The position numbers and the translations under genes were made by a program. The notes under the pieces were generated by a model, which saw only the letters and a program-made list of their open reading frames with translations, was not told the origin of the DNA and made no database searches. From positions 1 to 64,000 of the forward strand of contig CABIZD010000004.1 of assembly GCA_902363125.1 (NCBI GenBank): DNA of 64,000 nucleotides, given 5' to 3'. The DNA comes from Coriobacteriaceae bacterium (GTDB taxonomy: Bacteria; Actinomycetota; Coriobacteriia; Coriobacteriales; Coriobacteriaceae). This document shows, piece after piece, positions 1 to 64,000 of the stretch (positions are counted from its first letter, which is position 1; the number at the start of each line of letters is the position of its first letter).

Positions 1-181
1 TTAGTTTGAGAAGAAGTCGACAGTACATTTGGAAGCACCTACATTTCCCAAAGCATCGTTAGATTAATAATGACAGACCGGATGAAGATACGTGCGACGG
101 GGGCGAGGCGGATGGCTGAGCGGTATCGATACGCGGGTTCAACGGTATTATATTGACCACATAGATTTTTAACTTGCATTT

Positions 182-922
182 CTACCCGCCCTTTTCGTAG
201 AGTCGCCGATACGTGCTTAGCGCACCCTCGGCGCGTCCGGCAGGCTTTGCGAAATGGGATCCAGGAGACTTCGGCGCAGCATCATCTTGCGGAATGCTTC
301 TAATGAGCCTCCCATCCTTCAAAAACAGAATCTCATCGCACAGCCTATCGACCGAATCCAAGATGTGGGATGACATGATGATGCACGTACCAGAATCGGC
401 CAGCTTCCTGAGAATCTCGGAATGCAAGTCCACCCTGCTGGGGTCGAGCGCGTTCATGGGCTCATCTAATAGAAGGTACCGCGCGCCCGTCGCATACGCA
501 ATCGCCAGGGTAAGCTGCTGCTTCATGCCCTGGCTCAGAGTGCGGATCCTCATCTTCGCGAACTCGCCTATCTGCGTTTGTTCCACTATCTCTTCGATAT
601 CGCGAGCATGCGGCCACATATCGCAAACCATCTTGAGGTGATCTTCCGCACGCAATCCGGGATACAGCAGCGTCCCCTCACCAGGTGCATAGAAGATCAT
701 AGAACGGACCTCTCTCGCACCCGTACCCTGCACCTCATCCAGAACGATGCTCCCGTCCACGCGAGGACCCGGCAAACCTGCCATCGCACGCAGCAACGTC
801 GTCTTTCCATGCCCGTTCGGAGCGACGAGACCGTAGACCGTACCCGGGGCAAACTCAGCGTTCACCGAATCTACGAGCACCTTCTTTCCATAAGAGATCG
901 TCAGCGTTTGAAGGTCAATCAT
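182..922 (-). CDS. ABC transporter ATP-binding protein
   Basis: This 246-residue protein is the nucleotide-binding subunit of an ABC-2 type transporter and powers the membrane partner encoded just upstream. Walker A is APNGHGKT (about residues 34-41), the ABC signature is LSQGMKQQ (129-136), Walker B is YLLLDEP (149-155) and the H-loop histidine lies in SSH (184-186). It is a single ABC domain with a short C-terminal tail. Its start codon overlaps the permease stop by four bases (ATGA), so the two genes are translationally coupled. The substrate cannot be read from the sequence; small-molecule, peptide or bacteriocin export are all possible. Confidence 0.93.
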   Translation of the reverse strand: MIDLQTLTISYGKKVLVDSVNAEFAPGTVYGLVAPNGHGKTTLLRAMAGLPGPRVDGSIVLDEVQGTGAREVRSMIFYAPGEGTLLYPGLRAEDHLKMVCDMWPHARDIEEIVEQTQIGEFAKMRIRTLSQGMKQQLTLAIAYATGARYLLLDEPMNALDPSRVDLHSEILRKLADSGTCIIMSSHILDSVDRLCDEILFLKDGRLIRSIPQDDAAPKSPGSHFAKPAGRAEGALSTYRRLYEKGG

Positions 923-3150
923 CGAGATCGTCCCCTTTCGATCTTTGGAACACTCAGGCGCACCATCAACGGAGATACGGCGCCCAAGACCACCAGCAGA
1001 GCGCCCGATGCGCCGGCGACCTCTCCAAAAGGCATCGCGTTCGTCCCTCGCCCAAGGAACCCAATCGTCCCCACCTGGGAAGCGGGATCAAACGAGGCGA
1101 ATGGAGCCAGCAGCGCGACGCCCATGCCCACGCTTTCAACATGAGCGCTCAACGAACCCAACACCAAGAGAACCGCGCAAACCATTCCGGTGACAACGGG
1201 GTTGCGGCTAATCGCTGCTGTCAACGCAGCGACGACGGAAATCACGCCGTATGCCATGACCAGCAACGGAATACTGCACAACACCGCCTCCCCCACCGTG
1301 GACGTTGTCGAAGCTCCCGCCCGAATGAGAGCGCCGGGATACTCCGATCCACCCGCACCGTTCTTAATCACGGACACAACGACAGCGGGAACCATCGACA
1401 CCAAAAGCAGCACCAAGCCAAGCAGGAGAGCCAGCGCAACAGCCGTCAGAAAACGCACATGCGCTGTTGCGGGGATCTGGAGAACCAGAAGGGAACGACA
1501 CTGCAGGTGGGTGCACGCGAGCGATGTGACAACCACGGGCAACAGCAAAAATAAGGAGGGAAGCGCTGCCTGGAGATACGAAAGGAGGATTAATGGGGGC
1601 ATCTTCGTACTTAACTCGTAAACCTTGGGGTCCGGCAAGCTCGCGATCGACTCAAGCAGAAGGGCGCGCGCCTCCGCACGAGAAGGAGTCTCCGGCTCGA
1701 TTCCGATCGATTGCAGGAGAGTCGCATCTGCCGCGCCCAGCTCACCTCGAGCGCGCTCGTACGTCGCAAGGCTTCGAAACCCCTCCGCAGGCATAGGCGC
1801 GTACACGAAACCCGAAAGAGCATCCCGCATGTCTTCCAGGGCCGCTTTGCCCTCGACGTCCATATTCGCAGCGTTCTGCTCTAGATACCGATCTATTGAA
1901 CGGAGCTCCCCATCCCTATACCGAACAGCGGAAACGTTATCAGCGTCAGGAAACATCTCGACCAGAGCCGGGGCCAGCATCGTCGTCGACATTGCAATCG
2001 CGCATACGGCGAGGGTAGGAGAACGCAGGAGCAGTTTCCCCATCGTTCTTACGTATGCAACGGCGGAGGCACAAGCGCTCGAACGAGTTGCCGTTCTCGA
2101 TGCAGTGAAGGAACCTCTCTCAAGACAAATCGGGGATATCGGGCACGCGCAGCCGCTCTTTCCAGCAACGCAAAGCAGGCTAATTGCCAGCACCTCGATC
2201 CCGATTGCGCATACGAGGGCAATCGCGCCACGCTCGAAGCAAAGTCCAGGCAGATTCACTATCTGCGTTGTCGGGTACGGGCTATAGGCGCCGACGGTCA
2301 ACTCAGTGTTCGCATACGTAAGGGGATTCAACAGGGCGAACTCACGTAAAGCGATGGATCTTCCGTAATACCCGGGAACCATCGTCACCCCCATCAGGGC
2401 ACATACGAACACGATTCCAAGCGTAGGGTTATTGGCAATCTTCACGGCAAGGTGAACGACAAGCGAGATGAACGCTGCCACCAAGAATTGCATGATGGCC
2501 GTCTGCGCGAACACCAGCCAAGCCGGTTTGATAACCGGAGTCGCATATTGAATGTAGCCTATCGGATAGAACGGCGAGCCCGGGCCATTCTTCACAAGCG
2601 CGGCGATTATCCCTGGAAGATTGATGGCGAGGACGGCAAGCATTGCAAAAACACTCGCCCATACGCTCGATGCAACAGGTCTACCCAGCTCGCCCATCGG
2701 TGCCTGGATGATGAGCTTTTCACGTTTGTTAAGACGCGCGGCAAGGAACGAGACGGCAACGGCCGTTGCGACCCATAGCAAGTACTCCTTCGATCCGTCA
2801 TAATAGGTGTACTCTCCATCCGATATCTGCAGAAACGGAAGTAGGGGAGAGAGCGGTGCCAAGATAAGACGTCCCGCGGCAAGAGGGTACAGAAGCGCGG
2901 GCATGCTTGATGAAGAGGTATAGACACCGTCCTCCCCCGCATTCACAAGCGCATCCGCATAGGATGCTGACAATTCCTGCTCAACACGGGTTATTCCCGA
3001 CTCGAGGTATTCGACCCGTCCGTCGATGCCAGCCGCGCTCCTGAAGACGGGCAGAGCACAAAGAACCATCAACGCAACAACGACAACACAGAGCGACCTG
3101 GAGGAGAGAAGCGACCTAAAGATCGCCTTCGAGATTTTGAGCATATTCAT
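919..3150 (-). CDS. Duplicated ABC-2 type transporter permease
   Basis: This is a large integral membrane protein of about 743 residues, the channel partner of the downstream ATPase. It reads as two similar halves. Each starts with one membrane segment, then a large external loop (for example residues ~40-110 and ~400-510), then a bundle of about five hydrophobic helices. This suggests two ABC-2 permeases fused in tandem, which would let one polypeptide replace a dimer. The start at 3150 has AAGG about six bases upstream; the frame is open slightly further back without a ribosome binding site. Family assignment rests on topology and on the linked ATPase, and the cargo is unknown. Confidence 0.82.
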   Translation of the reverse strand: MNMLKISKAIFRSLLSSRSLCVVVVALMVLCALPVFRSAAGIDGRVEYLESGITRVEQELSASYADALVNAGEDGVYTSSSSMPALLYPLAAGRLILAPLSPLLPFLQISDGEYTYYDGSKEYLLWVATAVAVSFLAARLNKREKLIIQAPMGELGRPVASSVWASVFAMLAVLAINLPGIIAALVKNGPGSPFYPIGYIQYATPVIKPAWLVFAQTAIMQFLVAAFISLVVHLAVKIANNPTLGIVFVCALMGVTMVPGYYGRSIALREFALLNPLTYANTELTVGAYSPYPTTQIVNLPGLCFERGAIALVCAIGIEVLAISLLCVAGKSGCACPISPICLERGSFTASRTATRSSACASAVAYVRTMGKLLLRSPTLAVCAIAMSTTMLAPALVEMFPDADNVSAVRYRDGELRSIDRYLEQNAANMDVEGKAALEDMRDALSGFVYAPMPAEGFRSLATYERARGELGAADATLLQSIGIEPETPSRAEARALLLESIASLPDPKVYELSTKMPPLILLSYLQAALPSLFLLLPVVVTSLACTHLQCRSLLVLQIPATAHVRFLTAVALALLLGLVLLLVSMVPAVVVSVIKNGAGGSEYPGALIRAGASTTSTVGEAVLCSIPLLVMAYGVISVVAALTAAISRNPVVTGMVCAVLLVLGSLSAHVESVGMGVALLAPFASFDPASQVGTIGFLGRGTNAMPFGEVAGASGALLVVLGAVSPLMVRLSVPKIERGRSR

Positions 3151-3229
3151 CGCCAACCTTAACCTCATCCAGTCGGAACAGAGGGGCCGAACAAAATGCT
3201 CGGCCCTTATTACTTGCCGGCAAAGTCAA

Positions 3230-3248
3230 TTTAACATAAACTGTTAAA
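3230..3248. promoter_or_regulatory. Candidate operator in a divergent intergenic region
   Basis: Between the divergent ABC exporter and DUF2975/HTH genes lies TTTAACATAAACTGTTAAA, a perfect 7-bp inverted repeat with a 5-bp centre. It is well placed to bind the small HTH protein encoded at 3808 or another local regulator. A GC-rich hairpin (3184-3206) lies nearby. Binding is inferred from symmetry and position only. Confidence 0.4.
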
Positions 3249-3285
3249 AAGTAACCTGAGTTTTTTAAATTCTTCGGAGGTTATT

Positions 3286-3798
3286 ATGAGTTCCGACAAT
3301 CGCACTCCCCGGCTTCATTCCTTCCGCATCGCATGTGCGATAGCCTCTGCGACCCTTTGCGCCACCGCCATCGCACAAGTGGCGCTCTCCTTAAAGCCAG
3401 CAATCGAAGTGCTCGACAACCCTGTAATTGCAGACTCCCCCGCGTATCCAGCCCTTGCGATCTCGACATTGGTCCCTGCCGTCATCGGTATCGCTACGAC
3501 CATCCTCAGCGCCGTTCTCGTGTGGACGATCAAGAGCGGAGACCCCTTCAAGAAAGGGTCTGCGACATGCTTGAAGGTGCTCGGCATTCTCTTCGTTGTT
3601 CAAGCTGCCACCAGCCTCTACGCCGGCTCACTCAAAACCTCCGTTTCGATGTTTGGCGGCGAGGGGGCCGTCGGCGCCCAAGAGATCGCTTCATCATTCG
3701 ATTGGACCTCTCTGGTTCTCGGCATCGTCCTGTTCATGCTTTCCCGGCTCTTCTTGTACGCCCGAGAGCTGTACCTCGACTCCGACGAGATTGCGTAA
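3286..3798 (+). CDS. DUF2975-like four-helix membrane protein
   Basis: This 170-residue protein has about four hydrophobic segments (roughly residues 12-34, 52-78, 98-116 and 140-160) and a short charged tail. Size, topology and direct linkage to a tiny Cro-like regulator match DUF2975 membrane proteins, which are usually paired with a YozG-type HTH protein. The gene starts after a good ribosome binding site (CGGAGG at 3275-3280) and is separated from the HTH gene by nine bases. Its function is unknown; such pairs are thought to sense a membrane or peptide signal. It faces away from the ABC exporter, so co-regulation is possible. Confidence 0.72.
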   Translation: MSSDNRTPRLHSFRIACAIASATLCATAIAQVALSLKPAIEVLDNPVIADSPAYPALAISTLVPAVIGIATTILSAVLVWTIKSGDPFKKGSATCLKVLGILFVVQAATSLYAGSLKTSVSMFGGEGAVGAQEIASSFDWTSLVLGIVLFMLSRLFLYARELYLDSDEIA

Positions 3799-3807
3799 GG
3801 AAACGCC

Positions 3808-4059
3808 ATGCCCGTAATTGTTCGCCTCGACAAGATCATGGCCGAGCGAAAGATTTCCTCGAACGAACTTGCCGAAAGGATTGGAACCACGCCCGTGAAC
3901 CTGTCCCGTATTAAAAAAGGGCATATTCGCGGCATTCGCTTCAACACGCTCGAGCAGCTATGCCTCGCCCTTCGTTGCCAACCCGGAGACCTTCTCGAAG
4001 TCATGAGCGAAGAGGATGCCCGAAAGGAGTTCGGACTCGATTGGTCCGCCGAGGATTAG
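3808..4059 (+). CDS. Cro/C1-type HTH regulator (YozG-like)
   Basis: This 83-residue protein is almost entirely one helix-turn-helix domain. The HTH falls around residues 17-45, with LAERIGTTPVNLSRIKKG covering the turn and recognition helix, and the end resembles the usual QPGDLLEV finish of YozG-type regulators. It is cotranscribed with the DUF2975-like membrane protein upstream and probably controls that pair. The stop codon is followed, in the same reading frame, by an integrase fragment. The C-terminal 15 or so residues (EEDARKEFGLDWSAED) may be native; fusion with recombined sequence is not evident before the stop. Confidence 0.88.
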   Translation: MPVIVRLDKIMAERKISSNELAERIGTTPVNLSRIKKGHIRGIRFNTLEQLCLALRCQPGDLLEVMSEEDARKEFGLDWSAED

Positions 4060-4785
4060 AGGGCGGTCGTACTCGCCCTGCACACGGGGATGCGAATCGG
4101 CGAGGTCTGCGGCCTTCGGTGGTGCGATGTGGATTTCGAGACGGGCCTGATCTCGATCAGACACTCGGTGGCGTACGCGAAGGGAATGGGTTCGTTCATC
4201 AAGGACACCAAGACCCATGACGCCAGGGGTATCCCCATCGACCCGGTCGGCCTACTCCCCTTCCTGAAGGAGACCCACGAGATCGACTGCGGAAAGCTGC
4301 GCTTGCGCGGCCTTACCGGGGCGGTCGAGATCGGGGACTGCTACATCCTGTCGGAGCCGGGCGCGACCTTCGCGACGACAAGCTATATCCGCAGGGCGCT
4401 CAAGACGTTCTCGGAGACCAACGGCCTCATGGGCACCAACGACGAGCTGATCACGTTCCACGGCCTTCGCCACACGTTCGCAACGCAGTGGATCCGCCAA
4501 GGCGGCGATATCAAGGCGCTCCAATCGATCCTCGGCCACAAGGACGCCATGGCGACGCTCAACGTCTACGCCGACATCGAGCCCATCTCCAAAATCCATA
4601 ACATGCTGCGCGCCACGCCGTGCCTTTGGCGCGGGCACCTCGGGCCGAGGGTCGATCCGGGTCCCATGTTCCAACAGAGGATCCAGGAGTCCATCGAGAC
4701 GCTCCAGGCGTTCGGCTACGGCATCACCGAGCCGGACGACCGAAATATCGCCATACGCGACGTGAAGATGAACAGTTGGCTCTAG
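4060..4785 (+). pseudogene. 5'-truncated tyrosine recombinase (phage integrase)
   Basis: The frame begins directly after the HTH stop codon with integrase sequence and has no start of its own before the internal ATG at 4090. It holds the C-terminal catalytic domain of a tyrosine recombinase: the first Arg in GMRIGE, a Lys in the beta hairpin near KTHDARGIPI, the HGLRHTFA box, GHKD, and the nucleophile Tyr in NVYADI. The N-terminal arm-binding and core-binding domains are missing. All catalytic residues remain, but without DNA-binding domains activity is unlikely. It is best read as the scar of a lost prophage or integrative element. Confidence 0.85.
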
Positions 4786-5181
4786 CTCACCGAGTACGCG
4801 GCAGTGCTGGGCCCATCCCAACTGAGGTCACGGTGGTCCGATAGGGGCGCCGCCCGCGGCATGCGCCGCGGAGCGGTATCCCCTACCGAAGGGCGGGGAT
4901 GCCCTCCGCTTCCAGTTCGGAATCAGCCGTCGGAGGCGTTCGGCTGACTGCGGGAACGGCCTGTCCGCTCAATGTGTTCGGCTGAGATCGGAAATCAACC
5001 CAACACGAGCCGGACACGCGCCAGACGGCTCTTCCCCGTACGGCCTTCCCCCTTACGCTCATGTTGCAGGCATGTAACGCCGCAGCGAGCGCGCCTTTTT
5101 TGCGCCAGACAGGTACAATGATGAACACTGTACCGTAGCGGAGCGCCCCGCGCGCGCCGCAACCACGCGAAAGGGTTTCCC
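4786..5181. other. Intergenic region, integrase remnant to ACT gene
   Basis: There is no credible gene in these 396 bases. They hold several GC-rich inverted repeats near 4850-4880 and, close to the next gene, a TACAAT -10-like hexamer inside a short palindrome. The region is probably leftover mobile-element sequence followed by the promoter of the ACT-domain gene. Confidence 0.5.
5112..5134. promoter_or_regulatory. Palindrome over a likely -10 box
   Basis: GGTACA (5112-5117) and TGTACC (5129-5134) form a perfect inverted repeat with an 11-bp gap. A TACAAT hexamer at 5114-5119 overlaps the left arm. This could be an operator for the ACT protein and citrate synthase genes downstream. No convincing -35 box is visible, so the promoter call is tentative. 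Confidence 0.35.
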
Positions 5182-5469
5182 ATGGCCGAGATCTCGTCCT
5201 CCCGTATCGTCATCACCGTCCTTGGCAAGAACCGCCCCGGCATCGTCGCCGGCGTCACCCGCGTTCTGGGCGAGGCCAACGTCGACATCCGCGACATCAC
5301 GCAGTCCATTATCGAGGACATCTTCACCATGACCATGCTGGCCGACACCGCCGAGTCCAAGCTCGACTTCGCCGAGCTGCAGAAGGCCCTGGCCGAGGCC
5401 GGCGAGCTTTCGGGCGTCAACGTGTCCATCCAGCGCGAGGACGTCTTTAACTTTATGTACCGCCTGTAG
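5182..5469 (+). CDS. ACT domain protein (UPF0237 family)
   Basis: This 95-residue protein is a single ACT domain. The beta-alpha-beta start is clear (VITVLGKNRPGIVAGVTRVL, residues 10-29), including the ligand-binding loop GKNRPGIVAG. It ends with the FNFMYRL tail seen in UPF0237 proteins. ACT domains bind amino acids or similar small molecules and signal to a partner. Free-standing members of this family often sit beside a PFL-type gene, but here the neighbour is citrate synthase, 77 bases downstream on the same strand. A link to amino acid or TCA-branch control is possible but not shown. Confidence 0.9.
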   Translation: MAEISSSRIVITVLGKNRPGIVAGVTRVLGEANVDIRDITQSIIEDIFTMTMLADTAESKLDFAELQKALAEAGELSGVNVSIQREDVFNFMYRL

Positions 5470-5546
5470 TGAACAAGCCGCTCGGGGCAGCTTGACGTCA
5501 TATCGTCCAAGCGCGCGGCCCCAAAGCGGACCGGAGAGGAGCGCGC

Positions 5547-6965
5547 ATGGCCTACGACGCCAAGAAAATCTACTACCGCTTCGACGATCACCTGAGCCGC
5601 CTGGTTCTGGATTACGAGGCGAGCCGTCAGATTTCGCCCGAAAGCGAAAACCTCTACCACGGCCTGCCGACCGCCCCGTACGACGAGGGCCTGTTCGTAG
5701 AGCATAACGTCAAGCGCGGCCTGCGCAATGCCGATGGCTCGGGCGTGGTCGCGGGCCTTACCCGCATCTCGGACGTGCACGGCTACAACAAGGTCGACGG
5801 CAAAGTCGTGCCCGACCAGGGCAAGCTTACGCTGCGCGGCTACAGCATCGAGGACCTGGTCAACAACGCCCAGGCCGAGAATCGCTATGGCTACGAAGAG
5901 GTCGCCTACCTGCTCATCACGGGCTCGCTGCCCAACAAAGAGGAGCTCGACGGTTTTTGCGGACGTCTGGGCGCTTTTAGGCACCTGAGCGATGAGTACG
6001 TCAAAGAGTTCCCCATGACCACGGTGTCGTCGAGCATCATGAATGTGCTTCAGCGCGCCGTGCTGCTGCTCTACGCCTTCGACGCCGAGCCCGACGCCAT
6101 TACGCCCGAGCACGAAATCGACGTCGCCATCTCCATGCTCGCCCGTCTCCCCCGCATCGCCGCCTTCGCGCATATGGCCTCGGTCGCCAAGCGCCGCGGC
6201 TCCGAGGTTCATGTACCGCACCCCACACCCGGTCTCTCCACCGCCGAGACCATCCTGCAGGTGTTGCGCGGCGGCATGGCATTCACCCGCGACGAAGCCA
6301 TGCTGCTCGACGTGATGCTCATGCTGCATGCCGAACACGGAGGCGGCAACAACTCCACGTTTGCCTGCCGCGTGCTGTCCTCCTCGGCCACCGACCCGTA
6401 TTCCGCCTACGCCGCGGCTATCGGCTCACTCAAGGGCCCGCGCCACGGTGGCGCCAACGCCAAGGTTGTCTCCATGCACGAGGACATCCGCGCGCATGTC
6501 TCCAATTGGGAGGACGAGGACGAGGTCGCAGCCTACCTGGGCAAGATCCTCGACAAGCAGGCCTTCGACGGCACGGGTCTCATCTACGGTATGGGCCACG
6601 CCGTCTACACGCTGAGCGACCCGCGTGCCGAGGTGTGCCGTCGTTACGCGCGCACGCTTGCCGCCAAGAAGGACCTGGGCGAGGAGTTCGCGCTCATCGA
6701 GCGCATCGAGCGCCTGGCCCCGCAAGTGATGCGCGATCACGGCATGACCAAGCCCATCTGTGCCAACATCGACCTGTACACGGGCTTTATCTACAAGATG
6801 CTCGGCGTGCCCGAGACGCTCTTTACGCCGCTGTTCGCCGTCGCCCGCATGGCCGGCTGGTCTGCGCACCGCATGGAAGAGCTCTTCTGCGCGCACCGTA
6901 TTATTCGCCCGGCCTATCGTCCGGTGATCGAGCCGCTGGAGTACAAGCCGCTCGCTGACCGCTAG
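5547..6965 (+). CDS. gltA: Citrate synthase
   Basis: This 472-residue enzyme condenses oxaloacetate and acetyl-CoA to citrate. The three catalytic residues are visible: His in LHAEHGGGNNST, His in GMGHAVYTLSDPR and Asp in NIDLYTGFIYKMLG. It carries an N-terminal extension of about 60 residues, as in other anaerobe citrate synthases of this length. The gene has a GGAG-type ribosome binding site (GGAGAGGAGCGCGC) before ATG and ends at a strong terminator. In this lineage it probably feeds a partial TCA branch toward 2-oxoglutarate and glutamate. It may share a transcript with the ACT protein upstream. Confidence 0.97.
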   Translation: MAYDAKKIYYRFDDHLSRLVLDYEASRQISPESENLYHGLPTAPYDEGLFVEHNVKRGLRNADGSGVVAGLTRISDVHGYNKVDGKVVPDQGKLTLRGYSIEDLVNNAQAENRYGYEEVAYLLITGSLPNKEELDGFCGRLGAFRHLSDEYVKEFPMTTVSSSIMNVLQRAVLLLYAFDAEPDAITPEHEIDVAISMLARLPRIAAFAHMASVAKRRGSEVHVPHPTPGLSTAETILQVLRGGMAFTRDEAMLLDVMLMLHAEHGGGNNSTFACRVLSSSATDPYSAYAAAIGSLKGPRHGGANAKVVSMHEDIRAHVSNWEDEDEVAAYLGKILDKQAFDGTGLIYGMGHAVYTLSDPRAEVCRRYARTLAAKKDLGEEFALIERIERLAPQVMRDHGMTKPICANIDLYTGFIYKMLGVPETLFTPLFAVARMAGWSAHRMEELFCAHRIIRPAYRPVIEPLEYKPLADR

Positions 6966-6991
6966 GACGCGGACCGTTATAGAACTCGAGC

Positions 6992-7026
6992 GTGGCCAGG
7001 GACCCAAGCCCTTGGCCACACTTTTT
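6992..7026 (+). terminator. Rho-independent terminator of gltA
   Basis: GTGGCCAGGG pairs with CCCTTGGCCAC (6992-7019) across a short loop and is followed by a CTTTTT run. It lies just after the citrate synthase stop and before the HAD gene. Confidence 0.85.
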
Positions 7027-7051
7027 ATGCCAGTAGAAAGGATCGCAACGA

Positions 7052-7894
7052 ATGATTGTGTTTTCCGATATGGATGGGACGCTGCTGACGAGCGATAAGC
7101 AGATGAGCGACGCCACTTGGGCAATGCTCGACGAGCTCGCACGTCGTGGCATCGAGTTTGTTCCCTGCACGGGGCGCCCGCTGTCGGGCATCTTTGAGCC
7201 CATTCTCGCCCATCCCGCCGTGCACTACGCGGTCTGCGCCAACGGCGCCAGCGTCTGGCGGCTCGACGAAGATACGCCCACCGACACCTCACGTGCTACG
7301 CGCATTTTGAGCCGACCGCTCGATTGCGGCATTGCCCACCGCATCCATCGCATTGCCGCCGGCCACGATGTGACCTTCGATATCTTCGCGGATGGACAGT
7401 GCTTCCTCCCCCGCTCGCTATACGGGCGCCTGGATGAGTTCTGCGGCGGTGACCCCCACATCGCGGCTTCACTCAAGCGCACACGAACGCCGATCGACAT
7501 GGATATCGACAGCAAGATCGACGAGGTCGAGACGCTCGAACGTATCGCCATGTACTGGCACAACCCGGCCGATCGCGACGCCATCGCGACGGCGCTCGAC
7601 ACGCTCGGAGGCATTGAGGTCACGCGTTCGTACGCCATGAATATCGAGGTCATGGGCGAGGGCGCCACCAAGGGGACGGCCCTCACGTGGCTATGCGAAT
7701 ACCTGGGCAAGCGTCTCGCCGACGCCTGGGCGTTCGGCGACAACATCAACGACATCCCCATGCTGCAGGCAGCGGGCCACGCCATGGCCATGATCAACGC
7801 CGAGTCCGAAGACCGCGAGGCCGCCGACGCCATCACCGAATACGACAACGACCACGACGGCGTCGCCCGCACCATCATGGCCGCCCTTGCCTAG
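7052..7894 (+). CDS. Cof-type HAD-IIB phosphatase
   Basis: This 280-residue hydrolase belongs to the Cof/HAD-IIB group, which dephosphorylates sugar phosphates, flavin nucleotides or pyridoxal phosphate. The nucleophile motif FSDMDGTLLTSDKQ is at residues 4-17, and motif IV (AFGDNINDIPML) is near 227-238; the C2-type cap lies between. The ribosome binding site is AAAGGA, with the ATG at 7052. It converges on a second HAD gene at 9573, and an IS110 element is inserted between them. The physiological substrate cannot be read from the sequence. Confidence 0.92.
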   Translation: MIVFSDMDGTLLTSDKQMSDATWAMLDELARRGIEFVPCTGRPLSGIFEPILAHPAVHYAVCANGASVWRLDEDTPTDTSRATRILSRPLDCGIAHRIHRIAAGHDVTFDIFADGQCFLPRSLYGRLDEFCGGDPHIAASLKRTRTPIDMDIDSKIDEVETLERIAMYWHNPADRDAIATALDTLGGIEVTRSYAMNIEVMGEGATKGTALTWLCEYLGKRLADAWAFGDNINDIPMLQAAGHAMAMINAESEDREAADAITEYDNDHDGVARTIMAALA

Positions 7895-7910
7895 TCATTG
7901 GTCAGTCATT

Positions 7911-7936
7911 GGGGACGTTCTTAAACGACTAGTCGT
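7911..7936 (+). repeat. REP-like repeat, left arm of an inverted pair
   Basis: This 26-bp sequence is repeated perfectly in inverted orientation at 10535-10560. It starts GGGGACGTTCTT and ends with the palindrome ACGACTAGTCGT. The pair brackets the IS element and the second HAD gene. It belongs to a family of short GGGACGTTC-type repeats in this window. Confidence 0.85.
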
Positions 7937-8114
7937 TGGGGACACTCTTCGCAAAAAGCTGCAAGGACTGTCCCCCACTGTCGGCAGAAACGATATGAGC
8001 AGGACATAAAAACATTGAGAGCCCCTGCTGCATGAAAGACCGCGGATTAGGCCGACAATGGTGAGTGTCTAATCCAACCGTGGCGGCCACGCCGCATTCA
8101 TGGAAGGGGCTCCC

Positions 8115-9227
8115 ATGCTCGATACTACCACCTTCATCGGCCTCGACGTCCACGCCCGCTCGATAAAGGCCGTCTCCCTCGACGTCATGACCGGGGAGGT
8201 ACGTGCCGCGACCTTCGGCTACGACGCCGGCGCCGTCGCGGAGTGGGTCCGTTCCGTGGACCCCAGGGCCAGGTGCGTGTACGAGTCCGGGGTCACGGGC
8301 TTCGACCTGCAGAAGAGGCTTTCCGGCCTGGGGGTCGACTGCGCGGTCGGCGCCGTCTCGAAGATGATCAAGCCCAGCGCGGACAGGCGCAGGAAGAACG
8401 ACCGCAACGACGCCGAGTTCCTCGCCCGCATGCTGTCGGTCGGCAACGTGGTCGAGGTGTGGGTCCCCGACGACGAGTGCGAGGCCGCCCGCGACCTGAC
8501 CAGGGCGCTCGAGGACGCGAGGGACGACCTCTCGCGCTCGAAGCAGCGGCTCTCCAAGTTCCTGCTCAGGCACGGGCTCGCCTTCGACGAGAGGACGCCC
8601 ACCGGCCGCAGGAAGGGCAACTGGACCCGGGCGCACTGGTCCTGGATCGAGTCGATAAGGTTCGCGGAGAGGGCCGACAACGACGTGCTCGCCTACTACG
8701 TCGACGCGGTCAGGCGGGCGGCGGAGGAGAAGGCGAGGCTCGAGGGGCTCGTCGAGGCCGAGGCCCGCAAGCCCAGGTGGAGGAAGAGGGTCGACTCCCT
8801 CCGCTGCCTCAAGGGCGTAGACACCGCGTCCGCCGCCGACCTCGTGTTCGAGGCCGGCGAGTTCTCGAGGTTCAGGAATGCCCGCTCGTTCGCGGCGTGG
8901 GTCGGCCTGACGCCCTCCGAGCACTCCAGCGGGGAGAGCGACCGCAGGGGCGCGATCACCAAGGCTGGCAACAAGCACCTGAGGAAGACGCTGGTCGAGG
9001 CCGCGTGGCACTACCTGACGTGCTCGGGGCGGCCGAAGGGCCTCGCCAAGGGCCAGGCCCCGGACCGGGGCGCCCGGAGGCATGCCGCCAAGGGCGTGCG
9101 GAGGCTGGTCGAGAGGCGGGAGGCGCTGCTCGCGCGCGGGGTCCACGGCAACAAGGCGAACGTGGCCACGGCGCGCGAGCTCGCCTGCTGGGTATGGGCG
9201 GTCGGCCTCATGGCCGAGGAGGCGTAG
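8115..9227 (+). CDS. IS110 family transposase (DEDD recombinase)
   Basis: This 370-residue recombinase moves the IS element. The RuvC-like DEDD N-terminal domain starts at FIGLDVHARS, continues through the RKNDRNDAEFLAR segment, and ends with the C-terminal Transposase_20 domain (LKGVDTASAADLVFEAGEF through GAITKAGNKHLRKTLVEAAW), which holds the catalytic serine region. The start at 8115 was preferred to 8100 because GGAAGGGG lies seven bases before it. The gene is intact, so the element may still be active. IS110 recombinases use an RNA copied from a non-coding end of the element to choose target and donor DNA. Confidence 0.93.
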   Translation: MLDTTTFIGLDVHARSIKAVSLDVMTGEVRAATFGYDAGAVAEWVRSVDPRARCVYESGVTGFDLQKRLSGLGVDCAVGAVSKMIKPSADRRRKNDRNDAEFLARMLSVGNVVEVWVPDDECEAARDLTRALEDARDDLSRSKQRLSKFLLRHGLAFDERTPTGRRKGNWTRAHWSWIESIRFAERADNDVLAYYVDAVRRAAEEKARLEGLVEAEARKPRWRKRVDSLRCLKGVDTASAADLVFEAGEFSRFRNARSFAAWVGLTPSEHSSGESDRRGAITKAGNKHLRKTLVEAAWHYLTCSGRPKGLAKGQAPDRGARRHAAKGVRRLVERREALLARGVHGNKANVATARELACWVWAVGLMAEEA

Positions 9228-9531
9228 GGGGGGCGGTCCCCCGCACATAAGCCGATCATCCCGGAAGCGGTTCGATCCGAAGCCGTTGAGGCGAACCTCA
9301 GGTCCCTTTTCTGCGAGCGCCCAGGGCGCCACACGCGTGCACAGACTGTCGGTTCGACGTAGAAGCCTCAGCCGTAGCAACGGATTGCCCAGCGAGAGAT
9401 CGCCGCGGGCGGATATTAAACTGCAAAGACGAGCGTCGGTAAGACACGCCGAGGTCGCCGCGGACGGGCTGATATAGGGAGAGGGCCTGACCCCATATCG
9501 TTGGGGCCAGGCCCGATTTTGCCTCTTGACA
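9228..9531 (+). ncRNA. Candidate bridge (seek) RNA region of the IS
   Basis: The 304 non-coding bases between the transposase stop and the right inverted repeat are where IS1111-group elements encode their guide RNA. The region contains several potential stems and ends with a strong hairpin, GGGCCTG-CCCC pairing with GGGG-CCAGGCCC (9483-9514), followed by GATTTT. The RNA ends and the target- and donor-binding loops cannot be fixed by eye. The call rests on element type, position and length. Confidence 0.5.
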
Positions 9532-9572
9532 ATGTCCTGCTCATATTAAAAGGAACGTCCCCATCTGCCGGA

Positions 9573-10367
9573 TTAAGCGAGACTCTCCAGCACGCGACGG
9601 AGCTCCTGCTGGACGGCGTGGTCGCGATTACAACCCACCACGCGATCGGCCACTGCCTTGAGCGCGGGGCGCGCGTTTTCCATCGCGCAGCCCGTACCGA
9701 CAAAGCGAATGATCTCGTAGTCGTTCATCGAGTCGCCAAACGCCATAACCTCGTCGCGTTCGACTCCATAGTGCTCCATGAGCTGTGCGATGCCCGAGGC
9801 CTTCGACACGCCGGGCTGCATGGCATCGATCCACGCGTTGCCCGAAGGCGCAAAAGTAAAGAGCTGACCGAGTTCGCGCTGTAGTACGTAAGCGCTGTCC
9901 ATAACGGCACCGTCATCGCAAAAGATACTCGCCTTGATGATATTTACGCTGGGATCGGGCAGCTCCCAAATGCGCTCGGCATTGGGAAGGTCCTTATCGA
10001 CCTCACGCACGAACTTGCACTCGTCATCGAGCAAGAAGGACTTGGTTCGGTCAAAAAGTGCAAGATGCAGATTGGGAAACGTCGCGACGGCCTGGGCGAG
10101 CCTTCGAATCGCCAGGTGCGAATACACCTCGCGGTCTACCATCTTACCGTCGGCGTAGACCTGGGCGCCGTTAGCGGCGACAAAGTCCATCTTGTCGCGA
10201 ACAGGTGCAAAGAACTCGCACAGGCGGTCGTAACGACGGCCTGACGATGCGGCGAAATGCACGCCATGCTCGTGTAGCGCCAGAATCAGTTCGTAGGTCT
10301 CGGGAGGCACCTGGCCGTTTTCGTCAAGCAACGTGCCGTCCATATCGGATGCAATCAGTTTAAACAT
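9573..10367 (-). CDS. Cof-type HAD-IIB phosphatase
   Basis: This 264-residue hydrolase is a second member of the Cof group and converges on the one at 7052. The nucleophile motif is ASDMDGTLLDENGQ (residues 7-20) and motif IV is AFGDSMNDYEII near residue 210. It is diverged from its neighbour rather than a recent duplicate. Its stop codon abuts a REP-like half-site at the IS edge. Its leader can fold into a 62-nt hairpin that contains the Shine-Dalgarno (see 10373-10434), which suggests translational control. The substrate is unknown. Confidence 0.93.
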   Translation of the reverse strand: MFKLIASDMDGTLLDENGQVPPETYELILALHEHGVHFAASSGRRYDRLCEFFAPVRDKMDFVAANGAQVYADGKMVDREVYSHLAIRRLAQAVATFPNLHLALFDRTKSFLLDDECKFVREVDKDLPNAERIWELPDPSVNIIKASIFCDDGAVMDSAYVLQRELGQLFTFAPSGNAWIDAMQPGVSKASGIAQLMEHYGVERDEVMAFGDSMNDYEIIRFVGTGCAMENARPALKAVADRVVGCNRDHAVQQELRRVLESLA

Positions 10368-10372
10368 AGAAA

Positions 10373-10434
10373 AGCTCCCTTCGGGCTTGATGGAATCGGA
10401 CGTATATCCAATTCCAACGTACCCAAAGGGAGCT
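10373..10434 (-). ncRNA. Long leader hairpin hiding the SD of a HAD gene
   Basis: Read on the minus strand, AGCTCCCTTTGGG (10434-10422) pairs with CCCGAAGGGAGCT (10385-10373), 13 pairs with one G-U. After a 6x6 internal loop, GGAATTGGA (10415-10407) pairs with TCCGATTCC (10400-10392) around a 6-nt loop. The 3' strand of the outer stem contains AAGGGAG, the ribosome binding site seven bases before the ATG at 10367. A TTTT run follows. It could act as an RNA switch, an RNA thermometer or a terminator. Confidence 0.65.
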
Positions 10435-10534
10435 CAAATAAGACTCTGCGGGCGTAAACGTTACAAGGACCTAGCAAATAGCTCACACATGCCAGAGGTC
10501 TCACGGTCGCGGCGTCAGGTGACACGCCACCCCG

Positions 10535-10560
10535 ACGACTAGTCGTTTAAGAACGTCCCC
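10535..10560 (-). repeat. REP-like repeat, right arm of an inverted pair
   Basis: This is the exact inverse of 7911-7936. It lies a few bases downstream of the adenine deaminase stop (10566) and contains the ACGACTAGTCGT palindrome. It may act as a 3' end stabiliser or be a relic of a mobile repeat. Confidence 0.85.
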
Positions 10561-10565
10561 GATGA

Positions 10566-12386
10566 CTAGTCGGCGTAGGTGAAGGTCGTGACGTCGAACA
10601 TGCCCTCGGGGCGGATGCGGAGCGTCGGGATCACCGGCAGGGGCAGGAAAATGATGCCCATGATGGGGTCGAGCGGCGGCTCGATGCCCATGGCACGCGC
10701 CTTGACCATAAAGTCGTCGTGCTGCGCGGCGACATCCTCGGCCGTGCCCTCGCTCATCAGGCCACCGAGCGCCAGCGGAATGCGCGCCACGACCTCGCCG
10801 TTGCGCACCAGCACGTGACCGCCCTGGCCCACGGCATCAACGGCGGCCATCATATCGGCGGCGTTGTCGCCCACGACGCACACGTTGTGCGAGTCGTGTC
10901 CGATCGTCGAGGCGATGGCACCACCCGTGATGGTAAAGCCGCGCACCCAGCCGCGGCCGATATGCTTGCCAACGAGTCCCAGGCCAGCGGGGCCGTCACC
11001 GTCGGCGCCCTCGGCCTGCAGCGACACGCCGCGGCCGTGACGCTCGATCAGCATAATACGGCGCAGGCCCTCGGCGCTCTCGGGACGAACCATGCCCGTG
11101 ATGGCCTTGCCCGGCACCACGTCAATCACGGCCTCGCCCGGCTTAAAGGCATAGTCGAATACGTCGAGCGAAAGCTTCGGCAGCTTAACGGAGGCGCGCA
11201 GCTCATCGGCAAGGGCCGCAACCTCGGCCATCTCGGGTGCGATCTCGCCCACAAAGGTGCCGTCCTGCGCCACCAGAGCACCAGCGGCATACACGCGATG
11301 CGGAGCCGTGACAAACGTCAGGTCGTTGAGCACCAGCAGGTCGGCACGCTTGCCCGGGGCGATGGCGCCACGCAGCTCGTGCGGGTCGCGGCAACCGTGG
11401 TCCAGGCCAAACGCCTCGGCCGTGGACAGGGACGCCATAGAGATGGCAACCACGGGGTCAATACCGGCCTCGATAGCCACGCGGCAGGCATTGTCGATCA
11501 TGCCGGTTGCAAGCGCATCGGAAGGAGCGGGGTCGTCAGTCGCAAAGCAGCAGCGGCGGGCGCGCGCGGGATTCTCCAGCAGCATCGGCGACAGGTTGGC
11601 CAGATCATGGCTGCACGTACCCTCGCGCAGCATCACGTACATGCCGCGAGACAGCTTGTCGAGCGCCTCCTCGGGAATCGTCGACTCGTGGTCGGCAATA
11701 ATACCCGCCGCGGCATAGGCATTGAGGTCCTTGCCGGCAACGAGCGGCGCATGGCCGTCGACCTGCTTGGACGGCGTCTGGTTGGCAGCATCGATGCGAG
11801 CGCAGGTCTCGGGATCGGCCATAAAGACGCCCGGCAGGTTCATCATCTCGCCCAGGCCAAAAACGTCGCCCGGATGCTCGGCAAAAAACGCCTGCATGTC
11901 AGCAGCGGTAATCACAGCGCCCGCTTGCTCATCGGGCAGCGCGGGCACGCATGAGGGCATCATGTACTTGATGGAAATGGGCGCGCGGCGACCGTCCTCG
12001 ATCATAAAGCGCAGGCCGTCGAGCCCCGCCACGTTGGCGATCTCGTGGCTGTCGGCAATGGCGGTGGTGGTACCGCGCGTCGCCGCCATGCGCGCATACT
12101 CGGCGGGACGGATGTTCGAGGACTCAATGTGCAGATGTCCGTCGATAAAGCCGGGGGCGAGATAGCGGCCCTGGCAGTCAATGACCTCGGCAGCCTCGTA
12201 GGTGCCGGCGGCATCGTCGCGACCATCGTAGAGCACGCCGACGATCACACCGTCCTTGACGGCAACGCTGCCGGGCGCCACACGCTGGCCATACACGTCG
12301 ACAATCTGCGCATTGATAAACAGCGTGTCGACGGGCACGCGGCCCTCGGCGGCCTCGATCACAGACCTCATGACCTCAACGGACAT
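10566..12386 (-). CDS. ade: Adenine deaminase
   Basis: This roughly 606-residue enzyme converts adenine to hypoxanthine and ammonia, feeding purine salvage or breakdown. It is an amidohydrolase with a binuclear metal site: GHLHIESS holds the HxH motif, and ADSHEIANV and ATDDPAPSD hold other metal ligands. The C-terminal half is the Adenine_deam_C domain. The frame is open upstream to 12563, but the start at 12386 has an AAGGAG site and matches normal family N-termini. A promoter and a terminator-like hairpin precede it, suggesting attenuation. It links functionally to the xanthine dehydrogenase locus later in the window. Confidence 0.96.
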   Translation of the reverse strand: MSVEVMRSVIEAAEGRVPVDTLFINAQIVDVYGQRVAPGSVAVKDGVIVGVLYDGRDDAAGTYEAAEVIDCQGRYLAPGFIDGHLHIESSNIRPAEYARMAATRGTTTAIADSHEIANVAGLDGLRFMIEDGRRAPISIKYMMPSCVPALPDEQAGAVITAADMQAFFAEHPGDVFGLGEMMNLPGVFMADPETCARIDAANQTPSKQVDGHAPLVAGKDLNAYAAAGIIADHESTIPEEALDKLSRGMYVMLREGTCSHDLANLSPMLLENPARARRCCFATDDPAPSDALATGMIDNACRVAIEAGIDPVVAISMASLSTAEAFGLDHGCRDPHELRGAIAPGKRADLLVLNDLTFVTAPHRVYAAGALVAQDGTFVGEIAPEMAEVAALADELRASVKLPKLSLDVFDYAFKPGEAVIDVVPGKAITGMVRPESAEGLRRIMLIERHGRGVSLQAEGADGDGPAGLGLVGKHIGRGWVRGFTITGGAIASTIGHDSHNVCVVGDNAADMMAAVDAVGQGGHVLVRNGEVVARIPLALGGLMSEGTAEDVAAQHDDFMVKARAMGIEPPLDPIMGIIFLPLPVIPTLRIRPEGMFDVTTFTYAD

Positions 12387-12406
12387 ACATACTCCTTTAA
12401 CCGTAG

Positions 12407-12442
12407 AAAAAAGCTGCGGAGCGGACAGACCTTCACCGCAGC
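12407..12442 (-). promoter_or_regulatory. Terminator-like attenuator in the ade leader
   Basis: On the minus strand GCTGCGG (12442-12436) pairs with CCGCAGC (12419-12413), followed at once by TTTTTT (12412-12407). It lies between the likely promoter and the ade start, only 20 bases before the start codon, so a full-length message must read through it. This is the layout of an attenuator or small riboswitch expression platform. No known aptamer was recognised. Confidence 0.6.
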
Positions 12443-12454
12443 AGACCAATAGCC

Positions 12455-12482
12455 ATTGTATGCCCAAACGATGGGTCAACAA
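12455..12482 (-). promoter_or_regulatory. Candidate sigma-70 promoter of ade
   Basis: TTGTTG (minus strand, 12482-12477), a 16-bp spacer and TACAAT (12460-12455). Transcription would start near 12448 and give a leader of about 60 bases that contains the terminator-like hairpin. Confidence 0.5.
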
Positions 12483-12549
12483 TACGCCTCTCCGCTTAAC
12501 GGCACACGCCACTTGGTGCAATGAGGAGAGGTTGCTTTGCACCAATGAC

Positions 12550-12596
12550 AAGGAGTGTCCCAAAGTGCCGGCACAAAAGGAACGTCCCTAAGTGCC
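12550..12596 (+). repeat. REP-like dimer, unoccupied IS target
   Basis: Two related half-sites sit head to tail: AAGGAGTGTCCCAAAGTGCC followed by GGCAC, then AAAGGAACGTCCCTAAGTGCC-type sequence. The same two halves flank the IS110 element at 7963-7986 and 9548-9571, so this is effectively an empty site. It lies upstream of the ade promoter. Confidence 0.75.
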
Positions 12597-12633
12597 AACA
12601 ACGGAAGCGCCGATGTTTTGGCAACGACAGCGA

Positions 12634-12732
12634 AAACCCGTCAGAGCGAGCAAGGTGCCTTGAAACGAGGCGGCATTGACCTTTTGGTCATGCCGCCGAA
12701 GTTGAAAGGCAGATTGCCGCTCTGGCGGGTTT
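12634..12732. other. Nested inverted-repeat element, RNA-like
   Basis: An outer stem of about 15 bp with one mismatch or bulge (AAACCCGTCAGAGCG at 12634-12648 with CGCTCTGGCGGGTTT at 12718-12732) encloses an inner stem GGCGGCATTGACC (12669-12681) with GGTCATGCCGCC (12686-12697) around a TTTT loop. GCCTT and AAGGC between them can also pair. The 450-bp gap between ade and tyrS otherwise has no gene. It may be a structured RNA or a folded mobile repeat; the strand is unknown. Confidence 0.5.
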
Positions 12733-12745
12733 GCAGCGTCGAGCC

Positions 12746-12773
12746 GTTACGCGGTTTGGTAAAACCGCGTAAC
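12746..12773. repeat. Perfect 12-bp hairpin repeat
   Basis: GTTACGCGGTTT and AAACCGCGTAAC form a perfect 12-bp inverted repeat with a 4-base loop. It lies between the nested element and the tyrS terminator. No U-run follows on either strand, so it is probably a repeat or RNA-stability hairpin rather than a terminator. Confidence 0.55.
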
Positions 12774-12774
12774 T

Positions 12775-12807
12775 AAAAGGCCGCAGTCGGGATTCCCGGC
12801 TGCGGCC
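12775..12807 (-). terminator. Rho-independent terminator of tyrS
   Basis: GGCCGCAG pairs with CTGCGGCC (12779-12807) and, on the minus strand, is followed by TTTT. It lies 30 bases past the tyrS stop codon. Confidence 0.85.
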
Positions 12808-12836
12808 TTATTGCACTTGTGAGGTCAACTCGCTCG

Positions 12837-14048
12837 TTAGACCAACTTAAAGCCCTTGCGCTTGCCTACGGAGAGGGTGTCGCCCAGCTTGAGGGCGCTG
12901 GGATCGATGTTATAGCTCTTGGGAGCCACCGCCTTGCCGTTGATCTTGACGCCGCCACCGTCAATGTCGCGACGGGCCTGGCCGGCGCTCGCCGAAAGGC
13001 CCAGGTCCCTAAGCAGGCCTGCGAGGTAGATCTGGCCCTCGTCGTTGACGGTCAGCTCAACGTGCTTCTCGGGGAAGTCGGCAAGCTGGCCCTCCTTGAA
13101 CACGCGGTCGAACTCGGCCTGAGCCTCGTCGCCGGCACCGACGCCGTGGTAGGTGTCGCACAGGTCGCGACCCAGAGCGCGCTTGAGCTCGTAGGGGTCG
13201 GCAGAACCATCGGCCAGGGCAGCGTCGATCTTGTCGACCTCGGCCGGGGTGAGCGAGCTCGCCAGGCGGTAGTACTTGCCGATCATCTCATCGGGGATGG
13301 ACATGGTCTTGCCGAACATATCCTTGGGAGCGTCGGTCAGGCCGATGTAGTTGCCGTATGACTTGGACATCTTGCGCACGCCGTCGGTACCCTCGAGCAG
13401 CGGCATGGTGAGCGCGATCTGCGGCTCCATGCCCATCTTCTCCATGAGCTCACGGCCAGCGAGCAGGTTGAAGAGCTGATCGGTGCCGCCCATCTCCACG
13501 TCGGCCTTGATCTGCACGGAGTCGAAAGCCTGCATCACGGGATACAGGAACTCATGCAGGGCGATCGGCGTCTGAGACTGGTAGCGCTTGGTAAAGTCGT
13601 CGCGCTCTAGAATGCGGGCGACGGTGAACTTGGAGCACACCTGCAGCAGGCCGGCCAGGTCCATCGAAAGGATCCAGTCGCCGTTGTGCACGATGGTGGT
13701 CTTCTCGGGATCCAGGATCTTCATGGCCTGGCTCACGTAGGTCTCGGCATTGGCCTCAATCTGCTCCTGCGAAAGCTGCGGACGGGTGGAATTCTTGCCC
13801 GAAGGGTCGCCGATCAGCGCGGTGCCGTTGCCGATGATGAGGGTGACGTTGTGGCCCAGGTCCTGGAACTGACGCATCTTGCGCAGGGGCACGGCGTGGC
13901 CCAGGTGCAGGTCGGGGCTGGTGGGATCGACGCCGAGCTTGATGTTGAGGGGCTCGCCCTTCTCAAGCTTCTTGCGAAGGTCGGCCTCGGGAACGATCTG
14001 CGCGGCGCCCGAGGTGATGATACGCATTTGCTCGTCAACAGACAGCAT
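12837..14048 (-). CDS. tyrS: Tyrosyl-tRNA synthetase
   Basis: This 403-residue class I synthetase charges tRNA-Tyr. It has the HIGH-type motif HLGHAVP (in DPTSPDLHLGHAVPLRKM, around residue 46) and the KMSKS loop (KMSKSYGNYIGL, near 228). The C-terminus carries an S4-like RNA-binding domain. The length fits the TyrZ-type long bacterial form. The gene has a GGAGGA ribosome binding site and a short GC hairpin in its leader (14069-14096). No T-box consensus was seen. It lies 97 bases after the U32 peptidase gene on the same strand. Confidence 0.97.
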   Translation of the reverse strand: MLSVDEQMRIITSGAAQIVPEADLRKKLEKGEPLNIKLGVDPTSPDLHLGHAVPLRKMRQFQDLGHNVTLIIGNGTALIGDPSGKNSTRPQLSQEQIEANAETYVSQAMKILDPEKTTIVHNGDWILSMDLAGLLQVCSKFTVARILERDDFTKRYQSQTPIALHEFLYPVMQAFDSVQIKADVEMGGTDQLFNLLAGRELMEKMGMEPQIALTMPLLEGTDGVRKMSKSYGNYIGLTDAPKDMFGKTMSIPDEMIGKYYRLASSLTPAEVDKIDAALADGSADPYELKRALGRDLCDTYHGVGAGDEAQAEFDRVFKEGQLADFPEKHVELTVNDEGQIYLAGLLRDLGLSASAGQARRDIDGGGVKINGKAVAPKSYNIDPSALKLGDTLSVGKRKGFKLV

Positions 14049-14144
14049 TGGGTATCCTCCTTTTTCTATAGCACCCTCGCCGAAAACGGCGGTGCTGGAA
14101 GTCCATAAACTCTCTTATGATAACAAACTGACGCGACGCGGCAC

Positions 14145-16103
14145 CTACGACAGGAAAATCCTCGTCCTGCCGCATGCGTCAATGGCAACTGGCAGACGTG
14201 TACCGTCACGCTCGACCAGATAGCGTACCTGCCGACGACGCAAGCAGTCGCGGCAACGAACCTGTCCCGTCGCATCGGTGGCGCAGACGCCCTCGGCGGT
14301 CAGCAGGCAGTGCTCGCACACCATAAGCTCGGGACGGTCGGCGTCGACCGGACCCAAGACGCCGGGTTCAGCAGCCAGCTCGGCAATACGCTCCGCATCA
14401 TTGCCGAGCAACTCGGCCGGCAAGTACACCCGCCCCGCACCGAATCCGCGCAGCCAGGTAAGCGTGGCCCGATTCGCGCAGAACACCGGCGCCGCCACGT
14501 CAAACGTCACGCCCAGCTCGCGAGCGATCGCCACCTGCCCCAGGTTGCGGCAGACGATGCGCCCGGCACGCTGCATCAGTGAGCGGGTCCGGTCAGCGTC
14601 ACTCGCGCGGCACACCTCGTCAAGCACCACAACGGCGTCGGACAAATCGAGTTCTCCGCGCGGGTCGGCATCCATCAGCTGCCAAGCAAAAACCATGCGA
14701 GTGGGAACCGCGCACTCCACCAACTCCGTCGATGCACCGCCATCCACCGCAACGCCCTCAAAGGGCAGCACTTCAACGGCACGCTCAACGGGCGCAATCG
14801 CATCCGCCTCGGCCCGCATGCGCTCCAACACCGCCGCCGTCTGATCCAACACGCCGGCGCTGCGAATCAGGTACACCTCGCAGCCCGCGTCCACCTTACG
14901 CTTGCAATGCACGACGATGCGCTTCCCCGCTGCTGCATCCACCGGGCAGGGCACCTGCGGCCAGCGCTTGGGCGCATCGGGACGCGCGTCGACACCCGGA
15001 TAGAACCGAATCTCGAGCGTGTCACCCGCCGCCACGGCGGCGTCGAGCTCAACGGTCACCTCTTCGTGGCCCACAGCGACCAAACGCCCCACGCGCACGC
15101 CCTGGTTAATTGCGCGTTCAAAACTCATAAGCTCCGCACCCGAGCGGCCTCGCAAATACGCGTCGGTAAACCCGCGGTTAAACGACCTTCCCAGCTCGCG
15201 CTCAAGCTCTTCCACGGCATCGGGGTCCCACGCGCCGTCGCACAGCATATCGAGTGCCCGGCGCCACACCCGCACCACGTTGAATACGTAATCGGGGTTC
15301 TTCATGCGCCCCTCGATCTTGAGCGACGCCACGCCGGCATCTACAAGCTCGGGCAGATGCGCAATACCCAGATAGTCGCGCGGACACAGCAGGCGATCTC
15401 CCTCGACGGCGGCAACACTCTGCCCAGCCTCGTCCACCAAGTCATAGGATAGACGGCACGGCTGCGTGCAATCACCGCGCATCGCAGAGCGGCCACGTCG
15501 AAGGGCAGAGAACTCGCACGCCCCCGAATAGCCGATGCAAATCGCACCGTGGCAGAATACCTCGATGGGCACACCCGTGGCACATAGCGCCGCAATCTCG
15601 TCGACCGTCAGCTCGCGTGCCGTCGTCACGCGCTCGACCCCCAGCTCATCGGCGGCAAGCCGCACGGCGCCTTCGCTATGAACGCCCGCCTGCGTAGACA
15701 GGTGAATCTCGACCCCGGGAATCGCCGCGCGCAGCGCGCAGGCCAACCCGGCATCGGCGACAATCAGAGCATCGGCGCCCAGCTCCAGTGCATGAGCTCC
15801 CAACACCACCGCGTCGGACAACTCATCGTCAAACACGAACACGTTGAGCGTTACGTACACACGCACGCCATGGGCATGCGCCACGGCGCAGCCGCGCGCA
15901 AACTCGTTATCCGTAAAGCCATGGGCGCTCACACGGGCGTTAAAGCCGCCCAACCCCGCATAGATGGCATCGGCACCCGCGGCGATGGCCGCAAGCATCT
16001 GGTCGAGCCCGCCCGCCGGCGCCAGCAACTCGGGCAGCGCCGCACCAGCAGCATCCAATCCAGTCTCGTATTGTCCGCTCGGCCCCATCGTCCGAATCGC
16101 CAT
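14145..16103 (-). CDS. U32 family peptidase / RlhA-type protein
   Basis: This roughly 652-residue protein has the U32 signature in ICIGYSGACEFSALRRGRSA followed by the conserved GDCTQPCR cysteines. Such proteins include collagenase-like peptidases and RlhA, a 23S rRNA hydroxylation factor, so the true role may be RNA modification. The N-terminal TIM-barrel start is clear (ELLAPAGGLDQMLAAIAAGA). The C-terminal ~350 residues include further Cys pairs near the end (CEHCLLTAEGVCATDATG), which may bind metal. The start at 16103 has AAGGAG seven bases upstream; the open frame extends to 16130 without such a site. It is divergent from the PBP gene. Confidence 0.88.
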   Translation of the reverse strand: MAIRTMGPSGQYETGLDAAGAALPELLAPAGGLDQMLAAIAAGADAIYAGLGGFNARVSAHGFTDNEFARGCAVAHAHGVRVYVTLNVFVFDDELSDAVVLGAHALELGADALIVADAGLACALRAAIPGVEIHLSTQAGVHSEGAVRLAADELGVERVTTARELTVDEIAALCATGVPIEVFCHGAICIGYSGACEFSALRRGRSAMRGDCTQPCRLSYDLVDEAGQSVAAVEGDRLLCPRDYLGIAHLPELVDAGVASLKIEGRMKNPDYVFNVVRVWRRALDMLCDGAWDPDAVEELERELGRSFNRGFTDAYLRGRSGAELMSFERAINQGVRVGRLVAVGHEEVTVELDAAVAAGDTLEIRFYPGVDARPDAPKRWPQVPCPVDAAAGKRIVVHCKRKVDAGCEVYLIRSAGVLDQTAAVLERMRAEADAIAPVERAVEVLPFEGVAVDGGASTELVECAVPTRMVFAWQLMDADPRGELDLSDAVVVLDEVCRASDADRTRSLMQRAGRIVCRNLGQVAIARELGVTFDVAAPVFCANRATLTWLRGFGAGRVYLPAELLGNDAERIAELAAEPGVLGPVDADRPELMVCEHCLLTAEGVCATDATGQVRCRDCLRRRQVRYLVERDGTRLPVAIDACGRTRIFLS

Positions 16104-16265
16104 CGACAAACTCCTTACCAAGGTATGCATTCACTCTGAAAAATGCCGTCTTCCAGCATACACGAGGCATCGCGCGCCCCGTTTGGTTTATCGTGTAATA
16201 ACTTATGTCCATCCTGCCCCGACGGCACATCCACCGTCCGGCACGACATACCTGGAGGTCAATAT

Positions 16266-18470
16266 ATGGGTCCTCGCCAACGACAGGGACGCAGCCGTTC
16301 AAAGACGCATGCCCTGCCCATAATCTTGCTCTCGTTTTTGGGCTTTCTGCTGATTGCGGGCGTGGCATTTGGCATCGGCATGGTCGGCAACGTCAACCGC
16401 TGGCTGTCCGATCTGCCCGACTACACCGACGCCAACGCGTATCTGGTGAGCGAGCCCACCGAGATCGTCGACTGCAACGGCAACAAGATCGCGAGCTTCT
16501 ACACGCAAAACCGCAAGTCCATCACCAAGGACGAGGTCTCCCCCTACGTGCTGCAGGGCACCGTTGACGTCGAGGACGAGCGCTTCTACGAGCACGGCGG
16601 TATCGACCTGTGGGGTATCGCGCGTGCTGCGGTGGCAACCCTCGGCGGCGGACACGAAGGCGCCTCGACTATCACCCAGCAGCTGGTGCGCAACACCATC
16701 CTGCAGGAGGAGCAGTTCGACTCGACCATCGAGCGTAAAGTGCGCGAGGCCTACATCGCCGTCAAGATGGAGGACATGTACTCCAAAGACGAGATCCTCA
16801 TGATGTACCTCAACACCATCTATTACGGTCACGGCGCCTACGGTATTGAGGCCGCCGCCGAGACCTACCTGTCCAAGAGCGCCGCCGACCTCACCCTGAG
16901 CGAGGCCGCGCTGCTCATCGGCCTTCCCAACTCGCCCTCGCAGTACGACCCCACGGTCAACCCCGACCTGGCGCTGTCCCGTCGCAACAAGGTCCTTGAC
17001 AACATGTTGCGCCTGGGCCACATCACGCAGGAGGAGCACGATGCCGCACAGGCCGAGCCCATCACCCTCAACGTGACCGAAATCTCGGGCAGCGGCGTCG
17101 ACGTATACTCGCAGCCCTACTTTGTCGCCTATGTTAAGCAGCTGCTGGAGCAGGAGTTCTCGACCGACGTGCTCTTTAAGGGCGGCTTGACCGTCAAGAC
17201 CACCATCGACCCCACGATGCAGCAGGTGGCAGAGAATGCCGTCCGCGAGCAGCTCGACACGCTCTCGCTCGACGGCCTGGACATGGGCATGGTCGTCGTC
17301 GACCCCAAGACCGGCTACATCAAGTGCATGGTGGGCGGCTATGACTACAACGCCGACGAGAACCACGTAAACCATGCCACGGCCAAGCGTCCCGTCGGCT
17401 CCACCTTTAAGGCCTTTACGCTGGCAACTGCCATCCAAAACGGCATGAACCCCAACGTCACCCTCAACTGCAACTCGCCGCTCAAGGCCAAGGGCACCAC
17501 GACCGAGGTCCAAAACTACGCCAACCATAGCTATGGCAACATCACGCTTAAGCAGGCGACGGCATACTCCTCCAACACCGGCTACATCCAGGTGGCGGAA
17601 GCCGTCGGCAACAGCAAGATCATCTCACTCGTCAAAAAGCTCGGCATCGATCCCGCCAAGGACAACATCGAGGACGTTCCCGTCATGACGCTCGGCACCG
17701 GCTCGATCTCGCCGCTCGAGATGGCCGCCGCCTACGCGACGTTTGCCAACGGCGGCTACTATCGCCAGCCGATCGCCATCACCGAGATTGACTCTCGTAC
17801 CGGTTCGGTGCTGTACCAGCACACGGACAATCCCTCACAGGTGCTTACCGAGGGCGAGGCCGCCGCGGTCACCGATGTTCTGTCCGGCGTCATGCAGGGC
17901 AGCGGTACGGGTGCTGCCGGCGCCTTGAGCGTCAACCAGCCCTATGCCGGCAAAACGGGCACCACCGACAACACCACCAACCTGTGGTTCTGCGGCTATA
18001 CCCCGCAGCTGGCGTGCGCCCTGTGGACCGGCTATTCCGCAGGTGAGATCCCCATCCAAAAATACGGCACGGACCTGCTGGGCGACAGCACCAACCTGCC
18101 TGTCTTTAAGCGGTTTATGAACACCGTTCTGACCGGTACCGAGCGCGAGGAGTTTGCGACCGGAACGGCGCCCACCTACAAGAACAACAGCGTCTGGAAG
18201 TTCTACGGCACCAACAACGCCAAGAAGACGGAGAACGACGACAAGGACGAGAACGAGGACGAAGAGGAAACTACCACAACGACTACCACGACGACCACGA
18301 CCACCGAGACCACGGGTGGCGACACCACCGGCGGCACCGGTACGACCGGTGGCTCGACGGGCGGCTCAACTGGTGGTTCGACCGGCGGCGATGGCGGCAC
18401 GCCTACGCCTACGCCTACGCCTACGCCCACTCCCGACCCCTCGCCCACGCCTGACGATACGGTCGGCTAG
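16266..18470 (+). CDS. Class A penicillin-binding protein (PBP1A-like)
   Basis: This roughly 734-residue bifunctional enzyme polymerises and cross-links peptidoglycan. A membrane anchor lies at residues ~17-40. The glycosyltransferase 51 domain has VEDERFYEHGGID and STITQQLVRNTIL. The transpeptidase domain has the active Ser in VGSTFKAF, then YSSNTGY and GKTGTT. The last ~95 residues are low-complexity: an acidic DE stretch, a run of threonines, Gly-Ser-Thr repeats and Thr-Pro repeats. They form a likely disordered external tail. The start at 16266 follows GGAGG; the frame is open further upstream without a site. Confidence 0.95.
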   Translation: MGPRQRQGRSRSKTHALPIILLSFLGFLLIAGVAFGIGMVGNVNRWLSDLPDYTDANAYLVSEPTEIVDCNGNKIASFYTQNRKSITKDEVSPYVLQGTVDVEDERFYEHGGIDLWGIARAAVATLGGGHEGASTITQQLVRNTILQEEQFDSTIERKVREAYIAVKMEDMYSKDEILMMYLNTIYYGHGAYGIEAAAETYLSKSAADLTLSEAALLIGLPNSPSQYDPTVNPDLALSRRNKVLDNMLRLGHITQEEHDAAQAEPITLNVTEISGSGVDVYSQPYFVAYVKQLLEQEFSTDVLFKGGLTVKTTIDPTMQQVAENAVREQLDTLSLDGLDMGMVVVDPKTGYIKCMVGGYDYNADENHVNHATAKRPVGSTFKAFTLATAIQNGMNPNVTLNCNSPLKAKGTTTEVQNYANHSYGNITLKQATAYSSNTGYIQVAEAVGNSKIISLVKKLGIDPAKDNIEDVPVMTLGTGSISPLEMAAAYATFANGGYYRQPIAITEIDSRTGSVLYQHTDNPSQVLTEGEAAAVTDVLSGVMQGSGTGAAGALSVNQPYAGKTGTTDNTTNLWFCGYTPQLACALWTGYSAGEIPIQKYGTDLLGDSTNLPVFKRFMNTVLTGTEREEFATGTAPTYKNNSVWKFYGTNNAKKTENDDKDENEDEEETTTTTTTTTTTTETTGGDTTGGTGTTGGSTGGSTGGSTGGDGGTPTPTPTPTPTPDPSPTPDDTVG

Positions 18471-18493
18471 AAATCATCCGGCCATAAGCAACA

Positions 18494-18538
18494 AGGCCCC
18501 CGAGCAGCTTATTAAACTGCTCGGGGGCCTTTTAGTTT
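18494..18538 (+). terminator. Rho-independent terminator of the PBP gene
   Basis: GGCCCCCGAGCAG pairs with CTGCTCGGGGGCC around a short loop and is followed by TTTTAGTTT. It lies 25 bases after the stop codon. Confidence 0.9.
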
Positions 18539-18576
18539 AAAGCGACCTGGTGGGCGGTCTTTATACCGGCAAACAA

Positions 18577-18610
18577 AAAAGGGGGTACCGACCAACGTCG
18601 ATACCCCTTA
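18577..18610 (-). terminator. Rho-independent terminator of argR
   Basis: On the minus strand GGGGTATCGAC pairs with GTCGGTACCCC around a 4-base loop and is followed by CTTTTTTG. It lies about 50 bases beyond the argR stop and faces the PBP terminator. Confidence 0.85.
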
Positions 18611-18657
18611 CAAGCCACTATGTCACGCACACAGTGCCGAGCGCACGACCCGCACGC

Positions 18658-19095
18658 CTACTTGCGAGAATTGCTCAGCTTATTGATCAGCGCCTCAAGA
18701 CGCTCGCCGTCCTCGGCCGTCTGGGCAATAACCAAAATCGTATCGTTGCCGGCAAGCGAGCCAAGCACATCGGGCAGCTCTGCCGCATCAACGGCGGCGG
18801 CGATGCCGGAAGCCGTGCCAGGCTGAGCCTTGATCATAACCAGATTATCGGTGCGCAGAACGCCCGTTACGAGCTCGGAAACCATACGCTGCAGGTGCAG
18901 GTCCTCTGCCAGAACATAGATGCCCTCAGGGAGCTTACGCAGCCCCATATCGGCAATATCGCGAGAGACAGTCGCCTGCGTGCAATCAAAGCCCATAGCG
19001 CGGAGCTCATCGACCAGCACGCGCTGCGTGCGGACGTCCTTATTGCGCACAATATCTCTAATGGCATCCTGGCGCCCATTGCGTTTTTTAGCCAT
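18658..19095 (-). CDS. argR: Arginine repressor
   Basis: This 145-residue regulator controls arginine biosynthesis and catabolism and acts as a hexamer with arginine as corepressor. The N-terminal winged helix is visible (RQDAIRDIVRNKDVRTQRVL, then CTQATVSRDIADMGLRK). The C-terminal domain has the arginine-binding pattern with GTASGIAAAVDA and GNDTILVI. The start at 19095 follows GAGAGG and gives the usual length; an upstream in-frame ATG lacks a site. A TATTCAATCACTGATTGATT-type sequence just before it (about 19127-19146) resembles an ARG box and could allow autoregulation. No arg genes are adjacent. Confidence 0.95.
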   Translation of the reverse strand: MAKKRNGRQDAIRDIVRNKDVRTQRVLVDELRAMGFDCTQATVSRDIADMGLRKLPEGIYVLAEDLHLQRMVSELVTGVLRTDNLVMIKAQPGTASGIAAAVDAAELPDVLGSLAGNDTILVIAQTAEDGERLEALINKLSNSRK

Positions 19096-19227
19096 ACAAA
19101 CCCTCTCTCCAAAAGATGGCGGAGACAATCAATCAGTGATTGAATAGTTTAACGCTATTTGAAGGCTTTTGTGTATAAGAACGCATTTCGAAACAATTCT
19201 ATGCAAATTTGTTTCGAGATGAGCCGT

Positions 19228-20268
19228 TTAGGCGGTTTTTGCGCCCGTCCGGTTAAGAAAAGCCGCCAGATGCGTACACATCACGCAGCGCGCGGGCTTG
19301 GCGCTGGCGATCGGCCCAAACAACAGACCGAGCCCCCGATGGTTATCCTTGAGCGCGGCGACCATCTGACGGGTTCGAGGCGCCTCGAGCATATCACGCA
19401 TACGGGCGGAACGCTCGATTGACGACACCCCATGCGGGCTCAGACACAAATTCTCGATGCAGGCGACCAGTCCGGCAAAGTAGAACTTTTGGGTTGCCAG
19501 CTTGAGCCGACCACCGCTATCTGCTTCCGAGAGTGAGTCCGTAAGCTCGTCGAGCGCCCGGGTGTCATCGGATACCTTGGCATACATGGTGGGATCAAAG
19601 GCATCTGTAAGCTTAGGTGCCGCCGCGTGGAAACAAGCGTCGCCGCATCCGGAGACGCGCTGCGCCCGCGAGAGCGAGCACGCCATAAACCCAACTGTGC
19701 GAAACGCCTTGTCGTACAAAAGGCATGCCTCAAACAGCGGACGGCTATACATCACGCCAGAGGTCTGAACGACTAGGCCGCCTAAAATCAACTGGGACAG
19801 CCCGGTCACCATCGAAGATTTGCTATCAATGGAAATATGAGCAGCATCCAAGACGCGCGAATGGCGCTCTCGATGTGCATCATAGCGGTCGAGCGACACC
19901 GTGGGGAGCACTATGTCTGCCGTAGTATCGCACGCGATATCGACCATCTTGGAAAGAGACTGCGGAGCAAACCACTCATCGGCGTTCATGGCGATGATTT
20001 GAGAGCCGCGCGAGGCAGCAAAACCGGCACGAAGACAAGCGCCGCGCTTCGCGTCCTCGACGTCAATCAAATCAATATGGATGTCCCTGTCGGCAGCAAC
20101 TTGAAGCGAATGGCGCACACCGGGCGCAGCATCGCGGCAGACAACGACAATCTGCAAATCGTAGAGGTCTTGGTTCTGGATACTCTCGAGCGCACGCATC
20201 GCATAGCTGGGCGAACCTTCTACCACAAGGATCACCGAAAGTCGCGGATGCGAGCCACGTCGAACCAA
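19228..20268 (-). CDS. Family 2 glycosyltransferase
   Basis: This 346-residue protein starts with a GT-A fold: LSVILVVEGSPSYAMRALES at the N-terminus is the nucleotide-sugar-binding start, and IAMNADEWF near residue 95 carries the DxD-like metal site (NADE). The C-terminal ~130 residues have no recognised domain. It has no membrane helices, so it would act at the cytoplasmic face on a lipid-linked or protein acceptor. The sugar and acceptor are not predictable. It stands alone between truA and argR, and a 9-bp inverted repeat (19188-19217) lies just after its stop. Confidence 0.85.
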   Translation of the reverse strand: MVRRGSHPRLSVILVVEGSPSYAMRALESIQNQDLYDLQIVVVCRDAAPGVRHSLQVAADRDIHIDLIDVEDAKRGACLRAGFAASRGSQIIAMNADEWFAPQSLSKMVDIACDTTADIVLPTVSLDRYDAHRERHSRVLDAAHISIDSKSSMVTGLSQLILGGLVVQTSGVMYSRPLFEACLLYDKAFRTVGFMACSLSRAQRVSGCGDACFHAAAPKLTDAFDPTMYAKVSDDTRALDELTDSLSEADSGGRLKLATQKFYFAGLVACIENLCLSPHGVSSIERSARMRDMLEAPRTRQMVAALKDNHRGLGLLFGPIASAKPARCVMCTHLAAFLNRTGAKTA

Positions 20269-20429
20269 GTTATCCGTCCTCTCGACAGCAGTGAATCAAA
20301 CTGTCGTTCATGGTACACCCCGGCAATAAAAGCAATGAGACACCGGTTGTATTGCACGCCAAGAACAGATGTTGCACACGCGCAGCCCACAGATGACAGG
20401 TGCCGACGCACGACGCGCCGAGCCCTCCC

Positions 20430-21254
20430 CTAGTCGAGCACGACAAGCTCGGCGGGATCGTAATCCACGCCCATAAACGTAAGGCCGCAGGCAGGAGCCG
20501 TGGGGCCCGCAGCGGTACGGTCGCAAGCATCGATGACCTCGCGCATCCACTCGGGTTCACGGCGATGCATGCCAATCTCGACAAGCGTGCCCACGATCGT
20601 GCGGACCATCGAATGCAGAAACGCATTGCCCTCGATGGTAAACGTCAGGATGTCCTCGCCAAACGCAACCTCATGGCCAAACTCGGCACGCATCACGCAG
20701 CGGTGCGTGGGCTTGCCCACGGCAGACGCCACCTTGCAAAAGCTCTTGAAGTCCTGCTCGCCCAGCAGCGCGGGACAGGCCGCAGACATCGCCTCAACAT
20801 CCAATGGGTAGCGATGCCACCACACCGCACCGCGCGAAAGCACAGGGCGCGCGTCGCGATCGGCAATACGGTACGTATACGTACGGGAACGCGCATCAAA
20901 GCGTGCAGAAAAGCCTTTACGGGCCTTGTAGACCTCGTTTATGGCGATATCTTTGGGCAGGAGGGCATCCATAGCCCTCAGCCACCTACGGCGCGTCAAA
21001 GCCAACTCAGCGTCCGTTACGGGCACGCTGATAAACTGTGCCACCGCATGCACGCCGGCATCGGTACGTCCCGCACACGTCAGGTCGATCGGACGGCGCA
21101 GGAGCGTCTCAATAGCTCGACGTAGCTCACCCGCAACCGTCGTCTGTCCCGGCTGCACGGCAAATCCGCTATACGACGAGCCATCATAGGCCACGCGAAA
21201 TACGAGCGTGGCGTCAAGCTCGGAAATCGAATTGAAATCAGACGGCGCAGTCAT
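20430..21254 (-). CDS. truA: tRNA pseudouridine synthase A
   Basis: This 274-residue enzyme makes pseudouridine at positions 38-40 in tRNA anticodon stems. The catalytic Asp lies in CAGRTDAGVHA (about residue 60) and the N-terminal FRVAYDGSSYSGFAVQP motif is typical. The start at 21254 follows GGGAG; a further ATG at 21269 is less likely. The gene comes directly after the rplQ terminator, whose T-run ends 35 bases before the ATG. It therefore depends on read-through or on a promoter inside the terminator. Linkage to the ribosomal operon is common in bacteria. Confidence 0.96.
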   Translation of the reverse strand: MTAPSDFNSISELDATLVFRVAYDGSSYSGFAVQPGQTTVAGELRRAIETLLRRPIDLTCAGRTDAGVHAVAQFISVPVTDAELALTRRRWLRAMDALLPKDIAINEVYKARKGFSARFDARSRTYTYRIADRDARPVLSRGAVWWHRYPLDVEAMSAACPALLGEQDFKSFCKVASAVGKPTHRCVMRAEFGHEVAFGEDILTFTIEGNAFLHSMVRTIVGTLVEIGMHRREPEWMREVIDACDRTAAGPTAPACGLTFMGVDYDPAELVVLD

Positions 21255-21288
21255 GGGCGCTCCCAACAAACAAGCAACGGTATCGCGA

Positions 21289-21320
21289 CAAAAAAAGAGG
21301 GGTACGCGAACGTACCCCTC
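21289..21320 (-). terminator. Rho-independent terminator of the ribosomal operon
   Basis: GAGGGGTACG pairs with CGTACCCCTC around a 4-base loop, followed on the minus strand by TTTTTTTG. It lies 26 bases after the rplQ stop and just before truA. Confidence 0.92.
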
Positions 21321-21346
21321 GAATATAGCCTATGCAGACGGATTGT

Positions 21347-21814
21347 CTACTCAGCGGTCTCCTCAGCAGGAGCCTCCTCGGCAGCCTCGACCTTCTTGGG
21401 AGCAGCGGCCTTCTTGGGGGCCGGAGCAGCCTTCTTAGCCTTAGGCGTGCAAGGCTCGGTGACGAGCTCCATGATAACGATGGGAGCGTTGTCGCCCTTG
21501 CGGTTACCGAGCTTCATGATGCGGGTGTAACCGCCGTTGCGGTCCTGCCACATGCCCTGAGCAGCCTTGTCGAAGATCTCGGCAACGAGCTGCTTATCGC
21601 CGAGCTTGGCGATAGCCAGACGACGAGAGTGCAGGTCGCCCTTCTTGGCCCAGGTGATGATCGGGTCGACGACCGAACGCAGCGCCTTAGCGCGGGTCTC
21701 GGTGGTCTTGATGCGGTCGTTCTCGAAGAGGGCCTTAGCAAGGCTCTTCTTCATGGCCTTGGTGTGGCTCGCATCGGTGCCGAGCTTCAGGCCCTTCTTA
21801 ACGTTGTGACGCAT
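21347..21814 (-). CDS. rplQ: 50S ribosomal protein L17
   Basis: L17 lies near the peptide exit tunnel of the large subunit. The 155-residue protein has the standard start (MRHNVKKGLKLGTDASHTKA) and ends the alpha operon as usual. The last ~35 residues are an unusual Lys/Ala/Glu-rich tail (KAKKAAPAPKKAAAPKK then EAAEEAPAEETAE) that extends beyond the ~120-residue core; similar tails occur in other actinobacteria. Confidence 0.98.
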   Translation of the reverse strand: MRHNVKKGLKLGTDASHTKAMKKSLAKALFENDRIKTTETRAKALRSVVDPIITWAKKGDLHSRRLAIAKLGDKQLVAEIFDKAAQGMWQDRNGGYTRIMKLGNRKGDNAPIVIMELVTEPCTPKAKKAAPAPKKAAAPKKVEAAEEAPAEETAE

Positions 21815-21844
21815 GGTCTAGTTTCTCCTCAAATATGCGAAGCA

Positions 21845-22786
21845 TTAAGCCTTCAGGCTCAGGCCCATGGACTCAAGCTTGTCCTTCACTTCCTCGATCG
21901 ACTTAACACCGAAGTTACGGATGTTGAGCAGATCGTTCTCCGAGAACTCAACGAGCTGACGGACCGAGTGAATGCTGGCGCGCTTAAGGCAGTTGTAGGA
22001 ACGGACGGAAAGGTCCAGATCCTCGATCTGCTTGTCCAGTTCGGCGTTGTCGTTGGTGACCTCGGGAGCGAAGATCGAAGCCTCCTCCTCGACCTCGGGG
22101 GTCTCGGCAAGGTTCATAAAGGCGGCCATATGCTGGTTGATGATATTGGCAGCCTGGACCACGGCGTCGCGCGGGGCGATGGAGCCGTTGGTCTCGATCT
22201 CGAGGACAAGGCGGTCGTAGTCGGTGTGCTGACCGACACGGCAAGCCTCAACGAGCTTGGCGCAACGGGAAACCGGCGAGTACAGCGAGTCGACGTGGAT
22301 CACACCGATGGGATCGTTGTCGCGCTTGTTGGCCTCGCCAGAAACATAGCCGCGGCCATAGCCGATGCGCATGCTCATGGTGAGATGGCCACCCTCGGTG
22401 AGCGTAGCGATGTGCTGCTCGGGGTTGACCAGCTCAAACTCGGACGGAATAAAGAAGTCCGCACCGGTGACCTCGCAGGGGCCGTCAACCGAGATGGTGG
22501 CGGTCGCCTCGTCGGTCGTGCCGAGAGCCCTGAAGACAAGACCCTTGACATTCAGGACGATGTCGGTGACATCCTCGACCATGTTAGGGATGGTCATGAA
22601 CTCGTGCTGCGCACCATCGATCTGAATAGCCTCGACGGCGGCACCCTCGAGCGAGGACAGAAGTACGCGACGGAGGGAGTTACCCAGCGTATCGCCGTAG
22701 CCACGCTCGAGCGGCTCGACGGAGACACGAGCAGACGTCTCGTTGATCTCTTCGACCTGAACCTGAGGCCTAATGAATTCTGACAT
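21845..22786 (-). CDS. rpoA: RNA polymerase alpha subunit
   Basis: The 313-residue alpha subunit assembles RNA polymerase and contacts activators and UP elements. The N-terminal dimerisation domain includes LERGYGDTLGNSLRRVLLSS. The C-terminal domain contains SVRSYNCLKRASIHSVRQL and a helix-hairpin-helix (IRNFGVKSIEEVKDKL). It follows rpsD and precedes rplQ in conserved order with short gaps. Confidence 0.99.
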   Translation of the reverse strand: MSEFIRPQVQVEEINETSARVSVEPLERGYGDTLGNSLRRVLLSSLEGAAVEAIQIDGAQHEFMTIPNMVEDVTDIVLNVKGLVFRALGTTDEATATISVDGPCEVTGADFFIPSEFELVNPEQHIATLTEGGHLTMSMRIGYGRGYVSGEANKRDNDPIGVIHVDSLYSPVSRCAKLVEACRVGQHTDYDRLVLEIETNGSIAPRDAVVQAANIINQHMAAFMNLAETPEVEEEASIFAPEVTNDNAELDKQIEDLDLSVRSYNCLKRASIHSVRQLVEFSENDLLNIRNFGVKSIEEVKDKLESMGLSLKA

Positions 22787-22818
22787 GTATTACCTCCAGC
22801 CTCAGCAGCCCGGATGGA

Positions 22819-23415
22819 CTACTTAGAGTAGAGCTCGACGATGAGCTGCTCGTTGATATCACCGCTGATCTGCTCACGCGTCGGCAGAGCGAGCACGTTA
22901 CCAGACAGCTTCTCGATATCGACCTCGAGCCAGCCAGGAACCTCAAAGCGCTCGGAGGAAATCAGGGCCTCCTTGATGGGGAGGAGGTCACGGAACTTCT
23001 CGCCGACAGCGACGACGTCGCCGGCCTTGACGCGGTAGGACGGGATGTCCACGCGCTTGCCGTTCACGGTGAAGTGACCGTGACGGACGGACTGACGAGC
23101 CTCTTTGCGGGTGCGGGCGAAGCCAAGACGGAAGACGACGTTGTCGAGGCGAGACTCAAGAATGATCATGAGGTTCTCACCGGTGACGCCGTTCATCTTA
23201 CGGGCCTTGTTGAAGTAGCCGTGGAACTGCTTCTCCAGAACGCCATAGATGAACTTGACCTTCTGCTTCTCGCGCAGCTGCATGCCGTACTCAGATTCCT
23301 TGCGACGGCGCTTGGGCTGACGGATAGATTCCTTCTTGCTGCTGTAACCGAGCTCAGCGGGATCGATCCCGAGCTGACGGCAGCGCTTAAGAACAGGAGT
23401 CCTGTCGATTGCCAT
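22819..23415 (-). CDS. rpsD: 30S ribosomal protein S4
   Basis: S4 starts 30S assembly on 16S rRNA. The 198-residue protein has the S4 RNA-binding domain (LDNVVFRLGFARTRKEARQ, then GHFTVNGKRVDIPSYRVK). The N-terminus lacks the zinc-binding cysteines of the C+ form. It sits between rpsK and rpoA. S4 often represses the alpha operon by binding its mRNA; no such site was identified here. Confidence 0.99.
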   Translation of the reverse strand: MAIDRTPVLKRCRQLGIDPAELGYSSKKESIRQPKRRRKESEYGMQLREKQKVKFIYGVLEKQFHGYFNKARKMNGVTGENLMIILESRLDNVVFRLGFARTRKEARQSVRHGHFTVNGKRVDIPSYRVKAGDVVAVGEKFRDLLPIKEALISSERFEVPGWLEVDIEKLSGNVLALPTREQISGDINEQLIVELYSK

Positions 23416-23434
23416 ATTGATACGATCCTTTCAG

Positions 23435-23839
23435 TTACACGCGGCGACGCTTCTTGGGGCGGCAGCCGTTGTGCGGAATGGGGGTCTTGTCCTGGATGCT
23501 CGAGACCTCGAGGCCAGCAGCCTGGAGGGAGCGGATGGCGGTCTCACGACCGGAGCCGGGGCCCTTGACGAAGACGGAAACCTTCTTCATACCGTGCTCC
23601 ATGGCCTGCTTGGCAGCAGCCTCGGCAGCCATCTGGGCAGCGAACGGCGTGGACTTACGGGAGCCCTTGAAGCCCACCTGGCCAGCCGACTTCCAGGAAA
23701 TGACGTTGCCCTGGGGATCGGTGATCGAAACGATCGTGTTGTTGAACGTAGAACGAATGTGAGCCTGGCCCACGGAAATGTTCTTACGGTCCGCGCGCTT
23801 CAGACGGGCAGCGCGAACGTTCTTCTTAGCAGTAGCCAT
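23435..23839 (-). CDS. rpsK: 30S ribosomal protein S11
   Basis: S11 shapes the platform of the small subunit near the Shine-Dalgarno helix. The 134-residue protein has the typical core ([20 protein letters not shown]) and the basic end [13 protein letters not shown]. It lies 14 bases after rpsM, in conserved alpha-operon order. Confidence 0.99.
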
Positions 23840-23853
23840 CTATCTAGCGCTCC

Positions 23854-24228
23854 TTATTTCTTCTTCTTAGCACCGATCTGACGCTTCGGGCCCTTGCGGG
23901 TACGAGCGTTAGTGTGGGTGCGCTGGCCGCGGACAGGGAGGCCCTTGCGGTGACGAAGGCCGCGGTTGCAGCCGATGTCCATAAGGCGCTTGACGTTCTG
24001 GTTGCGCTCACGGCGGAGGTCGCCCTCAACCATGATCTGGTTCTTATCGATATAATCGCGGATGGCGTTAACCTCATCCTCGGTGAGGTCCTTAACGCGC
24101 GTATCCACGTTAACGTTGCACTCGACGCAAATCTTCGTCGCAGTGGTGCGGCCGATGCCGTAAATGTAGGTCAGACCGATCTCAACGCGCTTCTCACGCG
24201 GGAGGTCGACACCATTAATACGGGCCAA
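23854..24228 (-). CDS. rpsM: 30S ribosomal protein S13
   Basis: S13 lies in the head of the small subunit and contacts the P-site tRNA and subunit bridges. The 124-residue protein begins [20 protein letters not shown], contains a helix-two-turns-helix, and ends in the basic tail [12 protein letters not shown]. It follows rpmJ with a 14-base gap. Confidence 0.99.
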
Positions 24229-24242
24229 CGTAGTCTCCTCTC

Positions 24243-24356
24243 TTAACCCTGACGCTGCTTATGACGGGGGTTCTCGCAAATGACGAGGACCTTGCCATGG
24301 CGCCTAATGATTTTGCACTTATCGCACATCTTCTTGACCGAAGGACGTACCTTCAT
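24243..24356 (-). CDS. rpmJ: 50S ribosomal protein L36
   Basis: This 37-residue protein starts [15 protein letters not shown] and ends [11 protein letters not shown]. It has the zinc-ribbon residues Cys-X2-Cys, Cys and His, so it is the zinc-binding (C+) form. It lies between infA and rpsM, with AAGGA before the start. Confidence 0.97.
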
Positions 24357-24506
24357 CGTTCTTCCTTTCGGTAGCGCTCAAACTACTTCCCTACTATCTA
24401 CTCGCCCAGCCGCAGGCGTTTAAAACTATGGCTGGTCTTCACACACAATCCGACCGTAGGTTGAGCTAAGCCTGCAGTCGGAAATGGAGTGCGTGTATGC
24501 GTGCCG

Positions 24507-24725
24507 CTATTTGTAGCGATAGGTGATGCGGCCGCGGGTCAGGTCGTACGGGGAAAGCTCCACGACAACCCTGTCACCGGGGAGAATACGGATGTAATTC
24601 ATTCGGATCTTGCCAGAAATGTTGCACAGAACCGAATGACCGTTCTCGAGCTCGACCTTAAACATGGCATTGGGCAGCGGTTCCTTTACCGTACCCTCGA
24701 GCTCAATTGCGTCTTCCTTCTTCAC
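24507..24725 (-). CDS. infA: Translation initiation factor IF-1
   Basis: IF-1 binds the A site of the 30S subunit during initiation. The OB-fold is complete ([20 protein letters not shown] to [16 protein letters not shown]). The start is unusual. No ATG is available in frame; the best choice is GTG at 24725, which gives the canonical 72 residues, with a TTG at 24731 as the alternative. The ribosome binding site is weak (GAAAGA). A 150-base gap with a possible stem (GCAGGC with GCCTGC) separates it from rpmJ, longer than other gaps in this operon. Confidence 0.96.
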
Positions 24726-24829
24726 AAGCAATCATCTTTCTCTAGAAAACGACAGCGATTGAGTATTCTACAACACGTATGCACGCATCGTAATAACTTC
24801 GTAATGGCTCCACAACTAAGTGGAACTTG

Positions 24830-25618
24830 TTACATTTCTCCGCCTTGGAGCGAACACCAAGCACCTTGCGCATCCGTGGTGAGAATCACCGGACCGTCAT
24901 TGGTAATGGCGACGGTGTTCTCGTAGTGCGCAGCGGGCAGGTGGTCGTTGGTCGTGACGATCCAACCGTCGGAGCCCGTGCTCACATGGTTGGAACCCAT
25001 CGTAACCATCGGCTCGATGGCAATGACCATGCCGGCCTGGAGGCGAACGCCCCTCCCCTTCTTTCCATAGTTAGGAACGTTGGGGTCCTCGTGCATCACG
25101 CGGCCAATGCCATGGCCCACATAATCACGAAGCACGCCGTATCCGTGAGACTCGGCGAGGGACTGAACGGCATAGCCGACGTCCCCGATATGGTTACCGG
25201 GAACAGCCTGCTCGATAGCAGCCTTAAGGCAATCGCGCGTGACCTCACACAAAGCCTTGGCTTCGGGCGTGGGGGTGCCGACGAAAAACGTCCATGCGTT
25301 ATCGCCGACCCAACCGTCGACAACGGCTCCCGTATCGATGGAGATGATATCGCCATCGCGCAGGATCATGTCGGGGTTGGGAATACCGTGGACCACGGCA
25401 TCGTTGATCGATGCGCAGATGGTCCCCGGGAACCCGCCGTAACCCTTAAAGGCCGGGGTGCCGCCATGCATGCGGATAATCTGCTCCGCGAGCTGATCGA
25501 GCTCAAAAGTCGAAACGCCAGGGCGCACCATGGCTCCAACGTGGCGGAGCGCCATCTTAGATAGCGCTCCTGCCTTCTTCATCTGCTCGATTTGCGTTGC
25601 AGACTTAATCTTGATCAT
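24830..25618 (-). CDS. map: Methionine aminopeptidase, type I
   Basis: This 262-residue metalloenzyme removes the initiator methionine from new proteins. The two-metal site ligands are visible: Asp in SIDTGAVVDGWVGDNAWT, His in VGHGIGRVMHEDPNV and Glu in VIAIEPMV. Its start overlaps the adk stop by ATGA, giving coupled translation. The order secY-adk-map-infA-rpmJ is conserved across many bacteria. Confidence 0.98.
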   Translation of the reverse strand: MIKIKSATQIEQMKKAGALSKMALRHVGAMVRPGVSTFELDQLAEQIIRMHGGTPAFKGYGGFPGTICASINDAVVHGIPNPDMILRDGDIISIDTGAVVDGWVGDNAWTFFVGTPTPEAKALCEVTRDCLKAAIEQAVPGNHIGDVGYAVQSLAESHGYGVLRDYVGHGIGRVMHEDPNVPNYGKKGRGVRLQAGMVIAIEPMVTMGSNHVSTGSDGWIVTTNDHLPAAHYENTVAITNDGPVILTTDAQGAWCSLQGGEM

Positions 25619-26241
25619 AGACCGAGAGCCTCTTTGACATCCCCGTACACGGTCTCGCGAGCCTGGTCACCGTTGACCGACTTGAGCAGACCCTGGCCAC
25701 GATAGTAGTCGACGAGCGGGCTCGTGGACTTCTCGTAGACGTCGAGACGGTTCTTGATGGTCTCGGGCTTGTCGTCGTCGCGCTGATACATCTCGCCTGC
25801 GCACTTGGGGCAGGTAGCATCGGCAGCGGTGCCGGTGTAACCGCAGGCACGGCAGGTGCGACGCGAAGACAGACGATCGATGATGACCTCGGGGGCCACA
25901 TCGACCAGAAGGGCGCAGTCGATCTCGCGACCCATGGCGGAAAGCTCGGAATCGAGCGTCACGGCCTGGGCGGTGTTGCGCGGGAAGCCGTCGAGGATGA
26001 AGCCCTGCTGGGCGTCATCGGCGGCAAGGCGCTCCTTGACAAGGTCGATCACGAGCTGGTCGGGAACGAGCTCGCCAGCGTCCATGTACTTCTTAGCCTG
26101 AATACCAAGCTCGGTGCCACCCTTGACGGCAGCACGCAGCAGGTCGCCCGTGGAAATGTGAGCGACGCCAAACTCGGCGACGAGCTCCTGTGCGACGGTG
26201 CCCTTACCGGCACCCGGAGCTCCGAGCAATACGAGGTTCAT
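25615..26241 (-). CDS. adk: Adenylate kinase
   Basis: This 208-residue kinase balances AMP, ADP and ATP. The P-loop is GAPGAGKGT (residues 7-15) and the AMP-binding region contains STGDLLRAA. The lid has four cysteines (CRACG and CPKCAG), marking the zinc-binding long form found in many Gram-positive bacteria. The start at 26241 follows GAGGAGG. It overlaps map by four bases and follows secY by 18. Confidence 0.98.
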   Translation of the reverse strand: MNLVLLGAPGAGKGTVAQELVAEFGVAHISTGDLLRAAVKGGTELGIQAKKYMDAGELVPDQLVIDLVKERLAADDAQQGFILDGFPRNTAQAVTLDSELSAMGREIDCALLVDVAPEVIIDRLSSRRTCRACGYTGTAADATCPKCAGEMYQRDDDKPETIKNRLDVYEKSTSPLVDYYRGQGLLKSVNGDQARETVYGDVKEALGL

Positions 26242-26259
26242 GAGCAATCCTCCTCTAGC

Positions 26260-27546
26260 CTATTTAAAGAATCCATCGTAATCATACATCTTGATCTGGC
26301 CTTCGAGCTTATCGACCGTGTCGAGCACGACGCCGACCATGATGAGGATGGACGTGCCGCCAAATGCCTGGATCAGATGGTTACCCGTGAAGGAGAAGAT
26401 GATCGAAGGCACGATGGCGATGAGCGCCAAAAAGACAGCGCTGGGAAGCGTGATCTTGTTGAGCGCGTTCTTGATGTAGGCCGCGGTAGCCCTACCCGGA
26501 CGGACGCCCGGAATAAAGCCGCCCTGCTTCTTAAGGTTATCGGCCGTGTCATCGGGGTTGAACACCATGGAGGTGTAGAAGTACGCGAAGAACACGATGA
26601 GGACAACGTTAAGCACCCAGTTGAGCCAACCGGTCGAAAGCGCGGAGGCAACTGCCTGAATCCAGCCGATGCCGGGGAAGAACACGGCAATCTGAGCCGG
26701 GAAGTACAGCAGCGCCGAAGCGAAGATGATCGGCACGACACCCGCGGTGTTGACCTTGATGGGCAGGTAGGTGGTCTGGCCACCCATCATGCGACGGCCC
26801 ACGACGCGCTTAGCGTAGGAGACCGGGATGCGGCGCTGGCCGCGCTCAAGGAAAACAATCAGCGGGATAACCAGCAGGATGATGGCGCAGATGATCACCA
26901 TGGTGATGATGCCACCGGCGTTGCCCTCGGTGCTGGAGAAGATAGCCTGCGGCAGACCGGCCATGATGTTCGCGAAGATGATCAGCGACATGCCATTGCC
27001 GATACCGCGCTGGGTGATGAGCTCACCAATCCACATGATCAGCATAGCGCCCGCGGTGAGCGTACCGACGATCATGAGGTCGAAGATGATCTCGGGAGCG
27101 CCGGCGCCATTAAAGCTGATGCCGAAGCTCTTAAAGAGGAAGAGGTAACCCACGGAGTTGAGGATTGCCAGAGCCAGGGTGAGGTAACGCGAATACTGCG
27201 TAATCTTGGTCTGACCGACCTCGCCCTCGCGGGCAAGCTCATGCAGGGAAGGCACGACGGCCTGGAGCATCTGGAGGATGATCGAGCTGGTGATGTAAGG
27301 CATGATGCCCAGCGAAAACACCGACACATAGCTCAACGCGCCGCCAGAGAAAAGATTCAGGAGGGCCATAGCACCTGCGGCGACCGAATTGTTATCGGTC
27401 GAGAAAAGGCCCAGCATCCCCTGGAAGGGAATGCCGGGCACAGGAACGTGCGCACCAATGCGGTACACGACGAGCATAGCTATGGTAAAAAGAATCTTTT
27501 CGCGCAATTCTTTGATGCGGAAAGCATTCTTAAGACCATTTAGCAC
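26260..27546 (-). CDS. secY: Preprotein translocase subunit SecY
   Basis: SecY forms the protein-conducting channel of the cytoplasmic membrane. The 428-residue protein has ten predicted helices, the start [20 protein letters not shown] and the cytoplasmic loop residues [17 protein letters not shown] that bind SecA and the ribosome. It uses a GTG start that overlaps the rplO stop by seven bases, so translation is coupled. Confidence 0.99.
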
Positions 27547-27989
27547 GGCAGCTCGACCTTTCCGCCGGCGGCCTCGATCTTGGCCTGCGCAGAAGCGCTG
27601 ACCTTGTCGACCTTGACCGTGAACTTCTTGGTGAGCTCACCATTGCCGAGCACCTTGACGGGCTCGAACTCGCTCTTGGTGATGCGAGCGGCCTTAAGAG
27701 CGGCACCGTCGATCACAGCGCCGTCCTCGAACTTGCGCTCGAGACGCTCAACGTTAACAGCGGTGTACTCGATACGACGGGGGTTGCGGAAGCCCGGAAG
27801 CTTGGGCAGGCGCATGGCCAGCGGAGTCTGGCCACCCTCGAAGCCGGCACCCTTGGTGCCGCCAGAGCGGGAACCCTGGCCCTTCTGGCCGCGGCCAGAA
27901 GTGGTGCCGTGACCCGAAGAATTGCCACGGCCGACGCGCTTGCGGTTCTTGGTGGAACCGGGCGCGGGAGTAAGATCGTGAAGCTGCAT
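27540..27989 (-). CDS. rplO: 50S ribosomal protein L15
   Basis: L15 organises domain II of 23S rRNA late in assembly. The 149-residue protein starts [20 protein letters not shown], followed by the Gly-rich RNA-binding segment [13 protein letters not shown]. It overlaps secY and follows rpmD by three bases. Confidence 0.99.
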
Positions 27990-27992
27990 TTG

Positions 27993-28175
27993 CTACTCCT
28001 CTACAATCTCGACAAGGTGCTTGACCTTGAAGATCATGCCGCGGACGGACTCGTTGTCAGCAATCTCGCGAACCTCGCGGATCCTGTGGAGACCGAGGGC
28101 ACGGACAGTACGGACCTGGTCCTGCTTGCAACCGTTGGTGCTGCGGACCTGCTTGATCTTGATGGTGTCAGCCAT
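27993..28175 (-). CDS. rpmD: 50S ribosomal protein L30
   Basis: L30 is a small large-subunit protein. The 60-residue chain has the usual core (IKQVRSTNGCKQDQVRTVRA, then LGLHRI) and ends normally. It lies two bases after rpsE and three before rplO, so the genes are tightly coupled. Confidence 0.98.
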   Translation of the reverse strand: MADTIKIKQVRSTNGCKQDQVRTVRALGLHRIREVREIADNESVRGMIFKVKHLVEIVEE

Positions 28176-28177
28176 GC

Positions 28178-28702
28178 TTAGTTCTCCTTACCGACGAACA
28201 TCTCGGAGACCGTCAGGCCACGGCGAGCCGCGACGTCCTCAGGGCTGGAGAGCTCCTTGAGGCCCTCGACGGCAGCCTTGATGATGTTGAGGCCGTTGTC
28301 GGTACCGAGGGACTTGGACAGGACGTTCTTGATGCCAGCAAGCTCAAAGAGGGGACGCACAGCGCCGCCGGCGATAACGCCGGTACCCTCGACAGCGGGC
28401 TTGATGATGATGCGGCCGGCACCAAAGTGGCCGAGAACCTCGTGCGGGATGGTGCCCTGCTCGGTCACCGGCACGTGGAACATGTTCTTCTTGGCATCGA
28501 GAGATGCCTTGGAGATGGCCATGGGCACCTCAGCGGACTTGCCCATGCCAACGCCGACGTTGCCCTTGCCGTCGCCAACGACGACGAGAGCGACGAGGCT
28601 CATGCGACGACCACCCTTGACGGTCTTCGACACGCGGTTGATGTAAACGACGCGCTCCTCGAACTCGGAGGCCTCGCGCTGCTGCTTCTGATTACGAGCC
28701 AT
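28178..28702 (-). CDS. rpsE: 30S ribosomal protein S5
   Basis: S5 lies at the mRNA entrance and helps decoding accuracy. The 174-residue protein has the N-terminal double-stranded RNA-binding domain ([20 protein letters not shown]) and the C-terminal domain with [19 protein letters not shown]. It lies between rplR and rpmD in standard order. Confidence 0.99.
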
Positions 28703-28716
28703 GTGCTACATACCTC

Positions 28717-29085
28717 CTAGAACTCGAGACCGGCGGCACGAGCACCGTCGGCGAGGGCCTTGACGCGGCCATGGTAGATACGGCCACCGCGATCGAAGGC
28801 GACCTTGGTGATGCCGGCCTCGATGGCGCGCTTGCCAACGAGCTGACCGACCTTCTCCGCAGCCTCCTTGTTCGAGGTGTGGGTGCCCTTGAACTCGGCC
28901 TCGAGGGTCGAGGCAGAGACGAGCGTCAGGCTGGAGCCCTTGCTGTCGTCGATGATCTGGGCATAGATGTTGGCGTTAGTACGGGTCACGCGAAGACGCG
29001 GACGCTCGGAGGTACCCGAGACCTTGCCGCGAACACGACGCTGACGACGCTTGAGGCCTTCCAGCTTCGCCTTATGCTTGTTCAT
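28717..29085 (-). CDS. rplR: 50S ribosomal protein L18
   Basis: L18 binds 5S rRNA together with L5 and L25. The 122-residue protein contains [20 protein letters not shown] near the start and ends in [19 protein letters not shown], both typical. A hairpin (29114-29135) lies in the 75-base gap between rplF and this gene. Confidence 0.99.
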
Positions 29086-29113
29086 ACGTAAACTCCTAAA
29101 AAGGTTGATCTTG

Positions 29114-29135
29114 CCAGCACCTGACGGGGTGCTGG
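29114..29135 (-). promoter_or_regulatory. Hairpin inside the ribosomal operon
   Basis: CCAGCACC and GGTGCTGG form a perfect 8-bp stem with a 6-base loop in the rplF-rplR gap. A T-run occurs 14 bases later, next to the rplR ribosome binding site. It may be an RNA processing or partial attenuation site. Confidence 0.45.
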
Positions 29136-29160
29136 TCTTATGCGAGTGAGTCGGTTACGA

Positions 29161-29697
29161 CTACTTGGCGGCCTTACCCAGCTTGCGGCGGATGTGCTCG
29201 CCAACGTAGTGGATACCCTTGCCCTTGTAAGGCTCGGGAGGACGATGGCCGCGGATCTCAGCGGCGATCTGACCGACCTGCTGCTTGTTGATACCCTTGA
29301 CGTTCACGTGGGTGTTGTCGGGAACCTCGAAGGTGATGCCCTCGGGAGCCTCGACGATCACGGGGTGCGAGAAGCCCAGGGAGAACTCGAGGTTCTTGCC
29401 CTTCTGCTGCACGCGGTAACCGACGCCGGCGAGCTCGAGCTTCTTCTCGAAGCCCTCGGAAACGCCAACAACCATGTTGTGGATGAGGGCGCGGGTGAGG
29501 CCGTGGCGGGCACGGGTCTCACGCTCGTCGTCGGGACGGGAAACGGTGAGGACGTTGTCCTCGACGTTGATAGCGAGCTTCTCAAAGACATCGAGCTCGA
29601 GCTGGCCCTTGGGGCCCTTGACGACAACGTTGTTGCCGTTGACTGCCACTTCGACTCCGGCGGGAATCTGGACAGGCTTATTACCGATACGAGACAC
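29161..29697 (-). CDS. rplF: 50S ribosomal protein L6
   Basis: L6 lies near the factor-binding site of the large subunit. The 178-residue protein starts [20 protein letters not shown] and has the C-terminal signature [20 protein letters not shown]. Position and length are normal for the spc operon. Confidence 0.99.
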
Positions 29698-29730
29698 GGT
29701 GATCTCCTTTCCTTCTACCTACCGAGCGAA

Positions 29731-30129
29731 TTACCAGACGTAAGCGATGATCTCGCCGCCGACGTTGTGCTTGCGAGCATCGCGGTCGGTCATGACGCCA
29801 TGGCTGGTGGAAATAATGGCGGTACCAAGGCCACCGCGGACGCGGGGCATGTCGGCAACGCCGGTGTACTTACGCAGGCCCGGCTTGGAAATGCGGCGGA
29901 TGCCGTTGATGACCTTAGCCTTCTTGGGACCATACTTAAGCGTGATGTGCAGAGTCTTCTGGGGAACGGTGTCCTCGACATCGTAGCCCTCGATGTAGCC
30001 CTCCTCGTGCAGAACACGAGCGATCTCGACGAGCTTCTTGCTGCTCGGCATGGAGACCGTGGCCTTGTTCACAGAGTTAGCGTTACGGATGCGCGTAAGC
30101 ATATCTGCGATCGGGTCTGTAAGGTTCAT
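29731..30129 (-). CDS. rpsH: 30S ribosomal protein S8
   Basis: S8 binds the central domain of 16S rRNA and represses the spc operon in some bacteria by binding the mRNA near rplE. The 132-residue protein starts [20 protein letters not shown] and ends with the [20 protein letters not shown] motif. A long 119-base gap separates it from rpsN. Confidence 0.99.
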
Positions 30130-30248
30130 ACAGATTCTCCTTCGTTCTTGATGAACACGTGCTCTTGGTTCTTCGCCGCCCTTAACGGCAAAGCCTAACT
30201 AGCGCGTTTTCCCTGTTCCAAACGGATGCTTGAAACGCTGGTAGTGAC

Positions 30249-30434
30249 TTACCAGCTGGCCTTCTTAACGCCGGGAAGCTCGCCCTTGAGTGCAAGCTCA
30301 CGGAAGCAGACACGGCACAGGCCGAACTTGCGGTACACAGAGTGCGGACGGCCGCAGCGCTGGCAGCGCGTGTACTCACGAGTAGAGAACTTCTGCTTGC
30401 GATTGCACTTGACGATCATCGATGTCTTAGCCAC
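30249..30434 (-). CDS. rpsN: 30S ribosomal protein S14 type Z
   Basis: This 61-residue S14 is the short, zinc-dependent type. Two CXXC pairs form the ribbon: [20 protein letters not shown]. It helps assemble the head of the small subunit. It follows rplE by 79 bases, the usual order in Gram-positive spc operons. Confidence 0.98.
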
Positions 30435-30513
30435 TTATATCCTCCTCACATAGAGTATTGTTCGCCCCAAGCGCCGCTCCCTTGTGGAAACGGCGCTTTT
30501 AGGGCAGGTGAAC

Positions 30514-31071
30514 CTATTTCTTGAACGGGAAACCGAAGGCGTCCAGAAGGGCCTTGGCCTCCTCATCGGTGTTGGCGGTGGTCACGAAAGTGATGTCCAT
30601 ACCACGCTGGTGATCGACGGAATCGAAGTCGATCTCGGGGAAGATGAGCTGCTCGGTGACGCCCATGGAGAAGTTACCACGGCCGTCGAAGCTCTTGGCG
30701 GAGATGCCGCGGAAGTCGCGGATACGGGGGATCGCGACGGAGGTCAGACGATCGAAGAACTCCCACATACGGTCGCCACGCAGGGTAACCTTGCAGCCGA
30801 TCGGCATACCAGCGCGCAGGCGGAAGGTAGCGATGGACTTACGGGCACGGGTGATCATCGGCTGCTGGCCGGTGATGGCGCGCAGGTCGCGCACGGCACC
30901 GTCGATGGCCTTGGAATCGGTAGCGGCCTCGCCGACACCCATGTTCACGACGATCTTCTCAAACTTGGGGATCATCATGACGTTCTCGTACTGGAACTTG
31001 TCCTGAAGCTGCTGCTTGACCTCGTTGTTGTACTTGGTCTTCAGACGCGGCACATACTTCTCTTCTGCCAT
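30514..31071 (-). CDS. rplE: 50S ribosomal protein L5
   Basis: L5 binds 5S rRNA and contacts the P-site tRNA. The 185-residue protein has the core [21 protein letters not shown] and ends normally ([20 protein letters not shown]). In most bacteria rplN and rplX come just before it. Here the next 311 bases are non-coding, followed by unrelated molybdenum-hydroxylase genes, so the operon starts at rplE. A promoter candidate and a ~130-base leader precede it. Confidence 0.99.
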
Positions 31072-31208
31072 TGTTCACTCCTTCTTGGGGTTTTAAGCAC
31101 GGGGCGTGGCCACGGTGGGTTGTCCTCGTGCCTCCTGACTGCATCCGCACCGCTCATGGCATTTTGCGGTTTGGACTCGACGCAGCAGGAGCCGACAAAA
31201 CAATCGGT

Positions 31209-31237
31209 ACTATACGCGCATCGGGAGCGTATTTCCA
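31209..31237 (-). promoter_or_regulatory. Candidate promoter of the rplE-led operon
   Basis: TGGAAA (-35, minus strand 31237-31232), a 17-bp spacer and TATAGT (-10, 31214-31209). Transcription would begin near 31202. The 311-base gap from 31072 to 31382 also holds a GCACG...CGTGC hairpin close to rplE and a 67-bp palindrome (31299-31365); no gene is present. Confidence 0.5.
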
Positions 31238-31298
31238 GAAAAACCTCGTCTGCCTGCACAACTCCACAACTCCCCCGCACAAATGGATCCCAAAAAGC

Positions 31299-31365
31299 AG
31301 TTGCGGTGAAATAGGGACTGTTTGGCGGCCTAACAGGCTTAAACAGTCCGTATTTCACCGCAACT
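31299..31365. repeat. 67-bp palindromic element, copy 1
   Basis: The 25-bp arms (31299-31323 and 31341-31365) match with one mismatch; the left arm starts AGTTGCGGTGAAATA and ends ACTGTTT. The 17-base centre contains a smaller GCCT-AGGC stem. It lies 17 bases past the XdhC-like gene stop. A second copy is at 34084-34150. Confidence 0.92.
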
Positions 31366-31382
31366 TATTGGTGGGGATGCGA

Positions 31383-32426
31383 TTAGCGCTTGCGGGGGAC
31401 GAGTTTGGTGCGGCGCAGGTGGATCATCTCGGCGGCGATGGAGATGGCGATCTCCTCGGGGTCCTCGGCCTCGATGGCAACGCCGATCGGAAGGTGCAGC
31501 TCGTCGATCTGGTCCTGCGTAAAGCCTTCCTGCTCCAGGCGGGCACGCACAAAGGCCGTCTTGCGGCGCGAGCCCAGACAGCCCAGGTAGGCAGGCTTGG
31601 CGCGCATGGCCTGAATCACCACGTCGATATCGGACTTGTGACCCGCCGTGGCGACGACCACCAGGTCGCGCGGGCCGATGGGGCACAGCTCGCTCAGGTT
31701 CTTGTAATCGACCAAGCGACGATCGTAGACACCGGGCACCCAATCGGGGGTCAGCGTGCCGGGGCGGTCGTCGCACGCCACGACGGCAAAGCCCGCCGCC
31801 GTGAGCACCCGCGCCGTCGCGGCGCCCACGTGGCCGCAGCCAAAGATATAGGTCAGGCCCTCGGGGCAGAGCGTCTCGATGTGCGCGGGAGGAATCTCGG
31901 AGGCGGCGTTTGTATAGGTAACCTTACTCCCCTCCTCCACCAGCGAAAGCCCGGGGCAACCCGCAATGGTGCGGCGCGATTCCTCGCCATGGTATTCAGT
32001 AGCGTCGCTTTCGAGCGCGCTTGCGATAAACGGCTCAAAGTCGATGACGAAGTCGCCGATACGTCGATACGTCAAGACGTCGGCAATTTCCTGGAACAAC
32101 TGTGCCTGGATCGCATCCAGATGCAGATAGCACAGGCAGATGGCTCCGCCGCAGATCATACCGGTATCGGAGTTCTCGCCGCCCATGGTGTAGCGGACCA
32201 GACGCGATTGCCCCGCGGCCAGCAGCTCTCGCGCCTCGTCCAGCGCAAAAAGCTCGATCTTGCCGCCGCCGATGGTGCCCGCCTGGCTACCGTCGGCAAA
32301 GACGGCCATCCAGGCGCCCACGCCGCGCGGCGACGACCCCGCCGTGCCGGCCACGACCACGAGCTCGCACGTCTCGCCAGCACGCAGGGCGACAAGCGCC
32401 GCATTCACAACATCGAGCTTTTCCAT
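31383..32426 (-). CDS. XdhC-family molybdenum cofactor insertion protein
   Basis: This 347-residue protein belongs to the XdhC/CoxI family, which carries and sulfurates or seleniates molybdenum cofactor and inserts it into hydroxylases. The N-terminal domain has VVVAGTAGSSPRGVGAWMAV and GTIGGGKIELFALDEA. The C-terminal domain is a Rossmann fold with YIFGCGHVGAATARVL and later GCLGSRRKTAFVRARL. It follows the YqeB-type gene by nine bases on the same strand. In this locus its client is probably the xanthine dehydrogenase at 56783-59560. Confidence 0.92.
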   Translation of the reverse strand: MEKLDVVNAALVALRAGETCELVVVAGTAGSSPRGVGAWMAVFADGSQAGTIGGGKIELFALDEARELLAAGQSRLVRYTMGGENSDTGMICGGAICLCYLHLDAIQAQLFQEIADVLTYRRIGDFVIDFEPFIASALESDATEYHGEESRRTIAGCPGLSLVEEGSKVTYTNAASEIPPAHIETLCPEGLTYIFGCGHVGAATARVLTAAGFAVVACDDRPGTLTPDWVPGVYDRRLVDYKNLSELCPIGPRDLVVVATAGHKSDIDVVIQAMRAKPAYLGCLGSRRKTAFVRARLEQEGFTQDQIDELHLPIGVAIEAEDPEEIAISIAAEMIHLRRTKLVPRKR

Positions 32427-32435
32427 TGCCGCCTT

Positions 32436-33230
32436 CTATCCTCTAAAGATATCGGTGAGCATAGCGAGTGCCTCGAGCACGCCGCCGCCGACCGACGTCG
32501 CCTTGTCCGAAATGTAGTTGATATAGCTGGCATCGCCGCGCGGATCGACATCGGCGCATTTAAAGCCCTCAGTCACCTGCACGCCGTTCGCCAAAAGCCC
32601 GCGCAGACAGCCATCGATCTGCGTGCACATGGGCGAATCGCCCGCATACCCGATCACATCGCCGGCACTCACGATGTCGCCGATCACATGGTCGGACCTA
32701 AACACGCCGGCGGCGGGGCTGTGGATAACACGCTCTTTGCCATATCCGGCGATGACGCCCGGCACGCCCGTGTTGGGCTGGGGCGAACCTTGGGTAATGA
32801 CACGGCCCAGGAAATGCCCACGCATGGTTTCGATCACGGCGTCGCAGTCAACCGGCGCGGTGAAGCCCGGCCCCACGGCGATGACGGCAGGAGCCATGTC
32901 GCGCGTGGTACCCAGATTGCGCTTGGCCAGAATTGCGTCGACCACAGCCGCGGGCTTCAGTTCGTCGAGCATCTGTGCCTGGGGGTCCACCAACACGGCG
33001 ACATCCCCCGCCTCGGTAATCTCAAGCGCCTCGGCCGACGTCTGCGCCAGGCGAGCGCGAATGCCCTCGACCTGGACCTCGCCCAGGCGAATGGCCTCGC
33101 AAAAACTGATTGTGCGACGGATGCACGTGGGAACCGCGATATCGGCCATGACAACTGACACGCCGGCGCGCACCAAGCGAGCGGCGACGCCCGTGGCGAT
33201 ATCGCCGGCGCCGCGAACATAAACGAGCAT
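32436..33230 (-). CDS. yqeB: Se-dependent Mo hydroxylase system protein YqeB
   Basis: This 264-residue protein matches the EF2563/YqeB family, found only in genomes with selenium-dependent molybdenum hydroxylases and thought to act in maturation of the labile selenium cofactor. The N-terminus is Rossmann-like (VYVRGAGDIATGVAARLVRA), followed by VVVDAILAKRN-type sequence and the VGPGFTAPVDCDAVIET motif. It is coupled to the XdhC-like gene and divergent from yqeC. The exact reaction is not known. Confidence 0.92.
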   Translation of the reverse strand: MLVYVRGAGDIATGVAARLVRAGVSVVMADIAVPTCIRRTISFCEAIRLGEVQVEGIRARLAQTSAEALEITEAGDVAVLVDPQAQMLDELKPAAVVDAILAKRNLGTTRDMAPAVIAVGPGFTAPVDCDAVIETMRGHFLGRVITQGSPQPNTGVPGVIAGYGKERVIHSPAAGVFRSDHVIGDIVSAGDVIGYAGDSPMCTQIDGCLRGLLANGVQVTEGFKCADVDPRGDASYINYISDKATSVGGGVLEALAMLTDIFRG

Positions 33231-33332
33231 TCCCGGGGCACCTCCCTGTGCTACGGTTTGAGCAGAGCAAAAGCGGTTCGACCGCTACTCTGATGATTAT
33301 TTATTATCACAGTATTATACGGCGGTGAACAG

Positions 33333-34067
33333 ATGGAAACGGTTAGCGGCAATCTTGCCTCGGCGCTCAGGATCGAGCCGGGCATTACCGCGATTATCGG
33401 CAGCGGCGGCAAGTCGACGTTGCTGAAAACGCTGGGTCTCGAGCTCATGCGCGCCGGCGGCGGGGTGCTCCTCTGCACCACCACGCACATGTTTCCCGTC
33501 GCCGGCGTCCCGTGGGACGGGTCGAATCGTCGCCTGGGTGCCGCACCTTGGAAGCCGGGTGCCGCGCATGTTCCCGGCTGCACCTGTGAGGCGTGCGCGG
33601 GACTTGCCCGCGGGAGTATTTGCCAGGCGGGTGTCTTAGACCCGGAAACAGGCAAGCTCTCCGCACCCGCCGAGCCACTCAACGAGCTGGCACAGCGCTT
33701 TGACTACGTGTTGGCCGAGGCGGACGGCAGCAAGCGGCTCCCGCTCAAGGCGCACGCCGCCTGGGAGCCGGTGATTCCCTCTGGCACGGCAAACGTTGTC
33801 TGGGTCGTCGGCGCCTCGGGACTGGGCAAACCCGTCGCCGAGGTTGCCCACCGCCCCGAGCTCTTTTGCGAGCGTTGCGGCTGCGAGCTCACCGACATCG
33901 CCACGCCCGAGCGCGTCGCCCAGGTGCTCAATGCCGAGCTGCGGATGCTGAACCTCAACAATGCCCGTATCATGCTCAACCAAGTCGACACGCTCAGCGA
34001 CCCCACGATGGCAGATCGCTTCGAGGCAGCCCTCAACCGCCCCCTCATCGCCACCAGCCTCAAGTAG
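33333..34067 (+). CDS. yqeC: Se-dependent hydroxylase accessory protein YqeC
   Basis: This 244-residue protein is the YqeC family P-loop protein linked to selenium-dependent molybdenum hydroxylases. IIGSGGKSTLLKTLG (residues ~18-32) is the nucleotide-binding loop, followed by LLCTTTHMFPV. A CTCEACAGLARGSICQAG segment adds cysteines, and LAEADGSKRLPLKAHAAWEP is the family core. It is the only gene of this locus on the plus strand besides the regulator, and is divergent from yqeB. The function is inferred from phylogenetic co-occurrence, not from tested chemistry. Confidence 0.9.
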   Translation: METVSGNLASALRIEPGITAIIGSGGKSTLLKTLGLELMRAGGGVLLCTTTHMFPVAGVPWDGSNRRLGAAPWKPGAAHVPGCTCEACAGLARGSICQAGVLDPETGKLSAPAEPLNELAQRFDYVLAEADGSKRLPLKAHAAWEPVIPSGTANVVWVVGASGLGKPVAEVAHRPELFCERCGCELTDIATPERVAQVLNAELRMLNLNNARIMLNQVDTLSDPTMADRFEAALNRPLIATSLK

Positions 34068-34083
34068 CCGGCCCCATCTCGTC

Positions 34084-34150
34084 AGTTGCGGTGAAATACG
34101 GACTGTTTGGCCGCCTAACGGCCGCAAACAGTCCGTATTTCACCGCAACT
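34084..34150. repeat. 67-bp palindromic element, copy 2
   Basis: The 25-bp arms (34084-34108 and 34126-34150) are perfectly complementary. The arms match copy 1 (31299-31365) except for one base; the loop has a different small stem (GGCCG with CGGCC). It lies 16 bases after the yqeC stop, between convergent genes, and could stop transcription from both sides although no long T-run follows. Confidence 0.93.
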
Positions 34151-34176
34151 GCGGAGGGGACACGGCATCTTTGCTG

Positions 34177-35544
34177 CTAGCGGGGGACGTAGCGGCCGGG
34201 TTGGGCTCCGGTGGGCTCGCCGTCGCGTGCCGCCAGCACGCCGTTCACAAACACGGCTTTGGCGCGGCCATGTGCCTCAAAACCCTCGAGCGGCGTGTAG
34301 TCCACGGCCTGATGCTGCGTCGCCGCGCGAATGGTCCAGCGCGCCTGGGGATCCCACACGCACACGTCGGCATCGGCACCCTCGGCAAGACAGCCCTTGC
34401 GCGGGTACATGCCAAACACGCGCGCCGGGTTCTCGCTCATCAGGCGGCAGAGGTCCTCGGGGCCCAGTTGCCCCTCAAAGCTCGTGGCGATCGCGACGGG
34501 ACGATGCTCCACGCCGGGCCCGCCGTTGGGAATCGCTCGGAAATCGTCGCGCCCGCGGTCCTTTTGCCCGTGCAGGTTAAAGCTGCAATGATCGGTTGCA
34601 ATAGTATCGATCTCGCCAGCCACAAGCGCCTCGCGCAACGCGGCACGGTCACCGGCATGGCGCAGCGGCGGGCTCATCACGTACTTGGCGCCCGCAAAGC
34701 CGTCCTCGCCCTGTTCCAGATAGCAGGTGTCGTCGAGCATCAGATACTGGGGGCAGGTCTCGACATAGATATTCTTCTGCCCGCGCGCTTTGGCAGCACG
34801 GATGGCCTCGAGCCCCAGCTTGGTCGAAAGGTGCACCACGTTGACCGGAGCGTCCCCGGCCAGGTGCGCCAGATACAGCAGGCGGCTCACGGCCTCACCC
34901 TCGCACACGTCCGGACGGCTGAGCGCATGGCCCTCGGGCCCGTGGATGCCCTGCTCAAACACGCGCTTCTGCAGCGCATTCACCAGCGTGCCGTTCTCGC
35001 AATGCACGCACAGGATACCGCCCACGCGCTTGAGCTCCTCCAACACCTCGAGCGTCTCGGCATCGTCCAAGCGCAGGTGGTCATAGGCAAAGTAGGTCTT
35101 AAACGACGACACGCCCGCCTCGCGCATGGCCGAAAGATCGGCGCGGTTGCGCTCATTCCACTCGGCGAGCGCCATATGAAAGGCGTAGTTGGCGGTGCAG
35201 GTGCCGTCGGCGCGATGATGCCACTCGACCAAGGCATCGGGCATGGTCACGCCGCGATCGGCCGTCGCGTAGTCGACGATGGTCGTGGTACCGCCGCAGG
35301 CAGCCGCACGTGTGCCGGTCTCAAAGCTATCGGCCGTCCAGTCCATGCCGGTCCAGCACTGCATGTGCGTGTGCCCATCGATAAAGCCCGGGAACACCCA
35401 ACAGTCCGTGGCGTCCTGGACGGTATCGTCCTCGCCCGGCTCAATCGCCGCGGCAATCCGCACAATCTTATCGCCCTCCATGGCAAGGTCGGCGCGGCGA
35501 AGCCCCTGGGGCGTCACGAGCGCGCCGTTTTTGATGATGATCAT
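34177..35544 (-). CDS. hydA: D-hydantoinase / dihydropyrimidinase
   Basis: This 455-residue amidohydrolase opens hydantoin-like or dihydropyrimidine rings. It has the binuclear zinc ligands: GFIDGHTHMQ, a Lys expected to be carbamylated in GVSSFKTYFAYDH, HCENG, and the Asp in IATDHCSFN. In anaerobic purine/urate loci a hydantoinase of this type (HyuA/HydA) is thought to act on the opened ring. It lies nine bases after the MocA-like gene on the same strand. The exact substrate (allantoin-like or other cyclic amide) is not known from the sequence. Confidence 0.93.
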   Translation of the reverse strand: MIIIKNGALVTPQGLRRADLAMEGDKIVRIAAAIEPGEDDTVQDATDCWVFPGFIDGHTHMQCWTGMDWTADSFETGTRAAACGGTTTIVDYATADRGVTMPDALVEWHHRADGTCTANYAFHMALAEWNERNRADLSAMREAGVSSFKTYFAYDHLRLDDAETLEVLEELKRVGGILCVHCENGTLVNALQKRVFEQGIHGPEGHALSRPDVCEGEAVSRLLYLAHLAGDAPVNVVHLSTKLGLEAIRAAKARGQKNIYVETCPQYLMLDDTCYLEQGEDGFAGAKYVMSPPLRHAGDRAALREALVAGEIDTIATDHCSFNLHGQKDRGRDDFRAIPNGGPGVEHRPVAIATSFEGQLGPEDLCRLMSENPARVFGMYPRKGCLAEGADADVCVWDPQARWTIRAATQHQAVDYTPLEGFEAHGRAKAVFVNGVLAARDGEPTGAQPGRYVPR

Positions 35545-35553
35545 AATTGCTCC

Positions 35554-36168
35554 TTATTGATTGATGCAGTTGGCCACGCGATCAAAATACGAGCAGGCGG
35601 CAATATGCTCTGTTATGCAGCGCTGTCCCTTGACGGTATCGACGTCCCACAGCTCGTAGGCACGCGCCTCGACCAGCACCACGTCGGTACGGTCCTTGAG
35701 GATCGAGCCCCCGCCGTCCTTGCCCTCAAGACGTATGAGCGCATCGAACAGTTCCGCCGGAAAGAGCACCGGACTCGAAGGCTCACCGTTGCACGCAAGA
35801 CGTACCGGATGCTTGCGGCCACGCTCATCAAACGTGCGAACCATGGCCTCAAAAGAATCCGAACTCACGAGCGGCTGGTCGCCCGGCAAAAAGAGGCAAC
35901 CTTTCCAGTTGCGTTCGACTCCCCATGAAAGGCCCGCACGGACGCTTTCGCTGCGCAGCTCGCCATCGTGCAGCACGCACGGGCAATGCTTGTCCTCGCA
36001 AATCTGGGCGACCTCGGGCCAACGCGTCGAAACCACGACGTCAAAGCCCCGGGGAACCGAATCGATGGTCCGGGCAATCAGCGGCTCGCCATAGATATCG
36101 GCAAGCATCTTGTTAGAGCCAAACCGCTTGCCCTCGCCCGAAGCCATAATGACGCATCCAAGTTTCAT
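35554..36168 (-). CDS. mocA: MocA-like molybdenum cofactor nucleotidyltransferase
   Basis: This 204-residue protein has the NTP-transferase fold. The start MKLGCVIMASGEGKRFGSNK carries the nucleotide-binding signature and LPGDQPLVSSDSFEAM the metal-binding Asp region. Such enzymes add CMP to molybdopterin to make the dinucleotide cofactor used by xanthine dehydrogenase-type enzymes. Neighbouring hydroxylase genes support this role. The start at 36168 follows GGGGAGGT; an upstream in-frame ATG at 36222 is less likely. Confidence 0.88.
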   Translation of the reverse strand: MKLGCVIMASGEGKRFGSNKMLADIYGEPLIARTIDSVPRGFDVVVSTRWPEVAQICEDKHCPCVLHDGELRSESVRAGLSWGVERNWKGCLFLPGDQPLVSSDSFEAMVRTFDERGRKHPVRLACNGEPSSPVLFPAELFDALIRLEGKDGGGSILKDRTDVVLVEARAYELWDVDTVKGQRCITEHIAACSYFDRVANCINQ

Positions 36169-36255
36169 GGTGATACCTCCCCTGAAACCATCGTACCCAT
36201 AACTCGCGCCGCGGGCATCCACATCGAAAGCGCTTATCCCGCACGCCCGCGATGC

Positions 36256-36293
36256 AAAAAGGGGGCACCCCGCCGGTTGGCAGAGCGCCCCCT
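36256..36293 (-). terminator. Rho-independent terminator of ygeW
   Basis: On the minus strand GGGGGCGCTCTGCC pairs with GGCGGGGTGCCCCC and is followed by TTTTTG. It lies 25 bases after the ygeW stop and separates this gene from mocA-hydA. Confidence 0.85.
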
Positions 36294-36318
36294 TTACATA
36301 GCTTACCTCAGCCCGGCT

Positions 36319-37521
36319 TTAGGCCTGGAGCCAACGGGCGGTGTTGCGCTCGTCGAGGGCCTTGAGGGTAGCGGCGGGATCGGCAACCTTCTGCAGGAAC
36401 ATCATGGCAGCGATGGCGTACGGCTTGTAGCTGGCCTCCTTGTACATGCCCACGCGGTGCATGTCGAAGACGTCGGCGTTAACCTCGCCGTGCTCGCAGG
36501 AGACACCGGAGATGTCGGCGGGCAGCGGGTGCATAAAGATGGTGTCCTGGCCGTTGGCAGTCTTCTCCATGAGCTCGGTCGTGGAGCACCAGTCCTGGTG
36601 GGTGGCGTTCTGGGCGAGCAGCTCCTTCTCGAGCGCAGCGATGCCGGCGTCGTCGCCCTCGGCGTACAGATTGGTACGCTTCTCCATGGCGGCAAACGGA
36701 GCCCAGCTCTTGGGGATCACGATGTCGGCGCCCTCGAAGGCCTCGGCCATGGTGTTGACCTGCTTAAAGGTGGTGCCGGACTCGGCGGCATAGCCCTTGG
36801 CGCGCTCGACGGCCTCGGGCATGAGGTCGTAGCCCTCGGGGTGAGCCAGGGTGACGTCCATGCCAAAGCGGGGCAGCAGGCTGATCAGCGACTGCGGGCA
36901 GGACAGCGGCTTGCCGTAAGAGGGCGAATAGGCCCAGGTGACGGCAACCTTCTTGCCCTTGAGGTTCTCGAGGCCACCAAACTCGTTGATGAGGTAGAGC
37001 ATGTCGGCAGAGGACTGCGTGGGGTGGTCGGAATCGGACTGCAGGGAGATGAGCGTGGGACGGTGATCCAGAACGCCGTCCTCGTAAGCCTGCTGCACGG
37101 ACTCGGAGACCTCGGCCATGTAGGCGTCGCCCTTGCCGATGTACATGTCGTCGCGGATGCCGATGACGTCGGCCATGAAGGAGATCATGGTAGCGGTCTC
37201 GCGGACGGTCTCGCCGTGAGCGATCTGGGACTTCTTCTCGTCCAGGTCCTGCAGCTCAAGGCCGAGCAGGTTGGCGGCCTTAGAGAAGGAGAAACGCGTA
37301 CGGGTGGAGTTGTCGCGGAACAGGGAGACGGCCAGACCCGAGTCGAAGATCTTGGACGAGACGTTGTTCTCGCGCAGCTCGCGCAGGGCGTCGGCAACGA
37401 TGTAGAGAGCCTTGAGCTCATCGGTGGTCTTGTCCCAGGTGTGCAGGAAGTCGCTGCCGTACATACCCTTAAAATCGAGGCCGTTCAGCTGCTCGACGAG
37501 CTCGGTAAACTTAGCGTCCAT
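36319..37521 (-). CDS. ygeW: YgeW-type knotted carbamoyltransferase
   Basis: This 400-residue enzyme belongs to the aspartate/ornithine carbamoyltransferase fold but to the YgeW branch. It has the carbamoyl-phosphate loop FRDNSTRTRFSFSKAANLL and the MHPLPADI equivalent of the HCLP motif. In related loci it is grouped with ygeX and ygeY and is thought to handle a ureido intermediate of purine breakdown, perhaps yielding carbamoyl phosphate for ATP synthesis. The start at 37521 follows AAAGGA; the open frame extends to 37707 but lacks family similarity there. A 201-base gap separates it from ygeY. Confidence 0.93.
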   Translation of the reverse strand: MDAKFTELVEQLNGLDFKGMYGSDFLHTWDKTTDELKALYIVADALRELRENNVSSKIFDSGLAVSLFRDNSTRTRFSFSKAANLLGLELQDLDEKKSQIAHGETVRETATMISFMADVIGIRDDMYIGKGDAYMAEVSESVQQAYEDGVLDHRPTLISLQSDSDHPTQSSADMLYLINEFGGLENLKGKKVAVTWAYSPSYGKPLSCPQSLISLLPRFGMDVTLAHPEGYDLMPEAVERAKGYAAESGTTFKQVNTMAEAFEGADIVIPKSWAPFAAMEKRTNLYAEGDDAGIAALEKELLAQNATHQDWCSTTELMEKTANGQDTIFMHPLPADISGVSCEHGEVNADVFDMHRVGMYKEASYKPYAIAAMMFLQKVADPAATLKALDERNTARWLQA

Positions 37522-37675
37522 GGAAATGTCCTTTCTAAAGATGAAACGATCGCAGTGAGTAGATGTGCTCCGGCATGCGCGTGTGGCTAGAACATGCAGA
37601 GCACCATGACGAGGACCCGCCACCGTTGAGGAAGCATGGGAGATAACGACCGCGGGCCCCAAGTCAACAGGAGGC

Positions 37676-37700
37676 GCCGGGGGCATAAACTGTCCCCGGC
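37676..37700 (-). terminator. Hairpin after ygeY
   Basis: GCCGGGG and CCCCGGC form a perfect 7-bp inverted repeat around an 11-base loop, 22 bases after the ygeY stop. No clear T-run follows, so termination would be weak or Rho-assisted. Confidence 0.45.
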
Positions 37701-37722
37701 TCAACAAAATCGAGGAATGGGA

Positions 37723-39108
37723 CTAGTCGATCTTGTTGTTGGTCAGACCGGCGCGGAACACGGTGGCGTCGCCATCGGCCTGGCTCGGATCGTAGAGGTT
37801 CAGGGCAGCCACATACATAGCGGCGGCGGTGACCAGGTCGTCCTTGTAGGTGACCTCGTTGGGAGCATGAGCCTGAGACTCGGCACCCGGGCCAAAGCCC
37901 ACGCAGGGGATGCCGTAGCGGCCCTGGATGGAAACGCAGTTCGTGGAGAAGGTCCACTTGTCGCACAGCGGGCGACCGGTGCGCTTGTCCATGCTGGGCT
38001 CGCAGCCGATGCGCTCGTCACCGAACATGGCCTTGTGGGCGTCGACGAGGGCCTTGACGTGCGGAGCGGTCTCCTTGTTGATCCACGTGGGGAAGTAAGC
38101 CTCGGTCTCGTAGACCTCGCCGGTCCAGGACGGACGGTCGTACATGTACATGGAGACCTTCACGTCGTCGCCGTACTTCTTGGCGGCCGGCAGGTTGCGG
38201 ATCTCGTCCAGGCAGGACTCCCAGGTCTCACCGGCGGTCATACGACGGTCGATGGAGATGGCGCAGGAGTCAGCGACAGCGCAACGGCTGGGGCTGGTGT
38301 AGAAGATCTGGCTGACGGTGCAGGTGCCGCGGCCCAGGAAGCGGGCATCCTCGAAGTGCTCGGGGTTGTACTTGGGGTCGAGCATCTTGACGAGACCCTT
38401 GATGTCGGTCGACTCGTCGCAGCCGTTGTTGTTGAGGGCGCGGACGTCGGCGATGATGTCGGCCATCTTGTAGATGGCGTTGTCGCCGCGGTCGGGAGCG
38501 GAGCCGTGGCAGGAGGTGCCGTGAACGTCGACACGGATCTCCATGCGGCCGCGGTGACCGCGATAGATGCCGCCGTCGGTGGGCTCGGTGGAAATGACGA
38601 ACTCGGGCTTAATGCCGTCCTTGTTGTAGATGTACTGCCAGCACATGCCGTCGCAGTCCTCTTCCTGGACGGTGCCGACGACCATGATCTTGTAGCCCTC
38701 GGGGATGAGGCCCATGTCCTTCATCATCTTGGCAGCGTAGGTAGCGGAAGCCATGCCACCCTCCTGGTCGGAGCCGCCGCGGCCGTAGATGATCTCGTCG
38801 GTCTCGTAGCCCTCGTAGGGATCGGCATCCCAGTTCTCGATGTTGCCGATGCCGACGGTGTCGATGTGGGAGTCGATGGCGATGATCTTGTCGCCCTCGC
38901 CCATAAAGCCCATGACGTTGCCCAGGCCGTCGACCTTGACCTCGTCATAGCCAAGGCTCTCCATCTCGGCCTTGATGCAGGCGACAACCTCACCCTCCTC
39001 GCAAGACTCAGAGGGATGGGAGATCATAGCGCGCAGGAAGCGAGTCATATCAGCACGATGGGACTCAGCAGCAGCCTTGATAGCGTCGAAATCGAGTTCT
39101 TTAGCCAT
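37723..39108 (-). CDS. ygeY: YgeY-family selenium-metabolism-linked hydrolase
   Basis: This 461-residue M20-type amidohydrolase is the YgeY form. Metal ligands are seen in [24 protein letters not shown] and [10 protein letters not shown], with a late His in [13 protein letters not shown]. Family members occur with selenium-dependent xanthine dehydrogenases and are predicted to cleave an N-carbamoyl or peptide-like bond in a purine-derived intermediate. It follows the diaminopropionate ammonia-lyase gene by 74 bases, with a hairpin (39149-39175) in the gap. Confidence 0.94.
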
Positions 39109-39182
39109 TGTTCATAACCTTTCAAACGAAGGAATCTACCTGTGAGGTGGCGGAGCGATACCTATTTACTCCGCCCCAACGA

Positions 39183-40397
39183 TTAGCAAGTGGGATATTC
39201 GCCTTCCCAAACAATGCGGCGATACTGGTCGGGATCGGTGTCGCCCTCGGTGGAGAAGCAGAGCACGGAGCTCGTCTTGTCCAGGCCGATGAGTTCCTTG
39301 AGCTCGGCGTACTCGGGATCGAGCATGAGGGTCTCGACCAGGCCGGTGGTCACAGCGCCGGACTCGCCGGAGATGACGCGCGGGTCGCCCTTCTCGGGAG
39401 CGCCCAGGGTGCGCATGCCGCGAGCGGTGACCCAGTCGGGGCAGGACACGAAGGCGGTGACGTGGTTGCGCAGGATATCCCAGCCCAGAATGTTGGGCTC
39501 GCCGCAGCACAGACCGGCCATGATGGAGGGCATGTCGCCGTCCACGATGCGCGGATCGCCGTCGCCGGCGGCAGCGCCCTTGTACAGACAGGCGGCAGGC
39601 GCGCACTCAGCCACGACGAAGGTGGGCGGGTTATCGGGATACAGGTTGGTGAAGTAGCCCACCACGGCGCCGGCGAGCGAACCCACGCCAGCCTGGACAA
39701 ACACGTGCGTCGGGCGGTTGATGGCCATCTCGCGCAGCTGCTCGGCAGCCTCGGAAGCCATGGTGCCGTAACCCTCCATGATCCAGGACGGAATCTTCTC
39801 GTAGCCCTCCCAGGCGGTGTCCTGAACGATGACGCCGCGCTCGCAGGCATCGGCCTCGGCGGCGGCCATGCGCACGCACTCGTCGTAGTTGACCTCTTCG
39901 ATGGTCACCGTGGCGCCCTCGGCCGCGATGTTATCGAAGCGGGGCTTGGTGGAACCCTTGGGCATGTGCACGACGGCCTTCTGGCCCAGCTTGTTGGCAG
40001 CCCATGCCACGCCGCGGCCATGGTTGCCGTCGGTAGCGGTAAAGAAGGTGGCCTGGCCAAAGTCCTCGGCCAGCTGATCGGAGGTCAGGTAATCGAAGGT
40101 GCAGTCGGCAACGTCCTTGCCGGTCTCGTCGGCAATATAGTTGGCCATGGCAAACGAGCCGCCCAGAACCTTAAAGGCGTTGAGGCCAAAGCGATAGCTC
40201 TCGTCCTTAACGCACAGGTTGGACAGGCCCAGGCGCGCGGCCTGGCCGTCCAGGCGGGCAAGCGGAGTGACGGTGTACTGGGGGAACGACTGGTGGAAGG
40301 CGCGGGCCTTCTTCACGTGGTCGAGGCTCATGATTCCCAAGTGCTTGTCATCGCTCTTGGGCATCGTGTTGCCCGCCCACTGGATCTTATCGGCCAT
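39183..40397 (-). CDS. dpaL: 2,3-diaminopropionate ammonia-lyase
   Basis: This 404-residue PLP enzyme (also called YgeX) converts 2,3-diaminopropionate to pyruvate and two ammonia. The cofactor Lys lies in LNAFKVLGGSFA, followed by FTATDGNHGRGVAWAANKLG. The glycine-rich phosphate-binding loop is VQAGVGSLAGAVVGYF. In urate-degrading anaerobes this step is placed late in the pathway and yields usable pyruvate. It is the first gene of the dpaL-ygeY-ygeW run and is divergent from a YheO-like regulator. Confidence 0.95.
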   Translation of the reverse strand: MADKIQWAGNTMPKSDDKHLGIMSLDHVKKARAFHQSFPQYTVTPLARLDGQAARLGLSNLCVKDESYRFGLNAFKVLGGSFAMANYIADETGKDVADCTFDYLTSDQLAEDFGQATFFTATDGNHGRGVAWAANKLGQKAVVHMPKGSTKPRFDNIAAEGATVTIEEVNYDECVRMAAAEADACERGVIVQDTAWEGYEKIPSWIMEGYGTMASEAAEQLREMAINRPTHVFVQAGVGSLAGAVVGYFTNLYPDNPPTFVVAECAPAACLYKGAAAGDGDPRIVDGDMPSIMAGLCCGEPNILGWDILRNHVTAFVSCPDWVTARGMRTLGAPEKGDPRVISGESGAVTTGLVETLMLDPEYAELKELIGLDKTSSVLCFSTEGDTDPDQYRRIVWEGEYPTC

Positions 40398-40484
40398 ACG
40401 GTGAACTCCTTAAGTCCTCTCTTGCCGGCCCCCGCATACGCGTTTCAGCCCATTCCCATTCATGCGACTGAACTTTTATGTGGA

Positions 40485-40508
40485 TGCCAAACAAAAAGTT
40501 TGTTAGCA
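40485..40508. promoter_or_regulatory. Candidate operator between dpaL and its regulator
   Basis: An imperfect 24-bp palindrome with AACAAA and TTTGTT as core arms and outer TGC and GCA. More TTTGTT half-sites occur at about 40548 and 40609 in the same 277-base divergent region, which holds no gene. The YheO-like protein encoded at 40675 is the obvious candidate binder. Confidence 0.45.
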
Positions 40509-40674
40509 CTGTTCTATCACACTTTTTGATTGGCATACCTAACGAATTGTTTGTTGCCGTAATCGGTACTTTTTCGCCGCCGAACGGTCATGAATTGCCT
40601 TGTTGATGGATTTGTTTGCGGTCAAGTGTGGTTTATGGCAAAGTGTGCCCAAACTAATTTTTAGGAAGGCACCC

Positions 40675-41328
40675 ATGACCCCCGCACAGATTGAGTTTTA
40701 CAAGCGCCTAGCACACGGCCTGGCGCTCCAATTTGGCCCCAACTGCGAAGTCGTCGTCCACGATCTGGAAACCGAGGACGTGGACCACTCCATCGTAGTG
40801 ATCGAAAACGGCCACGTCAGCGGGCGCAAACTGGGTGACGGCCCCAGCCATATCGTGTTTGAGTCCATGCACGAGGGCACCACCGACGTGCACGACCGCG
40901 AGCCATACCTCACCAAAACCACCGATGGCAAGCTGCTCAAATCGTCGACGATCTTTATCCGCAACGACGAAGGCAAGCCCGTCGGCATTTTGGGCATTAA
41001 CTTTGACATTACGCTCATGAAGGCTTTTGAGCGTTCGCTCGACGCCTTTACCGGCACCGGCGGCACGGGCTATACCGAGCCCGAGCCCATTACCAAGAAC
41101 ATCGGCGACCTGCTCGAGGACCTGCTGCACGAGTGCGAGCAGTTTGTGGGCAAGCCCGCGGCACTCATGACCAAAGACGAGCGCATTCGTGCCATTGGCT
41201 ACCTCGACCGTCGCGGCGCCTTCCTCATTTCCAAGTCGAGCGAGCGCGCCTGCGAGTTCTTTGGCATCTCCAAGTACAGTTTTTATAGCTACCTCAATGA
41301 GGCCAAGGCGGCGGCCGGCGACAAGTAG
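40675..41328 (+). CDS. YheO/DauR-like PAS-HTH transcriptional regulator
   Basis: This roughly 217-residue regulator has an N-terminal PAS-like YheO domain (CEVVVHDLETEDVDHSIVVI to GKPVGILGINFDIT, residues ~22-120) and a C-terminal HTH_22 domain (GYLDRRGAFLISKSSERACE, then FFGISKYSFYSYL). Members of this family respond to small molecules and control amino acid catabolism, for example D-arginine use in DauR. It faces away from dpaL and is probably the local controller of the purine locus. The start at 40675 follows AGGAAGG; the upstream ATG at 40600 does not. Confidence 0.88.
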   Translation: MTPAQIEFYKRLAHGLALQFGPNCEVVVHDLETEDVDHSIVVIENGHVSGRKLGDGPSHIVFESMHEGTTDVHDREPYLTKTTDGKLLKSSTIFIRNDEGKPVGILGINFDITLMKAFERSLDAFTGTGGTGYTEPEPITKNIGDLLEDLLHECEQFVGKPAALMTKDERIRAIGYLDRRGAFLISKSSERACEFFGISKYSFYSYLNEAKAAAGDK

Positions 41329-41451
41329 GCGCTCGCCTGGATTGCCCCTCCCCTTTTGGGCGCGAGTTCTGGAAAGCACGAATCCAAGACCGAGCCACTT
41401 GGGAAGTTCCATATAATCGATGTCATTAGTATTTCGAAAGGATGGAACAGA

Positions 41452-42441
41452 ATGGCGTTGAGCAAGGCATCATGCACCGGTCGCGGATTGATTCCGGCAA
41501 TTGGTGGACATGTGCACCGCATGTTCGATGAGGGTGAAGACGACCTGTTTTCGCTGAGCCTTGACGATGTGATGGATGATCGCCCGTGGACCGCCGACGA
41601 ACTCATGGGCGGCGGCGCGGCTCGCCCGTCAAGCCCCAATCCCGCACTTGCGCCTAAGACCGCATCTGCGCCGACTCCTGCGCAGTCGGCTGTTTCGACG
41701 CCCGCGCCTACACCCGCACCCACTTCGGCGCCCACGCCCGCTCCCCGCCCCGCAAGTGACCCATCCGAGACGGCGGCATTTCTCGCAGCAGCGACGCAGG
41801 GCAAATCGGCCGACAGCACTGTTATGTACAGCGCCCAGCAGTTGCCTGTTCCTGCGGCACGCAAGCCTCCGGTCGCAAGGCTCGATGAGCCCGTTGCCCA
41901 TCAGGTTGCCTACGATTCCTGGGCTGCAACCGATCTGGATGAGACCTCTACCGGCATGCCGGCGCTCGACGTTCCAGTTAACCCGCTTTTTGCCGCCAAC
42001 ACGAGCGCCGCAGACTATGAGGGCGGTACGGCATATTCCGATTATTCCGATGGCTATGCTGGCAACAGTCGCATCGAGACCGAGGACTATGGCACCGCGT
42101 CGAGCGATTATCCCAACGATCCGTACGCTGCCACGCCCGCACCGGAATATGACCCGGAGGCCGCGTCCGCGCCGGCGTATACCAAAAGCACGGGCGAAGA
42201 GCGCTTCGCCGATTATTACGCCGAGGAAAAGGCACTGCGTTTCTCGGAATTTCCGCAGGCAGTCAAGGTTGCCTTTATCGCCATTATCATTGCCCTGCTC
42301 GGTGTCATTGCATTTGAGGGATTCCAGCTGTTCCGCGGCCCCACCCAAGCGGAGTCGGAGACCCAGCAAAAAGAGGACGATAACCAGTACCTGGACATCA
42401 ACACCCTCAAGGGCGACCCCAACGACGGGGACGACGAGTAG
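41452..42441 (+). CDS. Proline-rich single-pass membrane protein, unknown
   Basis: This 329-residue protein is not recognised. The N-terminal ~60 residues contain a conserved-looking stretch (KASCTGRGLIPAIGGHVHRM, DLFSLSLDDVMDD). A disordered Pro/Ala/Thr region follows, then Tyr- and acid-rich sequence, one hydrophobic helix near residues 272-291 (VAFIAIIIALLGVIAFEGF) and an acidic 38-residue tail. Most of the chain would be cytoplasmic if the helix follows the positive-inside rule. The start at 41452 follows AAAGGA. A TATAAT hexamer lies at 41412-41417. Confidence 0.7.
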   Translation: MALSKASCTGRGLIPAIGGHVHRMFDEGEDDLFSLSLDDVMDDRPWTADELMGGGAARPSSPNPALAPKTASAPTPAQSAVSTPAPTPAPTSAPTPAPRPASDPSETAAFLAAATQGKSADSTVMYSAQQLPVPAARKPPVARLDEPVAHQVAYDSWAATDLDETSTGMPALDVPVNPLFAANTSAADYEGGTAYSDYSDGYAGNSRIETEDYGTASSDYPNDPYAATPAPEYDPEAASAPAYTKSTGEERFADYYAEEKALRFSEFPQAVKVAFIAIIIALLGVIAFEGFQLFRGPTQAESETQQKEDDNQYLDINTLKGDPNDGDDE

Positions 42442-42578
42442 CGAGGGCTGAAGGCGGCCACAGGATCCCGCATCCAGCACCAGCTTCTTAGTGCTGTTTT
42501 GTCATCCAGCTACACTTTTCCGAAGTTTTAAGGTGCCTATTTCGACACTTTTCCGGATTTTATACTCTGTCCCTCCAG

Positions 42579-42872
42579 ATGCGCTTTACGGTGCAGGCGT
42601 TGGAAGAAGGGCCATGTGCCGCTGGCGGCCCACATGTTCTGCAGATCAAGCTGCTCGGAGACGGCTCGCGCGAGCCGTCCAGCTGGAAGCTTTTTGCCGA
42701 CGGTGCGTGCGTTGCGGACGGATCCGGCGCCTTTGCCCGCGAGTGCTTCTGCGAGGGCGCCGAGGTGTTCCTGGACCTGTGTCGCGACGCCGTGCACGCG
42801 GCCGAGCTGCACCAGTGGAGCCAGAGGGAGTACGAGCTGCTGAGCGCGGCGCGCGGGATTGCGGGGGTGTAG
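42579..42872 (+). CDS. Small uncharacterised protein
   Basis: This 97-residue frame has the GC-rich third positions of neighbouring genes and a balanced composition, with six cysteines, so it looks coding. No domain was recognised. The ribosome binding site before ATG is poor. It ends at a bidirectional terminator (42910-42935) shared with the DUF262 gene. It could be a small soluble protein of the core genome at the edge of the defence island; the function is unknown. Confidence 0.5.
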   Translation: MRFTVQALEEGPCAAGGPHVLQIKLLGDGSREPSSWKLFADGACVADGSGAFARECFCEGAEVFLDLCRDAVHAAELHQWSQREYELLSAARGIAGV

Positions 42873-42909
42873 GTGGGCAGATAAGCCATCGGCAATTCCG
42901 AGATGGCAA

Positions 42910-42935
42910 GGGCCGGGAATTAGATTCCCGGCCTT
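42910..42935. terminator. Bidirectional Rho-independent terminator
   Basis: GGCCGGGAAT and ATTCCCGGCC form a perfect 10-bp stem with a 2-base loop, followed by TTT on the plus strand; the minus side reads CTTGCC. It lies between the convergent small gene and the DUF262 gene. Confidence 0.8.
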
Positions 42936-42939
42936 TAAC

Positions 42940-45063
42940 CTAGCACTGCTTTATAAGATCGAGCACCGCGGGAATGTCATCGGCATTACGAAGAGCAACA
43001 TAGGTCGGTAGGCCTGGGCCAAATCCACCCTGCGTACGTTTGTCCTGGCACATGTCCTCTGGATCAATTAGGTCATCCACGCTCTTTGCCAGGCCGACGG
43101 CAATCCAGCCACCGTTGCTGGTCCTACCTTCTAACACGGCATGCAGTTTTCGCTTGCCCGACCTGAAGCCTACATAGTACTTGGCTATGTAGGACTCCCA
43201 CGAAGGGTTACCACTCAGAACGGACTCGCGCACCTCATCGAAAAGCTTCTGGTTGAGCCCACCTTCGGCAAAGGTGGGGTGGTTCTCATGCAGAGTCCAG
43301 ACAGGAGCCTCGTCAGGCTCCCCACGAGAAGGACGGTACTTGTCGACGACGTCTGCCGGAAGGTCGGGATACTTCCATATCTCGCACGCTTCTTTCGCCA
43401 GCTCGTCCGCGCGCTGCCCAATCTCTTCCTCACCCCATTTTTCATGCGAGACAATCGATTTGTTTAGGTAGAGCGGGCTGCACTTAAATCCGACGTCAGG
43501 CAGATTGAGCTTGTCCGAGAACGACCGGTTTGAGTACTCCTGGTTGTAGCCCGTCAGCGTAAGATTTCCCAAGTTGTTGCACAGCCTGTCGTGGACGTCT
43601 TCCCAGTTCTCACCAAGCGATTCCTTCCAGCCGTGCTCATCATCAATCGTCTGGGGCATGATGTGCTCGATCTGGTAATCGTCGGCTGAGATGGACTCCT
43701 TCGGGTGGTGCCAGTTCTCCATGCGTTCCAGGTAATAGCGCTTTTTAGAGAAGCGGTTGTAGCAGTCACGCGCCTTAAACTCCTCGACAAAATGCTCGTC
43801 TGTCGGAAAGTATGCGGTCATACCGCTGCTGTGGATAAGGAGCATCGCCGTAACGTACTCCTCGATATCGTCCTGCTGCTCGAGATTGCGATACATGCCG
43901 GCAAAGAAATTATTTAGGCCCGTGGTAAGTCTGCCGCAAACCGCTCGCCTGAACAGAAACGACTCGATAGTCTCGCAGATACGTAAAAACGCATTGCGGT
44001 CTAGTCCATTCCCCTCGTAAACCGAATAAAGCAACATTAAGAGGGGCCTTATCTGCTTCACGTCGAGGCTTACGATTCTGCCGAACACTCGGCGCAGTCC
44101 GTCGTCCTTCTCCTTACCAAGGAACAGACTGGCGTATCTATGTGCATACCCGCGCAGCTCCTTAAGCAGGCCCTCGGTGTCACCATCGTAGTCGTCGGCG
44201 AAATAGCGCTTAAACTCGTAGTAGGCCTCGTTCTCCTTCGGCATCCTATTGGGAACTTTAAGCCACAGCCAGTACCAGATAAATGCATTGAACTCGTCCT
44301 CGCCGCCTTTTCCGAACAAGCACTCGAGTGGATGCCAATAACCCTCATAAAGCTTGGTCTGTTCGTCGTTGGGAAGCGACATTAGAACGTAGTTACGGAT
44401 GAGGTCAATGGGTGTGAGCGGCTTGCCCTTGGAGTTCATGGACTCAAATATGAGCTGGGCATTATCAACGCCAGCGGTGAGCTTAGTGTCGATGACCTGC
44501 ACGCGGTTTAGCCCCGCCCAAAGCCTTGCCGGGTCAAATGATTTACCACGCATCTTCTCGCGGAAGAACGCATGGTTCTCGACAATCCGATCCGATTTTT
44601 CATCTGGCACGGGAGCCCCAGACACGATGGAGAACAGCGTCTCTTTATCGTCCTGCGAGAGCACCAGCTTGTAGCGTGCCAGACCGTTGTAGTCGTCATC
44701 GTTAAAGAGGTAATTTTTCCTCAGCGCCGAGATTTTGAGGTCGCCAAGGAAGCCAGCCTTGTCGGGGTTGCTCTCCAAATAGTCAGCCAAAGCTGCAATC
44801 ATCAACGAAAACGTCGTCATGCGCTGCTGTCCGTCAATCAGAAGCACGCGCGAAATGCTCGTGGCAGAGCTCTCGGACTCGGGGATATAAAGCATTGACC
44901 CCACGAAGTGCGATACGCCATCACGACCCGCTCGCATGACGTCATCCCAAAGCACCTCGCACTCTTTTACACTCCACGAGTAAACTCGCTGGTACACGGG
45001 AATGACAAACTGCATCTTCGCCACGCCCATAAGGTCGAGTAGATTTGCCTCGGTTGCTTTCAT
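42940..45063 (-). CDS. DUF262/DUF1524 nuclease (GmrSD-like)
   Basis: This 707-residue protein fuses a DUF262 domain, with the nucleotide-handling motif LLIDGQQRMTTFSLMIAAL near residue 75, to a DUF1524 HNH nuclease domain (YQIEHIMPQ and LCNNLGNLTLTGYN, around 465-510). Such fusions resemble the modification-dependent restriction enzyme GmrSD and often serve in phage defence. The C-terminal ~110 residues may be a DUF5655-like domain; this is uncertain. It is the last gene of the hsd operon, 39 bases after hsdR with AAGGGG before its start, so it is likely part of the same defence unit. Confidence 0.88.
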   Translation of the reverse strand: MKATEANLLDLMGVAKMQFVIPVYQRVYSWSVKECEVLWDDVMRAGRDGVSHFVGSMLYIPESESSATSISRVLLIDGQQRMTTFSLMIAALADYLESNPDKAGFLGDLKISALRKNYLFNDDDYNGLARYKLVLSQDDKETLFSIVSGAPVPDEKSDRIVENHAFFREKMRGKSFDPARLWAGLNRVQVIDTKLTAGVDNAQLIFESMNSKGKPLTPIDLIRNYVLMSLPNDEQTKLYEGYWHPLECLFGKGGEDEFNAFIWYWLWLKVPNRMPKENEAYYEFKRYFADDYDGDTEGLLKELRGYAHRYASLFLGKEKDDGLRRVFGRIVSLDVKQIRPLLMLLYSVYEGNGLDRNAFLRICETIESFLFRRAVCGRLTTGLNNFFAGMYRNLEQQDDIEEYVTAMLLIHSSGMTAYFPTDEHFVEEFKARDCYNRFSKKRYYLERMENWHHPKESISADDYQIEHIMPQTIDDEHGWKESLGENWEDVHDRLCNNLGNLTLTGYNQEYSNRSFSDKLNLPDVGFKCSPLYLNKSIVSHEKWGEEEIGQRADELAKEACEIWKYPDLPADVVDKYRPSRGEPDEAPVWTLHENHPTFAEGGLNQKLFDEVRESVLSGNPSWESYIAKYYVGFRSGKRKLHAVLEGRTSNGGWIAVGLAKSVDDLIDPEDMCQDKRTQGGFGPGLPTYVALRNADDIPAVLDLIKQC

Positions 45064-45102
45064 TTGCGGTTGCCCCTTTTTCCAACATCAATCTCAGGAA
45101 TC

Positions 45103-48100
45103 CTACTTGAATTTCTCAACCAGCAGCTGCCCGATGGCGCTCATCATGGCGCGATACTTCTCACTGTCCTCAAAGAGGCTGGTAAAGGAGTCCGTGTTCT
45201 CCACATAGGCGCGGCGAGCCTCCTCATCGAACACCTTGGGCAGCAGGCTTGATTCGAAGACCTGTCTGCCGTCGCGACGGATGGTGTCGGCGACCTGCGG
45301 GTTTTCGGCGATACGCTTCCACAGCGTGTCGATAACCACACGATCTCCCTCGGTGAAGTTGCCAGCCCACTGCTCGTTGAACTTATCCACGAGCACCTGC
45401 AGCGGGTCGCGCTTCTTATCGGGCGTCACGGTCTTGGCCGCGCCACCGGGATCGAGCACGCCGCCGCCAGGCTCAAGCGAAATGCTGCCCTCGAACTCCT
45501 GCTTGAGCTTGTAGAAGCGCATCTCGACCTTGTCGTCCACAGCCTCGACGGGGATCTTCTCGACCTTGAGGAGGTGGCGCAGATAGCTTAAATACACGTA
45601 TTCCTTATGCAGGTCTCGGTCAAACATGCGCACGATCTGGGTGATGTAGGTGTACCACTTGCAGAAGCTACGCACCTTGCGACGAACCTGATAGCGTTCA
45701 TCGTCGTTCAACTCGTTATAACGCGCGACCGCCGGCTTCAAAACGGCCGCGAGCTTACCCTGCACGTTGCTCTGCGATTTACCCTTGCCATCGGTGAAGA
45801 CTATCTCGGCAGCGGCCTCAATGTCAGACTCGTCATAGAGCCCGTAACCGCGAATATCGGTCTGCACCTGATAGAGGAGGTCGGTGTTAATCTGCTCGGA
45901 AAGCGACGTCTCGGTGTAGAAGCGTTCGAAAGCCTTCTGGATGTCCTCGGGCTTGTTCACGAAGTCGAGGATGTAGGTGTCCTCCTTGTCCGGGTGGATG
46001 CGGTTGACGCGGCAGAGCGTCTGGACGGCCTTCACGTCCTTGAGCTTCTTGTCCACCACCAGCGTGTGCAGCAGCGGCTCGTCAAAGCCCGTCTGGTACT
46101 TCTCGGCAACAACAAGCACGTCCCCATAGTTGTGGAACTCGGCCTTCGTTTGGCTCTCGGCGACGCGTTGTCCATCGTGGCCGACGTTGATGACCGGCTC
46201 GGTGTACTCGGGACCGTCGGGGCCGTCAGCCGGGTCGCTAATGGCGCCCGAGAACGCCACCAGCACCTCGATATCATCGTAGCCCTTCTTCTGCATGTAG
46301 CGCTTGATCTCGTGGTAGTAGCGAACCGTCGCGAGGCGCGAGGCCGTGACCACCATCATCTTGCCCTTGCCGCGGATTTTGGTGCGTGTCACATTGCGGA
46401 ATGTCTCCACGATGATCTCGGCTTTCTGGCCGAGGGCATAGGGGTGCAGCTCCTTATACTTGCGGAGCAGCTTGAGCGTGGGGCTGCTCGGTACGTCGGG
46501 ATTGTCGGGGACCGTGCGTGCGAGCTCGACGGCCTCCGAATAACTCACGTAGTTGGCGAGGGGGTCCATAATGAAGCCCTCCTCTATCGCCTGGCGCATC
46601 GAGTAGACGTGGAACGGGTGGAAGGACCCGTCAGGCCACTCATCGCCGAAGATCTCGAGCGTCTGTTCCTTTGGCGTGGCGGTAAAGGCAACGAAGGTCA
46701 GGTTCTTGTGACGGCCGTGGCTCGCGAGCTCGTCGGCGAGCTGGTCCTCCCAATCGGCTGCGGCGTCCTCGGCTTCCGCCTCGATCTCAGCGTACTCCTC
46801 GAGCGCGTCGCGCTTGTCGGCAAGGGCGCTCTTGAGCTTGAGCGCGCTCGTTCCCGTCTGGGACGAATGTGCCTCGTCGACGATGATGGCGAAGCGCTTA
46901 CCCTTGCTCTCGACCTGCTCGTAGATCACGGGGAACTTCTGAAGGGTCGAGACGATGAGACGAGCGCCGCCGTTGATGGCGTCCCGCAGGTCGGCCGAGG
47001 TCTTGTCCTTGCCGATGGTCACGACCGAGCCGATGGCGTGATCGAAGCCCGAGATGGTCTCCTGCAGCTGGCTGTCGAGCACTCGGCGGTCGGTGACGAC
47101 GACCACGGAGTCGAACAGCGGGGTGTCATCCACAAAGAGGGATGCAAGGCGATAGGCCGTCCAGGCGATGCTGTTCGACTTGCCCGACCCCGCCGAATGC
47201 TGCACGAGGTAGTTCTTGCCCGTCCCGTTCGCGCGCACGTCGGCGATGACCTTACGCACGGAGTCGAGCTGGTGGTAACGGGGGAAGATGATGCGCTCCT
47301 TCTTGCGCTTCACCTCGTTGCCGCGCGCATCGAGCTCTGTCTCTTCCTTGACCTCCAGGTGGAGGAACTTGTTGACGATATCGAGCAGGCTGTCCTTCTG
47401 CAGGGCGACCTCCCACAAGTGGCTCGTGGCATAACCGTCGGGATTTGCGGGGTTGCCGGCGCCGCCGTCGTTTCCCGCCCCGGCGGAGCCCTGGTTGAAC
47501 GGCAGGAAGAAGGTCTTCGCGCCCTCCAGCTTGGTGGTCATGTAGACATTTTCGAGATCGACGGCGAAAAAGGCCACCATGCGCGTGTTGAACTTGAGAC
47601 AGCGACACCTCGGGTCGCGGTCCTCGCGCCACTGGCGCATGGCATTCTCAACGTCTTGGCCGGTGAACTGGTCCTTGAGCTCTATGCCCACCAGGGGGAT
47701 GCCGTTCACGTCCAGGACCATGTCGATGGTCTGGTTGCCCGTCTCGGCGAAGTGGAACTGGCGGATGCAGCGGCAGACGTTCTTGGCATAGTGGTCGGCG
47801 GCGCTTTCGTTAAGCCCGCTCTCCGGCTTGAAGAATACGACCTTGAAAGGAATTCCTCGGTGCTTGAAGCCGTGTTTGAGCACCGCGACCATACCCAGGC
47901 GGTCGACGGCGTCGTTGAAGACCTTGGCGAACTTCGCCGTGGAATCGGAGTTGCACATGCGCTCGAAGCGATCCCACGCCTTGGGCTGCGTCGTCTGGAT
48001 GAAGTTGACCAGGGTGGCGGCGTCGAGCGCACGGTCACGATGCTCCATGTAGCCGCCGCCGACCATCTGATAGGTGCCGTCCTCGACGTAGAGGAGCGAA

Positions 48101-48195
48101 TGCCTGTCGTCGCACTTGAAGAAACCGCCCTCAGGCGAGCAGAGAAACGACTCGATGTCCTCTTCGAGGTTCTTTTCCTTTGTCTGCGCAGGCAT
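45103..48195 (-). CDS. hsdR: Type I restriction enzyme R subunit
   Basis: This 1030-residue subunit translocates and cuts DNA when the HsdMS part meets unmodified sites. The N-terminal PD-(D/E)XK nuclease has DVNGIPLVGIELKDQ (about residues 162-176). The helicase domain has Walker A SAGSGKSNSIAW (about 338) and VDEAHSSQTG, then QTLCRVNRIHPDKEDTYI. The C-terminal helical region binds the methylase. It starts one base after the small Cys-containing gene and is followed by the DUF262 gene. All expected motifs are intact, so the enzyme is probably active. Confidence 0.97.
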   Translation of the reverse strand: MPAQTKEKNLEEDIESFLCSPEGGFFKCDDRHSLLYVEDGTYQMVGGGYMEHRDRALDAATLVNFIQTTQPKAWDRFERMCNSDSTAKFAKVFNDAVDRLGMVAVLKHGFKHRGIPFKVVFFKPESGLNESAADHYAKNVCRCIRQFHFAETGNQTIDMVLDVNGIPLVGIELKDQFTGQDVENAMRQWREDRDPRCRCLKFNTRMVAFFAVDLENVYMTTKLEGAKTFFLPFNQGSAGAGNDGGAGNPANPDGYATSHLWEVALQKDSLLDIVNKFLHLEVKEETELDARGNEVKRKKERIIFPRYHQLDSVRKVIADVRANGTGKNYLVQHSAGSGKSNSIAWTAYRLASLFVDDTPLFDSVVVVTDRRVLDSQLQETISGFDHAIGSVVTIGKDKTSADLRDAINGGARLIVSTLQKFPVIYEQVESKGKRFAIIVDEAHSSQTGTSALKLKSALADKRDALEEYAEIEAEAEDAAADWEDQLADELASHGRHKNLTFVAFTATPKEQTLEIFGDEWPDGSFHPFHVYSMRQAIEEGFIMDPLANYVSYSEAVELARTVPDNPDVPSSPTLKLLRKYKELHPYALGQKAEIIVETFRNVTRTKIRGKGKMMVVTASRLATVRYYHEIKRYMQKKGYDDIEVLVAFSGAISDPADGPDGPEYTEPVINVGHDGQRVAESQTKAEFHNYGDVLVVAEKYQTGFDEPLLHTLVVDKKLKDVKAVQTLCRVNRIHPDKEDTYILDFVNKPEDIQKAFERFYTETSLSEQINTDLLYQVQTDIRGYGLYDESDIEAAAEIVFTDGKGKSQSNVQGKLAAVLKPAVARYNELNDDERYQVRRKVRSFCKWYTYITQIVRMFDRDLHKEYVYLSYLRHLLKVEKIPVEAVDDKVEMRFYKLKQEFEGSISLEPGGGVLDPGGAAKTVTPDKKRDPLQVLVDKFNEQWAGNFTEGDRVVIDTLWKRIAENPQVADTIRRDGRQVFESSLLPKVFDEEARRAYVENTDSFTSLFEDSEKYRAMMSAIGQLLVEKFK

Positions 48196-48196
48196 G

Positions 48197-48760
48197 CTAC
48201 AACCTCATCTCTCTCAACTCGCGACCAAAGAGAGCGAGCCACGGAAATATGCTCTTGTTTAGCACCATGTACATCTTCGCGCGCTGCTTTTCCGTCGGTG
48301 CCGTCCTCTTGTTGAACATATCCACCATGAACTCGTAATCGTTTCGACCGTCATAACCGTTGTACCTATTGGCCGGAAAGGCGCCCCTCTCGTAAAGGAA
48401 AGCGTAGAGGCGTCGAGAAAACAGATCCCTGTTCATGCCATCGAGTCGCACGCCCGGCTTCCTCGCCTCAAGGGCTTCCAGCAGCTTGATCGCTGCCTTC
48501 CAGCCCTCAACCTCGTTCTTGAGCTCATCATTTTCAAACTTAAGGATGCAGGTGGAGCCTATTGGCGAGAGCTCTTTCCCGTTGACGGAATTTTTGATTG
48601 TGAACTCATACCTGATGCCCTCATGCCCGCAAAGACACTCTCCGGAGGTGTTCCCATTGTCATGGCACCCCACCACGTGCCATTCGGAAACGGCAATATC
48701 CCACGTTTTCGACGACGACGCCTCCAGCACGATGCCCGGAAGACGATAGGAATCGCCCAT
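48197..48760 (-). CDS. Cys-containing protein inside the hsd operon
   Basis: This 187-residue protein lies between hsdS and hsdR with gaps of three bases and one base, so it is made with the restriction system. An N-terminal segment has possible metal ligands (WHVVGCHDN, then ECLCGHEGIRYEFTIKN) and continues with GKELSPIGSTCILKFEN, a compact beta-rich module. The C-terminal half is helical and basic (NKRTAPTEKQRAKMYMVLNK). It is not an HsdM, S or R subunit, an anti-restriction protein or a known controller. A nucleic-acid-binding accessory role is possible but not shown. Confidence 0.85.
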   Translation of the reverse strand: MGDSYRLPGIVLEASSSKTWDIAVSEWHVVGCHDNGNTSGECLCGHEGIRYEFTIKNSVNGKELSPIGSTCILKFENDELKNEVEGWKAAIKLLEALEARKPGVRLDGMNRDLFSRRLYAFLYERGAFPANRYNGYDGRNDYEFMVDMFNKRTAPTEKQRAKMYMVLNKSIFPWLALFGRELREMRL

Positions 48761-48763
48761 TGG

Positions 48764-50038
48764 CTACACCTCCCGCTTTCCGGTGACGGTCTCGTAGATG
48801 AGCGACTGCTTGTACGCTTTGAGGTCGGTGATGATAGCCTGCTTGGCAGCGATATCGGCATCGATCTGGGTGCACTTCTCGTCCAAGTAGTCCGCAATGA
48901 GACGCTGTTCGGAGAGAGGGGGCAATGGCACAAACGCCCGAGCCAATACGTTAGCGGCAAGATTTGCGCTCGTTGCACCAATGGCAGTAGCCATGGCTTG
49001 ATTGGTGGTAGATGAGCACGTAAGCGCATAGCTAAGCCACTCGGGAGCGCAGCAAATGGGTCTAGCGACAGTCAGCGAAGAAGCAACCGTGCCGCAGTTC
49101 TCCGTTCGGTTCAACGAGCATTTGCCAACGCTTCCGCGCAAACAAAAGACGACATCACCGCGCCGTAGCTTCACACCCTTAAGTGAATCGTACTTATCTT
49201 GCGAAATGTACTTCGAAAAGACGTCGGGAAGATAACGACCATTGAGGTCGCCAGACGTAATAAACGGAATTCCAGCCTCTTGAATGTCGTCGCCTGAAGG
49301 GTAGCTGTCACTTCTATCTCCGTTGAGAAATACAGCGAGACGCTTCACCATCACGAGGCCCCAGTTCGCATTCATTTTTCCTATCGCCGGGACTCCGCTT
49401 TCTTTCACTTTGAAAGCGTTACACGTACCGTAAACAATGGCTCGTTTAACCACATCGTTTTGATACGCCCTGTACTCTTCAATAGACTGCTCGGCGGTGG
49501 AGACGGCGCGGTCGATTTCGGCGCACTTATCGTCCAGGTATTCCGCGATGCGGCGCTGCTCATCGAGGGGAGGCATGGGTAGCACTTGGGCTGCAAAGTC
49601 CTCGAACTTGATTGTTTTGCCTTCGCGGATGCCCAACGTTAGTGAATTCATATGGTCAATAAACGACGGCGACTTAAACAAGTACTTATAGAACTGATAG
49701 TCGATTGGCTTTATTGAGCGAAACGTTTGGTAAGCAGGCGAACAGACCCCTTCGAAGTCGGAGCGCTCGAAGCCGCCCTGGAAGCTGCGCAGGCTGATTA
49801 CAAAATCATTCCTGTGAACCGTACGGAATCTACTTAGGTCGGTATCGTCCTTAACGCGAACAACACCTTCAAGCCTATCCTGAGGCCACATGCCATGCTT
49901 CTGGGTCGCTGCCAAAAGCGTAAGGTCATCGTTGCCCCTGTCGTTGGTGAGTTTAAACAGGCGCTTAGCCCTATGCAATTTCCACCTCGAGGGGACCTCG
50001 CCGAGCCACTCGACGCCACTGTCCTTCATCTCCCGCAT
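48764..50038 (-). CDS. hsdS: Type I restriction specificity subunit
   Basis: This 424-residue subunit reads the DNA target through two variable domains. Each is followed by a conserved helical spacer: MPPLDEQRRIAEYLDDKCAE (around residue 155) and LPPLSEQRLIADYLDEKCTQ (around residue 372). The repeated design with two full half-subunits is standard, so the site should be bipartite. No truncated spare hsdS copy or inversion repeat is visible nearby, so phase variation by shuffling is not indicated. It is two bases from hsdM and three from the next gene. Confidence 0.95.
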   Translation of the reverse strand: MREMKDSGVEWLGEVPSRWKLHRAKRLFKLTNDRGNDDLTLLAATQKHGMWPQDRLEGVVRVKDDTDLSRFRTVHRNDFVISLRSFQGGFERSDFEGVCSPAYQTFRSIKPIDYQFYKYLFKSPSFIDHMNSLTLGIREGKTIKFEDFAAQVLPMPPLDEQRRIAEYLDDKCAEIDRAVSTAEQSIEEYRAYQNDVVKRAIVYGTCNAFKVKESGVPAIGKMNANWGLVMVKRLAVFLNGDRSDSYPSGDDIQEAGIPFITSGDLNGRYLPDVFSKYISQDKYDSLKGVKLRRGDVVFCLRGSVGKCSLNRTENCGTVASSLTVARPICCAPEWLSYALTCSSTTNQAMATAIGATSANLAANVLARAFVPLPPLSEQRLIADYLDEKCTQIDADIAAKQAIITDLKAYKQSLIYETVTGKREV

Positions 50039-50040
50039 TG

Positions 50041-51837
50041 CTAACGCACCTCTCCGAAGAGGGCCTTGAGGCTCTTCTCGAGCGTCTTCTCGTGCTCGAG
50101 GATGCGCTTGGCGATCTCGTCAGCTGGCTCCAGCTCGGCGTACTTGTAGAACACGCGCGTGAACGGGACGGTGTAGCCCACCTTGGTCTTCTTCTTGTCC
50201 ACCCAGGCGTACTTGTTGTACGGGCGTACCTCGCGCTCGATATAGGCGTCAATGTCCTGAGTGAGCGGGATGTCCTCGGTGTCCTCCTTGGCCTTGTCCG
50301 CCTGCATTTTCCCGCGTTTGTTAAGGACGGGTTCTCCGTCCTCGTCGACGACGGGGCTCTCCACGGCAACGCGGTTGAAGCCAAACTCGACCGTCTCCAT
50401 CAGGCGCGCCTCGACGGAGACCTCTAGTCCGTTGGACCCGGCGCCCGTCCAAGTGCCGTCGCGATACTCGGAGTACGCCTGGACGATAAGGTCGCGGCAG
50501 GACTTGGTGATGTCGTTCTTCTTGTCGCCAATGCCCTTGCGGCGCTTCTCGAAGCACCGGGAGGCGTCGATGAGCAGCACGTGGTCGCGATGCTCCGGTG
50601 CCTTCGCCTTGCTGAAGAGCCAAACGTAGGTGGCGATGCCGGTGTTGTAGAACGAGTCGCAGGGCAGCTGCACGATCGCGTCGAGCCAGTCGTTCTCCAA
50701 CACGTATCGGCGGATGCTGTCCTCGCCGCTGCCGGGCTTGCCCTTGTAGAGCGGACTCGCGTCCTGGACAATCGCCATCACGCCGTCGTCCTTGAGCTTA
50801 GACAGGCCGTTGAGCACGAAGAGCATCTGACCATCGCCCTTGGCGGGAAGCTTCTCAACGGGGAAGCGTCCACCGCCGGCAGTCTTGAATTCCTTCTCCA
50901 CCGAGGGGGCCTGAGGATTCCACGGGTCACCGAAGGGTGGATTGGAAATGCAGTAGTCGAACTTGAAGCCATCGAACTTATCGGCGGAGAGGGTATCTCC
51001 GAAGCGCATGTTGGCGTCGTCCTCGCCACGAATTAGCGCACTCGCCTTCGCGATGCCGAAAGTGAAGGGATTGAACTCCTGACCGTAGCAGGTTACACGG
51101 GCCTCGGCGTCGAGCTGGCGCAGGCGCTCCTCGGTGCAGCCGAGCATCTGCGAGGTTCCCATGGTCTGGTCGTAGACGGTCTTCGTGATGCGGTCGCCGT
51201 CGAAGACGTGCGGGTCCGCCTGAATGAGCAGGTCGGTCATGAGGTACACGATGTCGCGGCTCGTGAAGTGAGCGCCGGCGTCCTCGTCGTAGGACTCGGA
51301 GAAGCGCTGAATGAGGTTCTCGAAGATGTAGCCCATGTCCACAGCTTTGATCTTGTCGGGCGACATGTCGGCCTGCGGCTTGCAGAAGTCGCAGACGACC
51401 TGGTAGAGCAGCGGGGCGTCTGGGTCGGAGAGGCGTTCGATCTGGTCGGCGAACTTCATGCGTGCCAAGATGTCCTGCACGTTGTCCGAGAACCCGTTGA
51501 TGTAGTCCTTGAAGTTGTCCTCGATGTTCTCCGGGTCGGCCTTGAGCGTCTCGAAGGTGAACTTAGAGGTGTTGTAGAAGGGGTAGCCGGAGGCATCGCG
51601 CAAAAAGCCGTCCTTCACGGAAAAGGCTTTGTATTTCTCAGCTGCGGCGAGAACGGCATCGTGCGTGGGCTCAAGGCAGTCGTGGAAGCGTTTGATAACG
51701 GTCATAGGAAGGATGACCAGGCCGTACTCATGAGGCTTGTAGGGGCCACGCAGGGTATCGGCGGCACTCCAAATGAGAGATGCCTTCTCTTGAATAATTG
51801 CGCCAACGGCCTTGATAAGATCGTCGCTATCCGCCAC
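50041..51837 (-). CDS. hsdM: Type I restriction DNA methyltransferase subunit
   Basis: This 598-residue N6-adenine methyltransferase protects host DNA and partners HsdS and HsdR. The HsdM N-terminal domain covers roughly residues 1-140. The catalytic motif IV is SNPPFGDPW and AGAHFTSRDIVYLMTDLL is typical. The SAM-binding motif I reads VYDQTMGTSQMLG, a variant of the common DPxxGTGG form; it may mark a subfamily rather than inactivation. The gene lies two bases after the ribbon-helix-helix gene and two bases before hsdS. Confidence 0.96.
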   Translation of the reverse strand: MADSDDLIKAVGAIIQEKASLIWSAADTLRGPYKPHEYGLVILPMTVIKRFHDCLEPTHDAVLAAAEKYKAFSVKDGFLRDASGYPFYNTSKFTFETLKADPENIEDNFKDYINGFSDNVQDILARMKFADQIERLSDPDAPLLYQVVCDFCKPQADMSPDKIKAVDMGYIFENLIQRFSESYDEDAGAHFTSRDIVYLMTDLLIQADPHVFDGDRITKTVYDQTMGTSQMLGCTEERLRQLDAEARVTCYGQEFNPFTFGIAKASALIRGEDDANMRFGDTLSADKFDGFKFDYCISNPPFGDPWNPQAPSVEKEFKTAGGGRFPVEKLPAKGDGQMLFVLNGLSKLKDDGVMAIVQDASPLYKGKPGSGEDSIRRYVLENDWLDAIVQLPCDSFYNTGIATYVWLFSKAKAPEHRDHVLLIDASRCFEKRRKGIGDKKNDITKSCRDLIVQAYSEYRDGTWTGAGSNGLEVSVEARLMETVEFGFNRVAVESPVVDEDGEPVLNKRGKMQADKAKEDTEDIPLTQDIDAYIEREVRPYNKYAWVDKKKTKVGYTVPFTRVFYKYAELEPADEIAKRILEHEKTLEKSLKALFGEVR

Positions 51838-51839
51838 TG

Positions 51840-52046
51840 CTATTTCTCCTTCTTGGTCAGATATTCGATGAGGCTCATCTTTACCAGCGAGGTAAAGCTG
51901 ATGCCAGAAAGCGCAGCGGCGTCCTTCGCCGCATCACGCATGTTTTTAGGTATGCGGATGGTCACGGCAACGTTCTCGCCATCCACAAGAAAGCTCTTGA
52001 GCTCGCCTGTCTTGGCCTCTCCGTCGACAAGCTCGGCGTATTTCAT
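51840..52046 (-). CDS. Ribbon-helix-helix protein, first gene of hsd operon
   Basis: This 68-residue protein has the layout of a ribbon-helix-helix DNA-binding dimer: a beta strand (VAVTIRIPK), then two helices (NMRDAAKDAAALSG and ISFTSLVKMSLIEYL). It lies two bases before hsdM and is probably the operon's autoregulator, or less likely an orphan antitoxin. The start at 52046 follows GGGGGTT; the frame is open to 52115 but the extension lacks a site and overlaps the likely operator. A 15-bp palindrome lies just upstream (52061-52075). Confidence 0.82.
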   Translation of the reverse strand: MKYAELVDGEAKTGELKSFLVDGENVAVTIRIPKNMRDAAKDAAALSGISFTSLVKMSLIEYLTKKEK

Positions 52047-52060
52047 TGGCAACCCCCGCG

Positions 52061-52075
52061 ATTGCATGATGCAAT
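52061..52075. promoter_or_regulatory. Perfect palindrome, likely operator of the hsd operon
   Basis: ATTGCATGATGCAAT is a perfect 7-bp inverted repeat around one base, 15 bases before the ribbon-helix-helix start codon. A TAGAAT -10-like hexamer lies upstream (minus strand, ~52090-52095). The ribbon-helix-helix protein is the likely binder. The wider 52047-52375 gap holds no gene, only this site and repeats A1 and B1. Confidence 0.5.
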
Positions 52076-52234
52076 ACAAATGTGCTTCTGATTCTAGCAA
52101 AGGAACAGAAGCCAATGACCATCTGACGCAGATAGAAGGGGAAGTCGAGAGTCAACGTTCTGCCCATTCGCGATGCCATGGAATCTTAGGTCCCGTAGGC
52201 TTGTCAGCCATTCGGTTAAACCTATAGATATGAA

Positions 52235-52277
52235 TTTAGGCCCGGTGACTTGAATCAGCGGTCATCCCGGGCCCATC
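52235..52277. repeat. 43-bp direct repeat A, copy 1
   Basis: This is identical over 43 bases to 53280-53322. It contains an inverted repeat, GGCCCGG with TGAC against GTCA with CCGGGCC, so it can form a terminator-like hairpin on the minus strand. It lies 98 bases downstream of the exonuclease stop. Confidence 0.9.
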
Positions 52278-52303
52278 GATATGCAGTGTACCCAGGGCTA
52301 GCA

Positions 52304-52325
52304 GGTTTAACAAATGGATTTTCGT
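52304..52325. repeat. 22-bp direct repeat B, copy 1
   Basis: GGTTTAACAAATGGATTTTC with two further bases matches 53514-53535 at 20 of 22 positions. It lies 50 bases after the exonuclease stop and before repeat A1 in minus-strand order. Confidence 0.75.
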
Positions 52326-52375
52326 TAGCGCGACCTCGACCGTCCCAACTGCCTCGGCTACCAACTGAACGCCCC

Positions 52376-53110
52376 CTATCTCCCCTCCGCCTTCAGCTTC
52401 AGCAGCAGATCGCTCAGCTCGGGGCACTTGCTGGAAAGGCGTGTCTGGGCTCGCTCGCCCATCCCCCACCGCTGGCGGACTTCCTGGGCACGCGGGCTCA
52501 CGTGGTAGCCCCCGTCCATTACCTGCTTGAGCAACTTAGCGGTCACGCGCGCATCGGCTAGGGCGCTGTGGGCGTGACCCGTCGACTCGTCGAACTCGAT
52601 GCCAAACCACGTCGCCGCGTCACTCAAAGAGACACACCCGTGGCTGCCCACGTCCATGATCGAGGTGTAAAACGCCTGCAGGTCGGCCCAGTCCGTAGGA
52701 AATGCGGAAAGGTCGATGTGCTTTGCCTGGCACTCGGTCAAAAGCTGTCGACGATCCGCCCCACTCCAACAAACCACCTGGGCGGAGTAGCGACCGATCC
52801 AATCGCTGAGCCTTTTGATCACCACATAGAGCGGATCGGCCATCGCGGTGTCCACAGCCGATATCCCCGTAAGCTCGCGGACGGGATACGCAACGCCTTC
52901 GGTAAATTCTGTCTGCACAAACTGCGAGAACTCACCCATAACGTTGCCGTGGTAATCGAGCTTGACGGCGCCGGCCTCAATAATCTCATTGCGCAGCCCA
53001 CGGCGCTGGCGCTGCTTTGGCACCGGCGCAAACTCAAAGTCCAGCACAATCTGGCGCGCAAAGTTCGTCGTATCGATAGCCGAGATACACGGCGTCTTTT
53101 CAGCTGACAC
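52376..53110 (-). CDS. DEDDh-type 3'-5' exonuclease
   Basis: This roughly 244-residue protein belongs to the DnaQ/ERI-1/KapD-like exonucleases. The first acidic pair is in VLDFEFAP (near residue 20) and the final motif is HAHSALADARVTAKLL, which fits the DEDDh type. The likely start is GTG at 53110, with GAAAGG upstream; the frame is open to 53224 but that part is not similar to the family. It could trim RNA or single-stranded DNA. It stands alone, with the same pair of repeats (B then A) after it as after the next upstream gene. Confidence 0.88.
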   Translation of the reverse strand: MSAEKTPCISAIDTTNFARQIVLDFEFAPVPKQRQRRGLRNEIIEAGAVKLDYHGNVMGEFSQFVQTEFTEGVAYPVRELTGISAVDTAMADPLYVVIKRLSDWIGRYSAQVVCWSGADRRQLLTECQAKHIDLSAFPTDWADLQAFYTSIMDVGSHGCVSLSDAATWFGIEFDESTGHAHSALADARVTAKLLKQVMDGGYHVSPRAQEVRQRWGMGERAQTRLSSKCPELSDLLLKLKAEGR

Positions 53111-53279
53111 GGTTAGGGCCTTTCTCCGTTGCCTGCCGCTTGCTACATAGGCGGCTACATTGCCGTAAGGATAGGCGCCCGTACGGACATGAAAGTGGGG
53201 CGCAATACCATGCGCCAGGCACACGTCATGCAGACGGCCCCAAGAGAGTTGCCCGCTCTATTCAAATGCATGAAAAAGA

Positions 53280-53322
53280 TTTAGGCCCGGTGACTTGAAT
53301 CAGCGGTCATCCCGGGCCCATC
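53280..53322. repeat. 43-bp direct repeat A, copy 2
   Basis: An exact copy of 52235-52277. On the minus strand its hairpin is followed by TAAATCTTTTTC, so here it may act as a terminator for the DUF4143 gene. Confidence 0.9.
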
Positions 53323-53513
53323 AGAGCTCGTAGAGCTCTTGGTTGCTTTGGTCTCGCTCTTCACGGCGCTTATCGAACTTTCCGAGGCACTCAAGCAGCA
53401 TTCGAAGCATAACAAGTCGCTGCCATTAAGGCACTGACCTCTTGACCAAGCAACGGCGCTGCCCAGCTATCACCCTTGGGCTGCCGTCAACTTTATTCTA
53501 TCCGCGAGCATCT

Positions 53514-53535
53514 GGTTTACCAAATGGATTTTCGG
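53514..53535. repeat. 22-bp direct repeat B, copy 2
   Basis: A 20/22 match to 52304-52325. Here it is part of a palindrome with TTTACC and GGTAAA arms (53516-53539). It lies 30 bases after the DUF4143 gene stop. Confidence 0.75.
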
Positions 53536-53565
53536 TAAAGGAAGCACGGCACGCCCGCAAAACCA

Positions 53566-54861
53566 CTACGCCCCAAGTGCCGCCATGGGAATCACCGCCA
53601 CGCCGTCGTCGCGTGTGTAGGCAATGCTCCCCTTTCCAACCACGACCGCCAAAAACGCCGGCGCGGCATTCTGGGCGGCAGGATTGGAGAGCACTTTCCT
53701 CTCCAGCGCCTTGAGATTTCTCGCTCCATCGTCTGCTTTCGCATCACTCAGCTTGACCTCGATGGCTCCCCAGCGCCCGTCGTGCTCAACGATCAGATCG
53801 ACCTCAAGGCCCTTCTCATCTCGGAAATAATGGACACTGTTGTCGACACCGCCGTAGGTGGAAAGGAACACGCGCACGTCGCGCAGGACGAGATTCTCAA
53901 AGAGCATCCCCAGCGTTTGCATATCGCCAAGCAGCCGCTCAGGGGTAGCCCCCAGCAACGCCGCCGCAAGTGACGGGTCACAGAAGTAGCGCTTGGGGCG
54001 CACGCGAACGCGGGCCTTCGAGCGCATGGGCGGCTCCCATCCGCACAGGTCCTCGGTCAGCTTGAGCCTGTTGAAGAGGTCCAAGTACGCAGCGATGGTC
54101 CTCTCGTCGGGGCCCGCCTCACCGTACGAGGCGTCCTTTACGAGCGTCTTGTACGTGACAGCCTGGCTCTCGTTCATGGCAAGAGCTCGCAAAAGGCCGT
54201 GTGCAAGCTCGGGCGACATGCCCTCGTCCAGCACGTTGACGTCGAGCACCGAGTGCACGTACTGGCTTGCCGTCTCTCGCGCAAGATCTTCCGAAAGCCC
54301 AAGATTTGCAGGCCAACCGCCCCTGCAGCACCAGCGGGCGACGTCATCCACCGTGCTCTCGCGACGCTGAGGGGCAAAATCCTCGCCCTTAAAGAGGCTT
54401 GCCAGTGACACGAGCGGCTCGCCGTCGCCCGACTCACACAGGGCCATGGGGCGCATTGACAGACGGGCGATCCTACCCGTGCCGGAATGACGAACATGGC
54501 TGCGCTCCTCGCTTTTGAGCGCGGTCGAGCCCGTGAGCAAAAGTGCCCCCCGTTCGTTGCCGCTCGCGTCCACGAAACGCCGGGCGGCATCCCAAACCTC
54601 GGGCACCTCCTGCCATTCATCGACCAGGTGTGGCGCATCGCCGATGAGCGCCAGGCTTGGGTCGACCTCTGCCGCCGCACGCTGCGCAGGCTCATCGAGC
54701 CTGGAGACGCTCGCCGAGCGAGAGAGCGCCGTCCAGGTCTTGCCGCACCATTTGGGGCCGTTGATCTCCACACAGCCAAACGCCCGCATAAGGGTGTCGA
54801 GGCGCTCCTCTATGAGCCGGGGCCTATATCCCTTTTGGGTCAATCTCTTTGGTGCATCCAT
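53566..54861 (-). CDS. P-loop ATPase with DUF4143 domain
   Basis: This 431-residue protein has an N-terminal AAA-type ATPase domain: Walker A GPKWCGKT (about residues 35-42), Walker B HLVDEWQE (about 78-85) and LLLTGSTAL as sensor 1. The C-terminal DUF4143 domain includes a PD-(D/E)XK-like core (GLEVDLIVEHDGRWGAIEVK, with the D, E and K residues in place), suggesting a nuclease. Such proteins are common but have no firm role; nucleotide-driven DNA processing or defence is often suspected. It has a striking 23-bp-period repeat array upstream. Confidence 0.88.
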   Translation of the reverse strand: MDAPKRLTQKGYRPRLIEERLDTLMRAFGCVEINGPKWCGKTWTALSRSASVSRLDEPAQRAAAEVDPSLALIGDAPHLVDEWQEVPEVWDAARRFVDASGNERGALLLTGSTALKSEERSHVRHSGTGRIARLSMRPMALCESGDGEPLVSLASLFKGEDFAPQRRESTVDDVARWCCRGGWPANLGLSEDLARETASQYVHSVLDVNVLDEGMSPELAHGLLRALAMNESQAVTYKTLVKDASYGEAGPDERTIAAYLDLFNRLKLTEDLCGWEPPMRSKARVRVRPKRYFCDPSLAAALLGATPERLLGDMQTLGMLFENLVLRDVRVFLSTYGGVDNSVHYFRDEKGLEVDLIVEHDGRWGAIEVKLSDAKADDGARNLKALERKVLSNPAAQNAAPAFLAVVVGKGSIAYTRDDGVAVIPMAALGA

Positions 54862-54891
54862 AGACGGCCGTCCCTCTCTATCACGCGATAT

Positions 54892-54995
54892 GCGAAATTA
54901 CGCCATTCTCAATGCTGATTTTACGCTACTTTCAATGTAGTTTTTACGCCATGACAGATGTAGTTTTTACGCCATTTTCATTGTAGGTTTTACGC
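54892..54995 (-). repeat. Exact 23-bp-period tandem array
   Basis: Read on the minus strand, a GCGTAA start recurs at 54995, 54972, 54949, 54926 and 54903, exactly 23 bases apart. The core GCGTAAAAACTACATT is best kept in units 2 and 3; unit 5 is partial. It lies 30-130 bases before the DUF4143 ATPase start. The period of about two helical turns puts every unit on the same DNA face, as in iterons or multi-site operators. Confidence 0.9.
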
Positions 54996-55047
54996 TTGGC
55001 ATCCTTAGCGCGACCCATTCCGAGCAATCACATCAGAGCGCGCTTGG

Positions 55048-56439
55048 TTATCTCCGCTCGCACATCTCGGCAAACGAAATCAGCTTGGTATCTCCCCTGC
55101 TCGCCGCAGCTTCCTGACATCCTTGCGTAAAGCCACGCTTCGAGAAGATCACGTAGCTTTTATGCTGACGCCTAAAGAGCTCGCTTCGGTACACGAGCTT
55201 TTCCAGAACATCCTCGCCTGCCGGTTCGTTACGCCATTTGCACTCCGCAAAGAGCGCCGCGCCCTCTCCGTCGTCGACAATCAAATCGATCTCTTCCTGC
55301 GTACGCGTCCGATTGTCCGTTCCCCACCAACGGCCAACTGTTGCCGGCACCACACCAAGTTCGCCCGCGCGCGCGAGTTCGTACACGTATTGTCTGCATA
55401 TAAGCTCAAAGACCGTACCCATGTAATCCGATACGTGCGGCTCAATGCGCTTATACGCCATCTCGGCCATATCGTTTTGAATCAGCCCGATGTTCTGCGG
55501 AACAAACTTGTACCAGAACCTAAACATCTGGTCGCTCAGCAGATACACGGCTCGCTTATTGCTCGTCTCGTTTAGGGGCAGCTCGCGCTCGACAATCCCA
55601 AGCGACGCCAGCTTATCCACATAGCTCTTTACGTTGCTCGCAGGGATTCCCGTAGAGCTCGCAATCTCCGAGATCTTCGAGCGCCCCTGAGCAATTGCTT
55701 GCACGATCGCATCATATTGCTCGGGATTGCGGCACTCTTGCATTAGCAGGTTACTCGGCTCCTCAAAGAGATAGCCCGTAGGAGTAAGGAAAAGACGTTT
55801 GATGTTGTCCTTGAGCGATGCGGCAGGATCGACTCTCTCGATATATGCAGGAATGCCGCCCGTCATACCATAGCAAACTGCAGCGTCTTCGCGACTCATG
55901 CTCTGCCACAACCCGAGGGTCGTCGTAAAATCGAGCGGCATGATCTTAAACTGGGCCGTACGCCTACCGTATAGTGGGCTCTCGTAGCCCAACACCTGTT
56001 CCTCCATAAACGAAAGAGACGAGCCGCATAGGATCAGCATTAGCCTGGTCTCTTTGTATAAGTGGTCGATCTTGTCTTGCAGCAACGAGCTGATCTCGGG
56101 ATTCGATTGGGCGAGATAGGGATACTCGTCAATCACGACAATCAAACGCTCCGTTCGAGCCATGGTGACCAATGCATCGAACGCCTCGTCAAAACTACGA
56201 AACGACACGCCTGCAGCACCAACCGAGCCTGCAAGTATCGCCTGGCTAAAGCCGTGCAGGTTTGCCTCCGCATTGGTACGACGAGCTTGAAAGTAAATAG
56301 CCTTCTTGCCTTGGATGAACTCTGTGATAAGGCGCGTTTTACCCACACGACGGCGGCCGTAAATCACAGGCATCTCAAAGGAGTCCGTGCCATACAGTCG
56401 ATTGAGCTCGGACATTTCCGCTGTTCTTCCGACAAACAT
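55048..56439 (-). CDS. P-loop ATPase with DUF234 domain
   Basis: This roughly 463-residue protein starts MFVGRTAEMSELNRLYG and has the archaeal-type ATPase fold: Walker A IYGRRRVGKTRLI (about residues 25-37), Walker B LIVVIDEYPYL and ILCGSSLSFME. A winged-helix segment follows (SKISEIASSTGIPASNVKSY), then a DUF234-type nuclease-like domain with EEIDLIVDDGEGAALFAECK. The frame is open to 57147, but the start at 56439 has GGAAGGA and fits the family. A large palindrome lies directly upstream. The role is unknown; relatives occur in mobile and defence regions. Confidence 0.9.
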   Translation of the reverse strand: MFVGRTAEMSELNRLYGTDSFEMPVIYGRRRVGKTRLITEFIQGKKAIYFQARRTNAEANLHGFSQAILAGSVGAAGVSFRSFDEAFDALVTMARTERLIVVIDEYPYLAQSNPEISSLLQDKIDHLYKETRLMLILCGSSLSFMEEQVLGYESPLYGRRTAQFKIMPLDFTTTLGLWQSMSREDAAVCYGMTGGIPAYIERVDPAASLKDNIKRLFLTPTGYLFEEPSNLLMQECRNPEQYDAIVQAIAQGRSKISEIASSTGIPASNVKSYVDKLASLGIVERELPLNETSNKRAVYLLSDQMFRFWYKFVPQNIGLIQNDMAEMAYKRIEPHVSDYMGTVFELICRQYVYELARAGELGVVPATVGRWWGTDNRTRTQEEIDLIVDDGEGAALFAECKWRNEPAGEDVLEKLVYRSELFRRQHKSYVIFSKRGFTQGCQEAAASRGDTKLISFAEMCERR

Positions 56440-56453
56440 AGACCATCCTTCCT

Positions 56454-56509
56454 TTACGTTATAGCTAGCTATATTATACCTTCCTATAATATAGCTAGCT
56501 ATAACGTAA
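56454..56509. repeat. 56-bp palindrome before the DUF234 ATPase gene
   Basis: Two perfect 25-bp arms (56454-56478 and 56485-56509) flank a CCTTCC centre. Each arm contains the self-palindrome TATAGCTAGCTATA (56460-56473 and 56490-56503), 30 bases apart. A TATAAT box on the minus strand (56478-56473) lies inside it, so it probably forms both promoter and operator for the ATPase gene. Confidence 0.93.
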
Positions 56510-56561
56510 TTCGACAAGCGGCGCACACGAAAGGGGCGGTACACCACCGCACGTGGACCGT

Positions 56562-56672
56562 TCCGGAAAATGCATCCCGTTCTGGAGCCAAAAACTGGGC
56601 CGTAGTTTCCGCCAAGCATCCCATCCGGAAAGCGTGTCCCGTTCTGAGCGCCAAATCCGGGACGCAGTTTCC
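56562..56672. repeat. Imperfect tandem repeat, 62-bp period
   Basis: Two 49-base units (56562-56610 and 56624-56672) match at 36 of 49 positions. Shared blocks are TCCGGAAA, TCCCGTTCTG and AGTTTCC. It occupies part of the 343-base gap 56440-56782, which otherwise holds the 56-bp palindrome and a terminator and no gene. Confidence 0.65.
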
Positions 56673-56685
56673 ACTCCAAACAAAG

Positions 56686-56713
56686 GGCCCCGGCTCGCGA
56701 TGGAGCCGGGGCC
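56686..56713 (-). terminator. Terminator hairpin after xanthine dehydrogenase
   Basis: GGCCCCGGCTC pairs perfectly with GAGCCGGGGCC around a 6-base loop; the minus strand continues CTTTGTTTGG. It lies 70 bases after the xanthine dehydrogenase stop. Confidence 0.75.
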
Positions 56714-56782
56714 AAAGGCGCAGCGTATGTAGTTGATGTTGAGCGCGAACAGCTCGTCAGCAATGGCCGTCCGCGCCCTACC

Positions 56783-59560
56783 CTACCCGCGGTTGCGGGC
56801 GCGGCTGTAGGGCGTATCCACCATGGGCAGATCCGGACGCAGCTTGCCGTCAAATGCGCGATAGGCGTTCTGTACGGCGGGCGCCGTGGGAATCGTTGCG
56901 ATCTCGCCGATGCCCTTGCCGCCGTATGCCACGGGCAGCAGCTCATCCTTCTCCACGTAGATGGCGTGGATATCCGGAATCTCGGGCGCACGGAACAGTC
57001 CGAGCGTGCCGTACCTTGCCTGGGGCACGCAGTCCTTGAGCGGCCAATCCTCGGTAAGCGCATAGCCCATACCCATGAGCACGCCGCCTTCGATCTGACC
57101 CTGGATGGAGATGGGATTGACCACCTTGCCGGAATCGTGCGCGGCATAGACCTCGCTCACGCGACCGTCATCATCCAGAATGACCACATGCGTGGCAAAG
57201 CCGTAGCAGATGTGGCTCTTGGGGTTGGGAACGTCGGCGCCCAGCTTGTCGGTCGGCTCCAGGTACACGTACCCAAACTCGCAGCCCTCGAGCGCCTTGA
57301 TGGCGGCAGCGGGATCTTGAGGATGCATACCCTGGCCGGCGACGAGTTCCTGTGTGTGCAGCTGATAGGCGCGACCGTCGTCGTACTCGATCTTGATGCC
57401 ATCACCATGGGCGCTCACAGGAGCATCGGGTGCATGCTTGCCGGCCTCGATGTCAAGCATGGCATCGCGCAGCAGGAAGGCGGCGCCGCGCACGGCCTCG
57501 CCGGTCACGACCGTCTGACGCGAGCCAGACGTGGTGCCGGAGTCGGGAGCGTTCTCGGTAGAGCACTCGCCATTGGCGATGCAGCGAAGCGGCAGGCCGC
57601 ATGCCTCGGCAACGTCCTGCAAAAAGACCGTGTTGCAGCCCTGGCCGATGTCGGACGTGGCAGCATAGACCACGGCCACGCCGTTCTCGACGCGAATCTT
57701 GCAGCGGCCGGCATCGGGCAGGCCCACGCCCACGCCGGCGTTCTTCATGGCGCAGGCGATACCGGCGTGTCCGGGATGCGCATAGTAGGCATCCTTGACC
57801 TCGAGCAGCGTCTCCTTCAGCGCCGTGGAGCAGTCGGCAATCTGCCCGTTGGGCAGAACCTCGCCCGGCTCGATGGCGTTACGGTAGCGAATCTCCCACG
57901 GATCCAGGCCGACCTTCTCGGCCAGCAGGTCGATCAGGCTCTCGAGCGCAAACTCGGACTGGCAAACGCCAAAGCCGCGGTACGCGCCGGCGGGCGGGTT
58001 GTTGGTGTAGTAGCCAAAGCCGCGAATGTCGGTATTCTGGTACTTGTAGGGGCCGACGGCATGCGTACAGGCGCGCTCGAGCACCGGGCCGCACAGCGAC
58101 GCGTAGGCGCCGGTATCAAAGTTGATCTCGCAATCCAGGCCGGTAAAGTTGCCCTCGGCGTCGCAGCCCAGTGTAAAGGTGCCGTCCATGGCGTGGCGCT
58201 TGGGATGGAACGCGAGCGACTCGGCACGCGCGAGCTTGCACTTCACGGGACGCTGGAACTTATATGCGGCGAGCGCGGCCAGGTGCTGGATGGACACGTC
58301 CTCCTTGCCGCCAAAGCCGCCGCCCACGAGCATGGTCTCGACGACCACGCGCTCGGGCTCGCTATCCCAGCCAAACATGTGGGCGCACTCTTTACGCGTG
58401 TCGTAGGCGCCCTGGTCGGTCGACTGCACCTTGACGCCGTTCTTGTACGGGAAGGCGACGGCGCACTCGGGCTCCAAGAAAGCATGCTCGGTAAAGGGCG
58501 TAGTAAAGCGCTGCGTCACGGTGAACGCGCTCTCCGCCAGCGCCTTGGCGGCGTCGCCACGCGTCACGTGACGGCTCTGGCATACGTTGTCCTTGAGCTC
58601 CACCGTGTTGCCAAAGGCAAAGAAGCTGTCGTGCAGGCGCGGAGCGTCGGCAGCCCTGGCCTCGGCGATGTTACGCACGGGTTCCAGAGGCTCGTAATCA
58701 ACCTTGACGAGCTTCTTGGCCTTCTCGAGCGTCGCCTCGTCCTCGGCAACCACCAGCACGATGGCATCGCCCACGCAGCGGGTGATATCGCCCTGGGCGA
58801 TCATGACGTCCCAGTCCTGGATAAGGTGGCCGACCTGGTTGACCGGCACGTCCTCGGCGCGCAGAATGCCCACCACGCCGGGCAGGGCCTCGGCCTTGGA
58901 GGTATCGATGGAGAGCACGCGGGCACGCGGGTACTTCGAGCGCACGGCGCTGGCATAGGTCAGGCCCGGCTGGTCGAGCTCGTCGATGTCGTCGGGGTAC
59001 TTGCCCTCGCCGAGCACCTTCTTGCGCACGTCGATACGGAAGGCGCGCTTGCCCACGCCGTAGTCATCGCCGCGCTCCAGGTCCTCGTCGATCTGCTTTT
59101 CGCCGCGGAGCACCGCGGCTGCCAGCGAAATGCCCTCGATAATCTTCTTGTAGCCGGTGCAACGGCAGACGTTGCCGCGAATGGCGTACTTGATCTGTTC
59201 CTCGGTGGGCTCGGGGTCCTCGGCGATGAGTGCCGCACCCGCCATGACCATGCCGGGGATGCAAAAGCCGCACTGCACGGCGCCCACGGCGCCAAAGGCG
59301 TACACAAAGGCCTCGCGCACGTCCTCGGGCAGGCCCTCGACGGTTACGATGTTACGGCCGGCGGCAAGCGCCGTGGTCAGCACGCACGCCTTGACGGCCG
59401 CACCGTCCACGTGGATGGTGCAGGTACCGCACGCGCCCTCGGAGCAGCCGTCCTTGGCGGAGTGAATATGCAGGTCGTCCCGCAGGTAGCGCAGCAGCGG
59501 TTTGTTCTGAGTCGTCGTGCGCTCCACGCCGTTAACGGTAAAAGTGAATTCCTGTGCCAT
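56783..59560 (-). CDS. xdh: Selenium-dependent xanthine dehydrogenase
   Basis: This 925-residue protein joins an iron-sulfur domain to the molybdenum catalytic domain. It oxidises xanthine to urate, or runs the reverse reductive step in anaerobes. The [2Fe-2S] ligands are in CSEGACGTCTIHVDG, QCGFCIPG and CRCTGYKK. The molybdenum part includes ETMLVGGGFGGKEDVS, PPAGAYRGFGVCQ and the Glu near GGKGIGEIAT. It has no FAD domain and matches the Se-dependent subfamily, which uses a labile selenium ligand rather than selenocysteine. It follows a polyferredoxin gene by 12 bases. Confidence 0.95.
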   Translation of the reverse strand: MAQEFTFTVNGVERTTTQNKPLLRYLRDDLHIHSAKDGCSEGACGTCTIHVDGAAVKACVLTTALAAGRNIVTVEGLPEDVREAFVYAFGAVGAVQCGFCIPGMVMAGAALIAEDPEPTEEQIKYAIRGNVCRCTGYKKIIEGISLAAAVLRGEKQIDEDLERGDDYGVGKRAFRIDVRKKVLGEGKYPDDIDELDQPGLTYASAVRSKYPRARVLSIDTSKAEALPGVVGILRAEDVPVNQVGHLIQDWDVMIAQGDITRCVGDAIVLVVAEDEATLEKAKKLVKVDYEPLEPVRNIAEARAADAPRLHDSFFAFGNTVELKDNVCQSRHVTRGDAAKALAESAFTVTQRFTTPFTEHAFLEPECAVAFPYKNGVKVQSTDQGAYDTRKECAHMFGWDSEPERVVVETMLVGGGFGGKEDVSIQHLAALAAYKFQRPVKCKLARAESLAFHPKRHAMDGTFTLGCDAEGNFTGLDCEINFDTGAYASLCGPVLERACTHAVGPYKYQNTDIRGFGYYTNNPPAGAYRGFGVCQSEFALESLIDLLAEKVGLDPWEIRYRNAIEPGEVLPNGQIADCSTALKETLLEVKDAYYAHPGHAGIACAMKNAGVGVGLPDAGRCKIRVENGVAVVYAATSDIGQGCNTVFLQDVAEACGLPLRCIANGECSTENAPDSGTTSGSRQTVVTGEAVRGAAFLLRDAMLDIEAGKHAPDAPVSAHGDGIKIEYDDGRAYQLHTQELVAGQGMHPQDPAAAIKALEGCEFGYVYLEPTDKLGADVPNPKSHICYGFATHVVILDDDGRVSEVYAAHDSGKVVNPISIQGQIEGGVLMGMGYALTEDWPLKDCVPQARYGTLGLFRAPEIPDIHAIYVEKDELLPVAYGGKGIGEIATIPTAPAVQNAYRAFDGKLRPDLPMVDTPYSRARNRG

Positions 59561-59572
59561 GGTGATTCCCTT

Positions 59573-60052
59573 CTACACGCCGGCGGCAATGCCGGTGCGG
59601 TCGTGAATGGCGCCATGCGGGCACACAACCGCGCACATGCCGCACGACAGGCAGTCCGCGCCGTCGATATGGGCGCAGTTGTCCTCGATGCGAATAGCGC
59701 CGGCAGGGCACTTTTTGGCGCACATGCCGCAACCGATGCAGCTCGTGTCGCAGATCTTGCGCGCAATGGCGCCCTTGTCGGTGTTGTTACAGCGCACCAG
59801 GATGTTCTGGTAGCCGGGAACGAAGGCAATCACGCGCTGCGGGCACGCCATGCCGCACAGGCCGCAGCCCGTGCACTTGGAGCGGTCCACGCGGGCAACG
59901 CCGTCGACCAGTGAGATGGCACCGTGGGGGCAAGCCGTGACGCAGGCGCCACAGCCAATGCAGCCTTCGCTGCAGCGGGCATCGCCGCCTGCGGAGGCGC
60001 AACCGCTTCCGCAGGCAACGTAGGCCACGTTATGTTGAATGGATTTGGCCAT
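59573..60052 (-). CDS. Polyferredoxin (four 4Fe-4S motifs)
   Basis: This 159-residue protein has four CXXCXXCXXXCP motifs: CIGCGACVTACP, CTGCGLCGMACP, CIGCGMCAKKCP and CLSCGMCAVVCP. An N-terminal Cys cluster may bind more iron. It lies between ygfK and the xanthine dehydrogenase gene with gaps of 11 and 12 bases. The likely job is carrying electrons between the dehydrogenase, which lacks a flavin, and the flavin and iron-sulfur domains of YgfK. Confidence 0.94.
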   Translation of the reverse strand: MAKSIQHNVAYVACGSGCASAGGDARCSEGCIGCGACVTACPHGAISLVDGVARVDRSKCTGCGLCGMACPQRVIAFVPGYQNILVRCNNTDKGAIARKICDTSCIGCGMCAKKCPAGAIRIEDNCAHIDGADCLSCGMCAVVCPHGAIHDRTGIAAGV

Positions 60053-60063
60053 AAGAGACTCGC

Positions 60064-63063
60064 CTATTTCTTAAGAAGGTACGAATAGTTGTCGCGCACA
60101 GCCCTGATGGTCAGGCGGACGGCCTCGGGAAGACCGGTGTTGACGGCATCGACCGAGACGGTGCGGACCGTGCCGGCGACGCGAACCTTAAAGTGGTCCT
60201 CGTCCACGGCCAGGAAGCCCTCGTTCTCGGAGTTCTCCATGTCCTCCTCGCTCCAGAACAGGGTGAGCTTGTCCTTGTAGGGACGACCCTCCTGGTAAGG
60301 GCAGAACACGGCGCAGTTGCCGCACTCGTTGCACATGCCGTCGACATGGACGACCTGATGCTTGGCCAGGCCCGGCACCTTAATTGCCACGTTGGCGCGG
60401 TTGGGGCACACGTCGCAGCAGACCTCGCACACCGAGCCGCAGCCCAGGCAGCGGGTCTTGGTGCAGTTGCGTTTGTCGCGGCACAGCGACCCCTTGCGCT
60501 CGTAGCAGGTGTCCTCGCGGCCGGCCTGAGCATTCTGGTCGGCGTACTTGTTAAAGTCCACGCCGGCGATGGCACGGGCAACCTCGGCGGCATCGGCGAT
60601 GGCCTCGACCACGGTGGCAGGACCGCGACGGCAGTCGCCCGCAGCCCAGACGCCCTCGACGCCGGTGGAGGTGGCGGCAAGGCGGCCGCGACGGTCGTGC
60701 TCGACGCCCGCGGCATCGTACAGGCTGGCGTCGATGCCCTCGCCCACGGCGCAGATCACCGTGGTGGCGGGAAGCTCGACGGTCTCGCCCGTGGCGACGG
60801 GGCTGCGACGGCCGCTTGCATCCGGCTCGCCAAGCTCCATAACATCGCAGGTCAGCACGGCGCCGTTGAGTGCCTTGGGCGCCAGCAGCTCGCAGAACTC
60901 AACGCCGTCGGCAAGAGCAAGATCAAGCTCTTCCTCGTCGGCGGGCATCTGCTTCTTGGTGCGGCGATACACCAGGCGCACGTTCTTCACACCAGCCAGG
61001 CGCTTGGCCACGCGGGCAGCATCCATGGCGGTGTTGCCGGCGCCGATGACCACGACGTCCTCGCCCAGCTCGAGCTTCTCGCCCTTCTTGGCGGTCTCGA
61101 GGAACTCCAGCACGTCGAGCTCGGCACCCTCGCCCAAGCCCGCAGAGCCGGGCATCCAGGCACCGGTGGCCACGACCACGTCGGTAAAGCCCTGGGCCTT
61201 GAGCTCTTCAATGGAATCCACGCGAGCGTTGAGCTGCACCTTGGCGCCAAAGGCCAGGCAGAGCTCGGCATCGTGGGAGATATCGTCGCTCGCAATACGG
61301 AACTCGGGGATCACGTGGCGGACCACGCCGCCGAGCGAATCGCGGGCCTCAAAGATAGTGACGGGCACGCCGGCACGCGTCAGGAAGAACGCCGTCGCCA
61401 GACCGGCCGGGCCGCCACCGATAACGGCAACGTTGTGCTCGCCGTCGTTGGCAATGGCCTGGGCGCGCAGCTTGGGCAGCACGGCGGTCATGGCCTCGCG
61501 GGCAGCCTTGAGCTTGCTGGCGCGAATCTGGGCACCCTCGGGCTCGTAGAACGCACGCTCGCAAGCGCGGCCGCAGGGATGCGGGCAGATGGTGCCGGTG
61601 ATAAACGGCAGGGCGTTGCGCTCGATGATGATGTTGAGCGCGTCCTCGAAGCGGCCCTCGTCAACAGCCGCCAGATAGGCGGGAATATCCTGCTGGATGG
61701 GACAGCTCGTGCGGCACGGCGTGGTAAAGCAGTCGGAAAGCGGGCTCTTGCCGGCGACCTTGCGGTCGGGCAGCGGGCGCAGCGGCTTCTTGTAGAGCGG
61801 GTTGGTGAGCGAGTCGGTCTGAATCGCGGTCACGGCCTCGAGCGAGACGCCCGCAAACGGCTTGCCATCCAGGTCGGTAAACTCGCCGGCCATCTGGCTA
61901 AAGCGCTCGTAGCCACCGGGCTTGAGCACGTCGGTCGCCAGGGTGACGGGCCAAATGCCGGCATCATACAGGGCGCGGATGTTGTAGACCGTGGCACCAC
62001 CGGAGTAGCTGATGCGCAGCTTACCGTCAAACTGCTCGGTAATGCGGCGGGCGGCCTCGATGGTCAGCGAGAACAGCGAACGGCCGGACATGTACATCTC
62101 GGTAGAGGGCAGCTCGTTTCTCGTCACGTCGACGGGGAAGGTGTTGGTCAGCTTGACGCCAAACTCCAGGCCGCGCTCGGCGCACAGGGCAATCAGGCGC
62201 TCGAACATAGGCACGGCATCGGCCCACTGCAGGTCCTCACGGAAGTGCGTGTCATCGAAAACGATGTAGTCAAAGCCCAGCTCGTTCAGACGCTGGCGGG
62301 CAAACTCATAGCCCAGCAGCGTGGGGTTGCACTTGATGTAGGTGTTGAGACCCTTCTCGGTAATCAGATAGGTCGCGATGCGCTCGATCTCCGCCGGCGG
62401 GCAGCCATGCAGCGTGGACTCGGTAATGGAGTTGGAGACGCGCGCCGGGATGGACTCGACAAACGCGGCATCGACATGCTCAAACTTGTCCAGGTTAGCG
62501 AGCGCCCACGTGCGGCACTCGTTCCAAACCTCGGAGCCGCTGGCGTCCTTCATGCCCTCAATGTACGCATCGACCTTGGGGCTCTTGATGCCCTCGAGGT
62601 CATAACCCACGGACATGTTGAAGACAAAACCATCCGGGCTGCCCAGGCCGTACTCGCGAGCGATCAGGTGGCAGGCAAACCATGCCTTCACGTACTCGGC
62701 AAAGGCCTGCGGAACCTCGAGCTCGGTCGACCACTCGCAGTTGTAGCACTCGTCCTGCGCCACGATGCAGGGCTTGTTCACACACTTGGAGAGCTCCTCG
62801 CCGTCCATAACCTGAACGGTCTTGAGCTCAAAGAAGCGGGAACCGGCCACGTAGGATGCCACGATGTTCTGGGCCAGCTGCGTATTGGGACCGGCGGCCG
62901 GGCCAAACGGAGTCTCGATGCGCTCGTCAAAAATGGGAAGCGCGCCCTCCTGGTTGGTCGTGACCATCTTGCGCACGCCAAAGACGGCGCCCTGAGTCTT
63001 GTGCTCCTCGATGATCCAGTTCATCAGCTGCGAAAACGGGATCGGCCTCATGATGTCGCTCAT
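60064..63063 (-). CDS. ygfK: YgfK, putative selenate reductase subunit
   Basis: This 999-residue flavoprotein has an N-terminal dihydroorotate dehydrogenase-like barrel (residues ~1-420), then a glutamate synthase beta-like part. That part has cysteines in FTTPCRTSCPIQQDIPAY, an FAD site in VIGGGPAGLATAFFL, an NAD(P) site in VVIGAGNTAMDAARVAKRL and two C-terminal 4Fe-4S motifs (CEVCCDVCP, CNECGNCAVFCP). It is typical of loci with Se-dependent xanthine dehydrogenase. The start at 63063 follows GAGAGGAG; the open frame to 63186 is not family-like. A direct role in selenate reduction is unproven. Confidence 0.95.
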   Translation of the reverse strand: MSDIMRPIPFSQLMNWIIEEHKTQGAVFGVRKMVTTNQEGALPIFDERIETPFGPAAGPNTQLAQNIVASYVAGSRFFELKTVQVMDGEELSKCVNKPCIVAQDECYNCEWSTELEVPQAFAEYVKAWFACHLIAREYGLGSPDGFVFNMSVGYDLEGIKSPKVDAYIEGMKDASGSEVWNECRTWALANLDKFEHVDAAFVESIPARVSNSITESTLHGCPPAEIERIATYLITEKGLNTYIKCNPTLLGYEFARQRLNELGFDYIVFDDTHFREDLQWADAVPMFERLIALCAERGLEFGVKLTNTFPVDVTRNELPSTEMYMSGRSLFSLTIEAARRITEQFDGKLRISYSGGATVYNIRALYDAGIWPVTLATDVLKPGGYERFSQMAGEFTDLDGKPFAGVSLEAVTAIQTDSLTNPLYKKPLRPLPDRKVAGKSPLSDCFTTPCRTSCPIQQDIPAYLAAVDEGRFEDALNIIIERNALPFITGTICPHPCGRACERAFYEPEGAQIRASKLKAAREAMTAVLPKLRAQAIANDGEHNVAVIGGGPAGLATAFFLTRAGVPVTIFEARDSLGGVVRHVIPEFRIASDDISHDAELCLAFGAKVQLNARVDSIEELKAQGFTDVVVATGAWMPGSAGLGEGAELDVLEFLETAKKGEKLELGEDVVVIGAGNTAMDAARVAKRLAGVKNVRLVYRRTKKQMPADEEELDLALADGVEFCELLAPKALNGAVLTCDVMELGEPDASGRRSPVATGETVELPATTVICAVGEGIDASLYDAAGVEHDRRGRLAATSTGVEGVWAAGDCRRGPATVVEAIADAAEVARAIAGVDFNKYADQNAQAGREDTCYERKGSLCRDKRNCTKTRCLGCGSVCEVCCDVCPNRANVAIKVPGLAKHQVVHVDGMCNECGNCAVFCPYQEGRPYKDKLTLFWSEEDMENSENEGFLAVDEDHFKVRVAGTVRTVSVDAVNTGLPEAVRLTIRAVRDNYSYLLKK

Positions 63064-63211
63064 AATGAGCTCCTCTCTGTAACGCCCGGCGAGACCGCGC
63101 GACGGGCGCAAATACGGTGTAGCGCTAGCACAGCGCCGGCGACCCCGCGGAGGCCGCCTATACGCGCGTCGAACGCGGCGAAACATCCGACGCGCGTGAA
63201 TCTACTTGTAA

Positions 63212-64000
63212 TTAGTAGGTGCGTTCGTTGAGCGTGCTCCAGAGCTTCTTGGACTCAGCCATGGTCCACGCGTTGATCTTGTCCTCATCAATGCCAACGA
63301 ACTCGCGATCCTTGTACAGGACGCGGCCGTTGATGATGGTGGTGCGGCAGTTTTTGCCCATCATGCCAAAGAGCATGTGGCCGTCGATGTTCTCCTCGCT
63401 CAGCGGCGTAAAGGGCTTGTAGTCCATGACGATGACGTCGGCGGCAGCGCCGGCCTCGAGCACACCGAGTTTGCGATCGAAGTACTTGCTGGCCATCTTG
63501 GCGTTGTTCTCGAACAGCATCGTCATTGCCTCGCACCAGCCCACGTTGGGCATAGCGGCGTTGTGACGCTGAATGATCAGGAAGACCTTGAGGCTCTCGA
63601 GCATATCGTGGGTGTAGGCATCGGTGCCCATGCACACGGGGATGCCGCGGCGGAAGAACTCGAGCACGGGGGCGCAGCCCACGGCGTTGCCCATATTGGA
63701 TTCGGGGTTGTTGACGAGCCAGGTGCCGGACTCCTTGACGATATCCATCTCGGCAGGCGTCACGTGGATGCAGTGGCCCAGCATGGTGTCGGGACCCAGC
63801 AGGTTGTGCTGCAGCAGGCGCTCGACGGGGCTGATGCCGCCGCGGTTGAGGCGGGAATCCCACACGTCGTTCATGCCCTCGCACACATGGATGTGGAAGC
63901 CGGTCAGGCCGTTGTTGGCCTCGGCCATCTTATCCATGGTCTCGTCCGAAAGCGTAAAGGTGGCATGTCCGCCAAACATGGCGGCGATCATATGGTTGTC
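63212..64000 (-). CDS. ssnA: SsnA-type aminohydrolase, 5' end cut by window
   Basis: The visible 262 residues form the C-terminal part of SsnA, a metal-dependent aminohydrolase related to guanine and chlorohydrolase deaminases. Metal ligand regions seen are TGFHIHVCEG, LGHCIHVTPAEM and CMGTDAYTHDML. The N-terminus with the first HxH motif lies beyond base 64000. In this locus SsnA is placed with ygfK and the xanthine dehydrogenase and may deaminate a purine or ring-opened derivative. It lies 148 bases before ygfK. Confidence 0.93.
   Translation of the reverse strand, partial: DNHMIAAMFGGHATFTLSDETMDKMAEANNGLTGFHIHVCEGMNDVWDSRLNRGGISPVERLLQHNLLGPDTMLGHCIHVTPAEMDIVKESGTWLVNNPESNMGNAVGCAPVLEFFRRGIPVCMGTDAYTHDMLESLKVFLIIQRHNAAMPNVGWCEAMTMLFENNAKMASKYFDRKLGVLEAGAAADVIVMDYKPFTPLSEENIDGHMLFGMMGKNCRTTIINGRVLYKDREFVGIDEDKINAWTMAESKKLWSTLNERTY

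Follow-up and report, generated by a model that had tools for sequence, protein, structure and literature searches.

The window, i.e. the whole stretch of 64,000 nt that was analysed, carries an insertion sequence of the IS1111 group, and comparison with the sequences of related genomes confirmed that it is inserted at one exact point of a repeat (7987|9548). The host is a gut Collinsella. Very probably, this is an element that enters a 49-bp repeat of Collinsella at one point and in one orientation, duplicates no target bases, is guided by RNA and was retargeted from ancestors homing on terminators. Alignments establish the exact ends, the empty sites, the site preference across loci and a conserved RNA with a target-complementary loop, and the element is apparently steered to the repeat by a guide RNA that it encodes itself. 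All features are listed in Table 1.

Table 1. Position and basis of the features of the element and its target (positions of the window)
Feature	Position	Strand	Basis
Left half of target repeat	7963..7987	+	Same in empty orthologous sites; consensus of 23 repeat sites
Whole IS1111-group element, 1560 bp	7988..9547	+	Six orthologous empty sites; other copies AGACGAT...CATATT; 7/3-bp extensions
Left terminal extension AAACGAT	7988..7994	+	Other 34 of 35 left ends are AGACGAT
Left subterminal inverted repeat, 13 bp	7995..8007	+	
DEDD transposase gene, 370 aa	8115..9227	+	PF01548, PF02371, NF033542, GLTPSEHSSG; alternative ATG at 8100
Downstream noncoding region including right end, 320 bp	9228..9547	+	
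Conserved structured RNA segment, predicted seekRNA/bridge RNA	9282..9450	+	Alignment A1; compensatory base pairs
Predicted target guide CCUUUUC, complementary to target top strand G|AAAAGG	9305..9311	+	Internal loop in folds; fixed-register match
Candidate second target guide ACUGUCGG, weak	9345..9352	+	Identical to left flank; 1/6 settings significant
Candidate donor guide AUAUUAAAC	9413..9421	+	Matches joined right-left ends; similar sequence in relatives
Hairpin then GATTTT, terminator-like	9483..9514	+	Sequence and fold
TTGACA, possible -35 box of a promoter at the circle junction	9526..9531	+	Kept in 14/14 aligned rows
Right subterminal inverted repeat, 13 bp	9532..9544	+	
Right terminal extension ATT	9545..9547	+	
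Right half of target repeat	9548..9571	+	Empty sites; 20 distinct repeat-type right flanks
Unoccupied repeat copy, other locus	12550..12598	+	38/49 bases identical to rejoined flanks

The decisive evidence for the insertion point is the orthologous, element-free locus in six related genomes (G042, G005, G018, G041, G029 and G001; the loci with an orthologous empty site are L065, L066, L067, L069, L070 and L086), which corresponds to the rejoined flanks of the window. Around the joint, four of the six empty sites are identical to these flanks and the other two differ by substitutions only, while extra bases are found in none of them. Insertion thus adds no bases, in line with the IS1111 group. 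Within the window copy, a run of three A allows the joint to be shifted by up to 3 nt. The sequence-only reading had proposed that the element splits a short repeated dimer into its halves, to be checked in related genomes with and without the element; both the repeat alignment and the empty sites, with the same junction in all six, bear this out. It had placed the joint at a GGCA/AAAGG centre, which omits one base (G or C). Its alignment of the flanks with the halves of the repeat at 12550 was reproduced, with 19/24 matching bases both for 7963-7986 vs 12550-12573 and for 9548-9571 vs 12575-12598. The empty copy that it pointed to nearby does exist, but this copy lies at a different, apparently intergenic locus and is weak proof by itself.

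The element occupies the intergenic gap between convergent genes for Cof-type HAD hydrolases. Immediately left of the insertion, at 7909-7962, further repeat-like pieces (GGGGACGTTCTT..., GGGGACACTCTT...) are seen, and the target thus seems to belong to a repeat cluster. The 14-mer AAAAGGAACGTCCC occurs twice in the window, both times without a mismatch, with 0.29 occurrences expected at up to two mismatches and at least two occurrences in 4/100 shuffles. In genome G019, the sequences of L074 and L138 suggest a copy at the same locus as in the window.

With regard to its class, the transposase scores 202.9 bits to NF033542 'IS110 family RNA-guided transposase' (cut-off 140) and contains both PF01548 and PF02371, the IS110/IS1111-type domain pair. 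According to PMC11187229, IS1111 transposases carry the motif GL-P----S(t)G, which GLTPSEHSSG fits, and IS1111 elements have extensions of 7 bp (left) and 3 bp (right) outside the inverted repeats. The same 7/3-bp extensions (AAACGAT and ATT) are found here around subterminal repeats (7995-8007/9532-9544) within the 11-13 bp of the group, and the noncoding stretch is, as in the group, longer downstream of the transposase gene than upstream (320 bp vs 127 bp). Across the joined ends, the candidate -35 box would be followed by a 17-nt spacer to AACGAT. The domains and inverted repeats agree with the IS1111-type identity that had been assigned from the sequence alone, and the 15-bp inverted repeats described at the same time turn out to be perfect (7993-8007 and 9532-9546). 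Their unequal distance to the element ends holds for these 15-bp repeats, but the 13-bp repeats give the canonical spacing of 7 left and 3 right.

The window copy starts with AAACG and the other 34 of 35 left ends with AGACG; either a point mutation or the capture of a base from the A-run of the target during strand exchange could account for this. Some copies in other strains (L062 at G001:C1:944241-948241, L063, and L064 in G012) align to the window element piecewise, with gaps or overlaps between the pieces, as if they had been interrupted, deleted or partly duplicated. An Rfam search of 7600-13000 gave sraL as its sole match, at 19.9 bits vs a gathering score of 39, and this was taken as chance. 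The phage search yielded no match, and the plasmid search returned ten records with short pieces alone (4-12% of the query, 60-80% identity).

The target repeat has the consensus AAGGAGTGTCCCCAACTGCCGGCAG|AAAAGGAACGTCCCCAAGTGCCGG, based on 23 distinct aligned sites from the available loci, and its 49 bp look like a unit of some 26 nt that is present in two direct copies. A pattern for the repeat centre (up to three mismatches) matches 22 of the 42 genomes of the genus, 2-25 times each, vs a single match in all 42 genomes for the reversed-pattern control. All 11 genomes with repeat-type right junctions fall among these 22 (1.6e-4), an overlap that is partly expected, as a junction implies at least one repeat and the genomes are related. 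The two window copies lie between genes. Within fetched flanks of about 1.5 kb, the repeat unit was found beside Y1_Tnp (RAYT) genes at 0/16 loci in six genomes, a search that would miss diverged units. The label 'REP-like' given earlier holds in so far as the repeat is short, repeated and intergenic in the window, and these 16 Y1 transposase loci give no support for a link to a REP-associated transposase.

Next to the exact 22-base right end of the element, the same base of the repeat is found in 26 of the 29 places listed in genomes of the genus. Two of the others (G008 and G011) belong to another element type with the flank ATAAAAGGCGCC. The remaining one, L254 in G007, adjoins AAAAGGGACGGGAG rather than the repeat and retains AAAAGG, which the guide would read, in a flank that is only similar (AAAAGGGACG). 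Here, only the last bases of the element are present, at a contig start (G007:C43:1-300), and the place may stem from insertion off target, from a rearrangement or from a different element. The exact-end junctions of the repeat type form 21 locus groups, or 22 by a stricter rule, with the window included; these groups were defined by shared words beyond the repeat, which merged some distinct loci via shared neighbouring repeats. On the left side, ten groups have their junction inside the repeat and one (L074) shows a degenerate left half. One element type has near-identical flanks, ...ATACTATACA|ATAAAAGGCGCC..., in records of Slackia, Olsenella and Collinsella (L034, L035, L036, L006, L012, L015, L099 and others), and because these flanks recur across genera, this type may ride within a larger mobile element.

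Relatives were collected across the order, where the right-end pattern (up to three mismatches) matches 69 of the 395 genomes. Apart from the loci already available, 85 listed places were fetched (42 of them shortened by contig ends), and seven further exact-end places of the genus were added, six of which adjoin the repeat and one (L254) does not. Without these seven, at least 109 distinct right ends were parsed. Two of them, on the minus strand of the window and in L123, have mutually similar, coding-like surroundings; they were regarded as probable chance hits within genes and excluded from later counts. The outer bases of the relatives are nearly invariant (AGACGAT in 34 of the 35 left ends found, and ATATT) and the inner core of the repeats varies.

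In relatives outside the repeat, an A-tract with a hairpin behind it is common in the right flank, as would be expected if an intrinsic terminator were directed towards the element and ended there with its U-tract. Among the matches listed, a hairpin beyond that of shuffles (p<=0.05) is present in 49/84 non-repeat right flanks vs 2/20 of the repeat type; flanks shorter than 36 nt were left out and loops were limited to 8 nt. The other 35 of the 84, including that of L141, are not significant. Considering only the listed flanks that start with an A-tract, 28/40 have a hairpin vs 25/200 control A-tract sites (Fisher 4e-13), the controls being sampled from 1320 sites in the same loci irrespective of intergenic position. 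Genome G030 contains one element seven times, each copy with a right flank of its own, which identifies the flanks as host DNA; all seven flanks start with AAAAAG and three pass the hairpin test. For L141, the test gives p=0.61 with a long loop that falls outside the 8-nt limit, and its flank AAAAAGCGTC...GACGCTTTTGG can be read as a terminator. L147 and L005, whose noncoding regions are closely alignable with that of the window element, give p=0.016 and p=0.082. Of the 84 listed non-repeat right flanks, 18 start with AG, which is also how the left end of the element usually begins. These bases may simply be native target sequence, or the dinucleotide may have been carried over, as with the AG repeat that is reported for ISPpu9.

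The noncoding regions of the relatives align into a conserved RNA, which, like the terminator-like sites of many relatives, lay beyond the reach of the sequence-only reading. Alignment A1 has 17 rows and leaves out, among others, the elements with a GCTTT core and L037; L097, L100, L142, L143 and L123, with non-homologous noncoding regions, are not part of the guide alignment. In the outer helix, five of the eight pairs show compensatory changes. The named structure has a covariation score of 0.245 vs 0.117 for shuffled alignments, with 0/500 shuffles as high, and its share of paired cells exceeds that of 500/500 shuffles. Two of the five covariation measures are ordinary, namely the number of pairs with compensatory changes (8/21; 46/500 shuffles as high) and the number of pair types (78/500). 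No slid version of the structure scores as high (0.138 for the nearest, +1). Conservation is poor in helices 2 and 4 (70.5% and 45.9% paired), and the folding energy of the region is not unusual (z -0.76, 0.01 and -0.60). RNAalifold recovers the outer helix and an inner helix (columns 33-36/75-78) unprompted, and the internal loop with CCUUUUC is located between these two.

This loop is complementary to target positions -1 to +6, G|AAAAGG. Scored in a fixed register, the guides match their own target (+1 to +6) at 0.906 vs 0.809 for swapped targets (16 clusters, p=1e-4). With 26 clusters, p=5e-5 is obtained, although this set includes the elements left out of A1 as well as L201 and L206, in which the guide region is apparently misaligned. 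The clusters are related elements and not fully independent, and this test, on which we rely, was designed after the free-register tests and the folds had been seen. The free-register tests give a Spearman coefficient of 0.48 (p=0.018) and p=0.0047, and an earlier test of guide against own target gave p=0.033 in one setting. In a free register, the window guide ranks fourth of 24 against the repeat, with three guides of other elements pairing better. The 10-nt match at 9305-9314 is not rare, being reached by 21 of 1500 random 40-mers from the same strand of the window. Individual cases include L108, with guide CGCUUUU and target AAAGCG, and the L186 cluster, with guide CUUUUUC and G|AAAAAG at 7/8 sites. 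For a second guide, against the bottom strand, six settings were run, one of which gave p=0.005 and the others 0.205-0.688. Of the two matches of a seekRNA, the top-strand one is thus supported and the bottom-strand one is not. That the top-strand match lies in the 5' arm agrees with the IS1111 seekRNAs, in which it is located 5' of the bottom-strand match, and AUAUUAAAC (9413-9421) could be a donor guide.

A transposase tree of 31 rows, three of them outgroup, was built from tblastn hits; its label 'ter' stands for any row that is simply not repeat-type. The two repeat-type rows pair (95/91) and are sister to L141 (100/99), which comes from a genome of another family (Ellagibacter). As this sister is not of the repeat type, the relationship is best read as a guide switch. 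The loops of L141 and the window differ at two positions (CUUUUUU and CCUUUUC). Based on this small difference and on the resemblance of the repeat centre AAAAGG to a terminator edge, targeting of terminators likely came first and that of the repeat later. In its wider form, we lean towards the reading that a clade of IS1111-group elements in the Coriobacteriales homes to the edge of the terminator U-tract by a short U-rich loop and that one Collinsella lineage switched to the genus-specific repeat, by a change from CUUUUUU to CCUUUUC.

Several other explanations were weighed against this one. Both halves of the repeat border the repeat-type copies, so they might be regarded as part of the element ends, with the insertion elsewhere. 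However, the empty sites at the same locus contain the whole repeat, the halves vary between copies whereas the ends do not, and repeat-bearing genomes such as G042, G018 and G010 have no exact right end among the matches listed. We assign a vanishingly small probability to this explanation, and flanks that are part of the element were ruled out by the orthologous empty sites. The target might also be chosen by protein-DNA or DNA-hairpin recognition, with the guide-like RNA match being incidental. The repeat and the terminators are both hairpin-prone, a 10-nt match is found as often as stated above for random 40-mers, and the z-scores for folding energy are near 0. Nevertheless, this is very unlikely, given that the guide loop follows its own target in a fixed register, the RNA stems covary, the off-repeat flank of L254 retains AAAAGG and published IS1111 elements are described as RNA-guided (PMC11187229).

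The terminator preference itself could be apparent only, if the relatives were plain intergenic insertions next to common A-tract hairpins, as 25/200 control sites do have one. This is very unlikely in view of the 28/40 flanks among the matches listed (Fisher 4e-13, with controls drawn irrespective of intergenic position) and of the G030 element, whose seven copies have seven flanks starting with AAAAAG, 3/7 with a significant hairpin. An inverse history, in which targeting of the repeat is ancestral and that of terminators arose later and more than once, draws on a tree rooted by distant, long-branch outgroups with open deep forks. It is very unlikely, since repeat-type rows make up only 2/28 of the ingroup and their sister is not repeat-type.

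Under the preferred reading of an RNA-guided element retargeted from terminators, the following course can be proposed. As in other IS1111 elements, the element would be excised as a circle, with the predicted junction ...CATATT|AAACGATATG. By analogy with the descriptions in PMC11187229 and PMC11208160, the joined ends would create a promoter, for which TTGACA is the candidate -35 box, and transposase and guide RNA might then be produced from the circle. The RNA loop CCUUUUC would pair with G|AAAAGG of the repeat, and the transposase would exchange the strands of circle and target at the paired site. An ancestral guide, CUUUUU(U/C), would have homed on the U-tract of intrinsic terminators, and few guide changes would have sufficed to reach the repeat.

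Targeting of REP sequences by IS1111 and IS110 elements is already established in the accounts of PMC1525189, PMC5896051 and PMC11208160. According to PMC11187229 and PMC1525189, ISPa11, which targets the REP of Pseudomonas aeruginosa, is likewise an IS1111-group element with a downstream noncoding RNA that inserts at one REP point without direct repeats. Its repeat and ends differ, many of the relatives studied here lie at terminators, and the comparison uses the description of ISPa11 alone. The host of ISPa11 belongs to a different phylum from Collinsella. IS1111 of Coxiella burnetii, named as the founding member in PMC11187229, has a different host and targets a palindromic repeat for which PMC5896051 uses the term REP. 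In Pseudomonas putida, every copy of ISPpu9 and ISPpu10 is reported at one REP position (PMC1525189), and ISPpu9 has a downstream small RNA, Ssr9 (PMC8450116). For these elements a 2-bp direct repeat is reported, whereas rejoining the flanks of the window element gives the empty site with nothing added. IS621 of the IS110 group also has an RNA internal loop that pairs with the target, and a REP target (PMC11208160). In that group, however, the RNA is mostly located in the left end and the predicted RNA of the window element in the right end, as is also predicted for IS1111 in PMC11208160. A literature search, covering mainly titles and abstract openings, gave among the matches listed no account of a terminator target in this family, nor of this element or the IS110 family in Collinsella.

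Judged against this literature, the window element extends a known behaviour to a new host and a new target. In the wider set there are dozens of guide-target pairs from nature, and the register of the guide is apparent from their sequences. If the natural retargeting is true, the guide, the old target class and the new target are all legible in genomes. The edges of terminator U-tracts would then be a landing site that is broadly present and probably harmless. The wider set also suggests that terminators can serve RNA-guided IS elements as a general safe site, from which few base changes lead to a repeat, which bears on the evolution of guide specificity and on the choice of landing sites for programmable recombinases.
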